The position numbers and the translations under genes were made by a program. The notes beneath the pieces are model-generated. The model ran no database searches. It was given only the letters and a program-made list of their open reading frames with translations, and was not told the DNA's origin. Below, piece after piece: positions 1 through 64,000 of a stretch of DNA of 64,000 nucleotides. Source of the stretch: a bacterium (GTDB lineage: Bacteria; Sysuimicrobiota; Sysuimicrobiia; Sysuimicrobiales; Segetimicrobiaceae); the NCBI GenBank assembly GCA_035295165.1, contig DATGJN010000062.1:1-64000 (forward strand), given 5' to 3'. Each line of letters begins with the position of its first letter. Position 1 is the first letter of the stretch.

Positions 1-649
1 AGCCCGTACTCCCGGCCCAACACTTCTCTCGTCGTCGCGAGCCCCGCAACACCCAACTATTTGTTGGAGACTGAGGCGGCGGCCTCGGTATGCGCCTGAT
101 CCCCGGGCTTTGCGATTGTAGGTTACATCGTATGGAAGCCCTTATGTATACGCGTTTGGTGGGCGGTGCCGGCCTTGAACCTGCCCTCTTGCCACGCACC
201 TCATTCCCTCGATGTGGGACGACCTGCTCGGCAATGCCTGATGCGGCACGAGTTGCGGGCTGGTCCACCAACAAGTCAGCTGATCCTTCGAAGCGAGTGC
301 ATCGGGGCCTGCACTCACTTTGCACTCGTGGCCAACCCGATTTTTTGCGGCCGGCAGGTGTGGCTTCGGGGGCAACGCAAACCCTGTAACCACGGTCTTG
401 TACAGCGCGAAGCGAGGATAGTGACTCCATCATATGTACATATGCAGTTGTAGACGAGCGATCTATTCCGACGGGTGCCGACTATTGGCGCCAGTGCAAC
501 CTCCGCGCGTGCTGGCGTGGCTCGGGGCCGCGTCTCCTTATGGGGGTTCTGGGCTAGCTCAGACATTTCACGACGGCGTGCAAACCTTGAACCTAGCGGA
601 CACTGAGACCATGATTGGGGATTCTTAGCGCCCGCTCATTTGGCCGTGG
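1..649. other. No confident gene; accessory-type sequence
   Basis: No open frame here has convincing protein-like composition, and base composition is more even than in the core of the window. On the minus strand, about 158-250, a T-arm-like sequence followed by an encoded CCA (GGTTCAAGG ... CCCACCA) recalls the 3' end of a tRNA. No matching 5' acceptor strand was found, so at best this is a degraded tRNA or attachment-site remnant. Confidence 0.4.
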
Positions 650-889
650 TCATTCTCGCTCCCACGAGTGGCGCATCAGCCCTATCTCGTGTGCACTCTC
701 CGGATGATCGGTCACCCACCGATGGCACCGCCGGCACAGGACCACGAGGTTCCAAGCGTGGCTGGCCCCACGACGACCGCGGGGCTTGACATGGTGTCGC
801 TCCAACCCGCCTTCGCGACCGCAGAGAATGCAGCGGCGAAGAGTCTTCTTGTGAGGGGTCTTGCGCTAGTGTAGATGCGCGTTGCGCAT
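650..889 (-). pseudogene. HNH endonuclease domain, 5' end interrupted by an amber codon
   Basis: The frame 865-650 encodes 71 residues with a complete small HNH nuclease fold. It has a first zinc knuckle CILC, the metal-binding LERHHVKPRG, the central Asn in AWNLVVL, a second knuckle CRRC, and then HRWVTDHPESAHE. HNH nucleases of this size are common in phages and mobile elements. The problem is the start. The only ATG with a Shine-Dalgarno-like GGACGGAG is at 889-887, and seven codons later an in-frame TAG (868-866) interrupts the frame before the domain. No ATG, GTG or TTG lies between that stop and the first cysteine pair. The frame is either broken, read through, or initiated at a rare codon such as ATT. 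The domain call is firm; the functional status is not. Confidence 0.6.
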
Positions 890-1443
890 GTGCGCTCCGT
901 CCAACCGTGCGAGACACTGCCCAGCTTCACGGACAGTCGCAGGCCGGCGGGTGCGCACACTCGCACCTGCTGCTGCAGGCCCCAGACCGCGCCATGGGTC
1001 AAGAGCATGAACGTATAGCCGTCGTACTTGATCGCCTCGATCTTTCTTCCCAGCACGGTCTCAACAAGCAGCTTCTGAATCGCCCTGGCCTCTTCTTCCA
1101 ACTCGCCGTCGCGCTCGCCATCCTCATGCGGGGCACGAAGGTCGCTGCGGCTCAAGACCTTCGCCTCCTCGACCAGAGCGACCGCCGCATGTCGATCGCC
1201 CACCTCGAGGGCTCTCAGGGCCTGGCGGCTCACCATCGCCAGCTTGGTGACCTCCTCGCCAGAGATGTCTCGCCGGTCGAGACTCGTCGCCTGCACGAGT
1301 TCCGCCGCCAGGGTGACGGCATAGGCCCAGGACTTGCGCATTCCGAGCTCGGGTTGCGCCACATACTCGGTGAAGCTCTCATAGCCCAGGTCCCGGTAGA
1401 CCTCTGTGTCGTGCATGGCGTTGAGCAGCGCTCCGAGGATCAG
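712..1443 (-). CDS. Phage/plasmid-type helix-turn-helix-like hypothetical protein
   Basis: The N-terminal part reads ILGALLNAMHDTEVYRDLGY followed by ESFTEYVAQPELGMRKSWAY. This matches the pattern of mobile-element proteins with a short helical DNA-binding-like module (a 'lyrelGYksFeeYve-elGis...aY' motif), and is followed by an acidic helical middle region rich in Glu. I know no assigned function. The start is unresolved. A CTG at 1443 overlaps the TGA of the membrane gene upstream, and the first ATG (1416) would cut into the first helix. The last 50-60 codons overlap the HNH frame and look like its shadow, so a frameshift near 890 is likely. It sits directly behind the small membrane gene and before the HNH domain, an arrangement typical of element remnants. 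Confidence 0.45.
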   Translation of the reverse strand: MILGALLNAMHDTEVYRDLGYESFTEYVAQPELGMRKSWAYAVTLAAELVQATSLDRRDISGEEVTKLAMVSRQALRALEVGDRHAAVALVEEAKVLSRSDLRAPHEDGERDGELEEEARAIQKLLVETVLGRKIEAIKYDGYTFMLLTHGAVWGLQQQVRVCAPAGLRLSVKLGSVSHGWTERTCATRIYTSARPLTRRLFAAAFSAVAKAGWSDTMSSPAVVVGPATLGTSWSCAGGAIGG

Positions 1444-1643
1444 CAGCCGGTCTTCTGCCTGTCGGTGCGCCAGTCGGGGAATCTGTCGGGTCCGCCGGGT
1501 CTTCCCTCGACCCCACCCGGGATCCGCCTCGCCAACTCCACGATGAGCCAAACAGCGACGACGAGTCCGCAGACAAACGTAACAAGCACGAACCATCCCA
1601 GTACGGCCGCATCGATCTCGTTCTGCGCTATCCCGAATGGCAT
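1440..1643 (-). CDS. Small single-pass membrane protein (67 aa)
   Basis: A 67-residue protein with one strong transmembrane helix at residues 13-37 (AAVLGWFVLVTFVCGLVVAV), followed by a basic, Pro/Gly-rich cytoplasmic-type tail. The start is well supported: an AAAGGAGC ribosome binding site lies eight bases before ATG 1643. Its TGA overlaps the beginning of the following helix-turn-helix-like frame, so the two may be translationally coupled. I do not recognise the family. Confidence 0.55.
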   Translation of the reverse strand: MPFGIAQNEIDAAVLGWFVLVTFVCGLVVAVWLIVELARRIPGGVEGRPGGPDRFPDWRTDRQKTGC

Positions 1644-2066
1644 CGCGCAATGCTCCTTTCCCGGGATCCCGCCGCGCCCAGACGAGCGCCGTTCTTGTTG
1701 CCGTTGCTGCATTCACGCCCCGAAGAACCAAGGCCAGGACATCGTCGGGATCATGCGCCACTCCCGTGACTTGAGACGCCCTTCGGTCGGCGGAACACAC
1801 TGGCTGCGCCCGTCTGGTCCGCCGGAAGGCCACAACCGGGTACTACTACTGGAGGGTGAACCCGTCTGCCCTGAAAAACCACAAACGGCAGTCCTGCTGA
1901 CCCGCGGTCCCGACCGGAAACGATTGGTCGCGACGATCGCCGGGTTCCTCTACCCAGTACCGGCACGGGGCGAATATCCTCCACGCGCCACCCGAGCGAT
2001 CTTTCCTCGCGTCTACGAACCGTCGCCGGCGGGCATCATCTGGCTGTGGAAAAGGGAGGGCCTGAC
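1644..2066. other. Intergenic, divergent promoters
   Basis: This region separates the minus-strand small membrane gene from the plus-strand secreted protein gene and must carry both promoters. I see no gene, clear promoter consensus or repeat in it. Confidence 0.4.
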
Positions 2067-2717
2067 ATGCGTAAGGCGGCCATCAGTTTCGCGGCGGGCA
2101 TTAACTTCGTGCTGAGCGCAAGATGGCTGCTCGTGGGCGCGCTGTTGATTCTATGTGTGAACGCGCAAGCCGCGGATGCACCAACGCTTCAAGCCCCGAC
2201 GTGGATGATTGGTGATACGTGGACCTATCAAACTCCGAGCGGGGCGCAAATTGTCTATACGGTGCTGGGCGCGGGCAACAGCGGCTACACCGTGCGAGCG
2301 CGCCTTGGTAACACCCCAACCGGTACGCTCCTTGTCCATCCGAACCTGTCCACCGATAAAGGGTACTTCATCCAGATAGATTGGCCACTGGCATCGGGAC
2401 GATCATGGGGTGCGGATCAGACAGAGCAAGCGAACGACGAGACCAGTACAATCAAGTGGCATACGACGTGGCTGGTAAAGTCGTGGGAGTCTGTCGCGGT
2501 GCCTGCGGGCACCTTTGACGCCTATCATGTCGACGGTAAGCAGTGCGCCGCGATTGCGGCGCGACCCTGCGGGAACTTCTCGTTTTGGTACGCCCCGACA
2601 GTCAAATCGTTCGTGAAAGAGTCGTGGGCATCGGAGAACTACTGGGGTAGGTTGGCGGGCCGAATGGAACAACTCGTCTCCTACACACTGCATAATCCCG
2701 GCCCGAACGGTCCCTAG
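2067..2717 (+). CDS. Secreted hypothetical protein
   Basis: A 216-residue protein with an N-terminal export signal: a basic MRKAAIS start, a hydrophobic stretch around residues 22-35 (WLLVGALLILCV), then an Ala-rich cleavage region (NAQAADA). The mature part has the pattern of small extracytoplasmic beta-rich proteins: WMIGDTWTY near its start, later VAVPAGTFDAYHV, FWYAPTVKSFVKE. This combination recurs in uncharacterised secreted proteins of soil bacteria. ATG 2067 was chosen because GGGAGGG lies seven bases upstream and the signal peptide then starts properly; an upstream in-frame ATG at 2046 lacks a site. No enzymatic motif is visible. It has no co-directional neighbour. Confidence 0.7.
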   Translation: MRKAAISFAAGINFVLSARWLLVGALLILCVNAQAADAPTLQAPTWMIGDTWTYQTPSGAQIVYTVLGAGNSGYTVRARLGNTPTGTLLVHPNLSTDKGYFIQIDWPLASGRSWGADQTEQANDETSTIKWHTTWLVKSWESVAVPAGTFDAYHVDGKQCAAIAARPCGNFSFWYAPTVKSFVKESWASENYWGRLAGRMEQLVSYTLHNPGPNGP

Positions 2718-2917
2718 CCAGGGGCTCGGTTTCCAACACGCCGATTCGGTCAGGCCATCTTGGATGCAGCCCGACATCATGCTCTGGATCAGGCTCTTGC
2801 TGCGGCGATACTCCTCCACCTCGGCGTTCGCCCATTCCCCGTCTTGACCGGTCGTCATCGGATTCGACGCTAAGCAGGCTTGCCCAACCCCTGGCGAGAT
2901 CCCGCCTCATTCGCCAC

Positions 2918-3175
2918 TCATCGAGCAGTCACGATGTTGGCCATGGCGTGCACATGCCCGTTGCCGAACGCGTTTGCCTCCGCAAGTGTCGCAAACCGGG
3001 CCTGGAGGACGACGCGACTGCCATCCGTCCCGTGCCGGACCACCCGATGACCCTCGTCCGTCGACCGCTCAACGAACACGAGATACGGCGGTTGTGGCCA
3101 CTGCGGATATACCCGCCCGCAATCGTACTCGTGCCCGGGCATCAATGGTTTCGGTTCGCGATCGAAGTGTGGCAT
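2918..3175 (-). CDS. Small hypothetical protein (85 aa)
   Basis: An 85-residue soluble protein starting MPHFDREPKPLMPGHEYDCG and ending with LAEANAFGNGHVHAMANI. The composition is protein-like, with aromatic and acidic residues well spread. The start at the second of two adjacent ATGs (3175) is favoured because GGAGGG lies five bases before it. I recognise no family. The central YLVFVERSTDEGHRVVRHG followed by a final LAEANAFG segment resembles small proteins that modify or bind phage or host factors, but that is only an impression. Confidence 0.5.
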   Translation of the reverse strand: MPHFDREPKPLMPGHEYDCGRVYPQWPQPPYLVFVERSTDEGHRVVRHGTDGSRVVLQARFATLAEANAFGNGHVHAMANIVTAR

Positions 3176-3906
3176 CATGTCCCTCCATGTGGATCCTGTG
3201 ACAACCTCAATGGGCACCGGTCCGGCCAGATCATGTGGAAGGAACTGTACGTAACGCTCGCAACGAAGGTGCCCCGTATCTCGCAAATACCCGGGGGCTA
3301 GTGTTAGGGGACATCATTGTTGATCTGCCGGCGGAAATTCGTGGGGCAGCGACGAGGCGCGGACGGAACCGCGTTCACCTGAGGCAGCGAGGTGGCGCAC
3401 ATTGTCTTCGGGACGTGGCAACGGCGTTTCCGGACAGACACCAACTACCGGCTGCGTCACGAGGCGAGGGGGGGAGAGAGTGCGTTGAATGCTAGCGGAA
3501 CCGTTACAAACGCTGGTACCGAGTAACGGGTTTGCGCCGCCCCGAAGGTTCCGCGCGTACCGACGTTTCGGAACGAGTTTTTGCGAAACGAACCCACCGG
3601 CCTGTATTCCCCCTCCCAGCAACTAACAGGGGATCGGCACGACGCTCAGAATCAGTCCCCAACCGTGGCGATACATCGAGCGCACATCGCCGATGAGGTG
3701 AACGTTCGGCGGCGGGGGCCAAGCGGCGTTGCTAGAGGCTCGCCGGGATGCCGCTCGTCGCCCGAGCGAGGGGGATGCCGTTCCATGAGCAGACTGCCAC
3801 GCACGGCTGCGTACCAACGGCGGGCTCCGCACCGCAAGTACTGCCTTCACAACCATCGAGTCCCGCGCGCGACGATTAAGGCCCCGTTCTAGCGAGAGGA
3901 GACGGA
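3176..3906. other. No gene recognised
   Basis: About 730 bases without a supported coding region. Several short frames exist on both strands, but none has protein-like composition or a ribosome binding site. The last 20 bases carry the GAGGAG site of the HAF-repeat gene, so its promoter should lie in this stretch. Confidence 0.4.
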
Positions 3907-4788
3907 ATGCGACTATCCAGGATGCTTGTCCCGACGTTGCTCGCTAGCGTGCTGATGGGTATCACGGTTCCTAGCCCCGCAGCAGATCCTATTGCATTCA
4001 CCACCATCGATGCCCCGGGGGCAACCGACACCTGGGTCTGGAGCATCAACAACGCCGGGGAGACCGTGGGGGCGTTCTTCAGGGACGCGGAAAAGAGGAG
4101 CCACGGCTTCCTACGCACCCCCGACGGCACGTTCACCACGATCGATGTCCCAGGGGGGATCAGCACGTACCCTCACGGGATCAATGATGCTGGGCAGATC
4201 GTCGGGACCTTCGACGACCCAAACAACGAGAGACATGGCTTTCTGCGCACCCGTGACGGCGTCGTCACGGCGATCGATGTCCCTGGAGCAACGGCGACCT
4301 CCGCCAGCGCCATCAACCGGTCCGGGCAGATCGTGGGCGTATTCCAGGACAAGGAGCATTACGGCCACGGATTCCTCCGTACCGCAACGGGCGTCTTCAC
4401 CACCATCAATGTCCCGGAGGCGAACGAAACCTACGCCAATGGTATCAACGGTGCCGGGCAGATCGTGGGAACCTTCGCGAACGCAAACTACGACGGGCAC
4501 AGCTTCCTCCGCACGGTGGACGGCACCTTCACCACTGTCGATCCCCACGGGGCGTCCGTCGCTTGCGCCAACGCCATCAATGATGCCGGACAGGTTGTGG
4601 GATTTTTCAGTCGCGCTGGCGCCAAGGACCACGGGTTCCTTCGCACCGCAACCGGCGCCTTCACCAACTTTGACAACCCGGGTGCGGGTGTGATCAGCGC
4701 GGATCCCCTCGGGATCAACGACGCCGGGCAGATTGTGGGAGTGTTCGTAGCCGGGGACAAGATACACAGCTTCGTGATGACGCGATAG
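3907..4788 (+). CDS. Secreted HAF-repeat protein
   Basis: A 293-residue protein with a signal peptide (residues 1-25, LVPTLLASVLMGITVPSPAA). About six tandem repeats of roughly 42 residues follow, each built as FTTIDVPGA - x - GINDAGQIVGTF - x - HGFLRT-DG. This is the HAF repeat seen in extracellular proteins of proteobacteria and other soil bacteria. The repeats probably form a beta-propeller-like or solenoid structure; no catalytic residues are apparent and no function is known to me. The start has GAGGAG six bases upstream. The gene stands alone. The repeat number and lack of an anchor suggest a freely secreted or periplasmic product. Confidence 0.75.
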   Translation: MRLSRMLVPTLLASVLMGITVPSPAADPIAFTTIDAPGATDTWVWSINNAGETVGAFFRDAEKRSHGFLRTPDGTFTTIDVPGGISTYPHGINDAGQIVGTFDDPNNERHGFLRTRDGVVTAIDVPGATATSASAINRSGQIVGVFQDKEHYGHGFLRTATGVFTTINVPEANETYANGINGAGQIVGTFANANYDGHSFLRTVDGTFTTVDPHGASVACANAINDAGQVVGFFSRAGAKDHGFLRTATGAFTNFDNPGAGVISADPLGINDAGQIVGVFVAGDKIHSFVMTR

Positions 4789-5392
4789 CCCACTCGTACC
4801 GTTAGTGCGCCGCGCGAGGATATCGTCCCTTGACGAGGGGTAGTCGGTTGAGGCAAGCGGGTCATGTCGATGTACGCAGCGGCAAAAGGTGCCCCGTGCT
4901 TCCAGAGCGCGCAGCCGTGGAGGACGTTCAGCATCTCGGACCCCACACCAAGCAACGCTGGAGCGACGAGCAGTTCACCAGGCATCCACAAGAAGAACCC
5001 AAACCTGTCATTCTCGCCTCATCGCGCATGCCGTCGCTAAGTGACAACGGGTAATCGCCTTCTTGCCTTCTCTCCTTCTCCCCCATCGCCGTTCTGCGAA
5101 CTACCGCCGTGAGACATTCCCCTCGAGTTTCACCGTGCTCAAGTAAGAGCACATTAACCGGGATTGACTACGAACGGCCAGAAGAGGGAAAATACACTAG
5201 TGTGGCGGCGCGGAGCCGTCAGTATATCGCCCGGGTGGGCTCTGAGGCTACTTCGCTGACGCCGGAGTCTCCCCACTCCCGCCGCCACTACTCAACTGCT
5301 TGTTTGTCATCGCCTCGCGATACCGGCAGTCTTGCCGAACGTGATGATGACTCGGTCCGCCGTGTGAGACAGGTTAGCGGGGTTGACGGCGC
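4789..5392. other. Intergenic between convergent genes, no gene seen
   Basis: About 600 bases between the HAF-repeat gene and the minus-strand acyl-CoA synthetase. No frame has protein-like composition. I found no strong terminator hairpin or repeat. Confidence 0.4.
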
Positions 5393-7033
5393 CTATGCGG
5401 TGCGGACGCCGGCCGCCTGCTCCAGTCCCAATTCGGCGATCGCGAGCTCACGCATGCGAAACTTCTGGATCTTGCCGGTGACCGTCATCGGGAAGCCCTC
5501 GACGAACTTCCAGTAGTGCGGAATCTTGAAGGTCGCGATCTTCCCCAGGCAAAACGCGATGAGCTCTTCTTCGCTCGCCTCGACACCGGGGCGCAGCTTG
5601 ACCCACGCCATGACGTCCTCGCCGTAGCGAACGCTGGGGACGCCGATCACCTGAACGTCGGCCACCGCAGGGTGCGTGTAGAGAAACTCCTCGATCTCGC
5701 GAGGGTAGATGTTCTCGCCACCCCGGATGATCATGTCCTTGATGCGCCCGACGATGTTCACGTATCCCTCGTCGTCCATCGTCGCGAGATCACCGGTGTG
5801 CATCCAGCGCGCCGCATCGATGGCGGCGTGCGTGGCCTTCTCGTCGTCCCAGTATCCGAGCATCACGAGATACCCCCGCGCGCATAGTTCTCCGGGGGTG
5901 CCGCGCGGCACAACCATGCCGGTCGCCGGATCGACGATCTTGACCTCGACGTGTGGATGTACGCGCCCGACCGTGGACACGCGCTTGGCGAGCGGGTCGT
6001 CGAGGCCGCTCTGGGTGGACACGGGCGAGGTCTCCGTCATCCCGTAGCAGATCGTGACCTCGGTCATGCCCATCTGCGACTGCACCTTCTTCATGACCTC
6101 GACCGGGCACGGCGACCCGGCCATGATGCCGGTGCGGAGGCTGGAAGTGTCGAACTCCGCGAACTGCGGGTGCTCCAACTCCGCGATGAACATCGTGGGA
6201 ACGCCGTACAGCGATGTGCAGCGCTCCGCCTGCACGGTCTCGAGGACCGCGAGCGGATCAAACGCCTCCGCCGGAACGACCATGCACGCCCCGTGAGTCG
6301 TGCACGCCAGGTTCCCGAGCACCATGCCGAAACAGTGGTAGAACGGCACCGGAATGCAGACGCGGTCCCGTTCGGTGTACCGCAGGGCCTCGCCGATGAA
6401 GAAGCCGTTGTTGAGGATGTTGTGGTGCGAGAGGGTCGCCCCCTTGGGAAACCCGGTCGTGCCGGACGTGTATTGAATGTTGATCGGGTCGTCGAACTGC
6501 AGCGTCGCCTCCAAGCGCTCGAGCTCGGCACCGGGGATCTGGTTCGCATCGTTCAGCAGCGCCTTCCATCCGTCTTCGAGGACGAGACTCTCCCGGAGCC
6601 GCGGGCAGCGCCCGCGCACCTCGTCGAGCATGGCGACATAGTTCGTCTGGCGGAAGCCGCGGGAGAGCGCGAGAAAACCGACGCCGGACTGCCTGAGGGC
6701 GTACTCGAGCTCGGTCGTCTTGTAGCCGGGGTTGATCGTCACAAGGATCGCGCCGATCCGCGCCGTCGCGTACTGGAGTACGGCCCACTCGAACCGGTTC
6801 GGCGCCCAGATTCCAACGCGGTCGCCTTTGCCCACGCGCCGCGCCAGGAGGCCGCGCGCGGCCCGGCCGGTCTCCTCCCAGAATTGCCGGTACGTAGCCC
6901 GGTACCCTTGGTGACGAACGACGAGCGCCTCGCGATCCGGGACGCGTTCCGCAGTACGCCGCAGGTTCGCGCCGATCGTCTCGGCCAACAGCGGCGTCGC
7001 ACTCGCGCCGTGCACGTACGAAGGCGCTCGCAT
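5393..7033 (-). CDS. Long/medium-chain fatty-acyl-CoA synthetase (AMP-forming)
   Basis: A 546-residue ANL-superfamily adenylate-forming enzyme. It activates a carboxylic acid with ATP to an acyl-adenylate and transfers it to CoA. The P-loop-like [11 protein letters not shown] is at about residues 188-198. Further signatures are [10 protein letters not shown], the hinge region [20 protein letters not shown], and the C-terminal catalytic Lys in TVTGKIQKF (about 521). Length and order match the FadD-like/AcsA family of medium-chain synthetases. ATG 7033 is preferred over an in-frame GTG nine bases upstream. The gene is monocistronic, and no beta-oxidation partners are adjacent. Substrate chain length cannot be read from the sequence. 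Confidence 0.9.
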
Positions 7034-7276
7034 CAGGCACACCCCCGTCCCGGAGGACTACGGCCTCGACCACCGTCCGTCGACCGACGTTCGGCGACCG
7101 GCCTTGCCACTCCTCCGATCCGCAGGCGCGAGGACGCCGTCGCGACCGACTCGAGACGCGGCCAGGACCGCGCCGGGCTCCTCTCAATTGAGCGGGAGGC
7201 GAAGCCTCTCACCGGCCGCTGCCGTGAGACCTCCGCCTCCCGCGACGTGCGTGTTCAGATCGCCGAGACAGAACGG

Positions 7277-9508
7277 CTAGTGGTTGCCGTTGCCTCCGTT
7301 CCCGCCCTGACCGCCACCGCCGCCGTTACCGGACCCGCCGCCGTTGCTGTTCCCGCCCGTGCCGCCGTTGCCGCCCGAGCCGCCTGCGCCGTTCCCGGCA
7401 CCACTGTTGGCGTTGCCGCCGTTGCCGCCTTGACCGCCGTGACCGCCGTTGCCGGAGCCTCCGCTGTTGCCGTTCCCGCCTTGGCCGCCGTTCCCGGCGT
7501 TTCCACCGCCGCCGCTGCCAGCGCCGCTGTTCCCGCTCCCGCCGTTCCCGCCCTGGCCGCCGCCGCCGCCGTTGCCGGAGTTGTCTCCGTTGCTGTTCCC
7601 GCCGCCGCCGCCGTTACCGCCGTTGCCACCGTCACCGCCGCCGCCGCTGTTGGCCCCGATGCCGCCGCCGAGCGCGACACCGCCACCGTTACCGCCCTGG
7701 CCGCCCGCACCACCGTTACCGGCGTTGACGCCTGTGTTGCTGCTGCCGCCGCCACCACCGGCGCCGCCGTTGCCGCCAAGACCGCTTGCGGTATTGTTGG
7801 CGTTTCCGCCGTTGCCGCCCTGGCCGCCCGCGCCACCGTCGCCCGAATCGAGACCGCTGTTCAAACTGCCGCCCGTGCCGCCGGCACCACCGTCGCCGCC
7901 GGTACCGGACCCGCTCACGTTGCCGTCGCCACCGTTGCCGCCCTGACCGCCGTTACCGCCGTTGCCGGCATTCGTACCGCCGTTAAGGCTCCCGCCGTCG
8001 CCGCCGGCCGCGCCGATACCGCCGTTGCCAGAACCTCCGGCGTTGTCGTTCCCGCCGTTACCGCCCTGGCCGCCGTTGCCAGCGCTACCCGCGCCCGCGC
8101 CGCTGTTGATGTCACCGCCGGCGCCGCCGATCCCGGCGTCCCCGCCGATTCCTGAGGCCCCGGAGTTGTTGTTGCCGCCATCGCCACCCGCGCCACCGTT
8201 CCCACCCTGACCGGCGCCCGCGCCGCTGTTCAGATCCCCGCCTTCGCCGCCGGCTGCGCCGTTACCACCGCCGCTGGACCCGCCGGAGCTATTGTTGCCG
8301 CCGTTTCCGCCTTGACCGCCGTTGCCGCCATCACCCGCGTTCGCGCCGCTGTTAGCAGCGCCGCCGACCCCGCCGTCTCCGGCGCTGCCGCCGTTCCCGG
8401 AACTGGTGCCGTTGCCGTTGCCACCGTTGCCACCTTGACCGCCGTTGCCGCCGTCACCCGCGCCGGCGCCGCTGTTCGAGGCATCGCCGGCGCCGCCGTT
8501 TCCACCGGTACCACCGTTACCGGACGAACCGGTGTTGTTGTTGCCGCCGTTCCCGCCCTGGCCGCCGTTGCCGCCAAACCCCGAACCGGCACCCGTGTTG
8601 TTGTCGGCGCCGTTACCGCCGGTGCCGCCATTCCCGCCGTTCCCGGAACCGGTGTCGTTGCTGTTGCCTCCGTCGCCGCCGTTCCCGCCGACGCCGCCGG
8701 AGCCTGTGCCGCCGCCTCCGCTGTTGAAGCTGCCGCCGGCACCGCCACCACCGCCAGCGCCGCCGTTGCCGGAGGAGTTGTTGTTCAGGCTGCCGCCGTG
8801 ACCGCCGTTGCCTGCCGCTCCTCCGGAGCCGTCGCCGCCGCGCGCCGCTTGCGGATCATTGTTTGGCGCGTTTGCGCCGTTCAGACCGTTTTGCCCGTTC
8901 AGGCCGTTCGAGGCTCCACTGGCGTTTGTCCCGGCACCACCGCCACCGCCCACGCCGCCCGTGCCGCCGTTACCCAACGTGCCGCCGTTGCCGCCTGCGC
9001 CGCCGGCACCGCCGGCACCGCCTGCGCCGCCGGCACCGCCGCCTGCGGTGCCTAGACCGCCCGCACCACCGCTGCCGCCCGCGCCGCCGTTCCCGCCGCT
9101 GTTCCCGACCGCGCCGTTCCCGCCGTTCCCGCCGTTGCCGGCATTGCCACCGTTGCCGCCGACGCCCACGCCGCCGCCGTTCCCCGCGTTGCCGCCTGTG
9201 CCCCCGGGACCGCCGGAACCGTTCGCGCTGTTGAAGCTCCCACCGCCACCGCCGTCACCGCCGTCGCCGCCGTTGCCGCCCTGGAAGCTGCCGCCGTTAC
9301 CGGCCCCGCCTCCAGCACCGCCAGCGCCTACCCCAACACCTGTGTTGTTGCTTCCTCCGTCGCCACCATCGCCACCGCTCCCGGCGTTACCCAGCAACGC
9401 AGCCAGCGCGGGCGTTGCACCCATGCCGTACCATATCGGCACCGTCAACGCGAGCGCCGCGGTGACAGCGAGCATGAAAACCTTACGCCGGCGAATCTGG
9501 TCCCTCAT
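7277..9508 (-). CDS. Secreted PGRS-like glycine-rich repeat protein
   Basis: A 743-residue protein with an export signal (KVFMLAVTAALALTVPIWYG, residues 9-28). The remaining ~700 residues are Gly/Asn/Ala/Ser only, built of GGX triplets such as GGNGGQGGNGG. The pattern resembles the PGRS tails of mycobacterial PE_PGRS proteins, but the PE domain is absent. Residues 269-596 form eight tandem units of exactly 41 residues. In PGRS proteins such triplets fold as polyglycine-II-like sheets; a surface or matrix role is an inference. AAGGGAGC lies seven bases before the ATG. It follows a paralogue 142 bases upstream in the same direction, so both probably share one transcript and its riboswitch leader. 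There is no C-terminal anchor. Confidence 0.8.
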   Translation of the reverse strand: MRDQIRRRKVFMLAVTAALALTVPIWYGMGATPALAALLGNAGSGGDGGDGGSNNTGVGVGAGGAGGGAGNGGSFQGGNGGDGGDGGGGGSFNSANGSGGPGGTGGNAGNGGGVGVGGNGGNAGNGGNGGNGAVGNSGGNGGAGGSGGAGGLGTAGGGAGGAGGAGGAGGAGGNGGTLGNGGTGGVGGGGGAGTNASGASNGLNGQNGLNGANAPNNDPQAARGGDGSGGAAGNGGHGGSLNNNSSGNGGAGGGGGAGGSFNSGGGGTGSGGVGGNGGDGGNSNDTGSGNGGNGGTGGNGADNNTGAGSGFGGNGGQGGNGGNNNTGSSGNGGTGGNGGAGDASNSGAGAGDGGNGGQGGNGGNGNGTSSGNGGSAGDGGVGGAANSGANAGDGGNGGQGGNGGNNSSGGSSGGGNGAAGGEGGDLNSGAGAGQGGNGGAGGDGGNNNSGASGIGGDAGIGGAGGDINSGAGAGSAGNGGQGGNGGNDNAGGSGNGGIGAAGGDGGSLNGGTNAGNGGNGGQGGNGGDGNVSGSGTGGDGGAGGTGGSLNSGLDSGDGGAGGQGGNGGNANNTASGLGGNGGAGGGGGSSNTGVNAGNGGAGGQGGNGGGVALGGGIGANSGGGGDGGNGGNGGGGGNSNGDNSGNGGGGGQGGNGGSGNSGAGSGGGGNAGNGGQGGNGNSGGSGNGGHGGQGGNGGNANSGAGNGAGGSGGNGGTGGNSNGGGSGNGGGGGQGGNGGNGNH
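7721..8704 (-). repeat. Eight tandem 123-bp coding repeats (41 residues each)
   Basis: Counting residues 269-596 of the glycine-rich protein gives eight units of exactly 41 residues without insertion or deletion. The unit is GxGGNGGQGGNGG, then an Asn/Ser/Thr-rich spacer, then SGNGGxxGxGG, then xxNSGAxA. A ninth, lengthened unit of 48 residues follows (597-644). The strict length despite sequence divergence suggests selection on unit length, as in a regular structural turn, in addition to replication slippage. Confidence 0.75.
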
Positions 9509-9650
9509 ACTTCAGCTCCCTTCGGCGCGCCGAGCACAACGCGTCCCTCGTGCTCAACCGCCAATCTCGTGTGACGGGTGGGGCGCCGAGGTCGAACCCT
9601 CAGCGCCCCACTCATCGTGCGTCTATCGATTCACCGATCCATCCGCCGGT

Positions 9651-11225
9651 TTAGTTGTTGCCGTTCCCGCCGTGACCGCCCGCGCCGCCCGCACCACCGT
9701 TACCGGAGCCGTTGCCGTTGTTGTTGCCGCCCGCGCCACCGTTGCCGCCCGCGCCGCCGCTGCCGTTGCCGTTCGTCCCGCCACCGCCGTTGGTGTTGCC
9801 GCCGCCGCCGCCCGCGCCGCCCGCGCCGCCGTTGCCGGAGCCGTTCGAGTTACCGGTCCCACCGCCGCCGCCGTTGCCACCCGCACCGCCGTTGCCGTTA
9901 TTGTCGCCGCCGTTGCCGCCGCCGTTGTTACCGGCGCCGTTCCCGTTACCGCCCGCGCCACCGGCACCACCGGCACCGCCGTTGCCCGAGGCGTTGTTGT
10001 TGCTGTCCCCGCCGAGACCGCCGTTGCCGCCGTTGCCACCGACGCCGTTGCCGTTGCCGCCGGCGCCGCCGTTCAAAGCGCCCACGCCGTCTCCGCCCAC
10101 ACCGTTGTTGTTACCACCCGCGCCGCCCGCGCCAGCCGCGCCGCCGTTACCGGAGCCCGCATTGTTGACGTTGTTGCCGCCGTCGCCACCAGTGCCGCCG
10201 TTACCGCCGACACCGTTGTTGTTGCCACCCGCGCCGCCGACGCCAGCACCGTTTGCTGCGCCCGCGCCGCCGCCGCCGTTACCGTTACCGCCAGCGCCGC
10301 CAGCACCACCCGCGCCACCGTTGCCCGAGCCAGTCAGGTCAAGGTTGCTGCCACCCGCGCCGCCAGCACCGCCGATCCCGCCACCGCCGTTACCGTTACC
10401 GCCAGCGCCGCCGGTACCGCCCGTTGCCGTAGCGCCGCCGTCGCCACCCGCGCCGCCGACACCGTTGCTGAGACCGCCCGCGCCGCCGTCGCCACCCACG
10501 CCGCCGTTGCCCGAGCCGTTGAAGTCGGTGTTGCTGCCGCCTGCGCCGCCCGCACCACCCGCACCACCGTTGCCGTTCGTGTTGCCGCCTGCGCCGCCGG
10601 TCCCACCGTCGAAGCCACCCGGACCCGCCGAACCTGTACCGCCGGTGCCGCCGTTCCCGTTGCTGCTGGTCCCGCCGCCGTTGTTCGTCGCACTACCGCC
10701 GGCGCCACCCGCGCCGCCGTTGCCGGAATTGGTGATGTCACTGTTACCGCCTGCGCCGCCCGCACCGCCCGCGCCGCCGTTCCCGTTGGTCGCTCCACCA
10801 GCCCCGCCAGTTCCGCCAGCTCCGCCGCCGGCGTTGGCGCCGCCGGTGCCACCATCGCCGCCGTCAGCGTTGTTGTTGCTGCCGCTGCCGCCCGCGCCGC
10901 CGTTGCCGCCGTTACCGGAAGTGTCCGTGTTCAGGTTACCGCCTGCACCGCCACCGCCACCGGCGCCACCGTTACCGCTGGTCGCACCTGCAGCGCCGCC
11001 CGCGCCGCCGGCCCCGCCACCGCTCCCGCCCGCGGTTCCTGTGTTGCCGGGCAGCCCGTTATTGTTCCCGGAGCCACCGCCGGCGCCACCTGTGCCGCCG
11101 ACGCCGGATGCGGCGTGCGCGGCGATCGGGGAGAGTCCGATGTACCATACGGGGACCGTCATTGCGAGCATTGCAACAACCATGATGTACAGCAAGGAAT
11201 TGCGCTTGCCGCTCGTACCTCGCAT
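9651..11225 (-). CDS. Secreted PGRS-like glycine-rich repeat protein (paralogue)
   Basis: A 524-residue protein. Its export signal (LLYIMVVAMLAMTVPVWYIG, then SPIAAHA) closely parallels that of the downstream paralogue; both contain M-x-TVP-(V/I)-WY. The mature part is Gly/Asn/Ala/Ser only, built of GGAGGAGGN triplets. Recurrent blocks with a short hydrophilic insert (NTDFNG, NLDLTG, NSDITN) precede SGNGG. Unit spacing is less regular than in the paralogue. ATG 11225 was chosen because it gives a proper signal peptide and has GAGAGGGG upstream. A cyclic-di-GMP-I riboswitch lies about 350 bases upstream in the same orientation, making this the first gene of a c-di-GMP-controlled unit. A matrix or adhesion role is inferred from that control. 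Confidence 0.8.
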   Translation of the reverse strand: MRGTSGKRNSLLYIMVVAMLAMTVPVWYIGLSPIAAHAASGVGGTGGAGGGSGNNNGLPGNTGTAGGSGGGAGGAGGAAGATSGNGGAGGGGGAGGNLNTDTSGNGGNGGAGGSGSNNNADGGDGGTGGANAGGGAGGTGGAGGATNGNGGAGGAGGAGGNSDITNSGNGGAGGAGGSATNNGGGTSSNGNGGTGGTGSAGPGGFDGGTGGAGGNTNGNGGAGGAGGAGGSNTDFNGSGNGGVGGDGGAGGLSNGVGGAGGDGGATATGGTGGAGGNGNGGGGIGGAGGAGGSNLDLTGSGNGGAGGAGGAGGNGNGGGGAGAANGAGVGGAGGNNNGVGGNGGTGGDGGNNVNNAGSGNGGAAGAGGAGGNNNGVGGDGVGALNGGAGGNGNGVGGNGGNGGLGGDSNNNASGNGGAGGAGGAGGNGNGAGNNGGGNGGDNNGNGGAGGNGGGGGTGNSNGSGNGGAGGAGGGGGNTNGGGGTNGNGSGGAGGNGGAGGNNNGNGSGNGGAGGAGGHGGNGNN

Positions 11226-11537
11226 CTGTTGTCGCCCCTCTCTGAATGGTCTGGCGTTCCGCTCGCTACATGGCGAACTGCATGCCAACCATCGGCCGAT
11301 CGGCAGGCCACAACCCGAGCCAGGACGCAGCGCCACTTGCGCATGCGAAACATCGGATCGCACGCTGGGGCGCCTCCCACGCCGCGTGATTGCGATCCCA
11401 CGCACGGCCAAATGGACTACGAGCTGACTCGTAGCCTCGGCACCGCCGACCGAAACCCAGTGAGGGGAACAGCGACATCAGGCGTCCAAACAGGAAGCAA
11501 CGCACCGTAGAAATACAACGGCACAGCGCCCCTGAAA

Positions 11538-11573
11538 GGACTCTGTGCCGCAACGAACCGCACCGTAGAGTCC
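11538..11573 (-). terminator. Expression-platform hairpin behind the riboswitch
   Basis: GGACTCT (minus strand, from 11573) pairs perfectly with AGAGTCC ending at 11538. A GTGC/GCAC inner stem continues it, and TTTC follows. It directly follows the aptamer, so it may act as its switching terminator, although the U-tract is weak. Confidence 0.5.
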
Positions 11574-11574
11574 T

Positions 11575-11645
11575 CTTCGGCAACCCGGCTGACCCAGAGG
11601 GTCCCGTGGCTTTGCGTCCCCGAATTGCTTCGGGTTTGCCCGTTC
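11575..11645 (-). promoter_or_regulatory. Cyclic-di-GMP-I (GEMM) riboswitch
   Basis: On the minus strand the conserved aptamer elements occur in order. First is GGGCAAACC, then a short hairpin with loop GAAGCAAT, then GGGACGCAAAGCCACGGG, a variable hairpin, and AGCCGGGTTGCC closing the structure. These are the hallmark sequences of the GEMM/c-di-GMP-I class. The aptamer is upstream of the two glycine-rich protein genes in the correct orientation, with a long leader of about 350 bases. It predicts control of surface-protein production by the motile/sessile second messenger. Confidence 0.85.
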
Positions 11646-12205
11646 GGAGGCAGTGCTGGCTATTCAGTTGTGTCACGATTATGGTCGGATGCGGTGACGA
11701 CTGTCAATCACCGTTGTGTGTTCGCTCGCACGACGTAACGGAACCCTCTTTTGAGCATTCGCCTATGCTCGCGTAACTTTCCCCGGGATTCCGGCGAGCC
11801 TTCGCAAGACGTGTCCCGCGCGCGCCGGTGCCGGCGGTCAGTCGACGCGAGGCGTGGGTCATCGCCTCAAACTTGCATCCGGCTTGTCTTGGAACGCCGC
11901 GCGACTCACCGTCGCACGCCCCGGCACGGCCGGAGAGCGCATCGCTGCCGGCTCGGCGTGCGCCGAGCGGTGACCCCGCGAGGGGAGGCCGTCGAGCGCC
12001 GTGGTCGTGCGGAAGGAACCCTCCGTCCGCGTCGGCGAACCGAACAGACGCGCCGACATCACTCATCGCGGCCCGCTCGGCAACGAGCAGGACACGATGA
12101 CTTCCGCCTCGCCCAAGACGCGGCGCGCAAGCCCACGGCAACCGGCGGAGCGGGATCACGAGCCCGCCGGCATGTCACAGACCGTCACTCGGAAGGGGGA
12201 TCACG
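11646..12205. other. Intergenic, divergent
   Basis: No gene is supported here. The riboswitch transcript promoter (minus) should lie just above 11650 and the SDR promoter (plus) near the other end. Nothing else was recognised. Separately, within the leader at 11417-11434, there is a perfect inverted repeat CTACGAG-CTGA-CTCGTAG. Confidence 0.35.
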
Positions 12206-12979
12206 TTGGATCTCGGATTGGCCGGCCACGTCGCGCTCGTCACCGGAGGCACTCGGGGGATCGGCAAGGCGACTTGCCGCGCCTTGGCCTCCGAGGGCTG
12301 TCACATCGGCTTCTGCGCCAGGGACCCGCGCGAGGTGGACGAGACGGTCGCCGAGTTCCGCGCGGCGGGCGCGCGTGTGCTCGGCGGCATCGCGGACGTG
12401 ACGGTGCCGGGCGCGCTCGAGCGCGTGATCGACGCCACCGCCGCAGAGTTCGGCGAGATTCACCATCTCGTCGCCAACGTCGGCGGCACGGTCGGGCAAG
12501 CGTCGCTGGAGTCCACCCCCGAGGACTGGACGCGCACGTTCGACCTCAACGTGGGGCATGCCGTGCGGGCGATTCGGGCGGCGGTGCCGCACATGCGGGC
12601 GCCGAATGCATGCAGCATCGTCATCATCTCGTCGATCTCCGGCTGGAAGCCCGGGCCGCGGGCGCAGTACGGCGCCGCCAAAGCCGCCGAGATCTTCATG
12701 GCCGGCGCCCTGGCGCGCGACCTCGCGCCGAGGCGCATCCGCATCAACACGGTGAGCCCCGGATCCATCCTGTTCCCCGGCGGCGGCTGGGACCGGTTCC
12801 GGCTGCAGCAGAGCGCTCGGTACGAGGCCTTCGTCACGCGGGACTTTCCATGGCAGCGACTCGGCACCGCGGAGGAGGTCGCCGACGTCGTGACGTTCGT
12901 CCTCTCGGAACGCGCGCGCTGGATCAACGGCGCCAACATCGCCGTGGACGGAGCGCAGATCAGCCCGAGCGCGTCGTAA
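12206..12979 (+). CDS. SDR-family NAD(P)-dependent oxidoreductase
   Basis: A 257-residue classical short-chain dehydrogenase/reductase. The cofactor-binding TGGTRGIGKA is near residues 13-22, and NVGG replaces the usual NNAG. The active-site Ser lies in IISSISG, with YGAAK as the YxxxK catalytic pair. The C-terminal INGANIAVDGA is typical of the 3-ketoacyl reductase-like (FabG-like) group. It starts with TTG at 12206, supported by AAGGGGGA five bases upstream. The substrate cannot be assigned; neighbours suggest sugar or hydroxy-acid catabolism. Its last 20 bases overlap the convergent methyltransferase gene. Confidence 0.85.
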   Translation: MDLGLAGHVALVTGGTRGIGKATCRALASEGCHIGFCARDPREVDETVAEFRAAGARVLGGIADVTVPGALERVIDATAAEFGEIHHLVANVGGTVGQASLESTPEDWTRTFDLNVGHAVRAIRAAVPHMRAPNACSIVIISSISGWKPGPRAQYGAAKAAEIFMAGALARDLAPRRIRINTVSPGSILFPGGGWDRFRLQQSARYEAFVTRDFPWQRLGTAEEVADVVTFVLSERARWINGANIAVDGAQISPSAS

Positions 12980-13733
12980 GCCTGGCGGCCCACCTGACGC
13001 CCGTGGGGACGAGCCACCCGGCGGCGATGCTTCGCTGCTCCATCTCCAAGAGGCGGCACGCGACGTCGTATCCGCGCGCGGTCTGCTCGATCACCCGGAT
13101 GAGCGCCCGATACAGATAGGGCACGTCCTGGGCCTCGACGATCTCGAACCGGCGCGCGATTTCGGCCCGCATCGCCCGGGCGTCGTGGCGCGGGTGACCG
13201 GGATCGCCCCCATGCTCGGCGCGCCACCGCTCGAGCGGGTCGCGCGCGGAGGCATCGACGTCTGGTGGGTCCTGCGCCGTCCCGTGGTCGCCGCCGGACG
13301 CGGACAACACCCCGGCGGCGGATAGCAGCGCGCGCGTGTCGTAGAACCACGCCGCGGTCCGCCGGTCCGCCCGCTCGCGCGCAAATTCGTCGACGATCAG
13401 CCATCCGCCCGGCCGGAGCAACCTCAGTGCGGTCGCCATCGCGTCCGGCAGCGACCCCATGTGATGCAGGGACCGCGTGAACAGGAGCACGTCGTACGGC
13501 TCGTCGCGATACGCGAAGAAGTCCGCGTGCACCGCCGGCACGCCGGCGGCCCGGGCCAGCCGCACCGCCTCCGCCGACGCGTCGAGCGCGGTCAGGTCAA
13601 CGCCGTCCGCCAAGAGACGCGTGGCCAGGTCCCCCGGACCGCAGCCCACCTCGAGCGCGCGAAAAGGTAGTAAGGGAAAGACCTGCCGCACGAACGCCAG
13701 CGTTTCCGCGGTCGCGACGTCAATGGGCCGCAT
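12960..13733 (-). CDS. Class I SAM-dependent methyltransferase
   Basis: A 257-residue Rossmann-fold methyltransferase. Motif I is ALEVGCGPGDLATRLL (about 26-41), followed by the acidic LTALDAS of motif II and LLRPGGWLIVDE of motif IV/V. This places it in the UbiE/Methyltransf_11 group, which methylates small molecules. The acceptor is unknown. It begins inside the end of the PfkB-type kinase gene (14-base overlap), so the two are probably co-translated. Its 3' end overlaps the convergent SDR gene. Confidence 0.85.
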   Translation of the reverse strand: MRPIDVATAETLAFVRQVFPLLPFRALEVGCGPGDLATRLLADGVDLTALDASAEAVRLARAAGVPAVHADFFAYRDEPYDVLLFTRSLHHMGSLPDAMATALRLLRPGGWLIVDEFARERADRRTAAWFYDTRALLSAAGVLSASGGDHGTAQDPPDVDASARDPLERWRAEHGGDPGHPRHDARAMRAEIARRFEIVEAQDVPYLYRALIRVIEQTARGYDVACRLLEMEQRSIAAGWLVPTGVRWAARLTTRSG

Positions 13734-14688
13734 GCCCTACGCCCGGCCGAAGCACCTGTTCGATCTCGCTCCGCCGCGGCGGGTCGGCCCCCGCCTTGGT
13801 GCAAGTCAGCGCCGCCGCCGCGGCCGCAAACCGCAACACGTCTTCAACTGCCGCCGCGTCCACCTGCTCGAGCGCGCCCCGTGACGCGAGCCCACGTTCC
13901 CACAGGCGCAGTAGCAGCCCAGACGAAAACGCGTCGCCGGCTCCCACCGTGTCCACGATCTCCACCCGCGGGGCGGGGACGCGCAGCTCGCATTGCGGCG
14001 CCCGCGCGTAGCAGCCGCGGCCGCCGAGCGTGACGACAACGAGCGCGGGACCGACGGCGCGCAGCCGCTCCGCCCCCTCCTCACTCGCGATCCCCGGCAT
14101 CCACCAGGCGAGGTCCGCCTCGCTGAGCTTGACGACGTCGGCCGCGCGGACGGCTCGTGCGAGCACCCGCCGGTAGGCGTCGGGATCGTCGATCAGGCTC
14201 GGGCGGATGTTGGGATCGAAGGACAACAGGCGGCGGCCGTGGAGACGATCGGCGAGCGCCAGCACCGTCTCGGACGTCGGCGGGGCGAGCAAACTGATCG
14301 AGCCGAAATGCAGCACGTCCAGTTCGTCGAGCGCCGGCGGCAGGTCGGCCACGGTGAGCAGCGTGTCCGCGACGCCCGTGCGGTAGAACGAGAAGGACGG
14401 GCCGTCCCGCTCGGCCGCGACAAACGCGAGCGTGCTCGGGGCCGGGGACCGGACGAGGAAGCGCGTGCCGACGCCCTCCCGCTCAAGGTGCGCAATGAGG
14501 AACCGTCCGAAGACATCGGTGGACGCGGCGCCGACGAACTCGGCCCGCGCGCCGCACCGGGCGAGGCCGACCGCGACGTTGCGGGGAGACCCGCCGGGGT
14601 GCATACGATACCCGACGGTCGTGCCGCAGTCAACGAGCGGCGTGAAGTCGACGAGCATCTCGCCGATCGTCGCGAACGACGCGCCCAT
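13720..14688 (-). CDS. PfkB-family carbohydrate kinase (fructokinase-like)
   Basis: A 322-residue ribokinase-superfamily kinase. The N-terminal signature MHPGGSPRNVAVGLARCG binds the sugar. LSFDPNIRPSL and KLSEADLAWW are typical of fructokinases and 2-keto-3-deoxygluconate kinases. The C-terminal DTVGAGDAFSSGLLL carries the anion hole and catalytic Asp. It phosphorylates a sugar or sugar acid with ATP; the exact substrate is not readable. ATG 14688 gives the usual length; longer starts add an unrelated N-terminus. It is the first gene of a pair with the overlapping methyltransferase. Confidence 0.88.
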   Translation of the reverse strand: MGASFATIGEMLVDFTPLVDCGTTVGYRMHPGGSPRNVAVGLARCGARAEFVGAASTDVFGRFLIAHLEREGVGTRFLVRSPAPSTLAFVAAERDGPSFSFYRTGVADTLLTVADLPPALDELDVLHFGSISLLAPPTSETVLALADRLHGRRLLSFDPNIRPSLIDDPDAYRRVLARAVRAADVVKLSEADLAWWMPGIASEEGAERLRAVGPALVVVTLGGRGCYARAPQCELRVPAPRVEIVDTVGAGDAFSSGLLLRLWERGLASRGALEQVDAAAVEDVLRFAAAAAALTCTKAGADPPRRSEIEQVLRPGVGHAAH

Positions 14689-14833
14689 GCGCGCCGTCTC
14701 GACGCCGTCCGACAGTCCGGGCACCTTGCGAGGGTTCGACACGATGGAGGTATGTGGTTCCCTGGTCGCGTGTTCGTTTCCTGTTCCGAGTTCGCACGTC
14801 CATCCGGAGGTCGGGTGCGGTGCGACGTCCGGC

Positions 14834-15667
14834 TCAGGGAAGGAAGAAGAAGCGCTCCCCTCTCGCCATGACCTTGCTCGGCTGCGTCGGGAAACGTTCA
14901 TAGAGGTAGTCGACGAAGCATCCCGGGCGCTCCACGTTCGGGGGCAGCAAGTCGTAGTGCAGCGGAATGACCAAGTTGACCCGCGCTTCCACGGCGAGCT
15001 CCGCCGCCTCCCGGTAGCCCAGGTTGCCGATGATGCCGGCGCGTGTCCGCTGATAGTCCCGGCCGTTGATCGGCGCGAGCAACAGCGCGACCCGGTGACG
15101 GCGCAATTCCTCGGCCAGGCCGTCGTACATCACGGTGTCGCCAGTATGACACAAGGGCACGCCCCCGAGGGTCACGATGAATCCCTGCCAGCGGTGACCC
15201 TGCTCCGCGAGGTCGAACGCCTCGTGCGCCGCTCTGATGGGGACGATGCGAACGCCGCGGATGTCCATCGGACGACCCGCCCACGACGGATGGACGCGCC
15301 CTTCATCCACGCCGGCCCCGCGCGCGAGTCCCACGCAGACCTGCGGCACGACGAACTGGGTCTCGGGTGACGCCTGCGCGATGCCGCGGAGCGTCGCCGG
15401 GTCGAGATGGTCGAGGTGCTCATGCGAGCAGAGCACCACGTCCATCATATCCAGTTCGTCGGGCCTCACCGGCGCGTCGTATGCGCGACGCGACCGCCCC
15501 GTAAGGCCGTCCCCGGTCAGAAACAGGTCGAACCCCACCACCTTGCCTGCGGCCTTGGCGATGACGCTCGACTGACCGAGCCACCAGAGCGCAACCGCGC
15601 CCTGCGGGACGACCGTGTCGCGGATCTCCCGAGCGATGCTCCGCGCCTGCCCCGGCGCCTCCGACAT
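14834..15667 (-). CDS. UlaG-like metallo-beta-lactamase-fold hydrolase
   Basis: A 277-residue MBL-fold enzyme. It has WLGQSSV near the start, the metal motif SHEHLDHLDP (HxHxDH), a downstream CHTGDTVMYDG, and PLHYDLLPPN near the C-terminus. This is the layout of UlaG, L-ascorbate-6-phosphate lactonase, and relatives. GGAGGAG lies eight bases before ATG 15667. Beside two SDRs, a PfkB kinase and a hydroxyisobutyrate-type dehydrogenase, a sugar-acid lactonase role fits. This is inference, as UlaG-like proteins are functionally mixed. Confidence 0.8.
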   Translation of the reverse strand: MSEAPGQARSIAREIRDTVVPQGAVALWWLGQSSVIAKAAGKVVGFDLFLTGDGLTGRSRRAYDAPVRPDELDMMDVVLCSHEHLDHLDPATLRGIAQASPETQFVVPQVCVGLARGAGVDEGRVHPSWAGRPMDIRGVRIVPIRAAHEAFDLAEQGHRWQGFIVTLGGVPLCHTGDTVMYDGLAEELRRHRVALLLAPINGRDYQRTRAGIIGNLGYREAAELAVEARVNLVIPLHYDLLPPNVERPGCFVDYLYERFPTQPSKVMARGERFFFLP

Positions 15668-15720
15668 GCATCCACTCCTCCCGTGTCTCCGGAGCACGGC
15701 GTGCCCGCGGGCGGACGCCG

Positions 15721-16503
15721 TTACCGCGGCGTTCCTCCATGTTCCCACCACAACCCCATGCGGGCCGTCGTCCCGCCGTCCACGTACACAACCTGCCCCG
15801 TCACGAAGTCGGCCGCGTCAGACACGAGAAACGCGACGAACGTGGCCACGTCGTGCGGGCGGCCGACCCGGCCCCACGGCACGAGCGTGTTGCCGAACTC
15901 GGTCGTGTACCCGGGCATCGCAGCGTACCGGGGCACCTCGATGAGCCCCGGTCCCACCGCGTTGACCCGCACGCGCCGCGGCGCCAGCTCGATGGCGAGC
16001 TGCCGGGTGAACGCGTTGATCGCCCCCTTCGTCGCCGCGTACGCGGTGTGCCGTGCAGACCCCGCGAACCCGTGGACCGAAGAGATGTTCACGATGACGC
16101 CGCCGTGCTCTGGCATGTGCTGCACGGCGCGCTGGGCGCAGAAAAAGTACCCGCGCATGTTGACGTTGAAGACTTCGTTGTACAAGGCCTCGGTGGTCCG
16201 GAGGAACTCGTCGGTGCGGGTGACCCCGCCGTTGTTGACCAAGATGTCCAGCCCGCCGAACGCGCGGGCGGCCTCGTCGACGACGGCGAAGCAATCGCCC
16301 ACCTGCCCAAGATCGCCGTGAACGGCGACGGCCGTGCCGCCCGACCGCGCGATCGCATCGACCGTCTCACCAGCTTCCCGCGCGGAATGCGCGTAGTGCA
16401 CGGCCACCGCGGCGCCCTGGCGCGCGAGCTCGAGCGCAATCCCTTGCCCGATGGCGATGCCGGCCCCGGTCACGAGCGCCCGTCGTCCATCGAGTGCCCC
16501 CAT
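15721..16503 (-). CDS. SDR-family oxidoreductase
   Basis: A 260-residue short-chain dehydrogenase. It has [12 protein letters not shown] for the dinucleotide, NNGG in place of NNAG, the catalytic Ser in IVNISSVHG, and YAATK as the YxxxK pair. The C-terminal [11 protein letters not shown] is typical of glucose-1-dehydrogenase or FabG-like enzymes. The ribosome binding site GGGGGGA precedes ATG 16503. It is 53 bases upstream of the UlaG-like gene on the same strand, so the two probably form an operon of oxidation and lactone hydrolysis. The substrate is unassigned. Confidence 0.85.
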
Positions 16504-16874
16504 CGGCGATCCCCCCACACCCGCGCACCGGCACGCCTGAAACCGTCGGCCTCGCACGACGTCCGGCTCCATTCGATGTTGCGAGAGGCATCCGGTCGTG
16601 CGCATGAATCTGCCGGGAACGTCTTCTCGCATCCTCTATCTTACCGGGGCCGCTGCCCCGGCACAACGGCGCGAACGCCGCGGCTCCACACGCGGATCAC
16701 GCATCCGCCGGACGGACGCGAACGCGCGCGGATCCGAGGCCACCCGACGGGAGCGTCCGCGGGCGCGCGCCCACGCAACGGCCGGGCGGTAGGGGAGCCC
16801 GCCGTTGGCCGAGAAGACCGCTGCGGCTCCCACAGCGAGCACGACGGTCGGCTTCCGATACCCGGGGTGTGCGT
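16504..16874. other. Divergent promoter region
   Basis: This region separates the divergent SDR and hydroxyisobutyrate-dehydrogenase-like genes. It contains a 7-bp perfect inverted repeat CCGGGGC-CGCT-GCCCCGG (16644-16661), a candidate operator. No gene was recognised. Confidence 0.35.
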
Positions 16875-17774
16875 ATGAACCGTCCGCGAATCGGCTTCAT
16901 CGGATTGGGCAAGATGGGCGCGCCGATGGCGCGCCGGCTGCTCGACGCGCAGTACCGCGTCGCGGCGTACGACGTGCGCGCGGACGCGATGACGGCCGCG
17001 GCGCGCGCGGGCGCCGAACGCGGCAGCAGCCCCGCGGACGTCGCCGGGCGCGCGGACATCGTCCTCACGATGCTGCCGGACGGCCGCGCGGTCGAAGCGG
17101 TGGTGTACGGAAACGACGGGCTGGGCGCCGCCATGCGATCCGGACAGGACCTGATCGAGATGACCTCGTCATCGCCCCGCGTGACCCGCCGCGTCGCGGC
17201 GGACCTCGGTCGGCAGGGCGTCGAGGTCCTCGACGCGCCGGTGTCAGGCGGCGTGCGCGGCGCCGTCGACGGCACGCTCTGCGTCATGGCCGGCGGCCCG
17301 GCCGCGCTCCTCGATCGGTGCCGGCCAATCTTGGAACACTTCGGCCGCGACATCGTCCACGTGGGCGACGCGGCGGGCGACGGCGACACCGCGAAGACGA
17401 TCAACAACCTCTTGTCCGCGACGACGGTGTGGAGCACGGCCGAGGCCGTCGCCCTCGGCGTCAAGGCGGGGCTGTCGCCGGACCGGCTCGTCGCGGCCGT
17501 GAATCACTCGACGGGCCGCAGTTACACCACCGAGGTGAAGTTCCCCCGCTACATCCTGCCCCGCGAGTTCTCGGCCGGCTTCACGGTGGCGCAGTATCTC
17601 AAGGACCTCGACATCTGCCTGGATCTCGCCGACGACCTAGGCGTGCCGATGTTGTTGGGATCGCTCGTGCGCCAAGCGTGGCGGATCGCCGTGCGGGACG
17701 GCATGGGCGATGCGGACCATACCGCGCTGATCGAGCTGCTGGAGCGCTGGGCCGGGGAGCACGCGCCCGCGTAG
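16875..17774 (+). CDS. 3-hydroxyisobutyrate dehydrogenase-like NAD(P) enzyme
   Basis: A 299-residue beta-hydroxyacid dehydrogenase. The Rossmann motif GFIGLGKMGAPMARRLL is at the N-terminus, the substrate-site DAPVSGGVRGA follows, and the catalytic Lys lies in GDGDTAKTINN. Family members oxidise 3-hydroxyisobutyrate, tartronate semialdehyde or related hydroxy acids. A GTG two codons upstream (16869) is an alternative start. It ends before a strong bidirectional hairpin. Context with SDR, lactonase and PfkB kinase suggests glycerate or sugar-acid metabolism; this is inferred. Confidence 0.87.
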   Translation: MNRPRIGFIGLGKMGAPMARRLLDAQYRVAAYDVRADAMTAAARAGAERGSSPADVAGRADIVLTMLPDGRAVEAVVYGNDGLGAAMRSGQDLIEMTSSSPRVTRRVAADLGRQGVEVLDAPVSGGVRGAVDGTLCVMAGGPAALLDRCRPILEHFGRDIVHVGDAAGDGDTAKTINNLLSATTVWSTAEAVALGVKAGLSPDRLVAAVNHSTGRSYTTEVKFPRYILPREFSAGFTVAQYLKDLDICLDLADDLGVPMLLGSLVRQAWRIAVRDGMGDADHTALIELLERWAGEHAPA

Positions 17775-17812
17775 AGGCCGCCGGCACGGGCGCGCGATCC
17801 GGGGGGCACGCC

Positions 17813-17844
17813 GGCGCGCTCCGGAGCGGTGCCCGGAGCGCGCC
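17813..17844. terminator. Bidirectional terminator hairpin
   Basis: GGCGCGCTCCGG pairs perfectly with CCGGAGCGCGCC across an 8-base loop. It lies between two convergent genes and so can serve both. No T-tract is present, as is usual in such GC-rich DNA. Confidence 0.65.
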
Positions 17845-17867
17845 CGATCGCGGCACCGTCCGCGAGA

Positions 17868-19127
17868 CTACGTGCGCTGCATGTCCTCATCGTGCTCGCA
17901 GAGCGTGAACAGCTCGTACCCCTTGTCGGTAACCACCAGGTTCTCCTCGAGACGCACCGTCTGTTCGAGGCCGGAGTGCCCGGCGAAGGTCTCGATGGCG
18001 AAGTACATGTTCGGCTTGAGCTCCGCTGGGTACTTGAGCGAATACGCCCGGGAAATCCACATCCCCTCGTACAAGCTCAGCCCGATGCTGTGCGCGAACT
18101 GCTGCAGCGACACGCTGCCGTACTTGTCGTCGTCGTACTCTGGGAAGTGCTTCGCCACGTCCGCGCTCGTCGCCCCCGCCCGGACGGCGTGAATCGCCGC
18201 GTACAGCGAATCGTAGCACTCTTTGTACAAGTCCTGTTCCTTTTGCGTCGGCTGGGCCGCCACTTTCCAGCACCGCACAAAGTCAATGAAGTACCCGCCC
18301 GGCCCCACCGCGTTGATGTCCATGATCATGAGATCGCCCTGCCGGATGATCTTGTCGGTGTGCCACCGGCGGTACGGACTCGTGTTGCCGCCCGACGCGA
18401 CGATGATATCGTAGACGAAGTCAAACCCGCTGCGATACAGGTATTCGTTGACCTTGGCGCACACCTCGGCCTCGCGCACGCCCGGTTTGGCCCACTCGTG
18501 TTTGGCCATCCACATCGCCGCGTCGCCATGGGCGGCGGCGATCTTGTGGCACTCCAGCTCGTCCACGGTCTTGATGACGCGCGCCTGGGACATCGCCGGC
18601 CAGCCGTTCACGATGTTCAATCCTTGCTTCGTCAGCGCCTGATACGCGACCATGTCCATGATGTCGATGCCGATCTTTTCCTTCTGCACGCCGGCCTCGC
18701 GCAGCACGTCCGTGATCGACGTGGCCATCCGCGTCGCCATCTCCGCCTCCGCGCCCTCCGACCACTTCCAGGTGATCGCCGGCCGCACCTCAGACAGCCA
18801 CGGCGCGTCGATCTGTGCACAGATCATGTCGCTGCCGACGGTCTCAAAGAGGACCGGATCCTTGCCGCGCGGCAACACCGCGTAGCGGATGAAGATGTTG
18901 TTCTTCCAGTTGCCCTGGTAGACGCCGGTGACGTACCGGACGTTCTCGCCGACGAACAGGATCAGCGCCCCCAGATCGTGCTTCTCCATCATCGCCCGCG
19001 CCCGCGCCAACCGCTCCCGCCGCAGCCGGTCGAAGTTCACCCGGCCCTGCCAATCCGTTCCCGACGTGCTGTACACCCGCCGCGGCTGATGCTCGTGCTG
19101 CCCTGCAAGAAACGGGTGATGACTCAT
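17868..19127 (-). CDS. M24-family metalloenzyme (Xaa-Pro peptidase/DddP-like)
   Basis: A 419-residue pita-bread-fold protein with a creatinase-type N-terminal domain and a C-terminal M24 domain. All five metal ligands are visible: Asp in LMIMDINAVG, Asp in FIDFVRCW, His in FAHSIGLSL, Glu in AIETFAG and Glu in VRLEENLVV. Known relatives include Xaa-Pro aminopeptidase, creatinase and the DMSP lyase DddP, which share this ligand set; I cannot choose among them. GGGAGGGG precedes the ATG. It lies directly downstream of a second, divergent M24 gene on the same strand, so the two are likely co-transcribed. Confidence 0.82.
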   Translation of the reverse strand: MSHHPFLAGQHEHQPRRVYSTSGTDWQGRVNFDRLRRERLARARAMMEKHDLGALILFVGENVRYVTGVYQGNWKNNIFIRYAVLPRGKDPVLFETVGSDMICAQIDAPWLSEVRPAITWKWSEGAEAEMATRMATSITDVLREAGVQKEKIGIDIMDMVAYQALTKQGLNIVNGWPAMSQARVIKTVDELECHKIAAAHGDAAMWMAKHEWAKPGVREAEVCAKVNEYLYRSGFDFVYDIIVASGGNTSPYRRWHTDKIIRQGDLMIMDINAVGPGGYFIDFVRCWKVAAQPTQKEQDLYKECYDSLYAAIHAVRAGATSADVAKHFPEYDDDKYGSVSLQQFAHSIGLSLYEGMWISRAYSLKYPAELKPNMYFAIETFAGHSGLEQTVRLEENLVVTDKGYELFTLCEHDEDMQRT

Positions 19128-19167
19128 CCCTGCGTCCCCTCCCTCTCGTGCGCCTGATGCGCCGGTC

Positions 19168-20421
19168 TCATTGCAGCAGCGCTTCGCAGTACGGGCTGCG
19201 GGAGATTCGCCTCGCCCCGGTGTCGGTCACCGCCACCATGTCCTCCAGGCGGACGCCGCCGCCCCCGGGCACGCCCGGCACCCAGATCAGGGGCTCGAGC
19301 GCAAACACCATCCCCGGTTCGAGCACGACCGACGCCGCCCCGGGGATCGCTTCTCCCACGTAGGGCGGCTCGTTCGAGCCGCACCCGATTCCGTGCCCGA
19401 TGAACAGGCTGAGCAGGCGATCCGCGAGACCGTGCGCGGCGGCGCGCTCGCGGATCGCCGCGGCCACGTCCAAGGTCGTCGCCCCGGGGCGCATCACGTC
19501 GATCCCAGCGTGGAGGGCGTCCCACACCGCGCGGTAGACTCGGCGCTGCTCGGCCCCCGGCGCGCCGCAGACGACCGTCCGGCCGATGTCGCCGAAGTAC
19601 CCGTTCCACATCGCGCCGATGTCGATGAACACCAGATCGCCGTCCCGGATCAGCTTGTCCGTTGCCAGCCGGGTGGGCGGCGCCATGCGTTCGCCGCTCG
19701 CGACAAACGGGGTCGTCACATGGGGATACTCGCCCCCGAGGCGATACAGCGTCCGCAGGGCCTCCCCGGCGACCTCGCACTCCCGCACCCCGGCGCCCAC
19801 GTGGGCGACCGCCGTCGCCGTCACCGCCTCGGCGATGGCGGTCGCTTCCTCGATGATGGCCAGTTCCTCAGTCGTCTTCACGCGGCGCGCCGCCTGCATC
19901 GCCGCGTCGCCGTCGACCCAACGGACGCGGGGGCACGTCTCCGCGAGGCCGTCCATGAGCAACTTGCCGGCGAGATCGATCCCGATCGTGCCGGTCCGCA
20001 GGCCGTGCCGATTGAGCACGGGGGCGATGATCTCGGTCGCTACGTGGCGCACCAGCCCCGGTTCCTCGACGATCGGGATCGTGTGAAACTCTCCGATCCA
20101 CGGCATCGTCGCCTCCGCGCGGTCTCGGTCGCCCCCCGAGACGAACAGGATCGCGCGCCCGTCGCGCGTGAACAGCGCGCCGTTCAACACGCCGTTCTTG
20201 CCCGCGATGACCTGGGGGCGCAGACTCGTCAGGTATCGGACGTTCTCCTCTTTCCAGACGAGCACGGCGTCGAGCTGGGCGTCGGCCAGCGCGCGACGCG
20301 CGTGCCCCGTGCGTCCCGAGTGCAGCCGGGCAATGTCGACGCGGGTCTCATAATCGGCGATGCCCGCGCCGCGCGACCACGTCTCCTCCCGCGCCCGGCG
20401 GGTGCCCTCCTCAGCGGCCAT
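19168..20421 (-). CDS. M24-family Xaa-Pro aminopeptidase-like protein
   Basis: A 417-residue protein of the same two-domain build as its neighbour but with low similarity to it. Metal ligands: Asp in VFIDIGAMW, Asp in FGDIGRTV, His in FIGHGIGCGS, Glu in FALEPLIW and Glu in VRLEDMVAV. The N-terminal domain begins near DAVLVWKEENVRYLTSLRP. ATG 20421 is favoured because GGGGA lies upstream and because the 25 preceding codons are Arg-rich shadow sequence. Likely substrates are proline-containing dipeptides or small guanidino/amide compounds. It is 40 bases upstream of the second M24 gene. Confidence 0.85.
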   Translation of the reverse strand: MAAEEGTRRAREETWSRGAGIADYETRVDIARLHSGRTGHARRALADAQLDAVLVWKEENVRYLTSLRPQVIAGKNGVLNGALFTRDGRAILFVSGGDRDRAEATMPWIGEFHTIPIVEEPGLVRHVATEIIAPVLNRHGLRTGTIGIDLAGKLLMDGLAETCPRVRWVDGDAAMQAARRVKTTEELAIIEEATAIAEAVTATAVAHVGAGVRECEVAGEALRTLYRLGGEYPHVTTPFVASGERMAPPTRLATDKLIRDGDLVFIDIGAMWNGYFGDIGRTVVCGAPGAEQRRVYRAVWDALHAGIDVMRPGATTLDVAAAIRERAAAHGLADRLLSLFIGHGIGCGSNEPPYVGEAIPGAASVVLEPGMVFALEPLIWVPGVPGGGGVRLEDMVAVTDTGARRISRSPYCEALLQ

Positions 20422-20520
20422 GGCACGTCCCCGCCGCTCCGACGATCGCCGTGCGCCTGCGCGGCACCCGCGCCCGGACCACCGCGCCCCACGCATGCGT
20501 TCGTCTATCGGCGCGCGGCG

Positions 20521-21504
20521 TCATGCGTCGTACACTTCCGGGTTGACCACGTTCGGCGGGCGCTCGCCGCGCAGGAACGCAGAGATGTTGTCGACGACGA
20601 CCCCGGCGATGACCTCCCGGGTGTCCCGCTCGGCGCTGCCGACGTGCGGCAGGAGCACCACATTCGTCAGCTCCAGCAGGCCGGACGAGACGCGCGGCTC
20701 GTGCTCGTAGACGTCCAGGCCGGCCCCGGCGATCCACCCTTCCCGAAGCGCCGTGACGAGCGCCGCCTCATCGACCAACGGGCCCCGGGACGTATTCACC
20801 AGGTACGCCGTGGGCTTCATCGACCGGAGTTCACGGGCGCCGATCAGGTGGTGTGTCTGCGGCGTCTGCGTCGCGTGTACCGATACAAAATCGGCGTCGC
20901 GCAGCAGGTCCGGAAGCGATGTCCACTCGACGCCGAGTTCTCGCTCCTCGGCGGGGGACAACCGCGTCCGCTTCATGTACAGGATCCGCATGCCGAAGCC
21001 TCGGGCGCGGCGCGCCACGGCGCGCCCGATCTCGCCGAGACCGACGATCCCGAGCGTCTTCCCGTGCACCGCCCCGCCGACGAGAACCTGGGACTGCCCC
21101 CCGGGAAAGATCCCGGACCGTACCAGCCGGTCCGCCTCGACGACGCGACGCGCCACCGCCAGCACGAGGGCCATCGCCACGTCGGCGGTGGCCTCCGTGA
21201 CCAGCGGCGGAATCGCCGTCACCGGGATCCGTCGCGCGGTGGCCGCGGCCACATCGACGTTCGCGGGAGTAATCGCCATCGACGCGACGAGCCTGAGCCC
21301 CGGGCCGTTGGCCAGCACGCGGGCGTCGATCTTGTCGTGGAGCAAGCAGAACAGCACGTCGCTGTCGCGGACACCCGCGGAGAGCTCGTCGGGCGTAGGT
21401 TGGTGCAGCGGGTCCTCGTTCAGGGCGACGTCGGCCACCTCCCGAAGTCGCCGCAGCGCCGCTTCCGGGATCGGCTGCGTTAGGTAGACGCGTGGACGCG
21501 TCAT
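20521..21504 (-). CDS. D-2-hydroxyacid dehydrogenase (glyoxylate/hydroxypyruvate reductase type)
   Basis: A 327-residue NAD(P)-dependent D-isomer-specific 2-hydroxyacid dehydrogenase. The Rossmann motif is GIVGLGEIGRAVARR. The catalytic triad is present: Arg in NTSRGPLVDE, Glu in DVYEHEP and His in LLPHVGSAE. Such enzymes interconvert 2-keto and D-2-hydroxy acids. It lies about 100 bases upstream of the M24 genes on the same strand. The family is firm, the substrate is not. Confidence 0.9.
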   Translation of the reverse strand: MTRPRVYLTQPIPEAALRRLREVADVALNEDPLHQPTPDELSAGVRDSDVLFCLLHDKIDARVLANGPGLRLVASMAITPANVDVAAATARRIPVTAIPPLVTEATADVAMALVLAVARRVVEADRLVRSGIFPGGQSQVLVGGAVHGKTLGIVGLGEIGRAVARRARGFGMRILYMKRTRLSPAEERELGVEWTSLPDLLRDADFVSVHATQTPQTHHLIGARELRSMKPTAYLVNTSRGPLVDEAALVTALREGWIAGAGLDVYEHEPRVSSGLLELTNVVLLPHVGSAERDTREVIAGVVVDNISAFLRGERPPNVVNPEVYDA

Positions 21505-21743
21505 CGGCCGCCGCCTGCAAGCGCGCGCTCATTGTCCGGCATGGGCACCCTCCCCGGGCCGACGACCCGACCCGGATGGACGCGGCCCTACGTGAACGTG
21601 GACGTCGAACGTCCCCACGACCCACCTCATCGTTGTGGCGTTCCCGGACGCCGCCGCGGCCTGCAGGTCGGCGCCGTTCGCGGCCATCCCGCTCCTCCGC
21701 CCCCGCGCGACGACCGGAGCGCGCGGGACTCCGCGTCCTCAGG

Positions 21744-22691
21744 TCACGGCGTCGCCGCCCGCTGCGCGATCACGGAGAGCAACTCGAACAGCACGTTCGC
21801 GGCCAGCATCGCGGTGATGCCCGCATGGTCGTACGCGGGCGCCACTTCGACGACGTCGAAGGCGGCAATGTCGAGGCCGCTCAGGCCGCGCAGGAGCTCG
21901 AGCGCCTGCGCACTCGAGAAGCCGCCCACCTCGGGCGTGCCGGTTCCGGGAGCGAACGCCGGGTCCACCGAGTCGATATCGAACGACACGTACACCTTCC
22001 GCCCCTTAAGCCGGCGCACCGCCTCGAGGGCGGGCTCGACCCCACGGCGGTGGATTTCCTCCGCCCGGAACACCGTCACCCCATGCGTCTGTCCGAACGC
22101 AAAGTCCTCCGGCCCGTACACCGGCCCCCGGATCCCGATCTGCACGGTCGCCTTGGTGTCGTACAGGCCCTCCTCCTGGGCCCGCCGGAACGGGGTGCCG
22201 TGGAAGTAGCGATTGCCGAAATATTCGTCCCACATGTCCTGGTGGCTGTCGAAGTGCACGAACGCCACGGGTCCGTGCACCCGGGCGACGGCCCGCATGA
22301 TCGCCAGCGAGATCGAGTGATCTCCACCGACGCACGCCGGCACGGCCCCGGCGCCCAGCATCTCGCCCACCGCCGCCTCAATGCGCCCGTACGTATCGAG
22401 GATGTCCATCGGATTCACGTCCACATCGCCGCAGTCCGCGACCCGCAGCCGCTCAAACGGCGACACCCGCAACACCGGATGGTACGGGCGGATCAGCGCG
22501 GAGTGGACGCGAATCTCCCGCGGGCCGAACCGCGCACCCGAACGATAGCTCGTCCCGCCGTCGAACGGAATCCCCAGAATGCCGACGTTCAACCCGTGCG
22601 GGTCCCGGATGTGCGGCAACCGCATGAAGGTCGCGAGTTGCGAGAATCGCGGAGAGCGAAACGCGTTTGGGGGCTCGAAGTGGCTGGTCAC
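21744..22691 (-). CDS. Agmatinase/ureohydrolase-family enzyme
   Basis: A 315-residue ureohydrolase that hydrolyses a guanidino group with a binuclear Mn centre. Metal motifs are CVGGDHSI, FDSHQD (in place of the common DAHxD) and SFDIDSVDPAFAPGTGTP. FDGGTSYRSGARFGPREIR near the N-terminus is typical of agmatinases (SpeB). A GTG start at 22691 is chosen because AGGAG lies nine bases upstream; the preceding codons are Arg-rich. Near two M24 proteins and a hydroxyacid dehydrogenase, a role in degradation of guanidino or amino compounds is plausible. Confidence 0.87.
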   Translation of the reverse strand: MTSHFEPPNAFRSPRFSQLATFMRLPHIRDPHGLNVGILGIPFDGGTSYRSGARFGPREIRVHSALIRPYHPVLRVSPFERLRVADCGDVDVNPMDILDTYGRIEAAVGEMLGAGAVPACVGGDHSISLAIMRAVARVHGPVAFVHFDSHQDMWDEYFGNRYFHGTPFRRAQEEGLYDTKATVQIGIRGPVYGPEDFAFGQTHGVTVFRAEEIHRRGVEPALEAVRRLKGRKVYVSFDIDSVDPAFAPGTGTPEVGGFSSAQALELLRGLSGLDIAAFDVVEVAPAYDHAGITAMLAANVLFELLSVIAQRAATP

Positions 22692-22909
22692 TGTCTTGGG
22701 CTCCTCACATCGAGATCGCGGGCGGCTTCGCCGAAGCACCTCGACCGCTGGTGTGACCGCGAGACGCGCCGTCGGATCGCCCCGGACGCTCGTTCCCGCG
22801 CGCCGGAATCCCTCGGCGCGAGTGAGGCTACGGTTTGCCGTGCCCCGGGAAAACCCTCTCGCGCCCGACCCGCGTCAACTGGGCCCGCGCCCGATGGTGA
22901 CACGCGCGC

Positions 22910-24688
22910 CTACGGGCCCGCATCGGCCGGAATGAGCGGGAGGAGGAGATAGGAAGCGTAGGCGCCGCCGGTGTGGAGCGTGATGCGTCCGCCGAACGTT
23001 TCGGCCGGACGGTCTTCGGCGTCGTTGTGGAGGAACGGACCGGAGCCGCGAAGGGGATTCGCGAACGTCGGCATATCGAGGCTCGGCCCGGGTCGCTCGA
23101 AATCCTTGCCAAGAATCGTCAACGCGATCCGGTGCCCCGGGGGCACCACGAGGCTCGTCGGCCAGATCTCCACGTTGAGCTCGTAGGTCTCGCCGGGCAC
23201 CAGTGGCTCGGCGCGATCGTGGCGGTGATACGGCCGCCACTCGGTGGAGAGGCGAGGATCGAGCCGACGGTGGGATCCGCGCAGCCACCCGTTCCCGATC
23301 GGCGTGTGAGGATCAAGCGCGCCCTGGAAGTCGACTTCGCGACCGTCGGGCGCGAACACGCGCAACACCACGAACAGATCCGCATCGGTCGTCGTGGAGG
23401 ATGCGAACACCGTGAGGGCCGCGGGCCCGGTGATTTCGGTCTCCTGGTCGAGGGGCGCGGTGGCGAAGGTGACGCCCTCCCCCAACGCTCCGTACGCGAT
23501 CGCGGCGGCCTCGGACCGGGCGCGCGTGGACAGCGCCATCGCCGCCGCGTCGAGATAGAACCGCGTCCATTGGGTGCGCGGAATCGGCCAGTCCGCCTCC
23601 GTGCGGGGAACGAAGCGGTCAACGTGCCGGACCTGCAGGAGCACCCGGGGCTGACGCTCCCAGCCGTTGTCCACGCCCTTGAGGTAGTGATCGAAGAATC
23701 GCTTTTGCAGCGCCAGGCCGTAGTCCGTGTAGAAGTGGGTCCAGTGCTCGAGGCCGTGAACTTCCAGCCACTTGTCCGTGGACGCGGCCCGCATGAACCC
23801 TTCGAAGTTCCCACGAGGATGCAGGCCCTGTCCGCCCCAGTTCGCCGCTGAGAGGAACGGGACCGTGACGCGCGACCACACCGGAGACCGGTCCTGATAG
23901 TACCGGTCGTCGAGCGGATGGGAGAGAAACGCGCGGCGCAGGTCCGCGCGATTCGCGGCCAGGTCGTCGTCGCCCAACGTCTCCGGACCGGCGACCGGTT
24001 GCCCGGTGTTCGGATCTCGCGGTCCGCGGTCGCCCACGCCGTGTTGCACGGTGATCACCTGCTTCCGCATCCAGTTGGGCCAGAACACGCTCGCGATGCC
24101 ACCGTGGCGGGCCATGTCACGATACCAGTCGGCGGCCCCTTCCCACGGGCACATCGCCGCCAGGTGCGGGGGGCGCAGGGACGCGACGTGCCACTGGTTG
24201 ATGGCAAAGTAGGAGACGCCGAGCAACCCGACTTTGCCGCTACTCCAGGGCGCTTCCCCCGCCCACTCGATGCAGAGAAAGAAGTCGTGCGTTTCCCGGA
24301 GCGAGAACGGATCCAGGAATCCCGGCGACCGTCCGGCGCCGCGCGAGTCGACGCGAACGCAGACGTACCCGTCGGGTACCCACTTTTCGGGGTCGGCGAC
24401 TTCCCAGTTCTGATACCGCCCGGTGGATCCACGAAGGACCTCGGAGTGCTCCGCGCTGAGGCGTTGCCACTGAAACGGGTAGCCCACCGGAAACGGCAGG
24501 CCCTTGGCGTAGGGGCCGTGGGACAAGATCACGGGGTAGCGGCCGAGCGCGGCCGGACGGAACACGTCGGCCCGCAGCACGAGGCCGTCGTCCATCCGGA
24601 TGCCGCGATCCCACTCGACGACCATGCCGCCGACTTCGTCGACTCGCCACGGTTGCAGTCCGTGCGGTGACCCCGTGCGCACGCCCAT
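22910..24688 (-). CDS. CocE/NonD-family hydrolase (S15-like)
   Basis: A 592-residue alpha/beta hydrolase with the CocE architecture. The N-terminal catalytic domain starts with the MDDGLVLRADVFRP signature, and the nucleophile Ser lies in GLLGVSYFAINQW. His is near EHWTHFY. The C-terminal jelly-roll domain (from about residue 390) contains WTRFYLDA and a final ALTILGKDF region. Known members cleave cocaine, alpha-amino esters or Xaa-Pro dipeptides. I see no signal peptide. The gene is isolated by about 220 bases from the agmatinase gene downstream on the same strand. Confidence 0.85.
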   Translation of the reverse strand: MGVRTGSPHGLQPWRVDEVGGMVVEWDRGIRMDDGLVLRADVFRPAALGRYPVILSHGPYAKGLPFPVGYPFQWQRLSAEHSEVLRGSTGRYQNWEVADPEKWVPDGYVCVRVDSRGAGRSPGFLDPFSLRETHDFFLCIEWAGEAPWSSGKVGLLGVSYFAINQWHVASLRPPHLAAMCPWEGAADWYRDMARHGGIASVFWPNWMRKQVITVQHGVGDRGPRDPNTGQPVAGPETLGDDDLAANRADLRRAFLSHPLDDRYYQDRSPVWSRVTVPFLSAANWGGQGLHPRGNFEGFMRAASTDKWLEVHGLEHWTHFYTDYGLALQKRFFDHYLKGVDNGWERQPRVLLQVRHVDRFVPRTEADWPIPRTQWTRFYLDAAAMALSTRARSEAAAIAYGALGEGVTFATAPLDQETEITGPAALTVFASSTTTDADLFVVLRVFAPDGREVDFQGALDPHTPIGNGWLRGSHRRLDPRLSTEWRPYHRHDRAEPLVPGETYELNVEIWPTSLVVPPGHRIALTILGKDFERPGPSLDMPTFANPLRGSGPFLHNDAEDRPAETFGGRITLHTGGAYASYLLLPLIPADAGP

Positions 24689-24843
24689 CCCCTCGCGCCG
24701 GCGTTCGTCCCCTCAGCGTGGACAGTTGTGTAAGGACCGGGCGCTCCCCTGCTCCGCGTCGCAGCGACGCGCGGTCAGGCGGCGCCGCCGTGGTCGGCGC
24801 GGGGACGGAGATTCGCGCCGCGGCCGCGAATAGGAGCGCACGT

Positions 24844-25449
24844 ATGCAACGCCTCTGCGTGTTCTGCGCGTCCAGCCCCGGACACAACGAGCGATACCGC
24901 GTTGCGGCGCGAGCGCTCGGTCGGCTCCTCGCGGCGCGCCGGATCGGTCTCGTCTACGGCGGCGCGTGCGTCGGCCTGATGGGCGAGCTCGCGGACGCGG
25001 CCCTCGAGGCCGGCGGAGACGTGATCGGCGTCATCCCGCGGGCGCTCGTGGATCAGGAGATCGCGCACCCCGGCGTCAGGGACCTGCGAATCGTGACCTC
25101 GATGCACGAGCGTAAGGCGACGATGGCCGGCCTCGCCGACGGCTTCGTCGCGTTGCCGGGCGGCTCGGGCACGCTCGATGAGTTCTTCGAGATGTGGACG
25201 TGGGGACAACTCGGCCTGCACCGGAAGCCGACGGGGCTCCTGGACGTGGATGGCTTCTACCGGCCGCTCACCGCACTGATCGAGCGCATGGTGCGGGAAG
25301 GCTTTCTGAGCGAACGCCACCGGGACGCGTTGATCGTGGAGACCGAGCCGGAGCGCCTGGTCGAGCGCTTCCGCGAGTATGTCGCGCCGCCGCCGAAATG
25401 GACCCCGGCGGCGTCCGACCGGGGCACCCCCGGCCCCGCAGCGGGGTGA
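24844..25449 (+). CDS. LOG-family protein (cytokinin riboside 5'-phosphate phosphoribohydrolase-like)
   Basis: A 201-residue LOG protein (TIGR00730 type). It begins CVFCASSPG, has LVYGGACVGLMGELADAA, and the diagnostic PGGSGTLDEFFE. The MHERKATM segment supplies the conserved Arg. Such enzymes release a base from nucleoside 5'-monophosphates. AGGAG lies eight bases before ATG 24844. It is convergent with the phosphomannomutase gene (six bases apart). Confidence 0.92.
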   Translation: MQRLCVFCASSPGHNERYRVAARALGRLLAARRIGLVYGGACVGLMGELADAALEAGGDVIGVIPRALVDQEIAHPGVRDLRIVTSMHERKATMAGLADGFVALPGGSGTLDEFFEMWTWGQLGLHRKPTGLLDVDGFYRPLTALIERMVREGFLSERHRDALIVETEPERLVERFREYVAPPPKWTPAASDRGTPGPAAG

Positions 25450-25455
25450 GCGACC

Positions 25456-26850
25456 TCAGTTCGCGGCGACCGCGGCGGACTGCCACGCCACCGGGGCCAC
25501 CTCAGGGTAATCGCGCAACGCCCCCTCGAGCACGGCCTTCGCCCGCTCGAGCCCCTGCGAGGTGGCGGCCTCGGCGCGGATGACCAGCGCCGGTTGGGTG
25601 TTACTCGCCCGGACGAGCCCCCACCCGTCCGGAAACAGCACGCGCGCGCCGTCGACCTCGATCACCTCGTAGCGTCCGCGCAGCCCGCGCGTGAGTGCGG
25701 CCACGATCTCGAACTTCCGCTCGTCGGGACAGGCGACCCGAATCTCCGGGGTGGTGTGATACCCGGGGATCTCCGCGGTCAGCGACGACAGCGCCCGCTC
25801 CGTACGCGAGAGCATTCGCAGCAACCGGCCCGCCGCGTACAGCGCGTCGTCGTACCCGTCGTGTTCGTCGGCGAAGAACATGTGCCCCGACATCTCGCCG
25901 GCGAACAGGGCGCCGACTTCGCGCATCCGCGCCTTGACGAGCGAATGGCCGGTCCGCGTGAACTCGGGACGTCCGCCGAGGCGGCGGATCTCGTCGATCA
26001 ACGCCTGGGAGCACTTGACCTCGACCAGCGCGACGACGCCCGGGTGCGCCGCGAGCACTTCGCGCCAGAACAGCGCCATCAGGAGGTCTCCCCACACGAT
26101 CTCCCCGCGATCGTCCACGGCGCCGAGCCGGTCGCCGTCGCCGTCGAAGCCGATCCCCAGATCGGCGTCCACGCGGCGGACCTCCGCCGAAAGCGCCGCG
26201 AGGTTGCGGGGGTCGGCCGGATCGGGATCGTGGTGCGGGAACCGCGGATCGAGTCCGCAGTGAAGGGTGACGACGTCGCATCCCCACCCGAGCAAAATGT
26301 CCGGGGCGAACAAGCCGGCGGTGCCGTTGCCGCAGTCCACGGCCACGCGCAGCCGGCGCGGCCCGAGCACGATCTTCTCCCGCAGCCCTGCGACATAGGC
26401 GTCGCGCACGTCCTCCAGGCGGACGCGGCCGGCGCCGCTCGCGAACGTGCCGCGCTCCGCGACGTCGCGGACTTCCAGGACCTGCTCCCCGTGCAGCGTG
26501 CCGGCGCCGTGGGCGAGCTTGAACCCGTTGAACAGCGGGGGGTTGTGGCTGGCGGTGACCATCACGCCGGCGTCGGCGCCGACATAGGGCATCGCGAAGT
26601 ACATCATCGGCGTCAGGCACAGCCCGATGGCGGTCACATCACAGCCGGCCGCGGTCAACCCGTGCACCATCGCCGCGTAGAGGGCCGGCGAGGTCGTGCG
26701 GCCGTCGTGCCCGACGACCACCCGGACGTCGCCGCCCTGCCGCCGGACGTACGTCCCGAATGCGCGACCGATCCGCACCGCGTCTGCGGCGTCGAAGTCA
26801 CGGCCGACGACACCGCGAACGTCGCACTCGCGAAAGATGCGCGGGTTCAC
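25456..26850 (-). CDS. Phosphomannomutase/phosphoglucomutase
   Basis: A 464-residue alpha-D-phosphohexomutase. All four domain signatures are present: the phosphoserine loop VTASHNPP, the Mg loop GFDGDGDRLG, the sugar-binding GEMSGHMFF and the phosphate-binding RASNTQP. It interconverts hexose 1- and 6-phosphates, supplying sugar-1-phosphate for polysaccharide or nucleotide-sugar synthesis. The start is GTG. It follows the HprK-related kinase gene by nine bases and is the last gene of the Pho-box-led operon, which suggests the operon handles a sugar-phosphate intermediate. Annotated as ManB/AlgC-like; glucose versus mannose preference is not readable. Confidence 0.92.
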   Translation of the reverse strand: MNPRIFRECDVRGVVGRDFDAADAVRIGRAFGTYVRRQGGDVRVVVGHDGRTTSPALYAAMVHGLTAAGCDVTAIGLCLTPMMYFAMPYVGADAGVMVTASHNPPLFNGFKLAHGAGTLHGEQVLEVRDVAERGTFASGAGRVRLEDVRDAYVAGLREKIVLGPRRLRVAVDCGNGTAGLFAPDILLGWGCDVVTLHCGLDPRFPHHDPDPADPRNLAALSAEVRRVDADLGIGFDGDGDRLGAVDDRGEIVWGDLLMALFWREVLAAHPGVVALVEVKCSQALIDEIRRLGGRPEFTRTGHSLVKARMREVGALFAGEMSGHMFFADEHDGYDDALYAAGRLLRMLSRTERALSSLTAEIPGYHTTPEIRVACPDERKFEIVAALTRGLRGRYEVIEVDGARVLFPDGWGLVRASNTQPALVIRAEAATSQGLERAKAVLEGALRDYPEVAPVAWQSAAVAAN

Positions 26851-26859
26851 GGAAACGGG

Positions 26860-27930
26860 TTAGGACCCGCCGGTGGCCGGGGAGAGCGTGGGGCCCGCGA
26901 GCACCAACGCCGCGAGCCGGTCCAGGTCCGCGTGGCCGGACACTTCGTACACGGAGACCCGCTCGCACACCGCGCGCAGAATCGCCTGTTGGACCGCGGC
27001 GTCCGGCGGCGTCGCATCGTACACGCCGACACCCTTCATCGTCGGCACGAGCGCGCCCACGCGCTCATCGGGCGAGAGGGTGTGCACGCTCCAGCCGCGG
27101 CTGCTTGGGCTCCACCGGAGCAGGAAGACGGCGCGCAGCCAGCCGCGCAGCTGCACGGTCCCCGGCCCGTAGATGGCCTCCACGTCCACGTCGTGCTTGT
27201 GCTCGAGGGTCCACAGCTGCTCCGGCGGGAGCGGCTGGTAGCGCACCCGCTCCGCCGCGGGCAGCAGACGGGTGAGCCGGGGAATGCGGAGCAGGGTTCC
27301 AGGATTCACGCGCGGCTGCTTGGGCACCCCCACCATCTCGGCCCCCCCCGGCGTGGACCGGATGAACAGCCGGTCGTTGCTCACGAGGTGCTGGCGCTTC
27401 TCGACGAGCATGAGGGCGAGAGTGGACTTCCCCGACCCGGACGACGAGGCGAACGCGATCCCGCCGGTGTCCCCGAGGATCGCCGAGGCGTGCAGCATCA
27501 CGTACCCGCGCCGGAGCATCGCCTTCGCAAACACCATCATGACGGCGTTGACGGCCTGGTTGAAGTTCGCGTCGAGGTCGCCGACGACATAGTGGACGGA
27601 GTCCGTGACGTAGATCACCACGCCCGTTCGCCGTTTGAGCACCACCCGCGCGTCCGGGGCATCGTAGAACGCTTCTTTGATCCGGTCGCTGCGTGCACGT
27701 CGGGGCACGTCGACCATCCGGGCCGGGTCGTACACCGGAGATCCCGAGAGGAGGACGATCTCGGGGGCCCCGGCCTCCGCCGCCGCGGCGAGGTACGCGC
27801 CGAAGTACCTGCGCAGCCGCTCGTGCACCGCCGGCGCGTTGGTGCGCACGCGCAGGGCCACACCGGCGATGTCGAGCCCGAGGTCCGCGTCAGGCGGATA
27901 CGCGTGAAGGATCGATGCCAGCTCGCTCAT
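26860..27930 (-). CDS. HprK-related kinase (GAK-system kinase B-like)
   Basis: A 356-residue protein whose second half resembles the kinase domain of HPr kinase/phosphorylase. VMLHASAILGD (about 144-154) is followed by the Walker A SSSGSGKST (162-170) and SNDRL (184-188), the HprK-like acidic segment. The N-terminal ~130 residues are unlike HprK; there is no PTS gene or HPr nearby, so the target is not HPr. This matches my recollection of the 'HprK-related kinase B' family of the GAK set. It starts 41 bases inside the end of the ATP-grasp gene and is followed after nine bases by the phosphohexomutase gene. The substrate is unknown. Confidence 0.75.
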   Translation of the reverse strand: MSELASILHAYPPDADLGLDIAGVALRVRTNAPAVHERLRRYFGAYLAAAAEAGAPEIVLLSGSPVYDPARMVDVPRRARSDRIKEAFYDAPDARVVLKRRTGVVIYVTDSVHYVVGDLDANFNQAVNAVMMVFAKAMLRRGYVMLHASAILGDTGGIAFASSSGSGKSTLALMLVEKRQHLVSNDRLFIRSTPGGAEMVGVPKQPRVNPGTLLRIPRLTRLLPAAERVRYQPLPPEQLWTLEHKHDVDVEAIYGPGTVQLRGWLRAVFLLRWSPSSRGWSVHTLSPDERVGALVPTMKGVGVYDATPPDAAVQQAILRAVCERVSVYEVSGHADLDRLAALVLAGPTLSPATGGS

Positions 27931-28819
27931 CAGGAGACCGTCCCGTCAGCACCCGAACGACGTGCTCAGCGTAGCGCTGGGCGGCGTCAATACCCTGCGT
28001 ACGCCACAATCCTCCAAACCCGCCGAACGCGCTCACCTCGTACATGAGGTACCCGGTGGGCCCTTCCACCAGGTCCACGCCGGTAAACGTCAGACCGAAC
28101 AGGTCCGCGGCACGAACGGCGAGCTGCGCCATCTCGGCGGTCACGACACACGGCTCGTAGTGCCCGCCCGCCGCGGTGGTCGTGAGCCAGACGTCGCGCT
28201 CAGCCACCCGATAGTACGCGCCCAGCACCTCCCCGGCCAGGACGATCACGCCGATGTCCCGGCCGGCGTGCGGCACGTACTCCTGGACGTAGAACGGCAT
28301 TTTCCACTCCCGCTGCCACCGCCGGAGCATGAGCCGGATCGGCCCCTGCGCGCCGAGCATGAGCATGCCGTTGCCCTTCGACGTGAAGAGCGGCTTGACG
28401 ACCGCACGCCCCCACCGCCGCACCGTGGCGGCCGCGGCGTGCACGCTCTCGGTCACGACCGTCCGCGGAATCGGGATTCCGCCCTGGCTCAAGCGCTCGG
28501 TCATCCGATACCGGTCTTGCACGCTCTCGATCGCCGCGGCCGGGCTGAACACGCGCACCCCGCGCGCCTCGAGCTGACTCAGCAGGTGCACGCGGCTCGG
28601 CGCCATGGGATCGGTGGTGACGCCGAGCTTCTTCACCACAACCGCGTCGACCCCGCCCAGATCGACGCCGTCGTGCCGGACCGCGCCGTCCGGCAGCTCG
28701 ACCACGCAATCGGATGCGGCGAACGCGAACGCGTCGCAGCCGCACCGTTCCAGCGCCAGCCGGAGGTGCTCGGTCGACCACGCGCCCGGGATCCCGGCGA
28801 CCCCGACGCGCAGCGTCAC
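27890..28819 (-). CDS. ATP-grasp enzyme (GAK-system type)
   Basis: A 309-residue RimK-like ATP-grasp protein. ATP-binding Lys lies in VVKPLFTSKGNGM (about 140-152), and the adenine-site segment is FYVQEYVPHAG. Metal-binding Asp and Glu lie in FTGVDLVEG and MYEVSAFGGF, where Ser replaces the usual Asn. ATP-grasp enzymes ligate a carboxylate or phosphate-activated acid to an amine or thiol. It starts with GTG 28819, overlapping the TGA of the PhoU-kinase fusion (GTGA), so the two are translationally coupled. The Lys-rich, short version with a C-terminal LWRTQGIDAAQRYAEHV fits the GAK ATP-grasp group as I remember it; the substrate is unknown. Confidence 0.75.
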   Translation of the reverse strand: MTLRVGVAGIPGAWSTEHLRLALERCGCDAFAFAASDCVVELPDGAVRHDGVDLGGVDAVVVKKLGVTTDPMAPSRVHLLSQLEARGVRVFSPAAAIESVQDRYRMTERLSQGGIPIPRTVVTESVHAAAATVRRWGRAVVKPLFTSKGNGMLMLGAQGPIRLMLRRWQREWKMPFYVQEYVPHAGRDIGVIVLAGEVLGAYYRVAERDVWLTTTAAGGHYEPCVVTAEMAQLAVRAADLFGLTFTGVDLVEGPTGYLMYEVSAFGGFGGLWRTQGIDAAQRYAEHVVRVLTGRSPDERAGIDPSRVSA

Positions 28820-30405
28820 GACCCCTCCACCGCCCGCTGCAGCGCCGCCACTCCCCGGTGGAGCAGCGTCTCGGCGTGGGCCGGATCGGTGATGACCCGG
28901 ACCGAAGTGATGCACGACCGCGCGAGGCTGAGGAGCAGGCGCCGCTCAAACGCCGCATCCCCATGCTCGACCGCGAACCGTCGGGCGCATCCCTCGACCA
29001 TCGCGTTCACTGCGGCGACATCCTCGCGGACGGCCGGGGTCAGGTCGGGCCGCCGGTCCATGGACAGCAGGAACACGCTCACGTCCTGGAGGTAATCCCC
29101 GAGCCGCGACCGGTGCACGTCGATGAACTTGATCTGGCCTGTGCGCTCGCTGTAGAGTACGTTGTTGGCGTTGAAATCCCCGTGCAGCCACACCGAGAAC
29201 GCCGGCCCCAGCCTCGGCTCCAACTCCTCCGCGCGGGCCAGCAGATCCGCAAGCCGCACCGGGCCGCCGGGGAGCGGCACGCCATGCTCCACCTGGGGCC
29301 GTAACTCCGGATGGAGCGCGAAGGCCTCGGGCAGGCGGCGAAGGATCTGCGCGACGTAGTCCACCGTCGGGGGCGTGGCAGTCAGCGTACTTTGCCAAAC
29401 CTGCCTCACGGCGTCAAGCACCTGCTGGGTCGCGGCCAGCTTCGCGTCCCGTGGCGCGTCCGACAGATACAACTCCGAGAGCAGCGAGCTGTCCACGAAC
29501 TCCCGCAACAGCGCCTGGCGGTCTTTCACGGTCACCGAGCCGAGGACGCGCGGGGTCAGGTCACCGGGGATCCGCTCCCAGACCTTGAGCTTTTCCTCCT
29601 CTTCCTGGATCTTCCGGCGGGACCCCTCTTTGTACAGCACGTTCCCTTCGGGGCCGGAGATCCGCGCGACCACCGCGCCGCTGATGCCGTCCCAGTACGG
29701 CCGGAACTCCCCGTCGGCCTGGATGGCTTCGGGCAGAAGGAGGCCGAGCTGCTGGTACTGGGAAAACTTGAGCCGGCGCCCGGTGAGCAGGAAGATCGCC
29801 TGCTCACCGACGTTGAGCACGTAGTCGGCCACCTTCTCAAGGTATTTCATTACGGTCAGGCAGTGCAGCAGATACGGCACCGCGATCGGCTCGGACTGCA
29901 TGCGCTGGCGCGCCTCTCCGAGAAAGCGGACGTAGTGCGTGTCCAGCTCGGACTCCCGCATGCACGCCCGGCGCGCCAGATCCAGGTCGCGCCGGGCCAC
30001 CGCTTCCACGACTTCGGTGACGGCGACCACCGCGCACGTCCCGAGTTCGTCGAACCTAAACTCGACGTGGGGAATGCCCTCGCGCACCAGCAACCGCACG
30101 CGTTTCGCGATGTGCGTGCCGGCGTCACCGATCCGCTCCAGGTTGAGCGCGATCTTGACCGTCGCGCGGACGGTGCGGAGCCCGTCCGGGGTCAGGCCCC
30201 CGGTCGCGGCGAGGGCGAAACAGCGCTCCTCCAGCTCGAGGTTGAGGTTGTCGACGGCGTCGTCGCGCTCGATGATCTCCTCGGCCAGCGTCAGATCGCG
30301 GGTGTCATAACAGCGAAGGGCGCGCTCGAGTTGGTCAACAACGAGCCGCCCAAGCTTTGTGACCTCACCCTGCAGACCGGTGAGCAGTGTGTCCTGGGCC
30401 ACCAT
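28816..30405 (-). CDS. PhoU domain fused to an aminoglycoside-phosphotransferase-like kinase
   Basis: A 529-residue fusion. Residues 1-210 form two PhoU three-helix repeats, each with its metal-binding-type motif (NLERIGDAGTHIA at 88-100; KYLEKVADYVLNVGEQ at 187-202). Residues 230-529 form an APH/choline-kinase-like domain. It has an N-lobe (VVARISGPEGNVLYKEGSRR), the catalytic HGDFNANNVL (408-417) and the metal-binding FIDVHRS (427-433). PhoU normally links Pst transport to PhoR signalling; here the domain may put a small-molecule kinase under phosphate-related control. AAGAAGG precedes ATG 30405; the stop overlaps the ATP-grasp start. The window also has a canonical phoU, so this is a second, specialised copy. 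Confidence 0.82.
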   Translation of the reverse strand: MVAQDTLLTGLQGEVTKLGRLVVDQLERALRCYDTRDLTLAEEIIERDDAVDNLNLELEERCFALAATGGLTPDGLRTVRATVKIALNLERIGDAGTHIAKRVRLLVREGIPHVEFRFDELGTCAVVAVTEVVEAVARRDLDLARRACMRESELDTHYVRFLGEARQRMQSEPIAVPYLLHCLTVMKYLEKVADYVLNVGEQAIFLLTGRRLKFSQYQQLGLLLPEAIQADGEFRPYWDGISGAVVARISGPEGNVLYKEGSRRKIQEEEEKLKVWERIPGDLTPRVLGSVTVKDRQALLREFVDSSLLSELYLSDAPRDAKLAATQQVLDAVRQVWQSTLTATPPTVDYVAQILRRLPEAFALHPELRPQVEHGVPLPGGPVRLADLLARAEELEPRLGPAFSVWLHGDFNANNVLYSERTGQIKFIDVHRSRLGDYLQDVSVFLLSMDRRPDLTPAVREDVAAVNAMVEGCARRFAVEHGDAAFERRLLLSLARSCITSVRVITDPAHAETLLHRGVAALQRAVEGS

Positions 30406-30505
30406 GGCCTTCTTGGCTGTGTCCTATCCCGCCGGGGCCGCGCGGCGCATTCCGCGACCCCGGCGGTGGTCATTCGAGATGAACGGGTGTGGGGGGTGAG
30501 AGGCG

Positions 30506-30838
30506 CTATTGGTGCGCCGCGGTACCTGCGGGCTCGCGGCCGCCTTCCTCCCGCGGATCGACGGTGATCTCCAACGCCTCCGCGGCGGACGCATATTCGG
30601 GCTTCCACGACAGCTCCAGGGCGATGCTGCCGGCCGCCTTCTCCGGCTTCCCTTCGGCCTCGATCTCAAACGCGAGCATCGCGGTCGGCTCGAGCCGAAC
30701 GACGCGCTCGCCGGCGGCGAGCCCCACCACGCCGCGCCGCAGACCGTCTGCGATTCTCACGAGGTAGTCCGCCACCTGCGACGCCTCGAGGGTCGCCGAG
30801 AACTCGAACTTGTCATTCCGCTCACTGTGCTTCGCCAT
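30506..30838 (-). CDS. amphi-Trp domain protein
   Basis: A 110-residue protein. KFEFSATLEASQVADYLVRI opens an amphipathic helix pair (ADYLVRIADGLRRG). GLAAGERVVRLEP and strands ending SIALELSWKPEY follow, with the conserved Trp that gives the amphi-Trp family its name. A Pro/Glu/Gly tail of about 25 residues follows. AAGGAGG lies six bases before the ATG. It is the second of two related small proteins ahead of the PhoU-kinase gene. In GAK loci these small amphipathic proteins are thought to be substrates or scaffolds of the kinases; no member has a known activity. Confidence 0.78.
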   Translation of the reverse strand: MAKHSERNDKFEFSATLEASQVADYLVRIADGLRRGVVGLAAGERVVRLEPTAMLAFEIEAEGKPEKAAGSIALELSWKPEYASAAEALEITVDPREEGGREPAGTAAHQ

Positions 30839-30867
30839 CTGAGCCTCCTTGGCCGCCGCCGCGCCGG

Positions 30868-31110
30868 TCACGGCGATGTGGTCACGCTGAGCGGCACGCG
30901 CCAGTGCAGGCCGATCTGCATCGACCCCTCGCGTCCGTTTTCCTCCGCACGAATCTCCAGACGAATCACCTGGCCGAGGTGGTACGCGTGCCGGTGCTCG
31001 CTGGATCGAATGATCAGCGTCCCGTGCATCAGCCCAAGCGACAGCTGATTGATCAGTTCCGCGGCTTCCGTGCACGGTAGCGCCGTCGTTACCTTGAGCG
31101 GTTCTGCCAT
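30868..31110 (-). CDS. Small amphi-Trp-like protein
   Basis: An 80-residue relative of the following gene: an amphipathic helix TEAAELINQLSLGLMHGT, then VIRLEIRAEENG and a final MQIGLHWRVPL strand. The latter matches the alternating pattern with conserved Trp of the amphi-Trp fold. Similarity to its neighbour is mainly in pattern, so the duplication is old. GGGGAG lies upstream of ATG 31110. It sits 29 bases before the next gene and 61 after the PHP gene, inside the operon. Confidence 0.62.
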   Translation of the reverse strand: MAEPLKVTTALPCTEAAELINQLSLGLMHGTLIIRSSEHRHAYHLGQVIRLEIRAEENGREGSMQIGLHWRVPLSVTTSP

Positions 31111-31171
31111 CCCGTCACGCTCCCCGCTACTCTTCGTACGCTCGCCGCGCCGACGTCGTCAACGCGATTGC

Positions 31172-31996
31172 TCACCGCACCCGGCTGGCCGCCTCGGAGA
31201 GACTCACGACGCTGGACGCCGTGGGGCGCATGTACGTCCCCGCGAGTTCCGCGCGGGCCCGCCGCGCCTTCGCGATCCGCTTATAGGCCGCGCTGATCTG
31301 CACCGCGAGCGGTCCGTAGCTCTGGCTCTCCGCTGCGGCGCGGTGCTCGCGGATCGCGGACGTCACGGACGCCTGTGTGATCTCATCGATCGGGAGAAGG
31401 GTCGCCTTGATGCCGACCTGCGCCCAGAAGTGCGCATCGCTCCCGGCGACCACCGGCACCCCGTACTCGCGGGCCGCGGCGCGGACGCGATCGTCCGCCG
31501 AAAAGTCCTTGCCGTTGAACTCCAGCGCATCGAGCACCGCCAACCGCCGTCCGAGCCTCCACAACTCCTTGCCCGGACGAAACATGTGTGCGCCGATGAC
31601 GAACGCGCCCACCCGGTGCACGACCGCGACCGCCTCGTCGAACGAGGGCCGGTATCCCGTGGTGGCAGGCTCGGACAGACCCGCGTCGAGAGCCCGAATC
31701 TGTTCCACCCGGCCGAGCACGATCAGATCACACCCTTCCCGGATGCTCAGCTCCACCCCGGCCAGCAACCGCATCCCCTGAGGCCCCTCGTAGACGCCGT
31801 CCGCGTCCCGGTAGGGGAACTCCCGCCGCAGCGCGCCATGAATGTTCCAGTAGTCGGTCGCGTGGAAGTGCTCCACAAGCGCCACACCGTCGAGCCCGAG
31901 CCGCCCTGCTTGTGCCACGAACTGCCATACCGCCCTGGTGGTGAACGGAAATGACTTGGAAAGTTTGGCATGTGTATGCAGGTCGATGCGCTTCAC
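31172..31996 (-). CDS. PHP-domain metal-dependent phosphoesterase
   Basis: A 274-residue PHP-fold protein. Metal ligands are visible in IDLHTHAKLS (HxH), ALVEHFHATD, LLAGVELSIREG and VAGSDAHFWAQVG. Stand-alone PHP proteins hydrolyse phosphomonoesters or nucleotides (histidinol-phosphatase, 3',5'-nucleoside bisphosphate or RNA trimming). The start is GTG at 31996 with GGAGGG eight bases upstream. A C-terminal ~40-residue helical tail (YKRIAKARRARAELAG) is unusual. It is the first gene of the operon and follows a phased TTAAC Pho-box-like repeat by about 180 bases, so phosphate-starvation induction is predicted. Confidence 0.82.
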   Translation of the reverse strand: MKRIDLHTHAKLSKSFPFTTRAVWQFVAQAGRLGLDGVALVEHFHATDYWNIHGALRREFPYRDADGVYEGPQGMRLLAGVELSIREGCDLIVLGRVEQIRALDAGLSEPATTGYRPSFDEAVAVVHRVGAFVIGAHMFRPGKELWRLGRRLAVLDALEFNGKDFSADDRVRAAAREYGVPVVAGSDAHFWAQVGIKATLLPIDEITQASVTSAIREHRAAAESQSYGPLAVQISAAYKRIAKARRARAELAGTYMRPTASSVVSLSEAASRVR

Positions 31997-32174
31997 CGTT
32001 TAGTCCCTCCACGCGTGCTGCGATTATGCGGCGTCACGTTCAGGAAGTCGCGCTCCGTCCGTCCGCCTTATGCCCGATCGCCACTGTCACAAGACCTCCC
32101 CCTCCTGGCCCCAACTCTAGCCCCCCTTGTTTAACCCCGCAAGATGCCATTCAAAACTGGAGGCAAAGAAAACG

Positions 32175-32196
32175 TTAACGGAAGGTTAACGAAATG
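32175..32196 (-). promoter_or_regulatory. Pho-box-like direct repeat ahead of the GAK-like operon
   Basis: TTAACGGAAGG is followed immediately by TTAACGAAATG, two TTAAC units at exactly 11-bp spacing, the geometry of PhoP/PhoB boxes. TTAA is palindromic, so orientation is ambiguous, but only the minus-strand PHP gene (start 31996) lies downstream of it. It is the only such repeat near this operon. The same spacing precedes pstC, phoB and pstS in this window. Confidence 0.6.
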
Positions 32197-32266
32197 GGCG
32201 GTAGAGAGCACCGCAGCCCGAGCCGGCAGGATGGGGCGTCGGAGGACTCCCTGAGGAGTGTGCGGG

Positions 32267-32300
32267 CCGGGCGGCGGCTCGACTAGGAGCCGCCGCCCGG
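32267..32300 (-). terminator. Terminator of the RND operon
   Basis: CCGGGCGGCGGCTC pairs perfectly with GAGCCGCCGCCCGG around a 6-base loop. It is a 14-bp stem 23 bases beyond the stop codon of the RND transporter gene. Confidence 0.75.
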
Positions 32301-32322
32301 CGGGACCGATTCCGTGGCGGGG

Positions 32323-35484
<3,162 letters not shown>

Positions 35485-35493
35485 CGGGACTTC

Positions 35494-36771
35494 CTACGGC
35501 CGCACGAGGCGCGGGGCGACCGCCTGGTGGTCGGTCAGCCCCTCCTGCCCCTGCACCGCGACGATATCGTCGGCCGCCAGGCCGGTGCGGACCTCGATCA
35601 TTCCCCGCTGGTGCGCGCCGGTCTGCACGGCCCGACGGACCGCGTGGCCGTCCTGAACGGTAAACACGATCGGGCCGGACGCGGTGATCACCACCGCCTG
35701 CTCAGGAATCTGCAAGACGTGCGGGCGCGACGCGACGATGACGTCGCCGTGCGCGAACATGCCGGGGCGAAGCGCGCCGTCGGTGTTCGGAATGCGCACC
35801 TTCACCCCGAACGTGCGGCTGTCTGCGGAGACCGACGGCTGAACCTCTTCGACGCGCCCCTCGACGAGGCGCCCGGGGAGACTATCCACCACCAGTCGGG
35901 CGGCCTGCCCGGGGGCGACGACCGCGCGAAACTGCTCGGGCACCGACAGCAGCGCGTACACGTCGTCGATCTGGGCCAGAAGCAGCGGCTGCGAGGTGGA
36001 CGAGAGCATCTGGCCGGGCTCCACGTTCCGCTGCGTGATCGTGCCCGCGAACGGCGCCGCGATCGTCGCGTTCTGGAGCCGGACCTCGGCCGAGGCCGCC
36101 GCCGCGTCGGCCTGTGCGAGATCGGCGCGCGCCGCCGCGATGTCCTCCGGCCGGGGTCCCGTGACCGTCAGACTTTGCTGCTGGCGCGCGGAGTCGTAGG
36201 TCGCGCGTGCGACCCCAAGCTGCATCGTCGCAGCGTCGAGGTCCGCCTTCGAAACGGCTCCCTGCGTGAAGAGCGCGCGGCTCCGCTGGTAGTTGGCCTG
36301 CGCATTGTCGAGGTTCGCCTGTGCCTGCGCCACGCTCGCCGCCGCCTGCTGGATCTCTTGCGGGCGCGACCCGTGTTCGAGTGACAATAGCTTCGCCCGC
36401 GCCGACGCCACGGTCGCATCGGCCTGCTGGACGTCGGCGGCCAGTTCGCCGCGATCCAGCTGGATCAGCGCCTGTCCGGCCCCGACGTGGTCGCCTTCTT
36501 GGACGAGGACCGCGGAGACGCGGCCGGACGCCACGCTCCCGAGCCACGCCTCGCGGATGCTGGTGATGCTGCCGGATGCCGTAATTCGCGTCTCGAAATC
36601 GCCCTCGCGGACCGGTGTGACGGAGACCGTCGCGGGGTCTTGATCCGTCGCGATCGGTGCGGTGTGCGCCACGCCGTGGTCACCGGCGGATCGCCCTATT
36701 CCGCGCGCGACAACCGTCACGACGAGCGCGAGGAGTACTGCTGCCAAGATCGCGATCACGCGGACTCGCAT
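35494..36771 (-). CDS. RND efflux periplasmic adaptor (membrane fusion protein)
   Basis: A 425-residue MFP. The N-terminal membrane segment or signal is VIAILAAVLLALVVTVVARG. The biotinyl-lipoyl half-motif is VSAVLVQEGDHVGAGQALIQ, followed by a coiled-coil hairpin of about 120 residues rich in Ala/Gln (EIQQAAASVAQAQANLDNAQ). The second lipoyl half is TIAAPFAGTITQRNVEPGQ, followed by beta-barrel domains. It bridges the RND pump to an outer-membrane channel. GGAAGGGGAAG precedes the ATG. The start is preceded by two operator-like palindromes, so expression is probably repressed by a TetR-type regulator encoded elsewhere. Confidence 0.93.
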   Translation of the reverse strand: MRVRVIAILAAVLLALVVTVVARGIGRSAGDHGVAHTAPIATDQDPATVSVTPVREGDFETRITASGSITSIREAWLGSVASGRVSAVLVQEGDHVGAGQALIQLDRGELAADVQQADATVASARAKLLSLEHGSRPQEIQQAAASVAQAQANLDNAQANYQRSRALFTQGAVSKADLDAATMQLGVARATYDSARQQQSLTVTGPRPEDIAAARADLAQADAAAASAEVRLQNATIAAPFAGTITQRNVEPGQMLSSTSQPLLLAQIDDVYALLSVPEQFRAVVAPGQAARLVVDSLPGRLVEGRVEEVQPSVSADSRTFGVKVRIPNTDGALRPGMFAHGDVIVASRPHVLQIPEQAVVITASGPIVFTVQDGHAVRRAVQTGAHQRGMIEVRTGLAADDIVAVQGQEGLTDHQAVAPRLVRP

Positions 36772-36802
36772 AGACTTCCCCTTCCGTGGTCGTTCTATTC
36801 GG

Positions 36803-36851
36803 TGAGCGGACGTTCATTCTCGGTCAGGAGGTATGACTGAATGCTCACTCA
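36803..36851 (-). promoter_or_regulatory. Tandem operator-like palindromes of the efflux operon
   Basis: Two 14-bp imperfect palindromes, TGAGCG-GA-CGTTCA (36803-36816) and TGAATG-CT-CACTCA (36838-36851), share 6-bp half-sites and a 2-bp spacer and are offset by 35 bp. They lie 32-80 bases upstream of the adaptor start. TGA(A/G)nG half-sites are typical of TetR repressors of efflux pumps. No TetR gene is present in the window. Confidence 0.5.
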
Positions 36852-37218
36852 GCATACCTAGATCGAGCCACGGCTGTCAAGGCACGGAAAGGTAACAACT
36901 TTGGGATCGTCGTAGCCGGATCGTCGCCTCCATTGGGGCAACGTCCTGCGCGTCCTGTGGCGGCTCGCGTCGGCACGACGTGCCCACTGCTGCGCTCCTC
37001 GCACGCGCACGATCCGTGACTCCAAGCTGCTTCCGCTGTCCCTGCGCTGATGCTCTTCATATAAGGAGACCAAGAGATCGGAAACGCCGGCAACTGACCG
37101 AGTTTCGTGTGCTAGACTCTGCTGTGGCGGAACTTCACTCAACAGGGGCGCGCCCCTCGCCCCCCGGAGGGATCTGCATGCATCACGCCGTCCTGCCCGC
37201 GCATTCCGGGAGACCCCG
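36852..37218. other. Divergent promoter region between efflux operon and uppP
   Basis: No gene was recognised. It must hold the uppP promoter. The last bases carry a GGGAG site before the uppP ATG. Confidence 0.4.
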
Positions 37219-38118
37219 ATGACCCCAGCCGTTCCCAGCCCGTGCGACGGCGCGTCAGTCAACCTGAGTTTCGTGCAACTCGGGGCCTGGAAGATGATCG
37301 TCCTCGGCATCGTCCAGGGGATCACCGAGTTACTGCCGATCAGCAGTACCGCTCACCTCCGCATCGTCCCCGCCGTTCTCGGATGGCCCGATCCCGGGTC
37401 CGCGTTCTCGGCCGCGATGCAGCTCGCCAGCCTGCTGGCGGTGGTCACGTTCTTTGGGCGCGATATCGTCACGATCACCAGAGGAGCGCTCGGTGCCCTG
37501 CGCCGCGGCGATCAGCGGGATCACTCCCTCCGCATGGCGATCGGCATCGTGATCGGCACGATTCCGATCGGGATCGCGGGGCTGGCGCTTCGCAAGACGC
37601 TGAACGCCTGCAACTCGCCGATCCGGGCCATCGCCGTGATCGGGTGGGCCTGCGTGCTGATGGGAGTGCTGCTTGCGCTGGCAGAGATCTACGGCCAGCG
37701 GGGCACCGGCGGTAAGCGGCGGTGGGAGCAGCTCACGCTCCGGGACTGCCTCTCCGTCGGAATCGCCCAGGCGTTTGCGCTGGTGCCCGGCGTCTCCCGC
37801 TCGGGCTCGACGCTCACGGCGGGCCTAGGGCTCGGCATGGAGCGCGCAACGGCGGCGCGGTTCTCGTTTCTCTTGGGCGTCCCCGCGATCGTGCTCGCGG
37901 GCCTGACCGAGCTGTGGACGCTGCACAAGGCCGGGCTCACCGCTCACGGGTGGGAGTTGCTGGCGATCGGGGTGATTTCCGGGAGCGTTGCGTCGTACGT
38001 CGCGATCTGGGGGCTGCTTCGCTACCTCGAGCGCCACACCAGCTGGGTATTCGCGTGGTACCGGGTCGTCCTCGGGATCGCGATCCTGGTCGGAGCCGGA
38101 ATGGGCCTCCTCCGGTGA
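37219..38118 (+). CDS. uppP: Undecaprenyl-diphosphate phosphatase
   Basis: A 299-residue BacA/UppP integral-membrane phosphatase. It regenerates the lipid carrier undecaprenyl phosphate for peptidoglycan and polysaccharide synthesis and confers bacitracin resistance. Both signatures are present: GIVQGITELLPISSTAHL (about 33-50) and the catalytic PGVSRSGSTLTAGL. Seven to eight hydrophobic helices are predicted. The N-terminal 20 residues (MTPAVPSPCDGASVN) are longer than usual. It is convergent with the phoU gene of the pst operon, 184 bases apart. Confidence 0.94.
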   Translation: MTPAVPSPCDGASVNLSFVQLGAWKMIVLGIVQGITELLPISSTAHLRIVPAVLGWPDPGSAFSAAMQLASLLAVVTFFGRDIVTITRGALGALRRGDQRDHSLRMAIGIVIGTIPIGIAGLALRKTLNACNSPIRAIAVIGWACVLMGVLLALAEIYGQRGTGGKRRWEQLTLRDCLSVGIAQAFALVPGVSRSGSTLTAGLGLGMERATAARFSFLLGVPAIVLAGLTELWTLHKAGLTAHGWELLAIGVISGSVASYVAIWGLLRYLERHTSWVFAWYRVVLGIAILVGAGMGLLR

Positions 38119-38302
38119 GCGACGCGTCGCGCAATGTCGCGGTGCGTTTCCGGGGAGACGATCTGCCGGCTGGGGCTCGCGGCGAGCTTCATCGGCGACG
38201 GGCCTCGCGCCCCGGGTCAGCCCCGCGACGCAGGCCGCGCGGACACGACGGGTGCGGCGCCCGGTCGCCTATGTGCGGGACGATACGCTGGATCGCCGCG
38301 CC

Positions 38303-38962
38303 CTAGGCGTTCAACTCCCTCAGCGTGCCCGTGACCATGTAGATCACGCGCTCGGCGATGTTGGTGGCGTGGTCGCCCATGCGCTCCAACGCTTGGGCCG
38401 CCATCAGCAGATGGGTGGCGCGCTGAATCGTCTTCGGGTCCTCGAGCATGAACGTGAGCAACTCCCGGAATACCTGGCTGTAGAGGTGGTCCACGTCGTC
38501 GTCCGCCGCCGCCATGCGCTCGGCGAGCGCGACGTCGTGGCGAACGAAGGCCTCGAGGCCGTCCCGGAGCATCGCGCGAACCATGTCCGCCATCCGCGGA
38601 ATGTCGATCAGCGGCTTCACGAGCGGCTCCGCAGCGATCCGCTGCACGATCCGCGCGATATCTTCGGCGTGATCGCCGACGCGTTCGAGGTCGATCGTCA
38701 TCACCCAGATCGCGGCGATCGTCCGCAGATCCTTGGCCATCGGCTGCTGCGTCGCCATGAGCCGCATGCACCGTTCCTCGAGCTCGAGGTGCAGCGCATC
38801 GATGGTGTTGTCTGCCGCCACGATCGCCCCGGCGAGCTCCACATTGCGGGAGCGCAGCGCGTCGATGGAGCGGCGCACCGCGTCCTGGACGAGGGTTCCC
38901 AGGCGGAGAAGGTCGTCCCGAAGCCGCCGCAGGTCCTGATCGAACGCTTCTCGGGTCGTCAT
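38303..38962 (-). CDS. phoU: Phosphate-specific transport system accessory protein PhoU
   Basis: A 219-residue PhoU of normal length with two three-helix repeats. Metal-site motifs are TIDLERVGDHAEDIARI and QALERMGDHATNIAE, both with the E/DxxxD pattern. It links Pst transport activity to the sensor kinase, keeping PhoR off when phosphate is plentiful. It ends the pstC-pstA-pstB-phoU operon, starting 98 bases after pstB. A second PhoU domain is fused to a kinase at 28816-30405. Confidence 0.95.
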   Translation of the reverse strand: MTTREAFDQDLRRLRDDLLRLGTLVQDAVRRSIDALRSRNVELAGAIVAADNTIDALHLELEERCMRLMATQQPMAKDLRTIAAIWVMTIDLERVGDHAEDIARIVQRIAAEPLVKPLIDIPRMADMVRAMLRDGLEAFVRHDVALAERMAAADDDVDHLYSQVFRELLTFMLEDPKTIQRATHLLMAAQALERMGDHATNIAERVIYMVTGTLRELNA

Positions 38963-39060
38963 TCCACCGATTTTCGGCGGATGCCGCCCCTGGATCCTGC
39001 CGGGACCGGCCGCGCCCAGAACGGGGCCGCGGTCGAGCCCGGCCGACCGGACGTGCCGCG

Positions 39061-39888
39061 TTAGCCGAATCTGCCGGTGATGTAGTCCTCGGTGCGGCGA
39101 TCGCTCGGCCGAGTGAACATTTCGGACGTCGGTCCGGCCTCGATCAATTCGCCCACAAGCATGAAGGCCGTCACGTCGGACACGCGGGCGGCCTGCTGCA
39201 TGTTGTGCGTGACGATCACGACGGTCAGCGTCTCCCGCAGCGTACGCGCCAACTCCTCGATCTTGAGCGTCGAGACGGGGTCGAGGGCGGACGCCGGCTC
39301 GTCCATCAACAGCACCTCCGGCTCGACCGCCAACGCCCTGGCGATGCACAACCGCTGCTGCTGGCCCCCGGACAAACTGGTCCCGGGCTTGCCGAGCGAA
39401 TCCTTGACCTCGTCCCACAGTGCCGCATGGTGAAGGCTCCGCTCGGCGATCTCGTTCAACCGTCGGCGGTCGCGCACGCCTGTGAGACGCAGGCCCGCCA
39501 CCACGTTGTCGAAGATCGACATCGTCGGAAACGGATTCGGCCGCTGGAAGACCATGCCGATCCGCCGCCGGACCGCCACCGGGTCGACGCTGGAGCCATA
39601 GATGTCCTCCCCGTCAAGCAGGACACTGCCCTCCATGCGCGCTCCCGGCACGACCTCGTGCATCCGGTTGAGACAACGCAGAAACGTCGACTTTCCGCAG
39701 CCGGACGGGCCGATGATGGCGGTGATGCGATTGGTCTGAATGCCCATCGAGAGCCCCTTCACCGCATGTGACGCCCCGAAGTAGGCGTGCAGGTCCCGGA
39801 CGGTGACGCGTTCTCCCGAAGCCTGAGCAGCGCGGGCGTTCGCCACCCCCGAGAGGGCGCCGCTCACGAGAGCGCTGGGAACATCCAT
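39061..39888 (-). CDS. pstB: Phosphate ABC transporter ATP-binding protein PstB
   Basis: A 275-residue ABC ATPase: Walker [11 protein letters not shown]-loop VFQRPNPFP, signature LSGGQQQRL, Walker [10 protein letters not shown] and the PstB-typical [12 protein letters not shown]. The Asn/Pro-rich [12 protein letters not shown] segment is diagnostic for phosphate import. A perfect GGAGGT lies seven bases before ATG 39888. It starts six bases after pstA. Confidence 0.96.
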
Positions 39889-39893
39889 TCGTT

Positions 39894-40754
39894 CTACCTC
39901 CCTTTCGCGTACCGACGGCGCCCGGCGGTCCGGGCCACCACGTTCAGCACAAGCGTCAGCGTCATCAGCACGAGCGCCGCAGCCCACGCCTGACGGTGCC
40001 AGTCGTCGTATGGCGCAATCGCGTAATTATAGAGTTGGACCGTGAGCGACGAGATCGGCTGGTCCAGCCGCAGCGACCAGGCCGGGTTATTGAACGCCGT
40101 GAACAACAGCGGCGCCGTTTCCCCCAGGACGCGCGCGATGGCGAGCGTCACGCCCGTCAGCACGCCCGCGGTCGCCGTCCGCAGCGTGACCCTGAGTGTA
40201 GTGACCCACCACGGGATCCCGAGTGCAAACGACGCCTCGCGCAGCGACGCCGGCACGAGCTTCACCATCTCCTCGGTGGTCCGCATCACGAGCGGAATCA
40301 TCATGACCCCGAGGGCGAGTCCGCCGGCCAAGGCGGAGAAGTGCTTCGCGGGAACGACCACAAGCGCGTAGATGAAGACACCGACCACGATGCTCGGGAC
40401 GCCGTTCAGCACGTCCGCCGTGAACCGGACCCACCAGCCGACGCGGCCGCCGCCCACCTCCGAGAGGAACAGGCCGCCGAGGATCCCGACGGGGATTCCC
40501 ACGCACGACGCGAGCGCGACCAGCACGAGCGTCCCGCCGAGCGCGTTCGCCATTCCCCCGCCCAGTTCGCCAACCGGCGCCGGGAGGTGCGTGAAGAACG
40601 CCCAGTTCACCGCGGACGCGCCCTGCAGCGTGACGTAGCCGATCACGCTGGCGAGCGGGGCGATCGCGACGAGCAGCGCGCCGAGACACAGGTACGTCAT
40701 GACGCGATCGGCGATGCGGCGGCGGCGGACGTCCGCGGTGGGCGCCGTGATCAT
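39894..40754 (-). CDS. pstA: Phosphate ABC transporter permease PstA
   Basis: A 286-residue inner-membrane permease with six helices. The EAA-type cytoplasmic loop is [17 protein letters not shown]. The N-terminal [20 protein letters not shown] is the first TM. ATG 40754 overlaps the pstC stop (ATGA), indicating translational coupling. The C-terminal RRRYAKGR is basic and cytoplasmic. Confidence 0.95.
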
Positions 40755-41737
40755 ACGCGCAACCCCGAAGATGTGACGCGCGACACGAGCCACCGCGCCG
40801 CCGCGTTCACGATCAGCGACACGACGAACAGCACGAGCGCCATCTCGATCAACGCGGAGATGTACAGGTTTGAGGACGCTTCCGAGAACTCGTTGGCCAG
40901 GGCCGACGCGATCGTGTACGCAGGCTGAAACAGCGAGGCCGCGATCTGGGGCCGGTTCCCGATCACCATCGTCACGGCCATCGTCTCGCCGAACGCGCGA
41001 CCCAGCCCGAGGATGATCGCGCCGATGATCCCGGTGCGCCCGTACGGCAGCACGGCGCGCCGGATCACCTCCCAGCGCGTCGCGCCGAGCGCGTACATCG
41101 CCTCACGTTGATCTTGGGGCACCGCCTGCAGCACATCCCGCGACACCGAGGAGATGATGGGAATCACCATGATCGCCAAGATGATCCCCGCAGCGAGCAT
41201 GCCGATGCCGTATGCTGGACCGCCGAACAGCGGGAACCACCCCAGCGCGGCGCCCAGAACCGGTTCCACGCTCCCCCGGACCCACGGGATCAGGACGAAG
41301 ACCCCCCACAACCCGAGGATCACGCTCGGGATCGCCGCGAGCAGCTCCACGATGAACGAAAGTACGACAGAGGAGCTGCTCAGCGACAACTCGGCGAGGT
41401 AGATCGCCACGCCGAGGCTGATCGGCACCCCGATCAGCAACGCGAGCGCCGACGACACCAGTGTTCCGTAGACGAACGGCAGCGCCCCGAAGATGTTGTG
41501 TATGGGGTCCCACTTGGACGTCCAGAGAAACGCCGGCCCAAACGTCGCGATTGCGGGAGCGGCAGCCATCGCGAGGGAGAGCCCGATACCAAACACGATG
41601 ACGATGACGAGGAGCGCGAAGCCGGCGAGCACCATACGAAACGCATCGTCGGCACGCCTGGAACCACCCCGCCGTACGGTGGCTCCCAGCGACGGGCCGC
41701 CCGGGGAACCTACCGCCAGCGACTGATCACGAAGCAT
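40751..41737 (-). CDS. pstC: Phosphate ABC transporter permease PstC
   Basis: A 328-residue permease, first gene of the operon. The TM segment MVLAGFALLVIVIVFGIGLS opens the protein. The EAA-type loop is VPQDQREAMYALGATRWEV, followed by LGLGRAFGETMAVTMVIGN, diagnostic for PstC. AAAGGACG lies eight bases before ATG 41737. The phased TTAA repeat array begins about 185 bases upstream. Confidence 0.95.
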   Translation of the reverse strand: MLRDQSLAVGSPGGPSLGATVRRGGSRRADDAFRMVLAGFALLVIVIVFGIGLSLAMAAAPAIATFGPAFLWTSKWDPIHNIFGALPFVYGTLVSSALALLIGVPISLGVAIYLAELSLSSSSVVLSFIVELLAAIPSVILGLWGVFVLIPWVRGSVEPVLGAALGWFPLFGGPAYGIGMLAAGIILAIMVIPIISSVSRDVLQAVPQDQREAMYALGATRWEVIRRAVLPYGRTGIIGAIILGLGRAFGETMAVTMVIGNRPQIAASLFQPAYTIASALANEFSEASSNLYISALIEMALVLFVVSLIVNAAARWLVSRVTSSGLRV

Positions 41738-41921
41738 CGTAACGTCCTTTCGAGCGCGACGCAGACCGCCCCGCGTTCCCGAAGTAGTGACCTCCGAAGA
41801 CGGCCGCGCCGGCGCTCCCGACGTCTTCTGCCGGGCGACCTGACGCCGAAGCGCGCGCCCGGACGTTCGCGGCCGTCGTTGCCGCATCGACGACCCCTAG
41901 TGTTACACTACGGATCAACCG

Positions 41922-41976
41922 TTAACCGGCAGTGAGTCAAATGTTAAGGCTCCATTAAGACCCAGTTAACACTCTC
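41922..41976 (-). promoter_or_regulatory. Pho box array upstream of pstC
   Basis: TTAA(C/G) cores occur at 41922, 41944, 41955 and 41966, which is spacing 22, 11 and 11, with one degenerate slot at 41933. This is the 11-bp-phased direct repeat expected for tandem PhoP/PhoB dimers. It lies between the tiny membrane gene and pstC. Confidence 0.78.
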
Positions 41977-42001
41977 CCGGCCAGTCACGGACGCGGATCG
42001 G

Positions 42002-42169
42002 TCAGAGCCCTACGAACCGTATAAACACGACCGCAGCGCCGGCCACGAGACCGAGACAACAGAGAATCACCAGCGCCGCCTTAAGATCGGGCGACGCGTG
42101 AACCGGCCACGAGAAGAAGTCTTCCCCATCGTGGTTGACGAGGTCGGGCAGATCGTTCTTGACGTGCAT
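42002..42169 (-). CDS. Small single-pass membrane protein in the pho cluster (55 aa)
   Basis: A 55-residue protein, MHVKNDLPDLVNHDGEDFFS then a transmembrane helix ALVILCCLGLVAGAAVVFI. The start is supported by GGAGGT seven bases upstream. The acidic, His-containing N-terminal region would lie on one side of the membrane. It sits between phoR and pstC on the same strand, with a TTAA pair about 120 bases upstream. I know no family. Its position suggests an accessory of Pst or PhoR, but that is inference. Confidence 0.6.
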   Translation of the reverse strand: MHVKNDLPDLVNHDGEDFFSWPVHASPDLKAALVILCCLGLVAGAAVVFIRFVGL

Positions 42170-42288
42170 CGCAGCACCTCCAACACAACCCATCGCCGAC
42201 ACCCCGAACGGGGTCGCGCCGGCGCGCTGCCGCCGGGCGGATCCATGGGGCGAAGCGGAAACCTCGTGGCGCGAGTCTAGAGCGCCAT

Positions 42289-42330
42289 TGTTAACCCACT
42301 CGGTATCCACAGTGCACCGTCGTGTTAAGA
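42289..42330 (-). promoter_or_regulatory. Weak Pho-box-like pair upstream of the tiny membrane gene
   Basis: Two TTAACA cores (minus strand) lie 34 bp apart, one base off three 11-bp turns. They are between phoR and the small membrane gene, so if real they drive the latter. Confidence 0.35.
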
Positions 42331-42360
42331 AACGGAGAAGAATACCGCCTCCGACGCCGC

Positions 42361-43764
42361 TCATGCGGGCGCCAGCACTTGGTCGGGCGCCTTCGGGATC
42401 AGGAGAGTGAACTGGCTCCCCCGACCCTCGACGCTCTGCACCTCGACACGGCCGCCGTGGGAGGTGGCGATGTGCTTGACGATGCTCAGGCCGAGCCCCG
42501 TACCGCCAAGCGCCCTGGACCGGGAGCGGTCCACGCGATAGAAGCGTTCGAAGATTCGCGGCAGGTGCTCTGGAGCGATCCCGAGGCCGGTGTCCGTCAC
42601 GGCCAGCCCCACGAGATCACCCGCCACGTGACCGGAAAGACGCACGCTGCCGCCCGCCGGCGTGTACTTGAGCGCGTTGTCCACCAGGTTGACGAGCGCC
42701 TGCACAAGGCGCGCCTCATCGCCCCACGCCTCGGGGAGTCCGTCGAACTCCTCGAGCCGCAGCGCGATGTCGCGACGCTCCGCGACCGGCCGGAACTTCG
42801 TCGTGACATCGCGGGCGACCTCACTCATCGACACCGGCGTCATCTCCATCTTGGCGCTGCCGCTCTCGATCGCCGACAGATCCAACAGATCGTTCACCAG
42901 GAGCGCCAGACGATCGATTTCGGACACGATGCGGCCGAGGAACCGCGGCCCGGCCTCCGGGTCGCGGGCCGCGCCGTCGCGGAGCGTCTCGGCGAGCGCG
43001 CGAAGCGACGCGAGCGGCGTGCGCAACTCGTGAGAAACGTTGGCGATGAACTCCTGCCGGATCAGATCCGTCCGACGCAGGTCCGTGACATCCTGCGCCG
43101 CCACCACGATGCCCAGGAATTCGCTGCGCCCTCCCTTCACCGGGTTGGCCTGCACGCGGAGCACGCGATGGTCGGGCTGATGGATCTCCAACTCTCTCGT
43201 CAGCGGCACGCGTTCACGGATCGCCTGTCGAACCAGCGCGTCGAGCTCGTAGTGATGCACTACCTCGATGAGGCGGTGCCCGATCGCCGTGGACGCCGCG
43301 ATGCCGAAGATGCGCTCGGCGGAAGGATTGACGAGCACGAGCACGCTCTCGGGATCGAGGATCAGCAGACCGTCGCTCATGTGGGCCAGCACGGCCTCCA
43401 GCGTGCTCTTGCCGCGATCGAGATCGGTAATCGTGCGATCGGCCTGCGCCACCATCGCGTTGAATTCCGCGATCGTCTCGCGCACCTCGGCGAACGACTC
43501 GCCGTGCACCGGCCGCAGGCGTCCGTCGGCGCCGGCCCGCGCGGCTTCGGTGATCTCGCGGAGCGGCCGGCGCAGCGAGGCGGCCACGCGGCCGCCGAGC
43601 AGCCATGCCGCGGCCAGCGCCACCGCGGCGACCCCAACCAACGGTTCCACCACCGGCGGTGTGTGCGGCGGCCATCCGGCCAGCACCACGGCCGCCGCGG
43701 CGGCGGCGAGGGTCACGCCCGCCTCCAGCACGAGCGCAAGCGTCATGCCTCTCCAGAGCCGCAC
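42361..43764 (-). CDS. phoR: Phosphate regulon sensor histidine kinase PhoR
   Basis: A 467-residue membrane histidine kinase. Two N-terminal hydrophobic segments (LALVLEAGVTLAAAAAAVVL and VGVAAVALAAAWLLGG) with almost no extracytoplasmic loop are followed by a HAMP-like linker. A PAS domain (about 110-225) comes next, then the H-box FIANVSHELRTPLASL, N-box LVNLVDNALKYTP and G-boxes VTDTGLGI and GGTGLGLSIV. The lack of a sensor loop is typical of PhoR, which senses via Pst/PhoU. It starts with GTG two bases after the phoB stop. Confidence 0.93.
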   Translation of the reverse strand: MRLWRGMTLALVLEAGVTLAAAAAAVVLAGWPPHTPPVVEPLVGVAAVALAAAWLLGGRVAASLRRPLREITEAARAGADGRLRPVHGESFAEVRETIAEFNAMVAQADRTITDLDRGKSTLEAVLAHMSDGLLILDPESVLVLVNPSAERIFGIAASTAIGHRLIEVVHHYELDALVRQAIRERVPLTRELEIHQPDHRVLRVQANPVKGGRSEFLGIVVAAQDVTDLRRTDLIRQEFIANVSHELRTPLASLRALAETLRDGAARDPEAGPRFLGRIVSEIDRLALLVNDLLDLSAIESGSAKMEMTPVSMSEVARDVTTKFRPVAERRDIALRLEEFDGLPEAWGDEARLVQALVNLVDNALKYTPAGGSVRLSGHVAGDLVGLAVTDTGLGIAPEHLPRIFERFYRVDRSRSRALGGTGLGLSIVKHIATSHGGRVEVQSVEGRGSQFTLLIPKAPDQVLAPA

Positions 43765-43766
43765 GT

Positions 43767-44447
43767 CTATCCCTCCAGCTTGTAGCCGACCCCGCGGATC
43801 GTCTCGATCGACGTGGCCCCACCGGCTTCTTGCAGTTTGTGCCGCAGCCACCGCACGTGAACGTCCACGGTGCGGTCGTCGCCGTCGTACTCGTACCCCC
43901 ACACCTGCTGCAGCAGAAGCGCTCGGGTCAGCACGCGCCCGGGGTTCGAGAGAAATGCGCGCAGCAGGTCGAACTGTCGCGGCGGCAGCGCGACTGTCTG
44001 TTCCGCGACCTGGACCACGTGGCGCGCGACGTCGAGGGTGATCTCACCGACGTTCAGCACCTCGTCACGCGCGGGCGCCGCGGCCTGGGTGCGTCTGAGG
44101 GCGGAGCGGATCCGCGCGAGGACCTCCCGCACACTGAACGGCTTCGTGATGTAGTCGTCCGCGCCGAGATCGAGCCCGACGATCCGGTCGGGTTCGTCGG
44201 CGCGCGCCGTGATCATGAGGATCGGCACGCGCGACTCCTGCCGGAGGATGCGGCAGACTTCGAATCCGCTCATCCCGGGCAGCATGACATCGAGCAGTAC
44301 CAGGTCGGGCGATTTCGCTCGGGCGAGGTCGAGCGCCTGTCCCCCGTCGCCGGCCTCGAGCACTTCGTACCCTTCCCGCTCCAATGCATACCGGAGCGAT
44401 TCGACGATCGCGTGCTCGTCGTCCACGAGTAGGATCCGTTGCTTCAT
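43767..44447 (-). CDS. phoB: Phosphate regulon response regulator PhoB/PhoP
   Basis: A 226-residue OmpR-family regulator. The receiver domain has acidic residues in LLVDDEH, the phosphoacceptor Asp in LVLLDVMLPG, then ITARAD and Lys in YITKPFS. The winged-helix C-terminus has PRQFDLLRAFLSNPGRVLTR and DRTVDVHVRWLRHKL. GGGAGGT lies upstream of ATG 44447. It is in an operon with phoR, and its own promoter carries a phased TTAA pair, suggesting autoregulation. Confidence 0.93.
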   Translation of the reverse strand: MKQRILLVDDEHAIVESLRYALEREGYEVLEAGDGGQALDLARAKSPDLVLLDVMLPGMSGFEVCRILRQESRVPILMITARADEPDRIVGLDLGADDYITKPFSVREVLARIRSALRRTQAAAPARDEVLNVGEITLDVARHVVQVAEQTVALPPRQFDLLRAFLSNPGRVLTRALLLQQVWGYEYDGDDRTVDVHVRWLRHKLQEAGGATSIETIRGVGYKLEG

Positions 44448-44514
44448 ACGTACCTCCCGTCGATGTGTGTGTCGCGCCGAGAGATTTTTCCGTTCCTTTG
44501 CACCCCCCGCGGGC

Positions 44515-44540
44515 GGAATTAATGCCGGCTTAATCGGCGC
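44515..44540 (-). promoter_or_regulatory. Pho box upstream of phoB
   Basis: TTAA cores at 44519 and 44530, exactly 11 bp apart, 70-85 bases before the phoB start. It fits autoregulation by PhoB. Confidence 0.6.
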
Positions 44541-44602
44541 GCGCTATCGTCACTGGTGGATGGCGGTCCGCCGGGGTCGCAACTGGCGGCCCTACGGAGG
44601 AT

Positions 44603-45090
44603 GCGTGGACACCACGCTCCGCCTCAACAGGACGAGGACGCGATGGCCGGACGGGCCACCCAAGGATCGACAACGGCCCGCCGGTACAAGGCCCGCGCTC
44701 CCCGTTCCCAAGGGTGGCGCACTGTGCAAGGCCACGCACGCTTGGATCGCCGCCATCCCCAACCCCTGTACCCCGGGGCCGCGCGGGAGACCCGCACTCT
44801 CCGCGGCTCCGGGGGGCCCGCTCGGTCCCGTTCACGCGCCGCACGTCCTCGACCCGATCGTCGTACGCATCCCGCACCCGCCCGCGCCGCCCCGCGCCAT
44901 TGCCACGACCGTCCCGCACGCGCGCCGTTGGATCGATCGCGCATCGCGGGTGTGGACCGCCGTACCCGCGCGCGTCCGGCGCGCCGCCGTGGCGCGACTC
45001 GCGGACGACCACGAGCTGGTTGGGCTCAAACTCGGCGTGCTCGGCGGGGTGTTGGTCGTCACCGCCGTGCTCGAACGGTTGTGGGCGTGA
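44603..45090 (+). CDS. Hypothetical protein with C-terminal membrane helix
   Basis: A ~162-residue frame, Pro/Arg-rich in its first two thirds, ending in an alpha-helical region (RRAAVARLADDHELVGLKLG) and a hydrophobic segment VLGGVLVVTAVLERLW. GTG 44603 has GGAGG four bases upstream. Its TGA overlaps the GTG of the following gene (GTGA), the best evidence that it is real. I recognise no family. Confidence 0.4.
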
Positions 45091-45587
45091 CGCGTCGACC
45101 CCGCGGCGCGCTCCATGTATACGTCGCCGTCACGGGCGATGCGGACACCGTGTCCGTGATCTTCGTCGATACGCACGCGCGCGTGCTCGAACACGTCGCG
45201 CTCGGCGCAGCCGACGCCGGCGCGGCGTGCGGACGGGCGCTGCGCGGCATCGTGTACGCGCTGTGGCGCTCGCGGAAGTTGGGGTACCGGCGGGTGGCCG
45301 TACATAGCGACGTCCCTGCGGCCGCCGCGCTGCTCGCCGGCGAACGCCGCTTGGAGTCGTCGCTGATCGGGCCGTACCTCGAGGCGCGCGCGTTGATGCG
45401 CGCCTACCGCTGGGCGCGCGTCGACGTGGGAGAACTCCGGTGGTGGCATGCGTCCGCTCCGACAACGGGACACCTCACGGAGCAGCTGTCGGTGTTGCCG
45501 CACGAACGCGTACCCGCCGCGCACGCACGCCGCGGAGACGCCGCGATCGAGACCTCTAAGCGTACGCAAGTGCACACGGTGCGGTAA
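45087..45587 (+). CDS. RNase H-like fold hypothetical protein
   Basis: A 166-residue protein with the topology of RNase HI/'reverse transcriptase-like' proteins: strand LHVYVAVTGD, strand TVSVIFVDTHARV, helix with AAC-GRALRGIVYALWRSRK, strand RRVAVHSDVPAAAALLAGE. The Asp in VHSD matches the second catalytic Asp, but the first strand lacks its Asp (VYVAV), so catalysis is doubtful. Start GTG overlaps the upstream stop. An open frame also exists on the other strand across it; I judge the plus strand real because of its secondary-structure pattern and coupling. Confidence 0.5.
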   Translation: MTRRPRGALHVYVAVTGDADTVSVIFVDTHARVLEHVALGAADAGAACGRALRGIVYALWRSRKLGYRRVAVHSDVPAAAALLAGERRLESSLIGPYLEARALMRAYRWARVDVGELRWWHASAPTTGHLTEQLSVLPHERVPAAHARRGDAAIETSKRTQVHTVR

Positions 45588-46106
45588 ATCGCCGGTGTTG
45601 TTCACGGCAAGTTCCAAGACACCGTTCGGCGCGTGCTGGCATGCGGGCCGACCGGTCTGCTCGACCGCGGCCCGCATGGGCGCACGCTTCTGTCCCGCGA
45701 ACTTCACGTCCGACATGATCCATGTTCACGCTACCGCGCGATCGTTAACCCGCGGTGATCGAAGCGTTAAGCGAAGCCTAAATCCCTTAATCCCGGCTTC
45801 ACACGGAACCGTCGGATTTCATTAGGGTGTAGCGGGAGGGTGTAGCGGGCGACGTGAACGATTCGCGTTCGGGAAGGTTCCAGGCCTATTCGGAGGGTGC
45901 GGACCTTCTTCGGATACCACTCGGTTCCCCAAACATGGGTTCGAAAGATTGTACGGTCCCAATCACCTTGGTCCATACACTTTGGGTAAAGTCAGCAGGC
46001 GGTGGTAAATAGTATTTCCGGGACAACTGGAAGATCCCACACGAGCGGGGCACTACGGCGGGCGGCGGCCAGGGATTTCGTGACGACGCAAGAAGGAGAA
46101 GAGCAT
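45588..46106. other. Intergenic with orphan Pho box; lower GC
   Basis: Composition is visibly less GC-rich than the flanks. It contains a phased TTAA repeat at 45745-45791 but no downstream gene closer than the VOC gene. No other element was recognised. Confidence 0.4.
45745..45791. promoter_or_regulatory. Orphan Pho-box-like repeat
   Basis: TTAA at 45745 and 45767 and CTAA at 45778 share 11-bp phase (22 and 11), and a further TTAA lies at 45787, two bases out of phase. The TTAACC...TTAAG arrangement is the same as ahead of pstC. The nearest downstream gene (VOC) is over 300 bases away. Confidence 0.5.
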
Positions 46107-46547
46107 ATGCGACCTCGTGTGAATATCATTACGTTGGCCGTCGGTAACCTCGAACAATCCCTGGCCTTCTATCGTGATGGCCTTGGTCTGCCCACCAAGG
46201 GCATCGTCGGTACCGAGTTCAAAGGAACCGAATCCGAGCCCGCGGGGGCTACCGTGGTCTTCCAACTGCAAGGCGGTCTGATGTTGGCACTCTATCCACG
46301 CACCGAACTGGCAAAGGACGCGAATGTGCCCCATACGGCCTCAAGTACGTCTGAGTTCAGCCTCGGGTATGCGGTGCCAAGCCGGGAGGCTGTCGACGAC
46401 CTGCTTCGGCGTGCGGAAGCGGCGGGTGCCGTGGTGACTGACAACCCACATGATCGGCCGTGGGGAATCTACTCGGGCTACTTCCAGGACGTGGATGGAC
46501 ACTTGTGGGAAATCATATGGAATCCAAAGATGCAAATCAGAGACTGA
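46107..46547 (+). CDS. VOC/glyoxalase-superfamily protein
   Basis: A 146-residue protein with paired beta-alpha-beta-beta-beta modules: INIITLAVGNLEQSLAFYRD at the start and GYFQDVDGHLWEIIWNP at the end, where Glu is a metal ligand. The first-strand ligand His is missing. Members act in fosfomycin or bleomycin resistance, glyoxal detoxification or dioxygenation; none can be chosen. AGAAGGAG precedes the ATG. It stands alone in a lower-GC patch, which may indicate acquisition. Confidence 0.82.
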   Translation: MRPRVNIITLAVGNLEQSLAFYRDGLGLPTKGIVGTEFKGTESEPAGATVVFQLQGGLMLALYPRTELAKDANVPHTASSTSEFSLGYAVPSREAVDDLLRRAEAAGAVVTDNPHDRPWGIYSGYFQDVDGHLWEIIWNPKMQIRD

Positions 46548-46839
46548 CAGACTGCCAATTTAGTTAGTCTGCTAGTTAGTTCGCCAGTTCTTTGGCCTCT
46601 CACAGCACCTCATCGCTCCCGTGAGGATCCCTCTTATCATGCCACTTCTGTTTGAACGTCACTAATGAACGAGGGCATCGGTTCCGGTTCCTATGGTGAC
46701 GTTCGCGATTCGTCAACCCGGGAAATTCCGGTCTTCGCGATGATCGGCGCGTCAAGCGAAGCGTAGGGACGCGCGAGCGACGCGTGCGCATGGATACCGA
46801 ACGCCGACTTGGTGTCGTGTCGCGCCGATCGGACAAGAC

Positions 46840-46883
46840 TTAACAATCCGCTAACCGGACATGCACGACGCCTTAACACAGCC
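46840..46883 (+). promoter_or_regulatory. Pho box array upstream of pstS
   Basis: TTAACA at 46840, CTAACC at 46851 and TTAACA at 46873 are all in 11-bp phase, with one degenerate slot at 46862. They lie about 105-150 bases upstream of the pstS start. This is a textbook TTAACA-type Pho box. Confidence 0.78.
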
Positions 46884-46987
46884 CCGCTACCATGGGGCCG
46901 GAACGACGTGGCAGGAAGCACGTCTACAGCCGCGATCTCCGGCGCTCCGTCGGCGCGGCAAATCACGGAAGGAGGCGATTCAACCAC

Positions 46988-48055
46988 GTGAGGACGACTA
47001 AAGCGCAATCTCGACTCGGCTCTCGGCGCTTGCTCGCGGCCGCGCTTGCTGTGGTCGCGCTCGGCATTCTCGGAGGAAGCCTCGCGGCCCCCTCGCCAAC
47101 CGCGGCGCAATCCGCGGTCACGATCACAGGCGCGGGTTCGTCGTTTGACTACCCGCTCTTCTCGAAGATGTTTTCGGTGTGGCACGGAATGCACTCGAAT
47201 GTGCAGGTGAACTACCAGTCCATCGGCAGCGGCGGCGGGCAGCAGCAACTGTTCGCGGGGACGGTGAACTTCGGCGCGTCGGACGCACCCCTCACCGACG
47301 ATCAGCTCAAAGCGCATCCGACAATCGTGCACATCCCGATTACGCTCGGTGCGGTATCCGTCGGGTACAATCTGCCCGGGGTGCCCACGGGCCTCCGCCT
47401 CACCGGCGACGTGTTGGCGCGCATCTACATGGGGCAGATCACCTCCTGGTCGGATCCCGCCATCACCGGCCTCAACCCCAACTTCAAAGTGCCGAATCTG
47501 CCGATCGCCGTTGTCCACCGCTCCGACGGGAGCGGCACGTCCTTCATCTTCACCGCGTATCTGTCCGCCATCAACCCCGCCTGGAAGAGCAAGGTGGGTA
47601 ACGGTGCCTCCGTCGACTGGCCGACGGGCGTCGGCGCCAAGGGCAGTGAGGGCGTTTCGGGACAGGTGAAGCAGACCCCGGGCGGCATCGGGTACTTTGA
47701 AATGGCGTACTCGATCGAGAACAAGATCCCGCAGGCGACGATGGAGAACGCGGCGGCCCACTGGACCATGCCGAGCGTGCAGGGTGCCGCAGTCGGCGCC
47801 GGACAAGCGGCCGCGCACATGCCGGCCGACCTCCGGGCGATGTTCGTCAACGCGCCTGGACCGACGAGCTATCCGATCGCGGGTTTTAGCTGGGTCCTGG
47901 TTGACAGCCAAAAGGTCTCGCAGCCTCTGGTCGATCTCCTGACCTGGATGGTTCACGACGGGCAGCAGTACGCGCAACCGCTGTACTACGCGCCGCTGCC
48001 GGCCCAAGTGGTCCAGCTGGACGACCAGAAGCTCAAGGCCCTGACGCCGAAGTAG
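46988..48055 (+). CDS. pstS: Phosphate ABC transporter substrate-binding protein PstS
   Basis: A 355-residue periplasmic phosphate-binding protein. The signal peptide is RRLLAAALAVVALGILGGSL with a TAAQ cleavage site. Phosphate ligands lie in ITGAGSSFDYPLF, SIGSGGGQQQ, FGASDAPL and HRSDGSGTSF. It delivers phosphate to PstCAB. The start is GTG with AAGGAGG upstream. Unusually it is about 5 kb from, and divergent to, pstCAB, but it has its own Pho box array and a strong terminator. Confidence 0.94.
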   Translation: MRTTKAQSRLGSRRLLAAALAVVALGILGGSLAAPSPTAAQSAVTITGAGSSFDYPLFSKMFSVWHGMHSNVQVNYQSIGSGGGQQQLFAGTVNFGASDAPLTDDQLKAHPTIVHIPITLGAVSVGYNLPGVPTGLRLTGDVLARIYMGQITSWSDPAITGLNPNFKVPNLPIAVVHRSDGSGTSFIFTAYLSAINPAWKSKVGNGASVDWPTGVGAKGSEGVSGQVKQTPGGIGYFEMAYSIENKIPQATMENAAAHWTMPSVQGAAVGAGQAAAHMPADLRAMFVNAPGPTSYPIAGFSWVLVDSQKVSQPLVDLLTWMVHDGQQYAQPLYYAPLPAQVVQLDDQKLKALTPK

Positions 48056-48114
48056 AAGAGTCGCAAGGACCCCACACCGCCGGTCGGGCCGCATCCCCGG
48101 CCGGCGTCCGCACG

Positions 48115-48148
48115 CGACGAGGCCGTCCTTCCCCAGGCGGCCTCGTCG
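48115..48148 (+). terminator. Terminator downstream of pstS
   Basis: CGACGAGGCCG pairs perfectly with CGGCCTCGTCG around a 12-base loop, 60 bases after the pstS stop. Confidence 0.68.
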
Positions 48149-48282
48149 GCGTTGTTCCCCGGGGCGGCCGGGCGCGGTACGACCGGCGCCCCCGCCCGCG
48201 GGACCGCGACGGGAAAGCCTTCTCCCACCGACGAATTCCTACGCCGTGCACGCTGGCCATTTCACCCCATAGAGGAGCGGTG

Positions 48283-48897
48283 ATGGACTCGATCATCGAA
48301 CGGCTCTCCCGGCTCGCCCCGTCGACGCTCGGGCACTTCGTCGACGAAGGGTTCCTGGACATCGCGATCCGACCGGTGTTCCAACCCGTCAAGTTCGCCG
48401 GACGGGCGCTGACCGTCGACGCGCCGCCGCGCGATAACAGCATCTACCGGCAGGCAATCCGCGGGGCCACCCCCGGCGACGTCCTCGTGATCGCGCGCGG
48501 CGGCGACTTCCGCCACGCCTCATTCGGCGGCGGCATGGCGCTCGCCGCGAAGAACCAGGGCATCGTCGGCGTCGTGGTGGACGGCCCGGCCACCGATTAC
48601 GCCGAACTCGTCGCGTTCGGCCTGCCCGTCTACTCGCGCGGCCTGTCGGCGCTCACGACCCGACGGCTCGACCTCGGCGGCAGCGTCGGCGCGCCCATCG
48701 TCTGCGGCGGGGTCCGTGTGGCGAACGGAGACTACGTGCTCGCAGACGACGACGGCGTGCTGGTGATCCCGCCGTCAACGGTGCAGGCGATCATCGAGCG
48801 CGGCGAGGCCGCGTCGCAGCGCGAACAGGAGACGCTCGCGCTGCTCAAGTCCGGCAAGACGTTCGACGAGATCGATGCGAGACGGAGGAGGACATGA
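48283..48897 (+). CDS. RraA-family protein
   Basis: A 204-residue protein of the RraA/HMG-CHA aldolase family: GRALTVDAPPRDN, GDVLVIARGGDFRHASFGG, GIVGVVVDGPATDYAEL. In the aldolases this last segment is DG-x-RD; here the Arg is replaced by Ala, so aldolase or decarboxylase activity is uncertain. GAGGAG precedes ATG 48283. Its stop overlaps the start of the ABC binding-protein gene (ATGA), so it is the first gene of the importer operon. Confidence 0.82.
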   Translation: MDSIIERLSRLAPSTLGHFVDEGFLDIAIRPVFQPVKFAGRALTVDAPPRDNSIYRQAIRGATPGDVLVIARGGDFRHASFGGGMALAAKNQGIVGVVVDGPATDYAELVAFGLPVYSRGLSALTTRRLDLGGSVGAPIVCGGVRVANGDYVLADDDGVLVIPPSTVQAIIERGEAASQREQETLALLKSGKTFDEIDARRRRT

Positions 48898-50444
48898 TGC
48901 GCACACTCGTGGCGGTGCTGCTCGCGTGCGCCCTTGGCGGGCTCGGCGCCGTATCGTGGGCCGCCGGCGCCGCCGACCAGCCGAAGCGCGGGGGCACGTT
49001 GATCTACGGGCTGTCGACCGAACCCCCGGATCTCGACCCGCACGTGAACTCCGGCTCCAGCGCCGGGAACGTCAAGGCGGCGGTGTACCAGGGGCTCGTC
49101 CGGTACGGGCACGGCGGCGTGATCGAGCCGGCGCTCGCCGAGCACTGGGGCCTCGTGGGGCAGACGCAGTACGTCTTCCACCTGCGGCCGGGAGTGAAGT
49201 TCCACAACGGGGATCCGCTCACCGCGGCGGACGTGAAGTTCTCGATGGACCGCATCCTCGACCCAAAGACGGGCTCGGCGCTGCGGAGCAGCCTGAAGGC
49301 GATCAAGAGCGTCGAGGTCGTGGACCCCATGACGGTGAAGATCGTCCTGAGCGAGCCGTTTGCGCCGTTGCTGGCCTACCTCGCCGAGCCGTACGGAGCC
49401 ATCGTCGACGCGAAGTTCGTCCAGGGCGGCGCCAACCTGCGCTCGGTGATGATGGGGACGGGCCCGTTCAAGTTCGTTTCGTGGGATCCGGGACAGCGCA
49501 TCCGCCTCGTCCGCAACGACGCCTACTGGGAGTCGGGCAAACCGTACCTCGACGGCATTAACTTCGTGCCGCTCGCCGACGCCCAGACCCGCCTCACGGC
49601 GCTCCGCGCCGGGGACATCATGATGATGGACTTCGTCCCTCAGGAGCAGATGAACGCGATCGCGCGCGACACACAGCTCAAGCTGTACGCCGATGTCGGC
49701 ATCTTCATGTGCATCATCTTCAACCCGCAGCGGAAGCCCTACGACGACGTGCGGGTGCGCCAGGCGATCTCGTATGCGATCGACCGGAACGCCGTGGTCA
49801 AGACGATCTTCGACGGCCGCGGCACGCCGATCACCGGCGATGTCATCCCGAACAACTGGTGGTCGCACGACGCGAAGGCCGACGGCATGTACACGTACCA
49901 GCCCGACAAAGCGCGCCAGCTGCTGAAGGAGGCAGGGTACGGGGATGGCCTCAAGATCACGATCCTCGCCCCGATCACGTACAGCCTGCACACGCGCACC
50001 GCGCAGGTCCTCCAGGCCCAGCTCGCCAAGGTCGGCATCCAGGCGCAGTTGGATCTGCCCGAGTGGGCGGTCGTGCTGAACCGCCACAACCAGGGCGACT
50101 TCGCGATCGAGGTGCGGGGACTCTCGGCCTCGGTCAACGATCCAGACTTCCTCTCCCTCTTCTACGAGTCGGACAGCACGTTCTACCCGAAGCAGGTGGG
50201 GTTCAAGGACGCGCAGCTCGACCAGTGGCTCGACCAGGCGCGGGCCCTCGGGAACCAGGCCATCCGAAAGCAGCTCTACGCGAAGATCGAGGAGCGTGCG
50301 CTCATGCTGGCGCCGTGGGTGTACATCGCCTGGGGCGACCAGGGCGAGGCGGCGCGAGCGTACGTCCGCGGCTACGACCACTATCCCGGACCGCTCGGCA
50401 CGTACTCGGGCTACTCGCTCTCGGAGACGTGGCTGGCGAAGTAG
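48894..50444 (+). CDS. Peptide/nickel-type ABC transporter substrate-binding protein
   Basis: A 516-residue family 5 extracellular solute-binding protein. The signal peptide is VAVLLACALGGLGAVSWAAG; no lipobox Cys is seen. Domains: GTLIYGLSTEPPDLDPH start, then YVFHLRPGVKFHNGDPLTAA, the family signature. It binds oligopeptides, opines or similar amino compounds for import by the two permeases that follow. ATG 48894 overlaps the RraA stop. No ATPase genes follow, so the ATPases must be elsewhere. Confidence 0.92.
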   Translation: MMRTLVAVLLACALGGLGAVSWAAGAADQPKRGGTLIYGLSTEPPDLDPHVNSGSSAGNVKAAVYQGLVRYGHGGVIEPALAEHWGLVGQTQYVFHLRPGVKFHNGDPLTAADVKFSMDRILDPKTGSALRSSLKAIKSVEVVDPMTVKIVLSEPFAPLLAYLAEPYGAIVDAKFVQGGANLRSVMMGTGPFKFVSWDPGQRIRLVRNDAYWESGKPYLDGINFVPLADAQTRLTALRAGDIMMMDFVPQEQMNAIARDTQLKLYADVGIFMCIIFNPQRKPYDDVRVRQAISYAIDRNAVVKTIFDGRGTPITGDVIPNNWWSHDAKADGMYTYQPDKARQLLKEAGYGDGLKITILAPITYSLHTRTAQVLQAQLAKVGIQAQLDLPEWAVVLNRHNQGDFAIEVRGLSASVNDPDFLSLFYESDSTFYPKQVGFKDAQLDQWLDQARALGNQAIRKQLYAKIEERALMLAPWVYIAWGDQGEAARAYVRGYDHYPGPLGTYSGYSLSETWLAK

Positions 50445-50460
50445 GCCCTCGGACGGTCGC

Positions 50461-51408
50461 ATGGGCGCCTACGTCGCGCGCCGTTTGATCGCCGCCGTGC
50501 TCATGACGGCGGCGATCGCCACCGCGGTCTTCCTGCTGTTGCGCGCGGTGCCGGGCGACGTCGTCGTCGTCATGCTCGGCGAAAACAGCGCGTCCCCCGA
50601 CAAGATCGCGGCCATGCGGCACGTCCTGGGGTTGGACCGCCCCCTGCTCGACCAGTACCTGACGTGGCTCGGCCGCCTTGCGCGCGGGGACTTTGGGACG
50701 TCGATCCTCTCCGGACGCCCGATCGGCGCCGATCTTGCCGTCCGCCTGCCGCGGTCGCTGGAGTTGGGCGCGGTCGCTCTCGCCGCCGCCGTCGTCCTCG
50801 GCATCCCGCTCGGCACGGTGGCGGCCCGCCGCGCGGGACGGGCGCTCGACTTCGCGATCACGGGCGTGTCGGTGCTCGGCCTGACGTTTCCGTCGTTCGT
50901 GGTCGGAACGGTGTTTGTCCTCGTGTTCGGGCTCGTGTTCCACTGGTTCCCCGCCACCGGCTACGTCCCGTTCTCCGACGACCCGATCGGCCACCTCCGC
51001 CACCTCGTGCTCCCGGCGGCCACGCTGGCGCTGACGTTTGCGCCGGTCGTCCTGCGCATGACGCGGGCCGGCATGCTCGAGACCCTGTCTCAGGACTTCG
51101 TCCGCACCGCGCGGGCGAAGGGACTGGCGGAACCGGCGGTCGTCGTTCGCCACGTGCTTCGGAACTCGCTGATTCCGGTCGTGACGGTACTCGGCCTGCA
51201 GGCGGGCGAGTTGATCGGGCGCATCGTCCTGATCGAGTACATCTTCAACTGGCCCGGCGTGTCCAGCTTGCTCCTCTCCGGTGCGTTTCAGCGCGACTAT
51301 CCTCTCGTCCAAGCGGTCGTGATCGTCGTCGCGGGCGCGTTCGTCCTGATCAACCTCGCGGTCGACCTCACCTACATGCTGATCGATCCGCGGATCCGAC
51401 TGACATGA
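50461..51408 (+). CDS. ABC transporter permease (DppB-like)
   Basis: A 315-residue binding-protein-dependent permease with six helices. It has the N-terminal YVARRLIAAVLMTAAIATAV, then GLDRPLLDQYLTWLGRLARG, and the EAA loop FVRTARAKGLAEPAVVVRH. It imports peptides or related solutes. It follows the binding-protein gene by 16 bases and ends overlapping the next permease (ATGA). Confidence 0.92.
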   Translation: MGAYVARRLIAAVLMTAAIATAVFLLLRAVPGDVVVVMLGENSASPDKIAAMRHVLGLDRPLLDQYLTWLGRLARGDFGTSILSGRPIGADLAVRLPRSLELGAVALAAAVVLGIPLGTVAARRAGRALDFAITGVSVLGLTFPSFVVGTVFVLVFGLVFHWFPATGYVPFSDDPIGHLRHLVLPAATLALTFAPVVLRMTRAGMLETLSQDFVRTARAKGLAEPAVVVRHVLRNSLIPVVTVLGLQAGELIGRIVLIEYIFNWPGVSSLLLSGAFQRDYPLVQAVVIVVAGAFVLINLAVDLTYMLIDPRIRLT

Positions 51409-52298
51409 GCGCCCGAGCACTGAACCTCCGCATCGCCCTGGCCGGGACCACGCTGGCCCTCCTCGTCGTGGCCGCCGCGGCCGCGCCGTGGTTGGCGCCG
51501 GCGGACCCGCTCGAGATGGGTTCGGCGCTCCTTGCCGGCCCGTCCGCCGCGCACCCGCTCGGCACCGACTCGTTCGGCCGGGATACGCTGTCGCGCCTCC
51601 TGTTCGGGGCGCGGGTGTCGCTGCTCGTCGCCGCGACGTCGGTGTTAATCGCCTCGAGCGTCGGGACGCTCCTCGGCATCGCGAGCGCAACGTACCGGGG
51701 CGCCGTGGAGTGGGCGGCCATGCGCGCCATGGACCTGATCCTCGCGTTCCCTCCGATCCTCCTGGCGATCGCCGCGGTGACGTTTCTCGGGCAGAGCTTG
51801 GCGAAGCTCGCCGTCATCGTCGCGATCCTGTACATCCCGACGTTCGCGAGGCTGTCCTACGGAGGCGCGCTCGGCGTGGCCCAACGGGAGTACGTCGAGG
51901 CGGCGCGGGCGCTCGGCGGCTCGGTGTGGCATCAGATGGGGCGCCACATTCTCCCGAACGTCGCGGGGCCCCTCATCGTGCAGTGCTCGCTGTCGGCCGG
52001 GTTCGCCATCCTCGTCGAGTCCGGCCTGAGCTTTCTCGGGCTCGGCGTCCTCCCGCCGGCGCCGACGTGGGGACGCATGGTCAGCGAGAGCCGCGACTAC
52101 ATGCAGCAGGAACCGATGTTGCTCGTGTGGCCGTCGCTGGCGATCGCGGTCGCGATCGGGGCGTTCAACATGCTCGGGGACGGGCTGCGCGACGCCCTCG
52201 ATCCGCGCGCCGCCCGATCTGGGAGCGCGCGCGGCCGGCGTCGGGCGCGCTCCGCGCCGGAGGTCGAGCCGGCTCGCGGTCCGGCGGGCGCGGCCTGA
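51405..52298 (+). CDS. ABC transporter permease (DppC-like)
   Basis: A 297-residue permease: HPLGTDSFGRDTLSRLLFGA is the DppC N-terminal signature, EYVEAARALGGSVWHQMGRH the EAA loop. A ~35-residue Arg/Ala-rich tail beyond DGLRDALDPR is longer than usual. It forms the membrane channel with the DppB-like protein. ATG 51405 overlaps the upstream stop. No ATPase gene follows; the next gene is an acyl-CoA synthetase about 100 bases away. Confidence 0.92.
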   Translation: MSARALNLRIALAGTTLALLVVAAAAAPWLAPADPLEMGSALLAGPSAAHPLGTDSFGRDTLSRLLFGARVSLLVAATSVLIASSVGTLLGIASATYRGAVEWAAMRAMDLILAFPPILLAIAAVTFLGQSLAKLAVIVAILYIPTFARLSYGGALGVAQREYVEAARALGGSVWHQMGRHILPNVAGPLIVQCSLSAGFAILVESGLSFLGLGVLPPAPTWGRMVSESRDYMQQEPMLLVWPSLAIAVAIGAFNMLGDGLRDALDPRAARSGSARGRRRARSAPEVEPARGPAGAA

Positions 52299-52399
52299 GT
52301 CGGGACGGCAGGATCGCGCCCGGCGGCGGACGAACACCGCGCCACGGCCGCCCGGACCGCGCCGGTCCCGGCGGCCGTCGCGGCAAGGAGGAACTCTAG

Positions 52400-53962
52400 A
52401 TGCTCACCGGCACTCGGGTCTACCGCGAGGAACTCTCCCCGGTCACGTTCCTCGAACGGGCGGGCGACGTCCACGCTGACCGCGTCGCCGTCGTCGACGG
52501 CGCGCGGCGCTTCACGTACCGCGAGTGGCGGGGCCGCGCGCGCCGGCTGGCGTCCGCGCTCCGCCGGGCCGGTCTCCGAAAGGACGACCGGGTGGCGTTC
52601 CTGGCGTTCAACTCGGAGCCGATGCTGCTCGCCCATTTCGGGGTTCCCCAGGCTGGGGCGATCCTCGTCGCGATCAACACGCGGCTCACCGCCGACGACG
52701 TCCGCTACATCGTCGAACATTCGGGATCCACGCTCCTCTGCTATTCCCCCGAACTGGCGCCCCTGACGGTCGACGCGCCGGGGCAGGTTCGCCGCATCGA
52801 GCTGGGTCCCGCGTTCGAGGCGCTCCTCGCGGAAGGCGACGACGGCCCCGTTGAGCCGTGGATCGAGGACGAGGAGGAGGTGCTCGCGATCGACTACACC
52901 TCCGGGACGACCGGGCGGCCAAAGGGCGTGATGTACACGCATCGCGGCGCATACTTGAACGCGCTCGCGATGATGATCGAGCACAAGATCGACCGCACGT
53001 CCAGCTACCTGTGGACGCTGCCGATGTTCCACTGCAACGGCTGGACGTTTACGTGGGGGCTCTCCGCGGTCGGCGCGCGGAGCGTGTGCATCCCGCGCAT
53101 CGACCCCGGGGAGATCTGGCGGCTGTTTGAGGAGGAGGGCGTCACGCATTTCTGCGCCGCCCCCACCGTGCTCACGATGCTTGCCAACCACGCGGCCGCC
53201 CACCGGCTCGCGCGACCGGTGCGCATCATGACCGCCGGCGCGCCGCCGTCGCCGACGATCATCGCGCGCGTGACCGAGCTCAACTTCGAGCTGGAACACG
53301 CCTACGGCCTGACCGAGTCCTACGGTCCGTTCACGATCAACGTGGACCCACCGGGCCTCGCGGCGTGCGGTGAGGACGAGCGCGCACGGCTCAAGGCGCG
53401 CCAGGGTATGGCCCACGTCACCGCCGGATGGCAGCGCATCGTCGACGAGGCGATGCGCGACGTACCGGCGGACGGACAGACGCTGGGCGAGGTGGTGTAC
53501 CGGGGCAATGTGGTCGCGAAGGGCTACTTCGGCCAACCGGACGCGACCGCGCAGGCGTTTCGCGGGGGCTGGTTCCACACCGGCGACATCGGGGTGATGC
53601 ATCCGGACGGGCAGATCGAGCTCCGGGACCGCAAGAAGGACATCATCATCTCGGGGGGAGAGAACATCAGCACCATCGAGGTCGAGCAGGCGGTCGTGAG
53701 CCATCCCTCCGTCCTGGAGTGCGCCGTGGTCGGGATTCCGGACGACATGTGGGGCGAGGTGCCGAAGGCGTTCGTGACGCTGAAGCCGGGCCACGCCGCG
53801 ACCCCAGAGGAGATCGTGGCCCACTGCCGCGCGCGCATCGCGGGCTTCAAGTGCCCGAAGGCCGTCGAGTTCGGCGATCTGCCGAAAACCTCGACCGGCA
53901 AGATCCAGAAGTTCGTGCTCCGCGAGCGCGAGTGGAAGGGGCGCGAGAAGCGGGTGAACTAG
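52400..53962 (+). CDS. Acyl-CoA synthetase (AMP-forming)
   Basis: A 520-residue ANL-family ligase: YTSGTTGRPKGVMYTH near residue 172, HAYGLTESYGP, DRKKDIIISGGENISTIEVE as hinge, and catalytic Lys in KTSTGKIQKFVLRE. It resembles the plant/bacterial AAE3- and FadD-like group with specificity for short to medium acids. AAGGAGG precedes ATG 52400. It is convergent with the crotonase gene (16 bases). Confidence 0.9.
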   Translation: MLTGTRVYREELSPVTFLERAGDVHADRVAVVDGARRFTYREWRGRARRLASALRRAGLRKDDRVAFLAFNSEPMLLAHFGVPQAGAILVAINTRLTADDVRYIVEHSGSTLLCYSPELAPLTVDAPGQVRRIELGPAFEALLAEGDDGPVEPWIEDEEEVLAIDYTSGTTGRPKGVMYTHRGAYLNALAMMIEHKIDRTSSYLWTLPMFHCNGWTFTWGLSAVGARSVCIPRIDPGEIWRLFEEEGVTHFCAAPTVLTMLANHAAAHRLARPVRIMTAGAPPSPTIIARVTELNFELEHAYGLTESYGPFTINVDPPGLAACGEDERARLKARQGMAHVTAGWQRIVDEAMRDVPADGQTLGEVVYRGNVVAKGYFGQPDATAQAFRGGWFHTGDIGVMHPDGQIELRDRKKDIIISGGENISTIEVEQAVVSHPSVLECAVVGIPDDMWGEVPKAFVTLKPGHAATPEEIVAHCRARIAGFKCPKAVEFGDLPKTSTGKIQKFVLREREWKGREKRVN

Positions 53963-53977
53963 CGCGGCCGGACGGCG

Positions 53978-54751
53978 TCAGGACCGCCAGTGCGGCGGGC
54001 GCTTTTCCAAGAACGCCCGCATCCCTTCCTGCGCATCCGGGGCGAGCGTGTTCTCGACCATGACCCGCTCAGCCACCTCGTAGGCCTTGGGCCGGTCGAG
54101 CGCCACCTGCGCGTAGAAGCCGCGTTTGCCGATTCCGAGCGTGTATGCGCTCGCCGCGACGATCTGCCGGGCGAGCGCCATCGTCTCCTCGGCGAGCCGG
54201 TCCGGCGGCACGACCTTGTTCACCAACCCGGCGCGCTCCGCCTCGGCAGAGGTGATCGGCGCGCCGGTAAGGAGCATCTCCATCGCTTTCTTGGATCCGA
54301 CCGCCCGCGAGACCGCCACCCCCGGGGTCGTGCAGAACAAACCGATCTTGACGCCGGGCGTGGCGAACGTTGCGTCCTCGGACGCCACCACGAGGTCGCA
54401 CGTTGCGGCGAGCTGGCAGCCCGCGGCGGTGGCCACCGCGTGCACCTGCGCGATCACCGGCTTGGGAAGCGCCCGGATCGCCTCCATGACCTCCGTGCAC
54501 AGCGCGAACAGCGCGCGCGCATCCTCCTCCGTGCTCCCGACCAGTTCCCGCAGGTCGTGACCCGCGCTGAACGCCGGCCCGTTCGCGCGTATGATCACGG
54601 CGCGTACGGCCGCGTCACGCGCGACGCGGTCGAGGTGGGCACGCAGCGCCTCGAGCATCGCGCGGGACAGCGCATTGCGCCGCTGCGGATGGTTCAGTGT
54701 GAGCAGCGCGACGCCGTCCTGCACCTCGCACATCACGACCGCCGTATCCAT
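53978..54751 (-). CDS. Crotonase-fold protein, ECHDC3-like
   Basis: A 257-residue enoyl-CoA hydratase/isomerase-family protein. The oxyanion-hole segments are present (AFSAGHDLREL and AAGCQLAATCDLV). Both catalytic glutamates of true hydratases are replaced, Gln in AGCQLA and Gly in FATPGVKIG. The block FATPGVKIGLFCTTPGVAVS is characteristic of the ECHDC3 subgroup, whose reaction is not established. ATG 54751 was chosen over an upstream ATG. It probably binds acyl-CoA but hydration is doubtful. Confidence 0.87.
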   Translation of the reverse strand: MDTAVVMCEVQDGVALLTLNHPQRRNALSRAMLEALRAHLDRVARDAAVRAVIIRANGPAFSAGHDLRELVGSTEEDARALFALCTEVMEAIRALPKPVIAQVHAVATAAGCQLAATCDLVVASEDATFATPGVKIGLFCTTPGVAVSRAVGSKKAMEMLLTGAPITSAEAERAGLVNKVVPPDRLAEETMALARQIVAASAYTLGIGKRGFYAQVALDRPKAYEVAERVMVENTLAPDAQEGMRAFLEKRPPHWRS

Positions 54752-54857
54752 ACAGGCACCCCCGTCCATGACAGAGTTTCCAATCGCAGGGTGGGATTCC
54801 TTCGCCCCATGGCGCGCCGGGGGACTTGCCGGATGTGCTACAATCTATCCTATCGTG

Positions 54858-55607
54858 ATGACGACGCGGTATTGCCCGCAGTGCGGGGCCGGGCTGGAGC
54901 CCTTCTTCGACTCCACATGTGAGCCTCCGGTTGCCTGGCTGTGCCAGGGCTGCCGTAGCGTGCAGATGGACGTCGACCGCGCCGCCCTGTCGCTTGAAGC
55001 GCAGCGGGACCTCGTGAACCTCGAAGCGTTCCTCCGCACCGGCGCCGCCGTTCCCGGCACGGGCTCCGAGATCGGCCGCGCACGGGCGCGTGCCCGCGCG
55101 ATCATCGCGGGCATCCGGGAAATCCCGGTCGATATCGAACGCGTCGCCCAAGCGTGCGGCTATCCGGTGCGGGATCGGCCCCTTCCCGCAGGGGAACGGG
55201 GCACCATCGCGCGCGACGGCGACCACACGGTCATCATCGTCAATCGGGACCGGCTGGGACAGGCCGCGGCCGAGCGCCGCTGGGTGATCGCCGAAGAACT
55301 CGGGCACGCCGTGCTCGAGCACAGCGCGCTCGTGGCGAGCAGCGCCCCGGGCGCGGCCCCGGCGATCGCCGAACCCCGCCGTCGCGAGGAGGAGCGCGAA
55401 GCGAAGGGATTCGCCGCAGAAATCCTGATGCCCGAGGAGAAGGTCCGCGGGCGGTTCGCCGAGCTCGCGCCCCGGATCTATCGCACGCTCGGACTCCGTC
55501 ACCGCGAGACCGAGATCGGGGAAGTGGTCGTCACGTTGGCGCGGATGTTTGGGGTCACGCCGACCGCCATGCGCATCCGCCTCGAGGAGCTCGATCTGAT
55601 CGGGTAG
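54858..55607 (+). CDS. Zinc-ribbon plus ImmA/IrrE-like protein with altered metal motif
   Basis: A 249-residue protein. The N-terminal zinc ribbon has YCPQCGAGL and CQGC pairs. After a helical linker, an ImmA/IrrE-type metallopeptidase domain follows. Its helix reads WVIAEELGHAVLEH where HELGH is expected, so the first zinc His is Glu. The later EREAKGFAAEILMPEEKV, with the third-ligand Glu, is intact, followed by a helix RMFGVTPTAMRIRLEEL. ImmA/IrrE proteins cleave repressors in phage or stress responses. Activity here is uncertain. It is preceded by no partner XRE gene. Confidence 0.75.
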   Translation: MTTRYCPQCGAGLEPFFDSTCEPPVAWLCQGCRSVQMDVDRAALSLEAQRDLVNLEAFLRTGAAVPGTGSEIGRARARARAIIAGIREIPVDIERVAQACGYPVRDRPLPAGERGTIARDGDHTVIIVNRDRLGQAAAERRWVIAEELGHAVLEHSALVASSAPGAAPAIAEPRRREEEREAKGFAAEILMPEEKVRGRFAELAPRIYRTLGLRHRETEIGEVVVTLARMFGVTPTAMRIRLEELDLIG

Positions 55608-55723
55608 CCCGGTTCCCGTTCCACGAGTGCACCCCTTCCCGTATCATCGCGCCCAACCGCCCGTGCAACTGCGGCCTCCCGCCCGTGGACGTGCGTCATA
55701 CCGGCGTCCTCTGCCGAAATGCG

Positions 55724-55755
55724 GCGCGCCGCCGTCCGGTCGGACGGCGGCGCGC
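55724..55755. terminator. Bidirectional terminator hairpin
   Basis: GCGCGCCGCCGTCCG pairs perfectly with CGGACGGCGGCGCGC, a 15-bp stem, between the convergent ImmA-like and S41 genes. Confidence 0.75.
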
Positions 55756-55781
55756 TCGATGCGTGCGTCCGGGGTCGCGGG

Positions 55782-57140
55782 CTATGCCGCCCTCGCCAAC
55801 CACCTCATCACGGGGCCGAGCGCGGTCCCCACCGCGTGAAGCGCCGCCTGCAGCTGCGGATCCTGGCCGCGCTCCATGTCGGTCACCGTGAGCGTCACGT
55901 TCACGTCGGGCGCGATGCCGACCGCCTCAACCTGCTGGTTCTTCGGCGTCAGGATGCGCTCCACCGTGACCGACATGCCACCCTCGGGCAGCGCCACGGT
56001 CACCGATCCACCGAGTGCGCCCGCGGTTTTCTCCCCGACGATCGTCGCTCGCTGATAGTCCTTAAACGCGCCGGTGAGGATTTCCGACGCCGACGCGCTG
56101 TTGGCGTCCACGAGCACCGCGAGCGGGGTGTCGGGCAGCAACGGCCGCCCCGACGTCTGCAGCAGGCTCGGCGGCTGTCCGCGCTCGCGGATCCGCGCGA
56201 GGATGGTGTTGGCCGGCATGAACACGCCGCCGACGTTGGCGGCCTCGATGATCAAGCCGCCGGGGTTGCCGCGCAGATCCAGGATCGCGGAGTGAATCGC
56301 CCCCTGCGCCTGCAGGGCCTGGATGCCGCTCCGAAGCTGCTGCCCTGCGCCCTGGGAGAACTCGAAGATCTTGAGATACGCTACGCCCGGCGAGATGAAG
56401 CTCGTCTCCACCGGAGGCACCCGAATCGCGGCTCGCGTCACCTGGAGCTGCACCGTCTGGGTCCCCCGCTGGACCACGAGGTTCGCGGTCGACCCCGCCG
56501 GCCCGCGGATCAGCTGGCTCGCGTCGGTCGCCGTCTTGTCCTTCAGCGACTGGCCGTCCACCGAGACGATACGGTCAAACCGCTTCACCCCTGCCTGGGA
56601 CGCCGGGGAGCCGGGGAACACGTTCTCAACGAACACCCATGCGATCCCGGACGCGTCCTTCTGCGACGTGATCGTCACGCCGATGCCGGTGAAACTAGGG
56701 TTGCCAAAGAGCTGGCGGCGGCTCTCGCGAAGCTGATCCGGATCAAGGTAGTAGGTGTGGCTGTCCTTCAGCGAGAGCAGCATGCCCTGGGTGGCGGCGT
56801 ACGCGAGCGGCGTCGCGCCCGTCGGGGCCGACTGCGACGCGCGCGAAAACTCCGCTACGAACTGGGCGTCCGCCGCCGCCTCGGGCGTCCCCGGGGCGAT
56901 GTCGGGCAGCACGTCGGTTCCCTTGTTGGTCGCCTTCCGCAGCGTCGCGACGGCGACGTTGAGCATCTGCACCGGTTGTACCGGGTCGACGTACTCCTGT
57001 TCAAGCACACGGAGCGCGGAGACCACGAGCGATCCGCTCGCGGCCGACGCGTGCGGCAGCTGGGCAAACGGCACCAGGAGCAGTGCGACGGCCAGCAGGA
57101 CCGCGAGCCACGATCTCACCACGGTACGGGATGAATCCAT
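55782..57140 (-). CDS. C-terminal processing peptidase (S41)
   Basis: A 452-residue exported serine protease. Signal peptide: SWLAVLLAVALLLVPFAQLP. A PDZ domain (about 145-235) contains GIGVTITSQ and PASQAGVKRFDRIVSVDG. The catalytic domain has Ser in ANSASASEIL and Lys in ATIVGEKTAG, the Ser-Lys dyad of CtpA/Prc. It trims or degrades periplasmic or envelope proteins. Downstream terminator shared with the convergent gene. Confidence 0.93.
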   Translation of the reverse strand: MDSSRTVVRSWLAVLLAVALLLVPFAQLPHASAASGSLVVSALRVLEQEYVDPVQPVQMLNVAVATLRKATNKGTDVLPDIAPGTPEAAADAQFVAEFSRASQSAPTGATPLAYAATQGMLLSLKDSHTYYLDPDQLRESRRQLFGNPSFTGIGVTITSQKDASGIAWVFVENVFPGSPASQAGVKRFDRIVSVDGQSLKDKTATDASQLIRGPAGSTANLVVQRGTQTVQLQVTRAAIRVPPVETSFISPGVAYLKIFEFSQGAGQQLRSGIQALQAQGAIHSAILDLRGNPGGLIIEAANVGGVFMPANTILARIRERGQPPSLLQTSGRPLLPDTPLAVLVDANSASASEILTGAFKDYQRATIVGEKTAGALGGSVTVALPEGGMSVTVERILTPKNQQVEAVGIAPDVNVTLTVTDMERGQDPQLQAALHAVGTALGPVMRWLARAA

Positions 57141-57283
57141 CTCGTTCTCACGCTCCCAGAAACACCATCCGGAGGCCTCGGCACCGCCGCCCTCTCGGAA
57201 TTTTGCCCATCATACCATAGCGCCAAACCCGGAGAAAAGTTCCTGCGGACCGTGGACCGTGAATCCACTCCGGCCCTCACCCG

Positions 57284-58456
57284 CTAAAACGAGACAGACT
57301 CGTGGCGTGTTCCCTGGGCGAATCGGGCCAAGGACAGCGGGGTTACATCGAGCGAGCGTGCGCCGCCGTCCAGGATGATCTCGGCGAGCAGTCGGCCGAC
57401 GGCGGGCGCATGCATGAACCCGTGCCCGCTGAATCCGTTCGCCAGGTAGAATCCCTCCGGCGCCGGCACGAGACCGAGGATCGCATGATGATCGGGGGTG
57501 AGGCTGCGGATGCCAGCGTAGCCGCGCACCACACGCGCGCCGACCATCGCGGGCACACGCGCGAGTGCCGCCTGCGCGACGGTGTCGAAACCGTCCCAGT
57601 CCACGACCTCGTCGAACCCCGGGCGCGAGTCCTTGTCGGTTCCGCCGGTGTAGAGCGCGCCGGCGCGATCCTGATGCAGGTACCAGCCCGTGTCGAGATC
57701 CACGGTCAGCGGCCGCCCGCTCCCGAGTTCGGGCAGAGGAGTCATCACGAACACCTGACGGCGGTAGGGCGCCACCGGCAGGTCGACGCCCACCATCGCC
57801 GCGACGTCGCGCGCCCGCGGGCCGGCAGCGTTCACCACCACCGGCCCGGCGCAGGCGCCCCGGGCCGTGCGAACGCCGGCGACTCTCCCGGCGCGCACGT
57901 CGATCGCGGTGACTTCCTCGTCGGGCCGCACGCGCACGCCCAGGTCGCGGCACCGGCGCAGGTAGCCCTGCACCGCCCCGTAGGGGTTCGCCGAGCCGTC
58001 GAGCGGACAGAACGTCCCGCCGACGAGATCGTCCGTGCGCACCGCGGGGAACACGGCGCGCACGTCGTCGGGCGAGAGCCAGCGCGACGGCACGCCCAGT
58101 CGCTGTTGGAGGGCGACGCCCCTGCGCATCGTCTCCGCAACGCGCTCCTGCGCGGTCAAGAACAGGTAGCCGTGCTGCACGAGATCCACCGGCTCGCCCA
58201 TCTCTTCTTCGAACCGGGAGAACGCCGGGAGGCTGAGCTGGGTCAGGCGGACGTTGACCTCGGTGGAGAACTGGTGCCGGATGCCGCCGGTCGCCTTGGC
58301 CGTCGAGCCGGTCCCGACCTGGGATGCGCGCTCGAACACGACGATCCGGCACGCGCGCCCGCCGCTTCCGCCCGCACGCGCGAGATGGTACGCGATCGAG
58401 AGCCCGATGATGCCCCCGCCGATGATGAGGACGTCGGCTGTGTCCACCGCATCCAT
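57284..58456 (-). CDS. FAD-dependent amine/amino-acid oxidoreductase (DAO family)
   Basis: A 390-residue DAO-fold flavoprotein: FAD motif ADVLIIGGGIIGLSIAYHL, then GSTAKATGGIRHQFSTE typical of the sarcosine oxidase beta/glycine oxidase/DadA group, and RGYAGIRSLTPDHHAILG near the C-terminus. It oxidises a secondary or D-amino acid. It begins two bases after the stop of the racemase gene, so a racemase-oxidase pair acting on one amino acid is likely. Confidence 0.88.
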   Translation of the reverse strand: MDAVDTADVLIIGGGIIGLSIAYHLARAGGSGGRACRIVVFERASQVGTGSTAKATGGIRHQFSTEVNVRLTQLSLPAFSRFEEEMGEPVDLVQHGYLFLTAQERVAETMRRGVALQQRLGVPSRWLSPDDVRAVFPAVRTDDLVGGTFCPLDGSANPYGAVQGYLRRCRDLGVRVRPDEEVTAIDVRAGRVAGVRTARGACAGPVVVNAAGPRARDVAAMVGVDLPVAPYRRQVFVMTPLPELGSGRPLTVDLDTGWYLHQDRAGALYTGGTDKDSRPGFDEVVDWDGFDTVAQAALARVPAMVGARVVRGYAGIRSLTPDHHAILGLVPAPEGFYLANGFSGHGFMHAPAVGRLLAEIILDGGARSLDVTPLSLARFAQGTRHESVSF

Positions 58457-58458
58457 CG

Positions 58459-59172
58459 CTACCCCTGCGGGGCGAGCGCTCCGTGGACCATCCGGACGAG
58501 GGTGGTGATGTCGAACACGGGCCGGCCGGTCGCCGCGGCGATCGCGCCCGCGTAGGGCGGCATGTTCGTGCATTCCAGCACGATCGCACCCACCTCGGGA
58601 TGGCGCTCCACAAGCTCGCGGGCGACCGCGACGTGCTCACGGCGGGCGGCGTCCACGTCGAGCTCCAGTTCGTCGCCGAGGAGCACCGACGTAAACGCGT
58701 GCCCCCGCTCCATGCCCGCGACGACGACCGGGATCTCCTCGGTGATCCCGGCGCCTGCGAAGTGGCGCGGCCCCAGCGCTCCGGCGTCCACTGTCATGAT
58801 CCCGACCGCGCGGCCGCTTCCCAACATTCGCGCGACGATCGGAACCAACAGCAGCGCCGACGCGAACACCGGCACCGAGACGGCCTCGGCGAGCTGCCGC
58901 TGGAACATCGCGAGAAAGCCGCAGCCGGTGGTGATCGCCAGCACCCCGGCGGCCTCAAGCGCCCGCGCGCCCTCGATGAACGCCTCGAGCAGCGCCGGGT
59001 CGCCCTCGCGCACCACTCGCGCCGGAGAGGCGTGCCGGACACGCTGGTAGAGCACGGGGAACGGAAACGTCGCCGCGTTGCCGATGTCGCCCGGGATCCT
59101 GGGGAAGACGGTGTCGAGCATCAGAATGCCGATCGGGAACCCATAGAGGTTGCGGCCGCCTCGGACGTTCAT
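58459..59172 (-). CDS. Aspartate/glutamate racemase-family protein
   Basis: A 237-residue two-domain racemase-fold protein with the pair of catalytic Cys in ITTGCGFL and VLECTNMPPYA. PRIPGDIGNAATFPFPV at the start is typical of the hydantoin/maleate isomerase and Asp/Glu racemase group. AAGGAGCG lies six bases before ATG 59172. It is coupled with the FAD oxidoreductase. Confidence 0.87.
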   Translation of the reverse strand: MNVRGGRNLYGFPIGILMLDTVFPRIPGDIGNAATFPFPVLYQRVRHASPARVVREGDPALLEAFIEGARALEAAGVLAITTGCGFLAMFQRQLAEAVSVPVFASALLLVPIVARMLGSGRAVGIMTVDAGALGPRHFAGAGITEEIPVVVAGMERGHAFTSVLLGDELELDVDAARREHVAVARELVERHPEVGAIVLECTNMPPYAGAIAAATGRPVFDITTLVRMVHGALAPQG

Positions 59173-59412
59173 CGGAGCGCTCCTTGCGGATCCGGCGGTC
59201 GCGCGTACGCGGTCCTCCGCGACCCAGCTCACGACCGCTCTATTCGACCCCGGTTGACGTATCCCTACGACCCGATCCGCGCGGAGCCGTATCCCGTATG
59301 CGTTTTCGCGTCTCGTTGCCTAGTGCAGGTCTTTGTTCAACAATGCACCGAGATCGTGGTGGAGTCGCTGAAGTTGCTGCGTCGTGGCCATGATCTCCTC
59401 CCGATCGTTCTC

Positions 59413-60284
59413 TCACCAGAGCCTCGGCAACTCTCGGAATTGCCTCGCAATTCGTCGTGCATGGGGAGGCGACCAAACCGAAGACACCAACCAGGTCCGA
59501 AGCGCGGCAGATTTGTTACCGGCCCGATAGTACCTGCCCGCGATAAACTCGTCGTGTTGAGAGACGGCCCGGGGACCAAGGTTTCTGAGAATCGACAAGA
59601 AATGCTTGCGGACCACTTGCTCATACCCCTTCGTGTCTCGGAGTTCATTCTTGGAAACGTATCGGTGCTGCGACAATCGTAGATGAATGTTGGCGTGGCG
59701 ACAAAGCCAAACCTATAGTGGCGCGCCACACGGATCGCGGTATCCTACTCTTGCAACGCGACGACCGTTCGTCCAACCCGCCGATTCTGTCCAACGCGTC
59801 TCTTACGACCAGCAGCCCCTGAAACATTGGCCCTTGGCGCCTCAATGGCTCCCGGTGGAGCCAGCCTTCGAACGAAGGCACACCATACAGCGCCCTGTGG
59901 CCGTCCTCATACACCTTGTAGCAACCGGAGTGCACAACGCTCAGTTTGGTCCGTTGCGCTGCATCCAGGCGGAATATCCAGACTCTGCGGCAGCCATTGA
60001 TCGTCTGAGTCGAGGAAAGCAATCCACTCTCCGCACGCGCTTCGGATTCCAGCGTTTCTGGCAGCCTGGGCTCCGCAGTTTCGGTCGTGCCTGATGCGTT
60101 TGATGCGATCATCTTCGTGCGCGAGTCGCATGACCACTTCTGCCGTGCCATCAGTCGAACCATCGTCCACGGCGATGGCTTCCCAGTCCCGGTGGGTCTG
60201 CGCCTGGACACTTCGCCACGCCGCTCCAATCGTCGGCACCCGATGGAAAGCGGGAATCACAACGCTCACCAGGGCCGTCTTCAT
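59413..60284 (-). pseudogene. Family 2 glycosyltransferase, decayed by frameshifts
   Basis: Starting at ATG 60284, the frame reads a GT2 N-terminus (VSVVIPAFHRVPTIGAAW, VDDGSTDGT, FLDSDDQW). It then breaks, and continues in a second frame (VVHSGCYKVYEDGHRALYG ... FQGLLVVRDALDRIGGLDE), a third (ARHYRFGFVATPTFIYD) and a fourth (LSQHRYVSKNELRDTKGYEQ ... LPRLW, ending at the stop at 59413). Joined, they make a coherent glycosyltransferase of about 290 residues. At least three frameshifts make it non-functional. Composition is lower-GC than the flanks. Confidence 0.72.
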
Positions 60285-60534
60285 CGCATCCGAGTCCCAC
60301 CCTAAGGTGATTCGCCAGCTCAGGCGAGCCCCACTCTCCCGGGCGCACGCACCTACACCGTAGGATGACTCAGGTCCAGGTACGTTCACCCCCCTTTCAC
60401 CGGACAATTTGTTCTCTACCGAGGGATCAGGTCGGTTATCCTCATGAGAAACTCACATCCCACGACCCCGACACGGCCGATCAACGCCGACGCTTCCCGG
60501 ATCCGCTGTGTTCACCGCGCGCATCCGACACGAT

Positions 60535-60569
60535 GCGGCGCGGGACGGAATGCACACGTCCCGCGCCGC
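60535..60569 (-). terminator. Terminator of the phospholipase C gene
   Basis: GCGGCGCGGGAC pairs perfectly with GTCCCGCGCCGC around an 11-base loop, 27 bases past the stop. Confidence 0.7.
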
Positions 60570-60595
60570 GTGGCGCGCTCGGCGAACGGTCGGCG

Positions 60596-62119
60596 CTATG
60601 GTGATACCGGCGCTCCTGTCTCGGGGTCCAGGAACAGCGTTCCCGGCCGCTGCAGCTGCGCGAACGCGAACATGTTGAGCATCGATCCCGCGATCGCGTC
60701 GAAGGATTGGTCCCCGATCCGGCCGAGATCCCAGTTGTCCTCGATGAAGCGGAGGATCGAGGACTGGTCCGTCAATGTGTGGTCCACGAAGTTCACCCTG
60801 GCCCACGGCGAGATCACGAGCAGCGGCAGGCGCGGACCGTAGCCGCACCGGCCCTGATAGGTGCCTGCCGCCGGCTTGCCGCACATCCCGGGCCCGAGGA
60901 GCGCGTCGATTGTCGATTCGGCCGACTGCATCATGACCGGCGCCAGCACGTGATCGTACCAACCGTCGGAGTCGTCGTAGTTGATGATCACAGCCATGCC
61001 CGACCAGGCGGGCAACCGCATCAATCGGTTGATCGTGTCGACGAGGAAGTGTTGCTCGTCGATCGGGTCCGAGTACCCGGCATGGCCGTCCTGGTACGCC
61101 GGGGCCTTCACGAAGCTCACCGCCGGGAGGCGGCCGGCTTGGGCCGCCGCCCAGAAGTCGATCAGGTCGTACTGGTGGTTCGCCTGGTCTGTCTGCCCGA
61201 TCATCGCGACCGAGGTCGGAGCCAGATGGTGCGGGTTCATGGTCGATTGATAGTACTCGAACGGCTGGTGGTGCGGGATATAATCTGCTACGTTCGCCTT
61301 GCCGACGTTCACGTGGGCGCTCCCGCACTCGGCCTTCGCGGCGCCGGGTGCGCTCGTCGGCCGGAATCCGCCCTCGAACCAGCCCCAAGTGACGTGCTTC
61401 GCGTTCAGCAGATCCCCGACGTTGCGCCCGATCATCGCGGCCGTCGCCCCTTTCGAGCAATCGTCGTAGGTCGGATCGAGGTCGTTGTACACGGTGCCGT
61501 TGAGGATGCGGCCGGAGATGTTGGGCGGAACCGCCCCATGGGTCTGACCGGCCACGAGGTTGAGCGCTCCGGGCGTCGAGGGGCCGAAGGTGGTACCGAA
61601 GGAGTTGTCGTTCATCGCAAAGTGCTGGGCGTAGTTCCAGAGCGCCGTGACCGTGTTGCCGTCATAGTAGTCCATGACCAGCCGGCGGTCGCAGGACCCG
61701 TACGACGCGCCGGTCTCCTCGACAAATCGGTTCATCAGCCCGCCGTTCGCGGCGCGCTGTTCCGCGGCGTACCCGTGGTCCATGTCGCAGGTCATCGCCT
61801 GGGAACGGTCGAGCCGGACCGGCTGCGCGCTGTTCGGATTACCCGTCAGCAGCGCGGGCGTGAGTCCGTTCACCGACGGCGTCGCCCGCGAGGCGTGGAA
61901 CGCGGGCCCGCCGGGAGCGTTCGTGGCGTACGGGTAGGTCGCGAAGTAGTGATCGAAGGACACGTTCTCCTGGAAGATCACAACGAGATGCTTGATCGGC
62001 GTGGTTGTGGGCGTCGCGTCGGACTGGGCATCCACGGGCGCCATCGCACCCCAGCCCAGCATGACGGTCAGGGCGGCGGCGATCGCCGCCGCCACGGCGG
62101 TGCGCACGATTCGTGTCAT
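60596..62119 (-). CDS. Secreted phosphoesterase, phospholipase C/AcpA family
   Basis: A 507-residue exported enzyme. Signal peptide: TAVAAAIAAALTVMLGWGAM. The family signature VVIFQENVSFDHYF follows at about 45-58. NYDDSDGWYDHV is the conserved metal-site segment and LVISPWARVNFVDHTLTD the C-terminal block. Members hydrolyse phospholipids, phosphomonoesters or teichoic-type polymers, releasing phosphate. GGGGAG precedes ATG 62119. A phased TTAA pair lies 60-85 bases upstream, predicting phosphate-starvation induction. Confidence 0.9.
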   Translation of the reverse strand: MTRIVRTAVAAAIAAALTVMLGWGAMAPVDAQSDATPTTTPIKHLVVIFQENVSFDHYFATYPYATNAPGGPAFHASRATPSVNGLTPALLTGNPNSAQPVRLDRSQAMTCDMDHGYAAEQRAANGGLMNRFVEETGASYGSCDRRLVMDYYDGNTVTALWNYAQHFAMNDNSFGTTFGPSTPGALNLVAGQTHGAVPPNISGRILNGTVYNDLDPTYDDCSKGATAAMIGRNVGDLLNAKHVTWGWFEGGFRPTSAPGAAKAECGSAHVNVGKANVADYIPHHQPFEYYQSTMNPHHLAPTSVAMIGQTDQANHQYDLIDFWAAAQAGRLPAVSFVKAPAYQDGHAGYSDPIDEQHFLVDTINRLMRLPAWSGMAVIINYDDSDGWYDHVLAPVMMQSAESTIDALLGPGMCGKPAAGTYQGRCGYGPRLPLLVISPWARVNFVDHTLTDQSSILRFIEDNWDLGRIGDQSFDAIAGSMLNMFAFAQLQRPGTLFLDPETGAPVSP

Positions 62120-62177
62120 CGTCACTCCCCTCACCTCAGACGGCAAGCGATTCCGGGGGCACTATAGCCAAGGGGCG

Positions 62178-62205
62178 TTAACGGCGGCGAAAGCGAGCGT
62201 TAAGG
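62178..62205 (-). promoter_or_regulatory. Pho box upstream of the phospholipase C gene
   Basis: TTAAC at 62178 and TTAAG at 62200 are exactly 22 bp (two turns) apart, just upstream of the phosphoesterase start. It has the same spacing as the first pair at pstC. Confidence 0.6.
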
Positions 62206-62225
62206 TTCGGCGGGACGCGCCGCCG

Positions 62226-63008
62226 TCACCGCCCGCGGTCAAGGACGACGAGGGCGAGGGCCGCGCGCCCGGCGGGCTCCCCCGCACCTTCACGCACGAC
62301 ACCGAACCGCGTGAACCACCACGTGCGCGCCGCGCCTGTCCGAATCTCCTCGACGCCGTGGGACGGCCGTCCGGTGCGCAGCGTCTCGTAGAGCCGCGAT
62401 TCCTCCGCGAACAGGGCGTCGGCGCGCACGCCGATCGAGGCGCTCTTCGGAAACCGGTCGGCCGGAGATGCGGCGCGCCACCGCAGCACGGGCGTGCCGT
62501 GCTCGACGCGCCACAGCAGCGCGTACCCGCGCCATGTGCCGGAGCGCAACCACTGGTGGATGGTCAGGCGGATGGGTGCGGAGAACCGCATGGCGAGCTC
62601 GCGCAGCCCGTCCATCGTGAGATCGGTTCGGGCCGCCGCGGCACGAAACGGCCGCATCGGCAAGAGGAGCTCGGCGGCCACCGCCTCGGCGAGCGTTTCC
62701 GCCGCCGCACCCGAGAGCGTCGGGGGGACGAGCGTCCGGGCTAGGGCGGTCGCCACGGCGCCGTTCCATTGGGGCGTATGCGGAGGGACGCGACCGTCCA
62801 CGCTCAGGATCCAGCGCGGGCGGGTCCCCGCCGGGGGCGGATCCGCCCGGTCGATCCGCGCGATCCCGCCGGGCAGCGCGGGCCGGCGGATGGCGAGCAC
62901 ACCGCACTTCGCGGCGCAACGCTCCGGTGCGAACGGCGGCCGCGCCGTCACGGGCACGCGGGCGAGCGCGCGGGCGCGGTCGAGGGTCTGTGCGGCGAGC
63001 GTGGCCAC
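62226..63008 (-). CDS. ImmA/IrrE-like protein lacking the HEXXH motif
   Basis: A 260-residue protein whose middle part, LAEAVAAELLLPMRPFRAAA then LRELAMRFSAPIRLTIHQWL, matches the C-terminal half of the ImmA/IrrE domain. The region where HEXXH should be reads GAVATALARTLVPP, so zinc binding is lost. A C-terminal beta-rich domain (WRVEHGTPVLRW ... WWFTRFGVV) follows. The N-terminus is Ala/Arg-rich with a CAAKCGVLAI segment. Function unknown. Confidence 0.55.
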   Translation of the reverse strand: MATLAAQTLDRARALARVPVTARPPFAPERCAAKCGVLAIRRPALPGGIARIDRADPPPAGTRPRWILSVDGRVPPHTPQWNGAVATALARTLVPPTLSGAAAETLAEAVAAELLLPMRPFRAAAARTDLTMDGLRELAMRFSAPIRLTIHQWLRSGTWRGYALLWRVEHGTPVLRWRAASPADRFPKSASIGVRADALFAEESRLYETLRTGRPSHGVEEIRTGAARTWWFTRFGVVREGAGEPAGRAALALVVLDRGR

Positions 63009-63087
63009 AGGCTCCGGTTCGGTCCGCCCCGCATGCCGCCCTCCCGATTCCAGGGACGCCGGCCGCGCGCCGCGAACCTATCGCGAG

Positions 63088-63903
63088 ATGCGGTTACTGA
63101 ATTCCGTCCCCCCCAACGGCGTCTGCGTGGGACCGCGCGCGACCATCCTCGCCAGCGGCAGCGCGGGGAACGCCATCCTCCTCGAGACCGGGGATTACCG
63201 CCTGCTCGTAGACGCCGGGCTCTCGGTCGAGGCGCTCGAGCGCGCGATGACGCGCGTGGCGGTACCGGTGCACGCGCTCGAGGCGATCGTGCTGACCCAC
63301 GAGCACGACGACCATGCCCGCGGCGCGGGCCCGCTCGCGCGCGCCGCCGACGTCCCGGTGTTCGTCAACGCCGGAACCGCCGCCGCGACATCCGCGGCGC
63401 TCGCCGGCGCCGGCGTCACGCTGTTCCGGATGGGACATCCGTTCTCGATCGGGCCGTTCACGTTGACGGCGTTTCCGGTGCCGCACGACGCCGCCGAGCC
63501 GGCCGGGTTCACGGTGGAGACCGCCGGCCGCCGGATCGCAATCGCCACCGACCTCGGCGCCGCGGGTGCGGAGATCGACCCGCATCTCGCGGACGCGGAT
63601 CTCGTGATCTTGGAGAGCAACTACGATCTCGGCCTGCTCCACGTCAGCCCCTATCCGTGGTTTCTGAAGAACCGCATCCTGAGCGGGCGCGGCCACCTCA
63701 GCAACGATGACGCCGCGCGAGCCCTTGCCCGGACGGCGGGGCGCCGGCGTGAGATCTGCCTGGTGCATCTCAGCGAGGCCAACAACCTCGCGGCGCTCGC
63801 CCGCGACACCGTGCGGGCCGCGCTCGCCGCCGCGGGATGCCAGGCGGGCGCCGTGCGGGCGGTGTCTCCCAACGGCTACACCGACCCGATCGAGATCCGG
63901 TAG
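63088..63903 (+). CDS. MBL-fold hydrolase (WalJ/YycJ-like)
   Basis: A 271-residue metallo-beta-lactamase-fold protein: LASGSAGNAILLETG at the start (the YycJ signature), metal motif LTHEHDDHARG, later FPVPHDA, and ATDLGAAG. WalJ-type proteins are exonucleases or phosphodiesterases linked to DNA repair and cell-wall control. ATG 63088 is the only start near the signature. It is divergent from the ImmA-like gene. Confidence 0.85.
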   Translation: MRLLNSVPPNGVCVGPRATILASGSAGNAILLETGDYRLLVDAGLSVEALERAMTRVAVPVHALEAIVLTHEHDDHARGAGPLARAADVPVFVNAGTAAATSAALAGAGVTLFRMGHPFSIGPFTLTAFPVPHDAAEPAGFTVETAGRRIAIATDLGAAGAEIDPHLADADLVILESNYDLGLLHVSPYPWFLKNRILSGRGHLSNDDAARALARTAGRRREICLVHLSEANNLAALARDTVRAALAAAGCQAGAVRAVSPNGYTDPIEIR

Positions 63904-63961
63904 CGAAGCGTCCACGGGCCGCGCGAGACAGCCGGCACCGGCAGCAGGGAGGGGCGCAGCG

Positions 63962-64000
63962 ATGCGTGCGATCAAAGTCACGGCCGGAAACGTCACCGCG
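63962..64000 (+). CDS. Partial CDS at window end
   Basis: ATG 63962 with GGAGGGG upstream opens a frame reading MRAIKVTAGNVTA to the end of the window. The short start resembles cyclophilin-like (TM1367/DUF3830) proteins, but 13 residues are too few to assign. Confidence 0.45.
   Translation, partial: MRAIKVTAGNVTA

Follow-up and report, generated by a model that had tools for sequence, protein, structure and literature searches.

The window, i.e., the whole stretch of 64,000 nucleotides that was analysed, carries a set of kinase, ATP-grasp and phosphatase genes behind repeated TTAAC units, and raises the question of whether these genes form a GAK system and whether that system answers to phosphate. 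GAK has so far consisted of protein-model names only, and our literature search turned up no publication about GAK, about amphi-Trp proteins or about HprK-related kinase B.

Gene content and conservation of the GAK operon

Seven open reading frames, all on the minus strand, occupy positions 31996–25456 (Table 1). The first-pass annotation had described a GAK-like operon of seven co-directional, mostly overlapping genes; the reading frames and the profile matches bear out the shared direction and each of the families that it gave, whereas overlap occurs at only two of the six junctions, i.e., PhoU-kinase/ATP-grasp (4 bp) and ATP-grasp/HprK (41 bp), the other four being gaps of 9–103 bp. The profile search proposed at that time returned matches to the NCBIfam GAK models. 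Amphi-Trp 2 lies above the TIGR04354 cut-off that marks GAK membership and amphi-Trp 1 below it, and the ATP-grasp enzyme also scores under its cut-off, with the next best model, MptN (182.8 bits), 88 bits lower. Both shortfalls were counted against the best explanation given below. Despite these scores the two proteins probably belong to GAK, judging by tree and gene order: the ATP-grasp gene has a conserved position and its product falls within the supported subtype clade in a tree of 81 GAK enzymes, and amphi-Trp 1 has orthologues at the same position in the relatives G001, G002 and G004. Paralogues of amphi-Trp are found elsewhere in the genome (C33, C37), with uninformative neighbours.

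Table 1. Positions of the genes and upstream elements of the operon in the window
Feature	Position	Strand	Details
Phosphohexomutase, 464 aa, last gene	25456..26850	-	four PGM_PMM domains; 9 bp after HprK
HprK-related kinase B, 356 aa	26860..27930	-	TIGR04355 243.3 bits, above the cut-off of 200
RimK-type ATP-grasp, GAK type, 309 aa, GTG start	27890..28819	-	TIGR04356 270.8 bits (cut-off 300)
PhoU + APH-fold kinase fusion, 529 aa	28816..30405	-	phoU_full 136 bits (cut-off 130); APH 41 bits
Amphi-Trp 2, about 110 aa	30509..30838	-	TIGR04354 55.3 bits (cut-off 31); PF20068 47.5 bits
Amphi-Trp 1, 80 aa, divergent	30868..31110	-	TIGR04354 22.4 bits (cut-off 31)
PHP-family phosphoesterase, 274 aa, PHP1 type	31172..31996	-	PHP_C 42.3 bits; CehA/McbA 38.6 bits (cut-off 80)
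–10 hexamer TAGAGT	32114..32119	-	10 nt past the last box
Pho-box array	32130..32189	-	six positions in 11-bp register: TTAAC, TTAAC, TTTGC, TTTTG, ATCTT, TTAAA
Hairpin, perfect 15-bp stem	32266..32301	-	between upstream RND gene (ends 32323) and GAK promoter

Comparison across genomes, also proposed at the outset, found the gene order widely kept: the order PHP, amphi-Trp, PhoU-kinase, ATP-grasp, HprK_B is that of most other GAK loci, and in the sample of relatives PhoU fusions and GAK co-occur without exception. Of 118 genomes, nine carried PhoU-kinase (645–829 bits), ATP-grasp (E<1e-60) and HprK_B (>130 bits) together, and at these levels the other 109 contained none of the three. All 86 GAK loci compared contain HprK_B, 83 have ATP-grasp and 76 the kinase, which carries PhoU in 72 of them; contig ends account for most gaps. 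A planctomycete locus (L111) that has no PhoU-kinase although 4.3 kb of DNA lies upstream was counted against the best explanation given below. PhoU-kinase and ATP-grasp genes are neighbours at nearly every GAK locus sampled, in about ten phyla, and K259, E269, HGDFN (408–412), N415, D429 and the PhoU NLE/D motifs are invariant across phyla. Thus the PhoU-APH-kinase is a core gene of GAK, newly recognised here, and not a local addition. The window also encodes an ordinary PhoU apart from the fusion, whose gene comes after pstB at 38303.

A phosphatase was found in 62 of the 66 GAK loci with enough upstream DNA, and the PHP gene of this operon fills the slot that nearly all GAK loci give to such an enzyme. 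The gene ahead of amphi-Trp encodes either a canonical PHP protein, as here, with HxH, EH, GAH and SDAH motifs invariant among nine relatives, or a divergent, unannotated one, and gammaproteobacteria use other phosphatases. The divergent proteins form a conserved family without a Pfam or NCBIfam match, to which we assign a predicted PHP fold from motifs and modelled structure; profile-profile comparison of the canonical and divergent families gave no match, and a PDB sequence search with the divergent family returned nothing reliable. GAK loci of the canonical-PHP type form one clade, without CofD or XXXCH. The earlier observation that these two are missing from the window holds for the whole assembly, where the best CofD score was 90 bits against a cut-off of 340 and the best XXXCH match had an E-value of 0.87, and CofD occurs in 0 of the 9 loci of this subtype that were counted; neither member is part of every GAK locus. 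The phosphohexomutase (PgmG 480 bits, cut-off 600; Arch_GlmM 376 bits) is not beside GAK in G001 and G002 and is beside it in several other lineages; it is accessory. The operon represents a subtype of its own among GAK systems, i.e., one with a canonical PHP phosphatase, two amphi-Trp proteins and neither CofD nor XXXCH. Anti-phage defence was rejected as an identity, since PADLOC models matched none of the seven proteins.

Promoter and pst linkage

Two TTAAC units had been noted before the first gene. Both are present on the minus strand (32189–32185 and 32178–32174), and they open a longer array of six positions that ends in TTAAA at 32134–32130. Here, tandem 11-bp PhoB-type boxes abut a –10 hexamer, the arrangement that we took to mark membership of the Pho regulon; the published position of Pho boxes likewise adjoins the –10 box (PMC1906773). 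The array scores 20, compared to random maxima of 10–14, and is the second-best site in 252 kb of strand scanned. Its claimed resemblance to the boxes of pstC, phoB and pstS held for pstC (22) and pstS (19); at phoB it is weak, as the candidate box there (TTAAG-N6-TTAAT, 44518–44534) has no correctly placed –10 hexamer. Genome-wide promoter scans were done by pattern. A perfect TTAAC-N6-TTAAC occurs at only three places in the 4.79-Mb genome, the GAK promoter among them, and the spacing from box to TANNNT is the same at GAK, pstC, pstS and a PF04185 phosphoesterase. TTAAC-N17-TTAAC-N10-TANNNT was found at five places in the genome and at none in the control; four of the five precede pstC, pstS, the PF04185 phosphoesterase and a permease plus GDPD. 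This architecture, shared with pstC and pstS, supports the placement of the operon under a Pho box. Farther upstream, a 111-nt stretch containing the hairpin folds at –59.8 kcal/mol (z –3.6), with none of 200 shuffles equally stable; it is probably a transcription barrier, although a T-run is absent. An Rfam search of the region matched no RNA element.

The promoter is kept in G001 and G002 and, in its architecture, in G004, and is the top site in all three; the architecture is also recognisable in two Chloroflexota loci (L055 and L056). Across 66 GAK operons, TTAAC arrays at p≤0.01 numbered 16 for a period of 11 and 0–1 for other periods, a frequency of 24% compared to 6% of 219 other promoters (p=8e-5). 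A pst or phoU gene lies within 10 kb of 15 of 86 GAK loci, and of 8 of 10 in the subtype. Outside the subtype, most GAK loci have no pst genes within 10 kb, and most lack a significant TTAAC array, the latter being counted against our best explanation; both observations would fit a purely local link, in which GAK has its role elsewhere and this lineage merely put it beside pst. We consider that reading quite unlikely, given that the fusion of PhoU to the kinase is present in every phylum sampled, that the period-11 enrichment spans phyla, and that pst stands beside GAK in several unrelated lineages. Judging from the promoter, the neighbours and the PhoU sensor fused to one kinase, GAK would be part of the response to phosphate shortage in bacteria of several phyla. 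The promoter sequence strongly supports a first step in which PhoB would bind the TTAAC array beside the –10 box and turn the operon on at low phosphate.

Possible reactions and their substrate

Alignments show that the catalytic residues are invariant in the operon's enzymes. In HprK_B, the invariant residues comprise P-loop G165-G167-K168, H147 and N185-D186-R187, and its nearest solved structure is HPr kinase; its score against the HPr kinase model is 17.8 bits (cut-off 240), i.e., below a full HprK profile. For the ATP-grasp enzyme, the closest solved structures are those of LysX and RimK, both of which have small proteins as substrates. Small proteins of the amphi-Trp type are encoded beside the GAK enzymes in nearly every locus, and by analogy they might be the substrate. 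The predicted model of amphi-Trp 2 has one helix and four strands, the sole invariant residue of the family is Trp78, no Ser or Thr is invariant, and a PDB sequence search returned nothing reliable. The predicted fold matched no solved structure, HPr included, so that an HPr-like amphi-Trp protein finds no support from this search, in which small folds are easily missed.

Our best explanation, which we regard as probable, is that the operon is a distinct GAK subtype within the phosphate-starvation (Pho) regulon, operating a phosphate-gated cycle of reversible modification. The PhoU domain would sense the phosphate state and gate the APH-fold kinase fused to it; the HprK-type kinase, the PhoU-kinase, the RimK-type ATP-grasp enzyme and the amphi-Trp proteins may work on one substrate, which would undergo ATP-dependent phosphorylation and be ligated to an amino acid or a comparable group; the PHP phosphatase would reverse the modification, and the phosphohexomutase probably acts as source or sink of a sugar phosphate. 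Since phosphorylation and ligation would be undone by PHP, we infer a reversible phosphorylation cycle that responds to phosphate, is gated by PhoU and is linked to RimK-type ligation, and not a machine for transport or storage.

The same enzymes could serve carrier-protein biosynthesis like that of lysine on LysW, with the RimK-type enzyme attaching an amino acid to amphi-Trp, the kinases phosphorylating the attached group, and PHP or the mutase finishing the phosphorylated compound. The LysX and RimK structures, the near-constant proximity of amphi-Trp genes, and CofD-like and mutase genes at other loci, which suggest synthesis, speak for such a route, but amphi-Trp lacks a conserved C-terminus like the one presented by LysW to LysX, Trp78 being its one fixed residue, and no product-finishing reductase or transferase is conserved in the subtype; we judge it unlikely. 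Signalling without a metabolic product appears equally improbable. Here the PhoU-kinase and HprK_B would phosphorylate amphi-Trp, which would regulate other proteins, as HPr-Ser-P does, until PHP resets it. A single operon does combine two kinases with a PhoU domain and a phosphatase, and HprK_B has HPr kinase as its nearest solved relative; against this, the amphi-Trp model is unlike HPr and has no invariant Ser/Thr, HprK_B has N-D where HPr kinase has D-D, and the ATP-grasp enzyme is left without a role. The original proposal, a pathway of phosphate starvation for building or mobilising a phosphorylated, perhaps polymeric, compound, is consistent with the Pho promoter and the phosphatase, and RimK-type enzymes can append several residues in succession, as is established for RimK. 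We found nothing in favour of a polymer, however, as the conserved neighbours of GAK include no gene for a polymerase, for export or for granules and the phosphohexomutase is accessory, and the polymer reading is very unlikely.

Beyond the preferred modification cycle, we tentatively suggest that GAK might be an unrecognised branch of phosphate homeostasis in about ten phyla, in which PhoB-induced, PhoU-gated kinases with their own PHP make a phosphorylated messenger or carrier-bound compound that reports or buffers phosphate. The main text of a low-phosphate fitness screen in Desulfovibrio alaskensis (PMC5193443) does not name the GAK genes under the terms searched, which was counted against the best explanation. 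With a core PhoU-kinase, a phosphatase and Pho-box promoters, an unexplained gene set of several hundred species becomes a testable phosphate-response pathway.

Comparison with known systems

The promoter resembles the cyanobacterial SphR/PhoB Pho boxes (CTTAACCT, 8 bp plus a 3-bp linker) in its TTAAC core, its period of 11 bp and its site adjoining the –10 box, and differs in being a six-position array whose central three positions are degenerate. The GAK fusion shares with PhoU of the Pst/PhoR signalling complex an above-cut-off PhoU domain with NLExxxD and YxExxxD motifs; unlike that PhoU, it continues into an APH-fold kinase, and its gene lies among those of GAK. Compared to HPr kinase/phosphorylase (HprK), HprK_B retains the P-loop, the conserved His and the Asp region that follows, whereas D-D is replaced by N-D, the match is confined to a short central stretch, the motif KxPRxNPGT is its own and an HPr-like partner is lacking. 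The ATP-grasp enzyme is alike over its whole length to the RimK, LysX and MptN ligases (MptN 183 bits; E 1e-32 to 1e-30 against the RimK/LysX structures), but ExN, the metal motif in RimK, is ExS in all eight aligned GAK enzymes (EVSAFGGF or EASPFGGF). Relative to the GAK system as modelled (TIGR04354, TIGR04355 and TIGR04356, with TIGR04357 CofD and TIGR04358 XXXCH), the operon has the same families by profile and tree in the same gene order, whereas its subtype forms a separate deep clade (support 100/98) that dispenses with CofD and XXXCH and carries a canonical in place of a divergent PHP protein; in this operon a phosphohexomutase is appended.

Identity and conservation of the operon

In profile searches with the window proteins, HprK-related kinase B (HprK_B) and one of the two amphi-Trp proteins scored above their NCBIfam cut-offs; the ATP-grasp enzyme (271 bits, cut-off 300) and amphi-Trp 1 (22 bits, cut-off 31) scored below. 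Scanning the contigs of 84,980 species genomes with the kinase alignment returned 506 relatives. The best 80, which were retained, came from Bacillota-labelled MAGs, Chloroflexota, Rokubacteria, Planctomycetota, Thermodesulfobacteriota, Myxococcota, Nitrospinota, Nitrospirota, Pseudomonadota and candidate phyla, and their gene maps have in common the order PHP, amphi-Trp, PhoU-kinase, ATP-grasp, HprK_B. When 81 ATP-grasp sequences were placed in a tree, the window grouped with loci from its own family, Dehalococcoidia and Rokubacteria and with the long-branched locus of the compared genome G079, this group being set off from the rest by a branch with support 100/98. We file the window operon as a divergent GAK subtype. 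Its genes overlap at two junctions, with gaps of 9-103 bp at the remainder, and a strong hairpin separates the operon's own promoter from the upstream RND transporter gene, which ends at 32323.

The PhoU-kinase is a core GAK gene. Among 118 genomes searched, the full-length protein, the GAK ATP-grasp and HprK_B were found in the identical nine (G000, the window's own, to G004, G065, G072, G079 and G105), with none at comparable scores in the others; all other PhoU matches were confined to about residues 7-210 and are ordinary PhoU. The kinase is present in 76 of 86 GAK loci; the misses are mostly at contig ends, and in locus L111 the kinase is truly missing locally. Eight aligned members from several phyla agree fully in their kinase and PhoU motifs, and gammaproteobacterial proteins have a weaker PhoU part. 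Two more amphi-Trp proteins are encoded away from GAK in the window's genome (121 contigs, 98% complete), the copy on contig C33 having 80% identity to amphi-Trp 1. The domain exceeded its cut-off in one of the control genomes, that of the archaeon Haloferax volcanii, and thus extends more widely than GAK in bacteria.

Features of the window and of the compared loci
Feature	Location	Strand	Remark
PHP phosphoesterase	31996-31172	minus	first gene in transcription order
Amphi-Trp protein 1	31110-30868	minus	second gene
Amphi-Trp protein 2	30838-30509	minus	third gene
PhoU-APH kinase fusion	30405-28816	minus	fourth gene
RimK-type ATP-grasp enzyme	28819-27890	minus	fifth gene
HprK-related kinase B	27930-26860	minus	sixth gene
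Phosphohexomutase	26850-25456	minus	seventh gene
Pho-type promoter between phoB and pstS	45770-45728	minus	strong, score 17; one of five pattern places
PF04185 phosphoesterase gene	60596-62146	minus	275 bits
Promoter of PF04185 gene	62203-62161	minus	TTAAC-N17-TTAAC-N10-TATAGT, own Pho box
Amphi-Trp proteins away from GAK	G000 C33:31980-32165, C37:13827-14012
SixA-NUDIX, histidine phosphatase, metallophosphoesterase genes	L067:11054-12040, L081:11081-11782, L079:11827-13227		replace PHP in marine gammaproteobacterial GAK operons
390-residue family	L077:5920-7080, L041:13015-14196, many more		precedes amphi-Trp at most GAK loci

The phosphatase position

A phosphatase is almost always there. 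Upstream DNA of at least 2.5 kb was available for 66 loci: the canonical PHP stands in 9 of them, a family of proteins about 390 residues long in 46, and SixA-NUDIX, histidine phosphatase or metallophosphoesterase genes in 7, all gammaproteobacterial; no recognised phosphatase was found in 4 (L090, L096 (Solidesulfovibrio magneticus), L070 and L074 (Myxococcota)). The 390-residue family has no Pfam or NCBIfam match and carries the motifs HxH, QHN, E, H, PHP and DxH. Its AlphaFold2 model (pLDDT 86.7) matched RNase AM (one PDB entry) and a putative metal-dependent phosphoesterase (two entries), all at probability 1.00; both are established PHP enzymes. TM-scores were modest (0.38-0.55), as expected given a helical insert. 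By predicted fold, the family is a PHP enzyme with such an insert. CofD accompanies this divergent PHP in 39 of 46 loci and the canonical PHP in 0 of 9. Separately, a large protein that combines a PHP-like N-terminus with a GT4 glycosyltransferase domain is found repeatedly in the neighbourhood of GAK operons (L075:3328-5775, minus strand; also L044, L057, L063, L099, L102 and L127).

Pho-type promoters and linkage to pst genes

Allowing no more than one mismatch, TTAAC-N17-TTAAC-N10-TANNNT occurs at five places in 4.79 Mb of the window's genome, and a control pattern at none. Four precede pstC, pstS, the PF04185 phosphoesterase gene and, on a different contig, a permease-GDPD pair. The PF04185 protein probably scavenges phosphate as part of the same regulon. 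No recognisable gene lies downstream of the fifth, the promoter between phoB and pstS; its target may be an unannotated small gene or RNA. The permease-GDPD site, in L136 (G000 contig C6), is the only strict-pattern match off the window contig, and one gene of the pair is permease-like while the other encodes GDPD. The predicted GAK promoter, with TTAAC at 0 and +11, degenerate units, TTAAA at +55, 10 nt and TAGAGT, fits the architecture of this pattern; its score of 20 is second to pstC (22) in 252 kb of strand, with pstS at 19 and random maxima of 10-14.

In G001, G002 and G004 the GAK promoter is the top-scoring site around the operon, and G001 and G002 keep the array nearly base for base. 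Two Chloroflexota loci have TTAAC-N6-TTAAC-N10-TATAAT (L055) or a four-unit array with N10-TAGAAT (L056) immediately ahead of the PHP gene. Excluding G001, G002 and the window, TTAAC triplets at period 11 were significant (p<=0.01) in 16 of 66 GAK operons, against 13 of 219 other promoters taken from these loci (6%; p=8e-5), an enrichment whose size is approximate because shuffles were of single bases and the loci are not independent; periods 7-10 and 12-14 gave 0-1 significant operons. Of 86 loci, 15, from several unrelated lineages, have pst or phoU genes no more than 10 kb away: 8 of 10 of the canonical-PHP subtype versus 7 of 76 elsewhere. In the window, pstCAB-phoU, phoR, phoB and pstS are about 6-16 kb away; in G004, GAK sits directly ahead of pstS, pst permease genes, pstB, phoU and a phosphohexomutase, and a gene upstream encodes an OmpR-type response regulator.

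A proposed pathway and its parallels

Gene content, conserved catalytic residues, promoter architecture and co-occurrence are direct observations; in the pathway that we infer, PhoB would induce the operon, the PhoU domain would gate the kinase, the enzymes would share a common substrate and PHP would reverse the reaction. Gene order points to amphi-Trp as a putative partner of the enzymes; its predicted model, one helix and four strands, had no match among solved structures in a fold search. Enzymes of the RimK family attach amino acids to small proteins or cofactors, which suggests that amphi-Trp or a metabolite may be the acceptor of the ATP-grasp enzyme, but this enzyme has ExS in place of the family's ExN motif. 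The boxes have the same form as published Pho boxes, 8-bp repeats joined by 3-bp linkers: in cyanobacteria these read CTTAACCT, and in E. coli they lie 10 bp ahead of the -10 hexamer TAN3T/A (PMC1906773).
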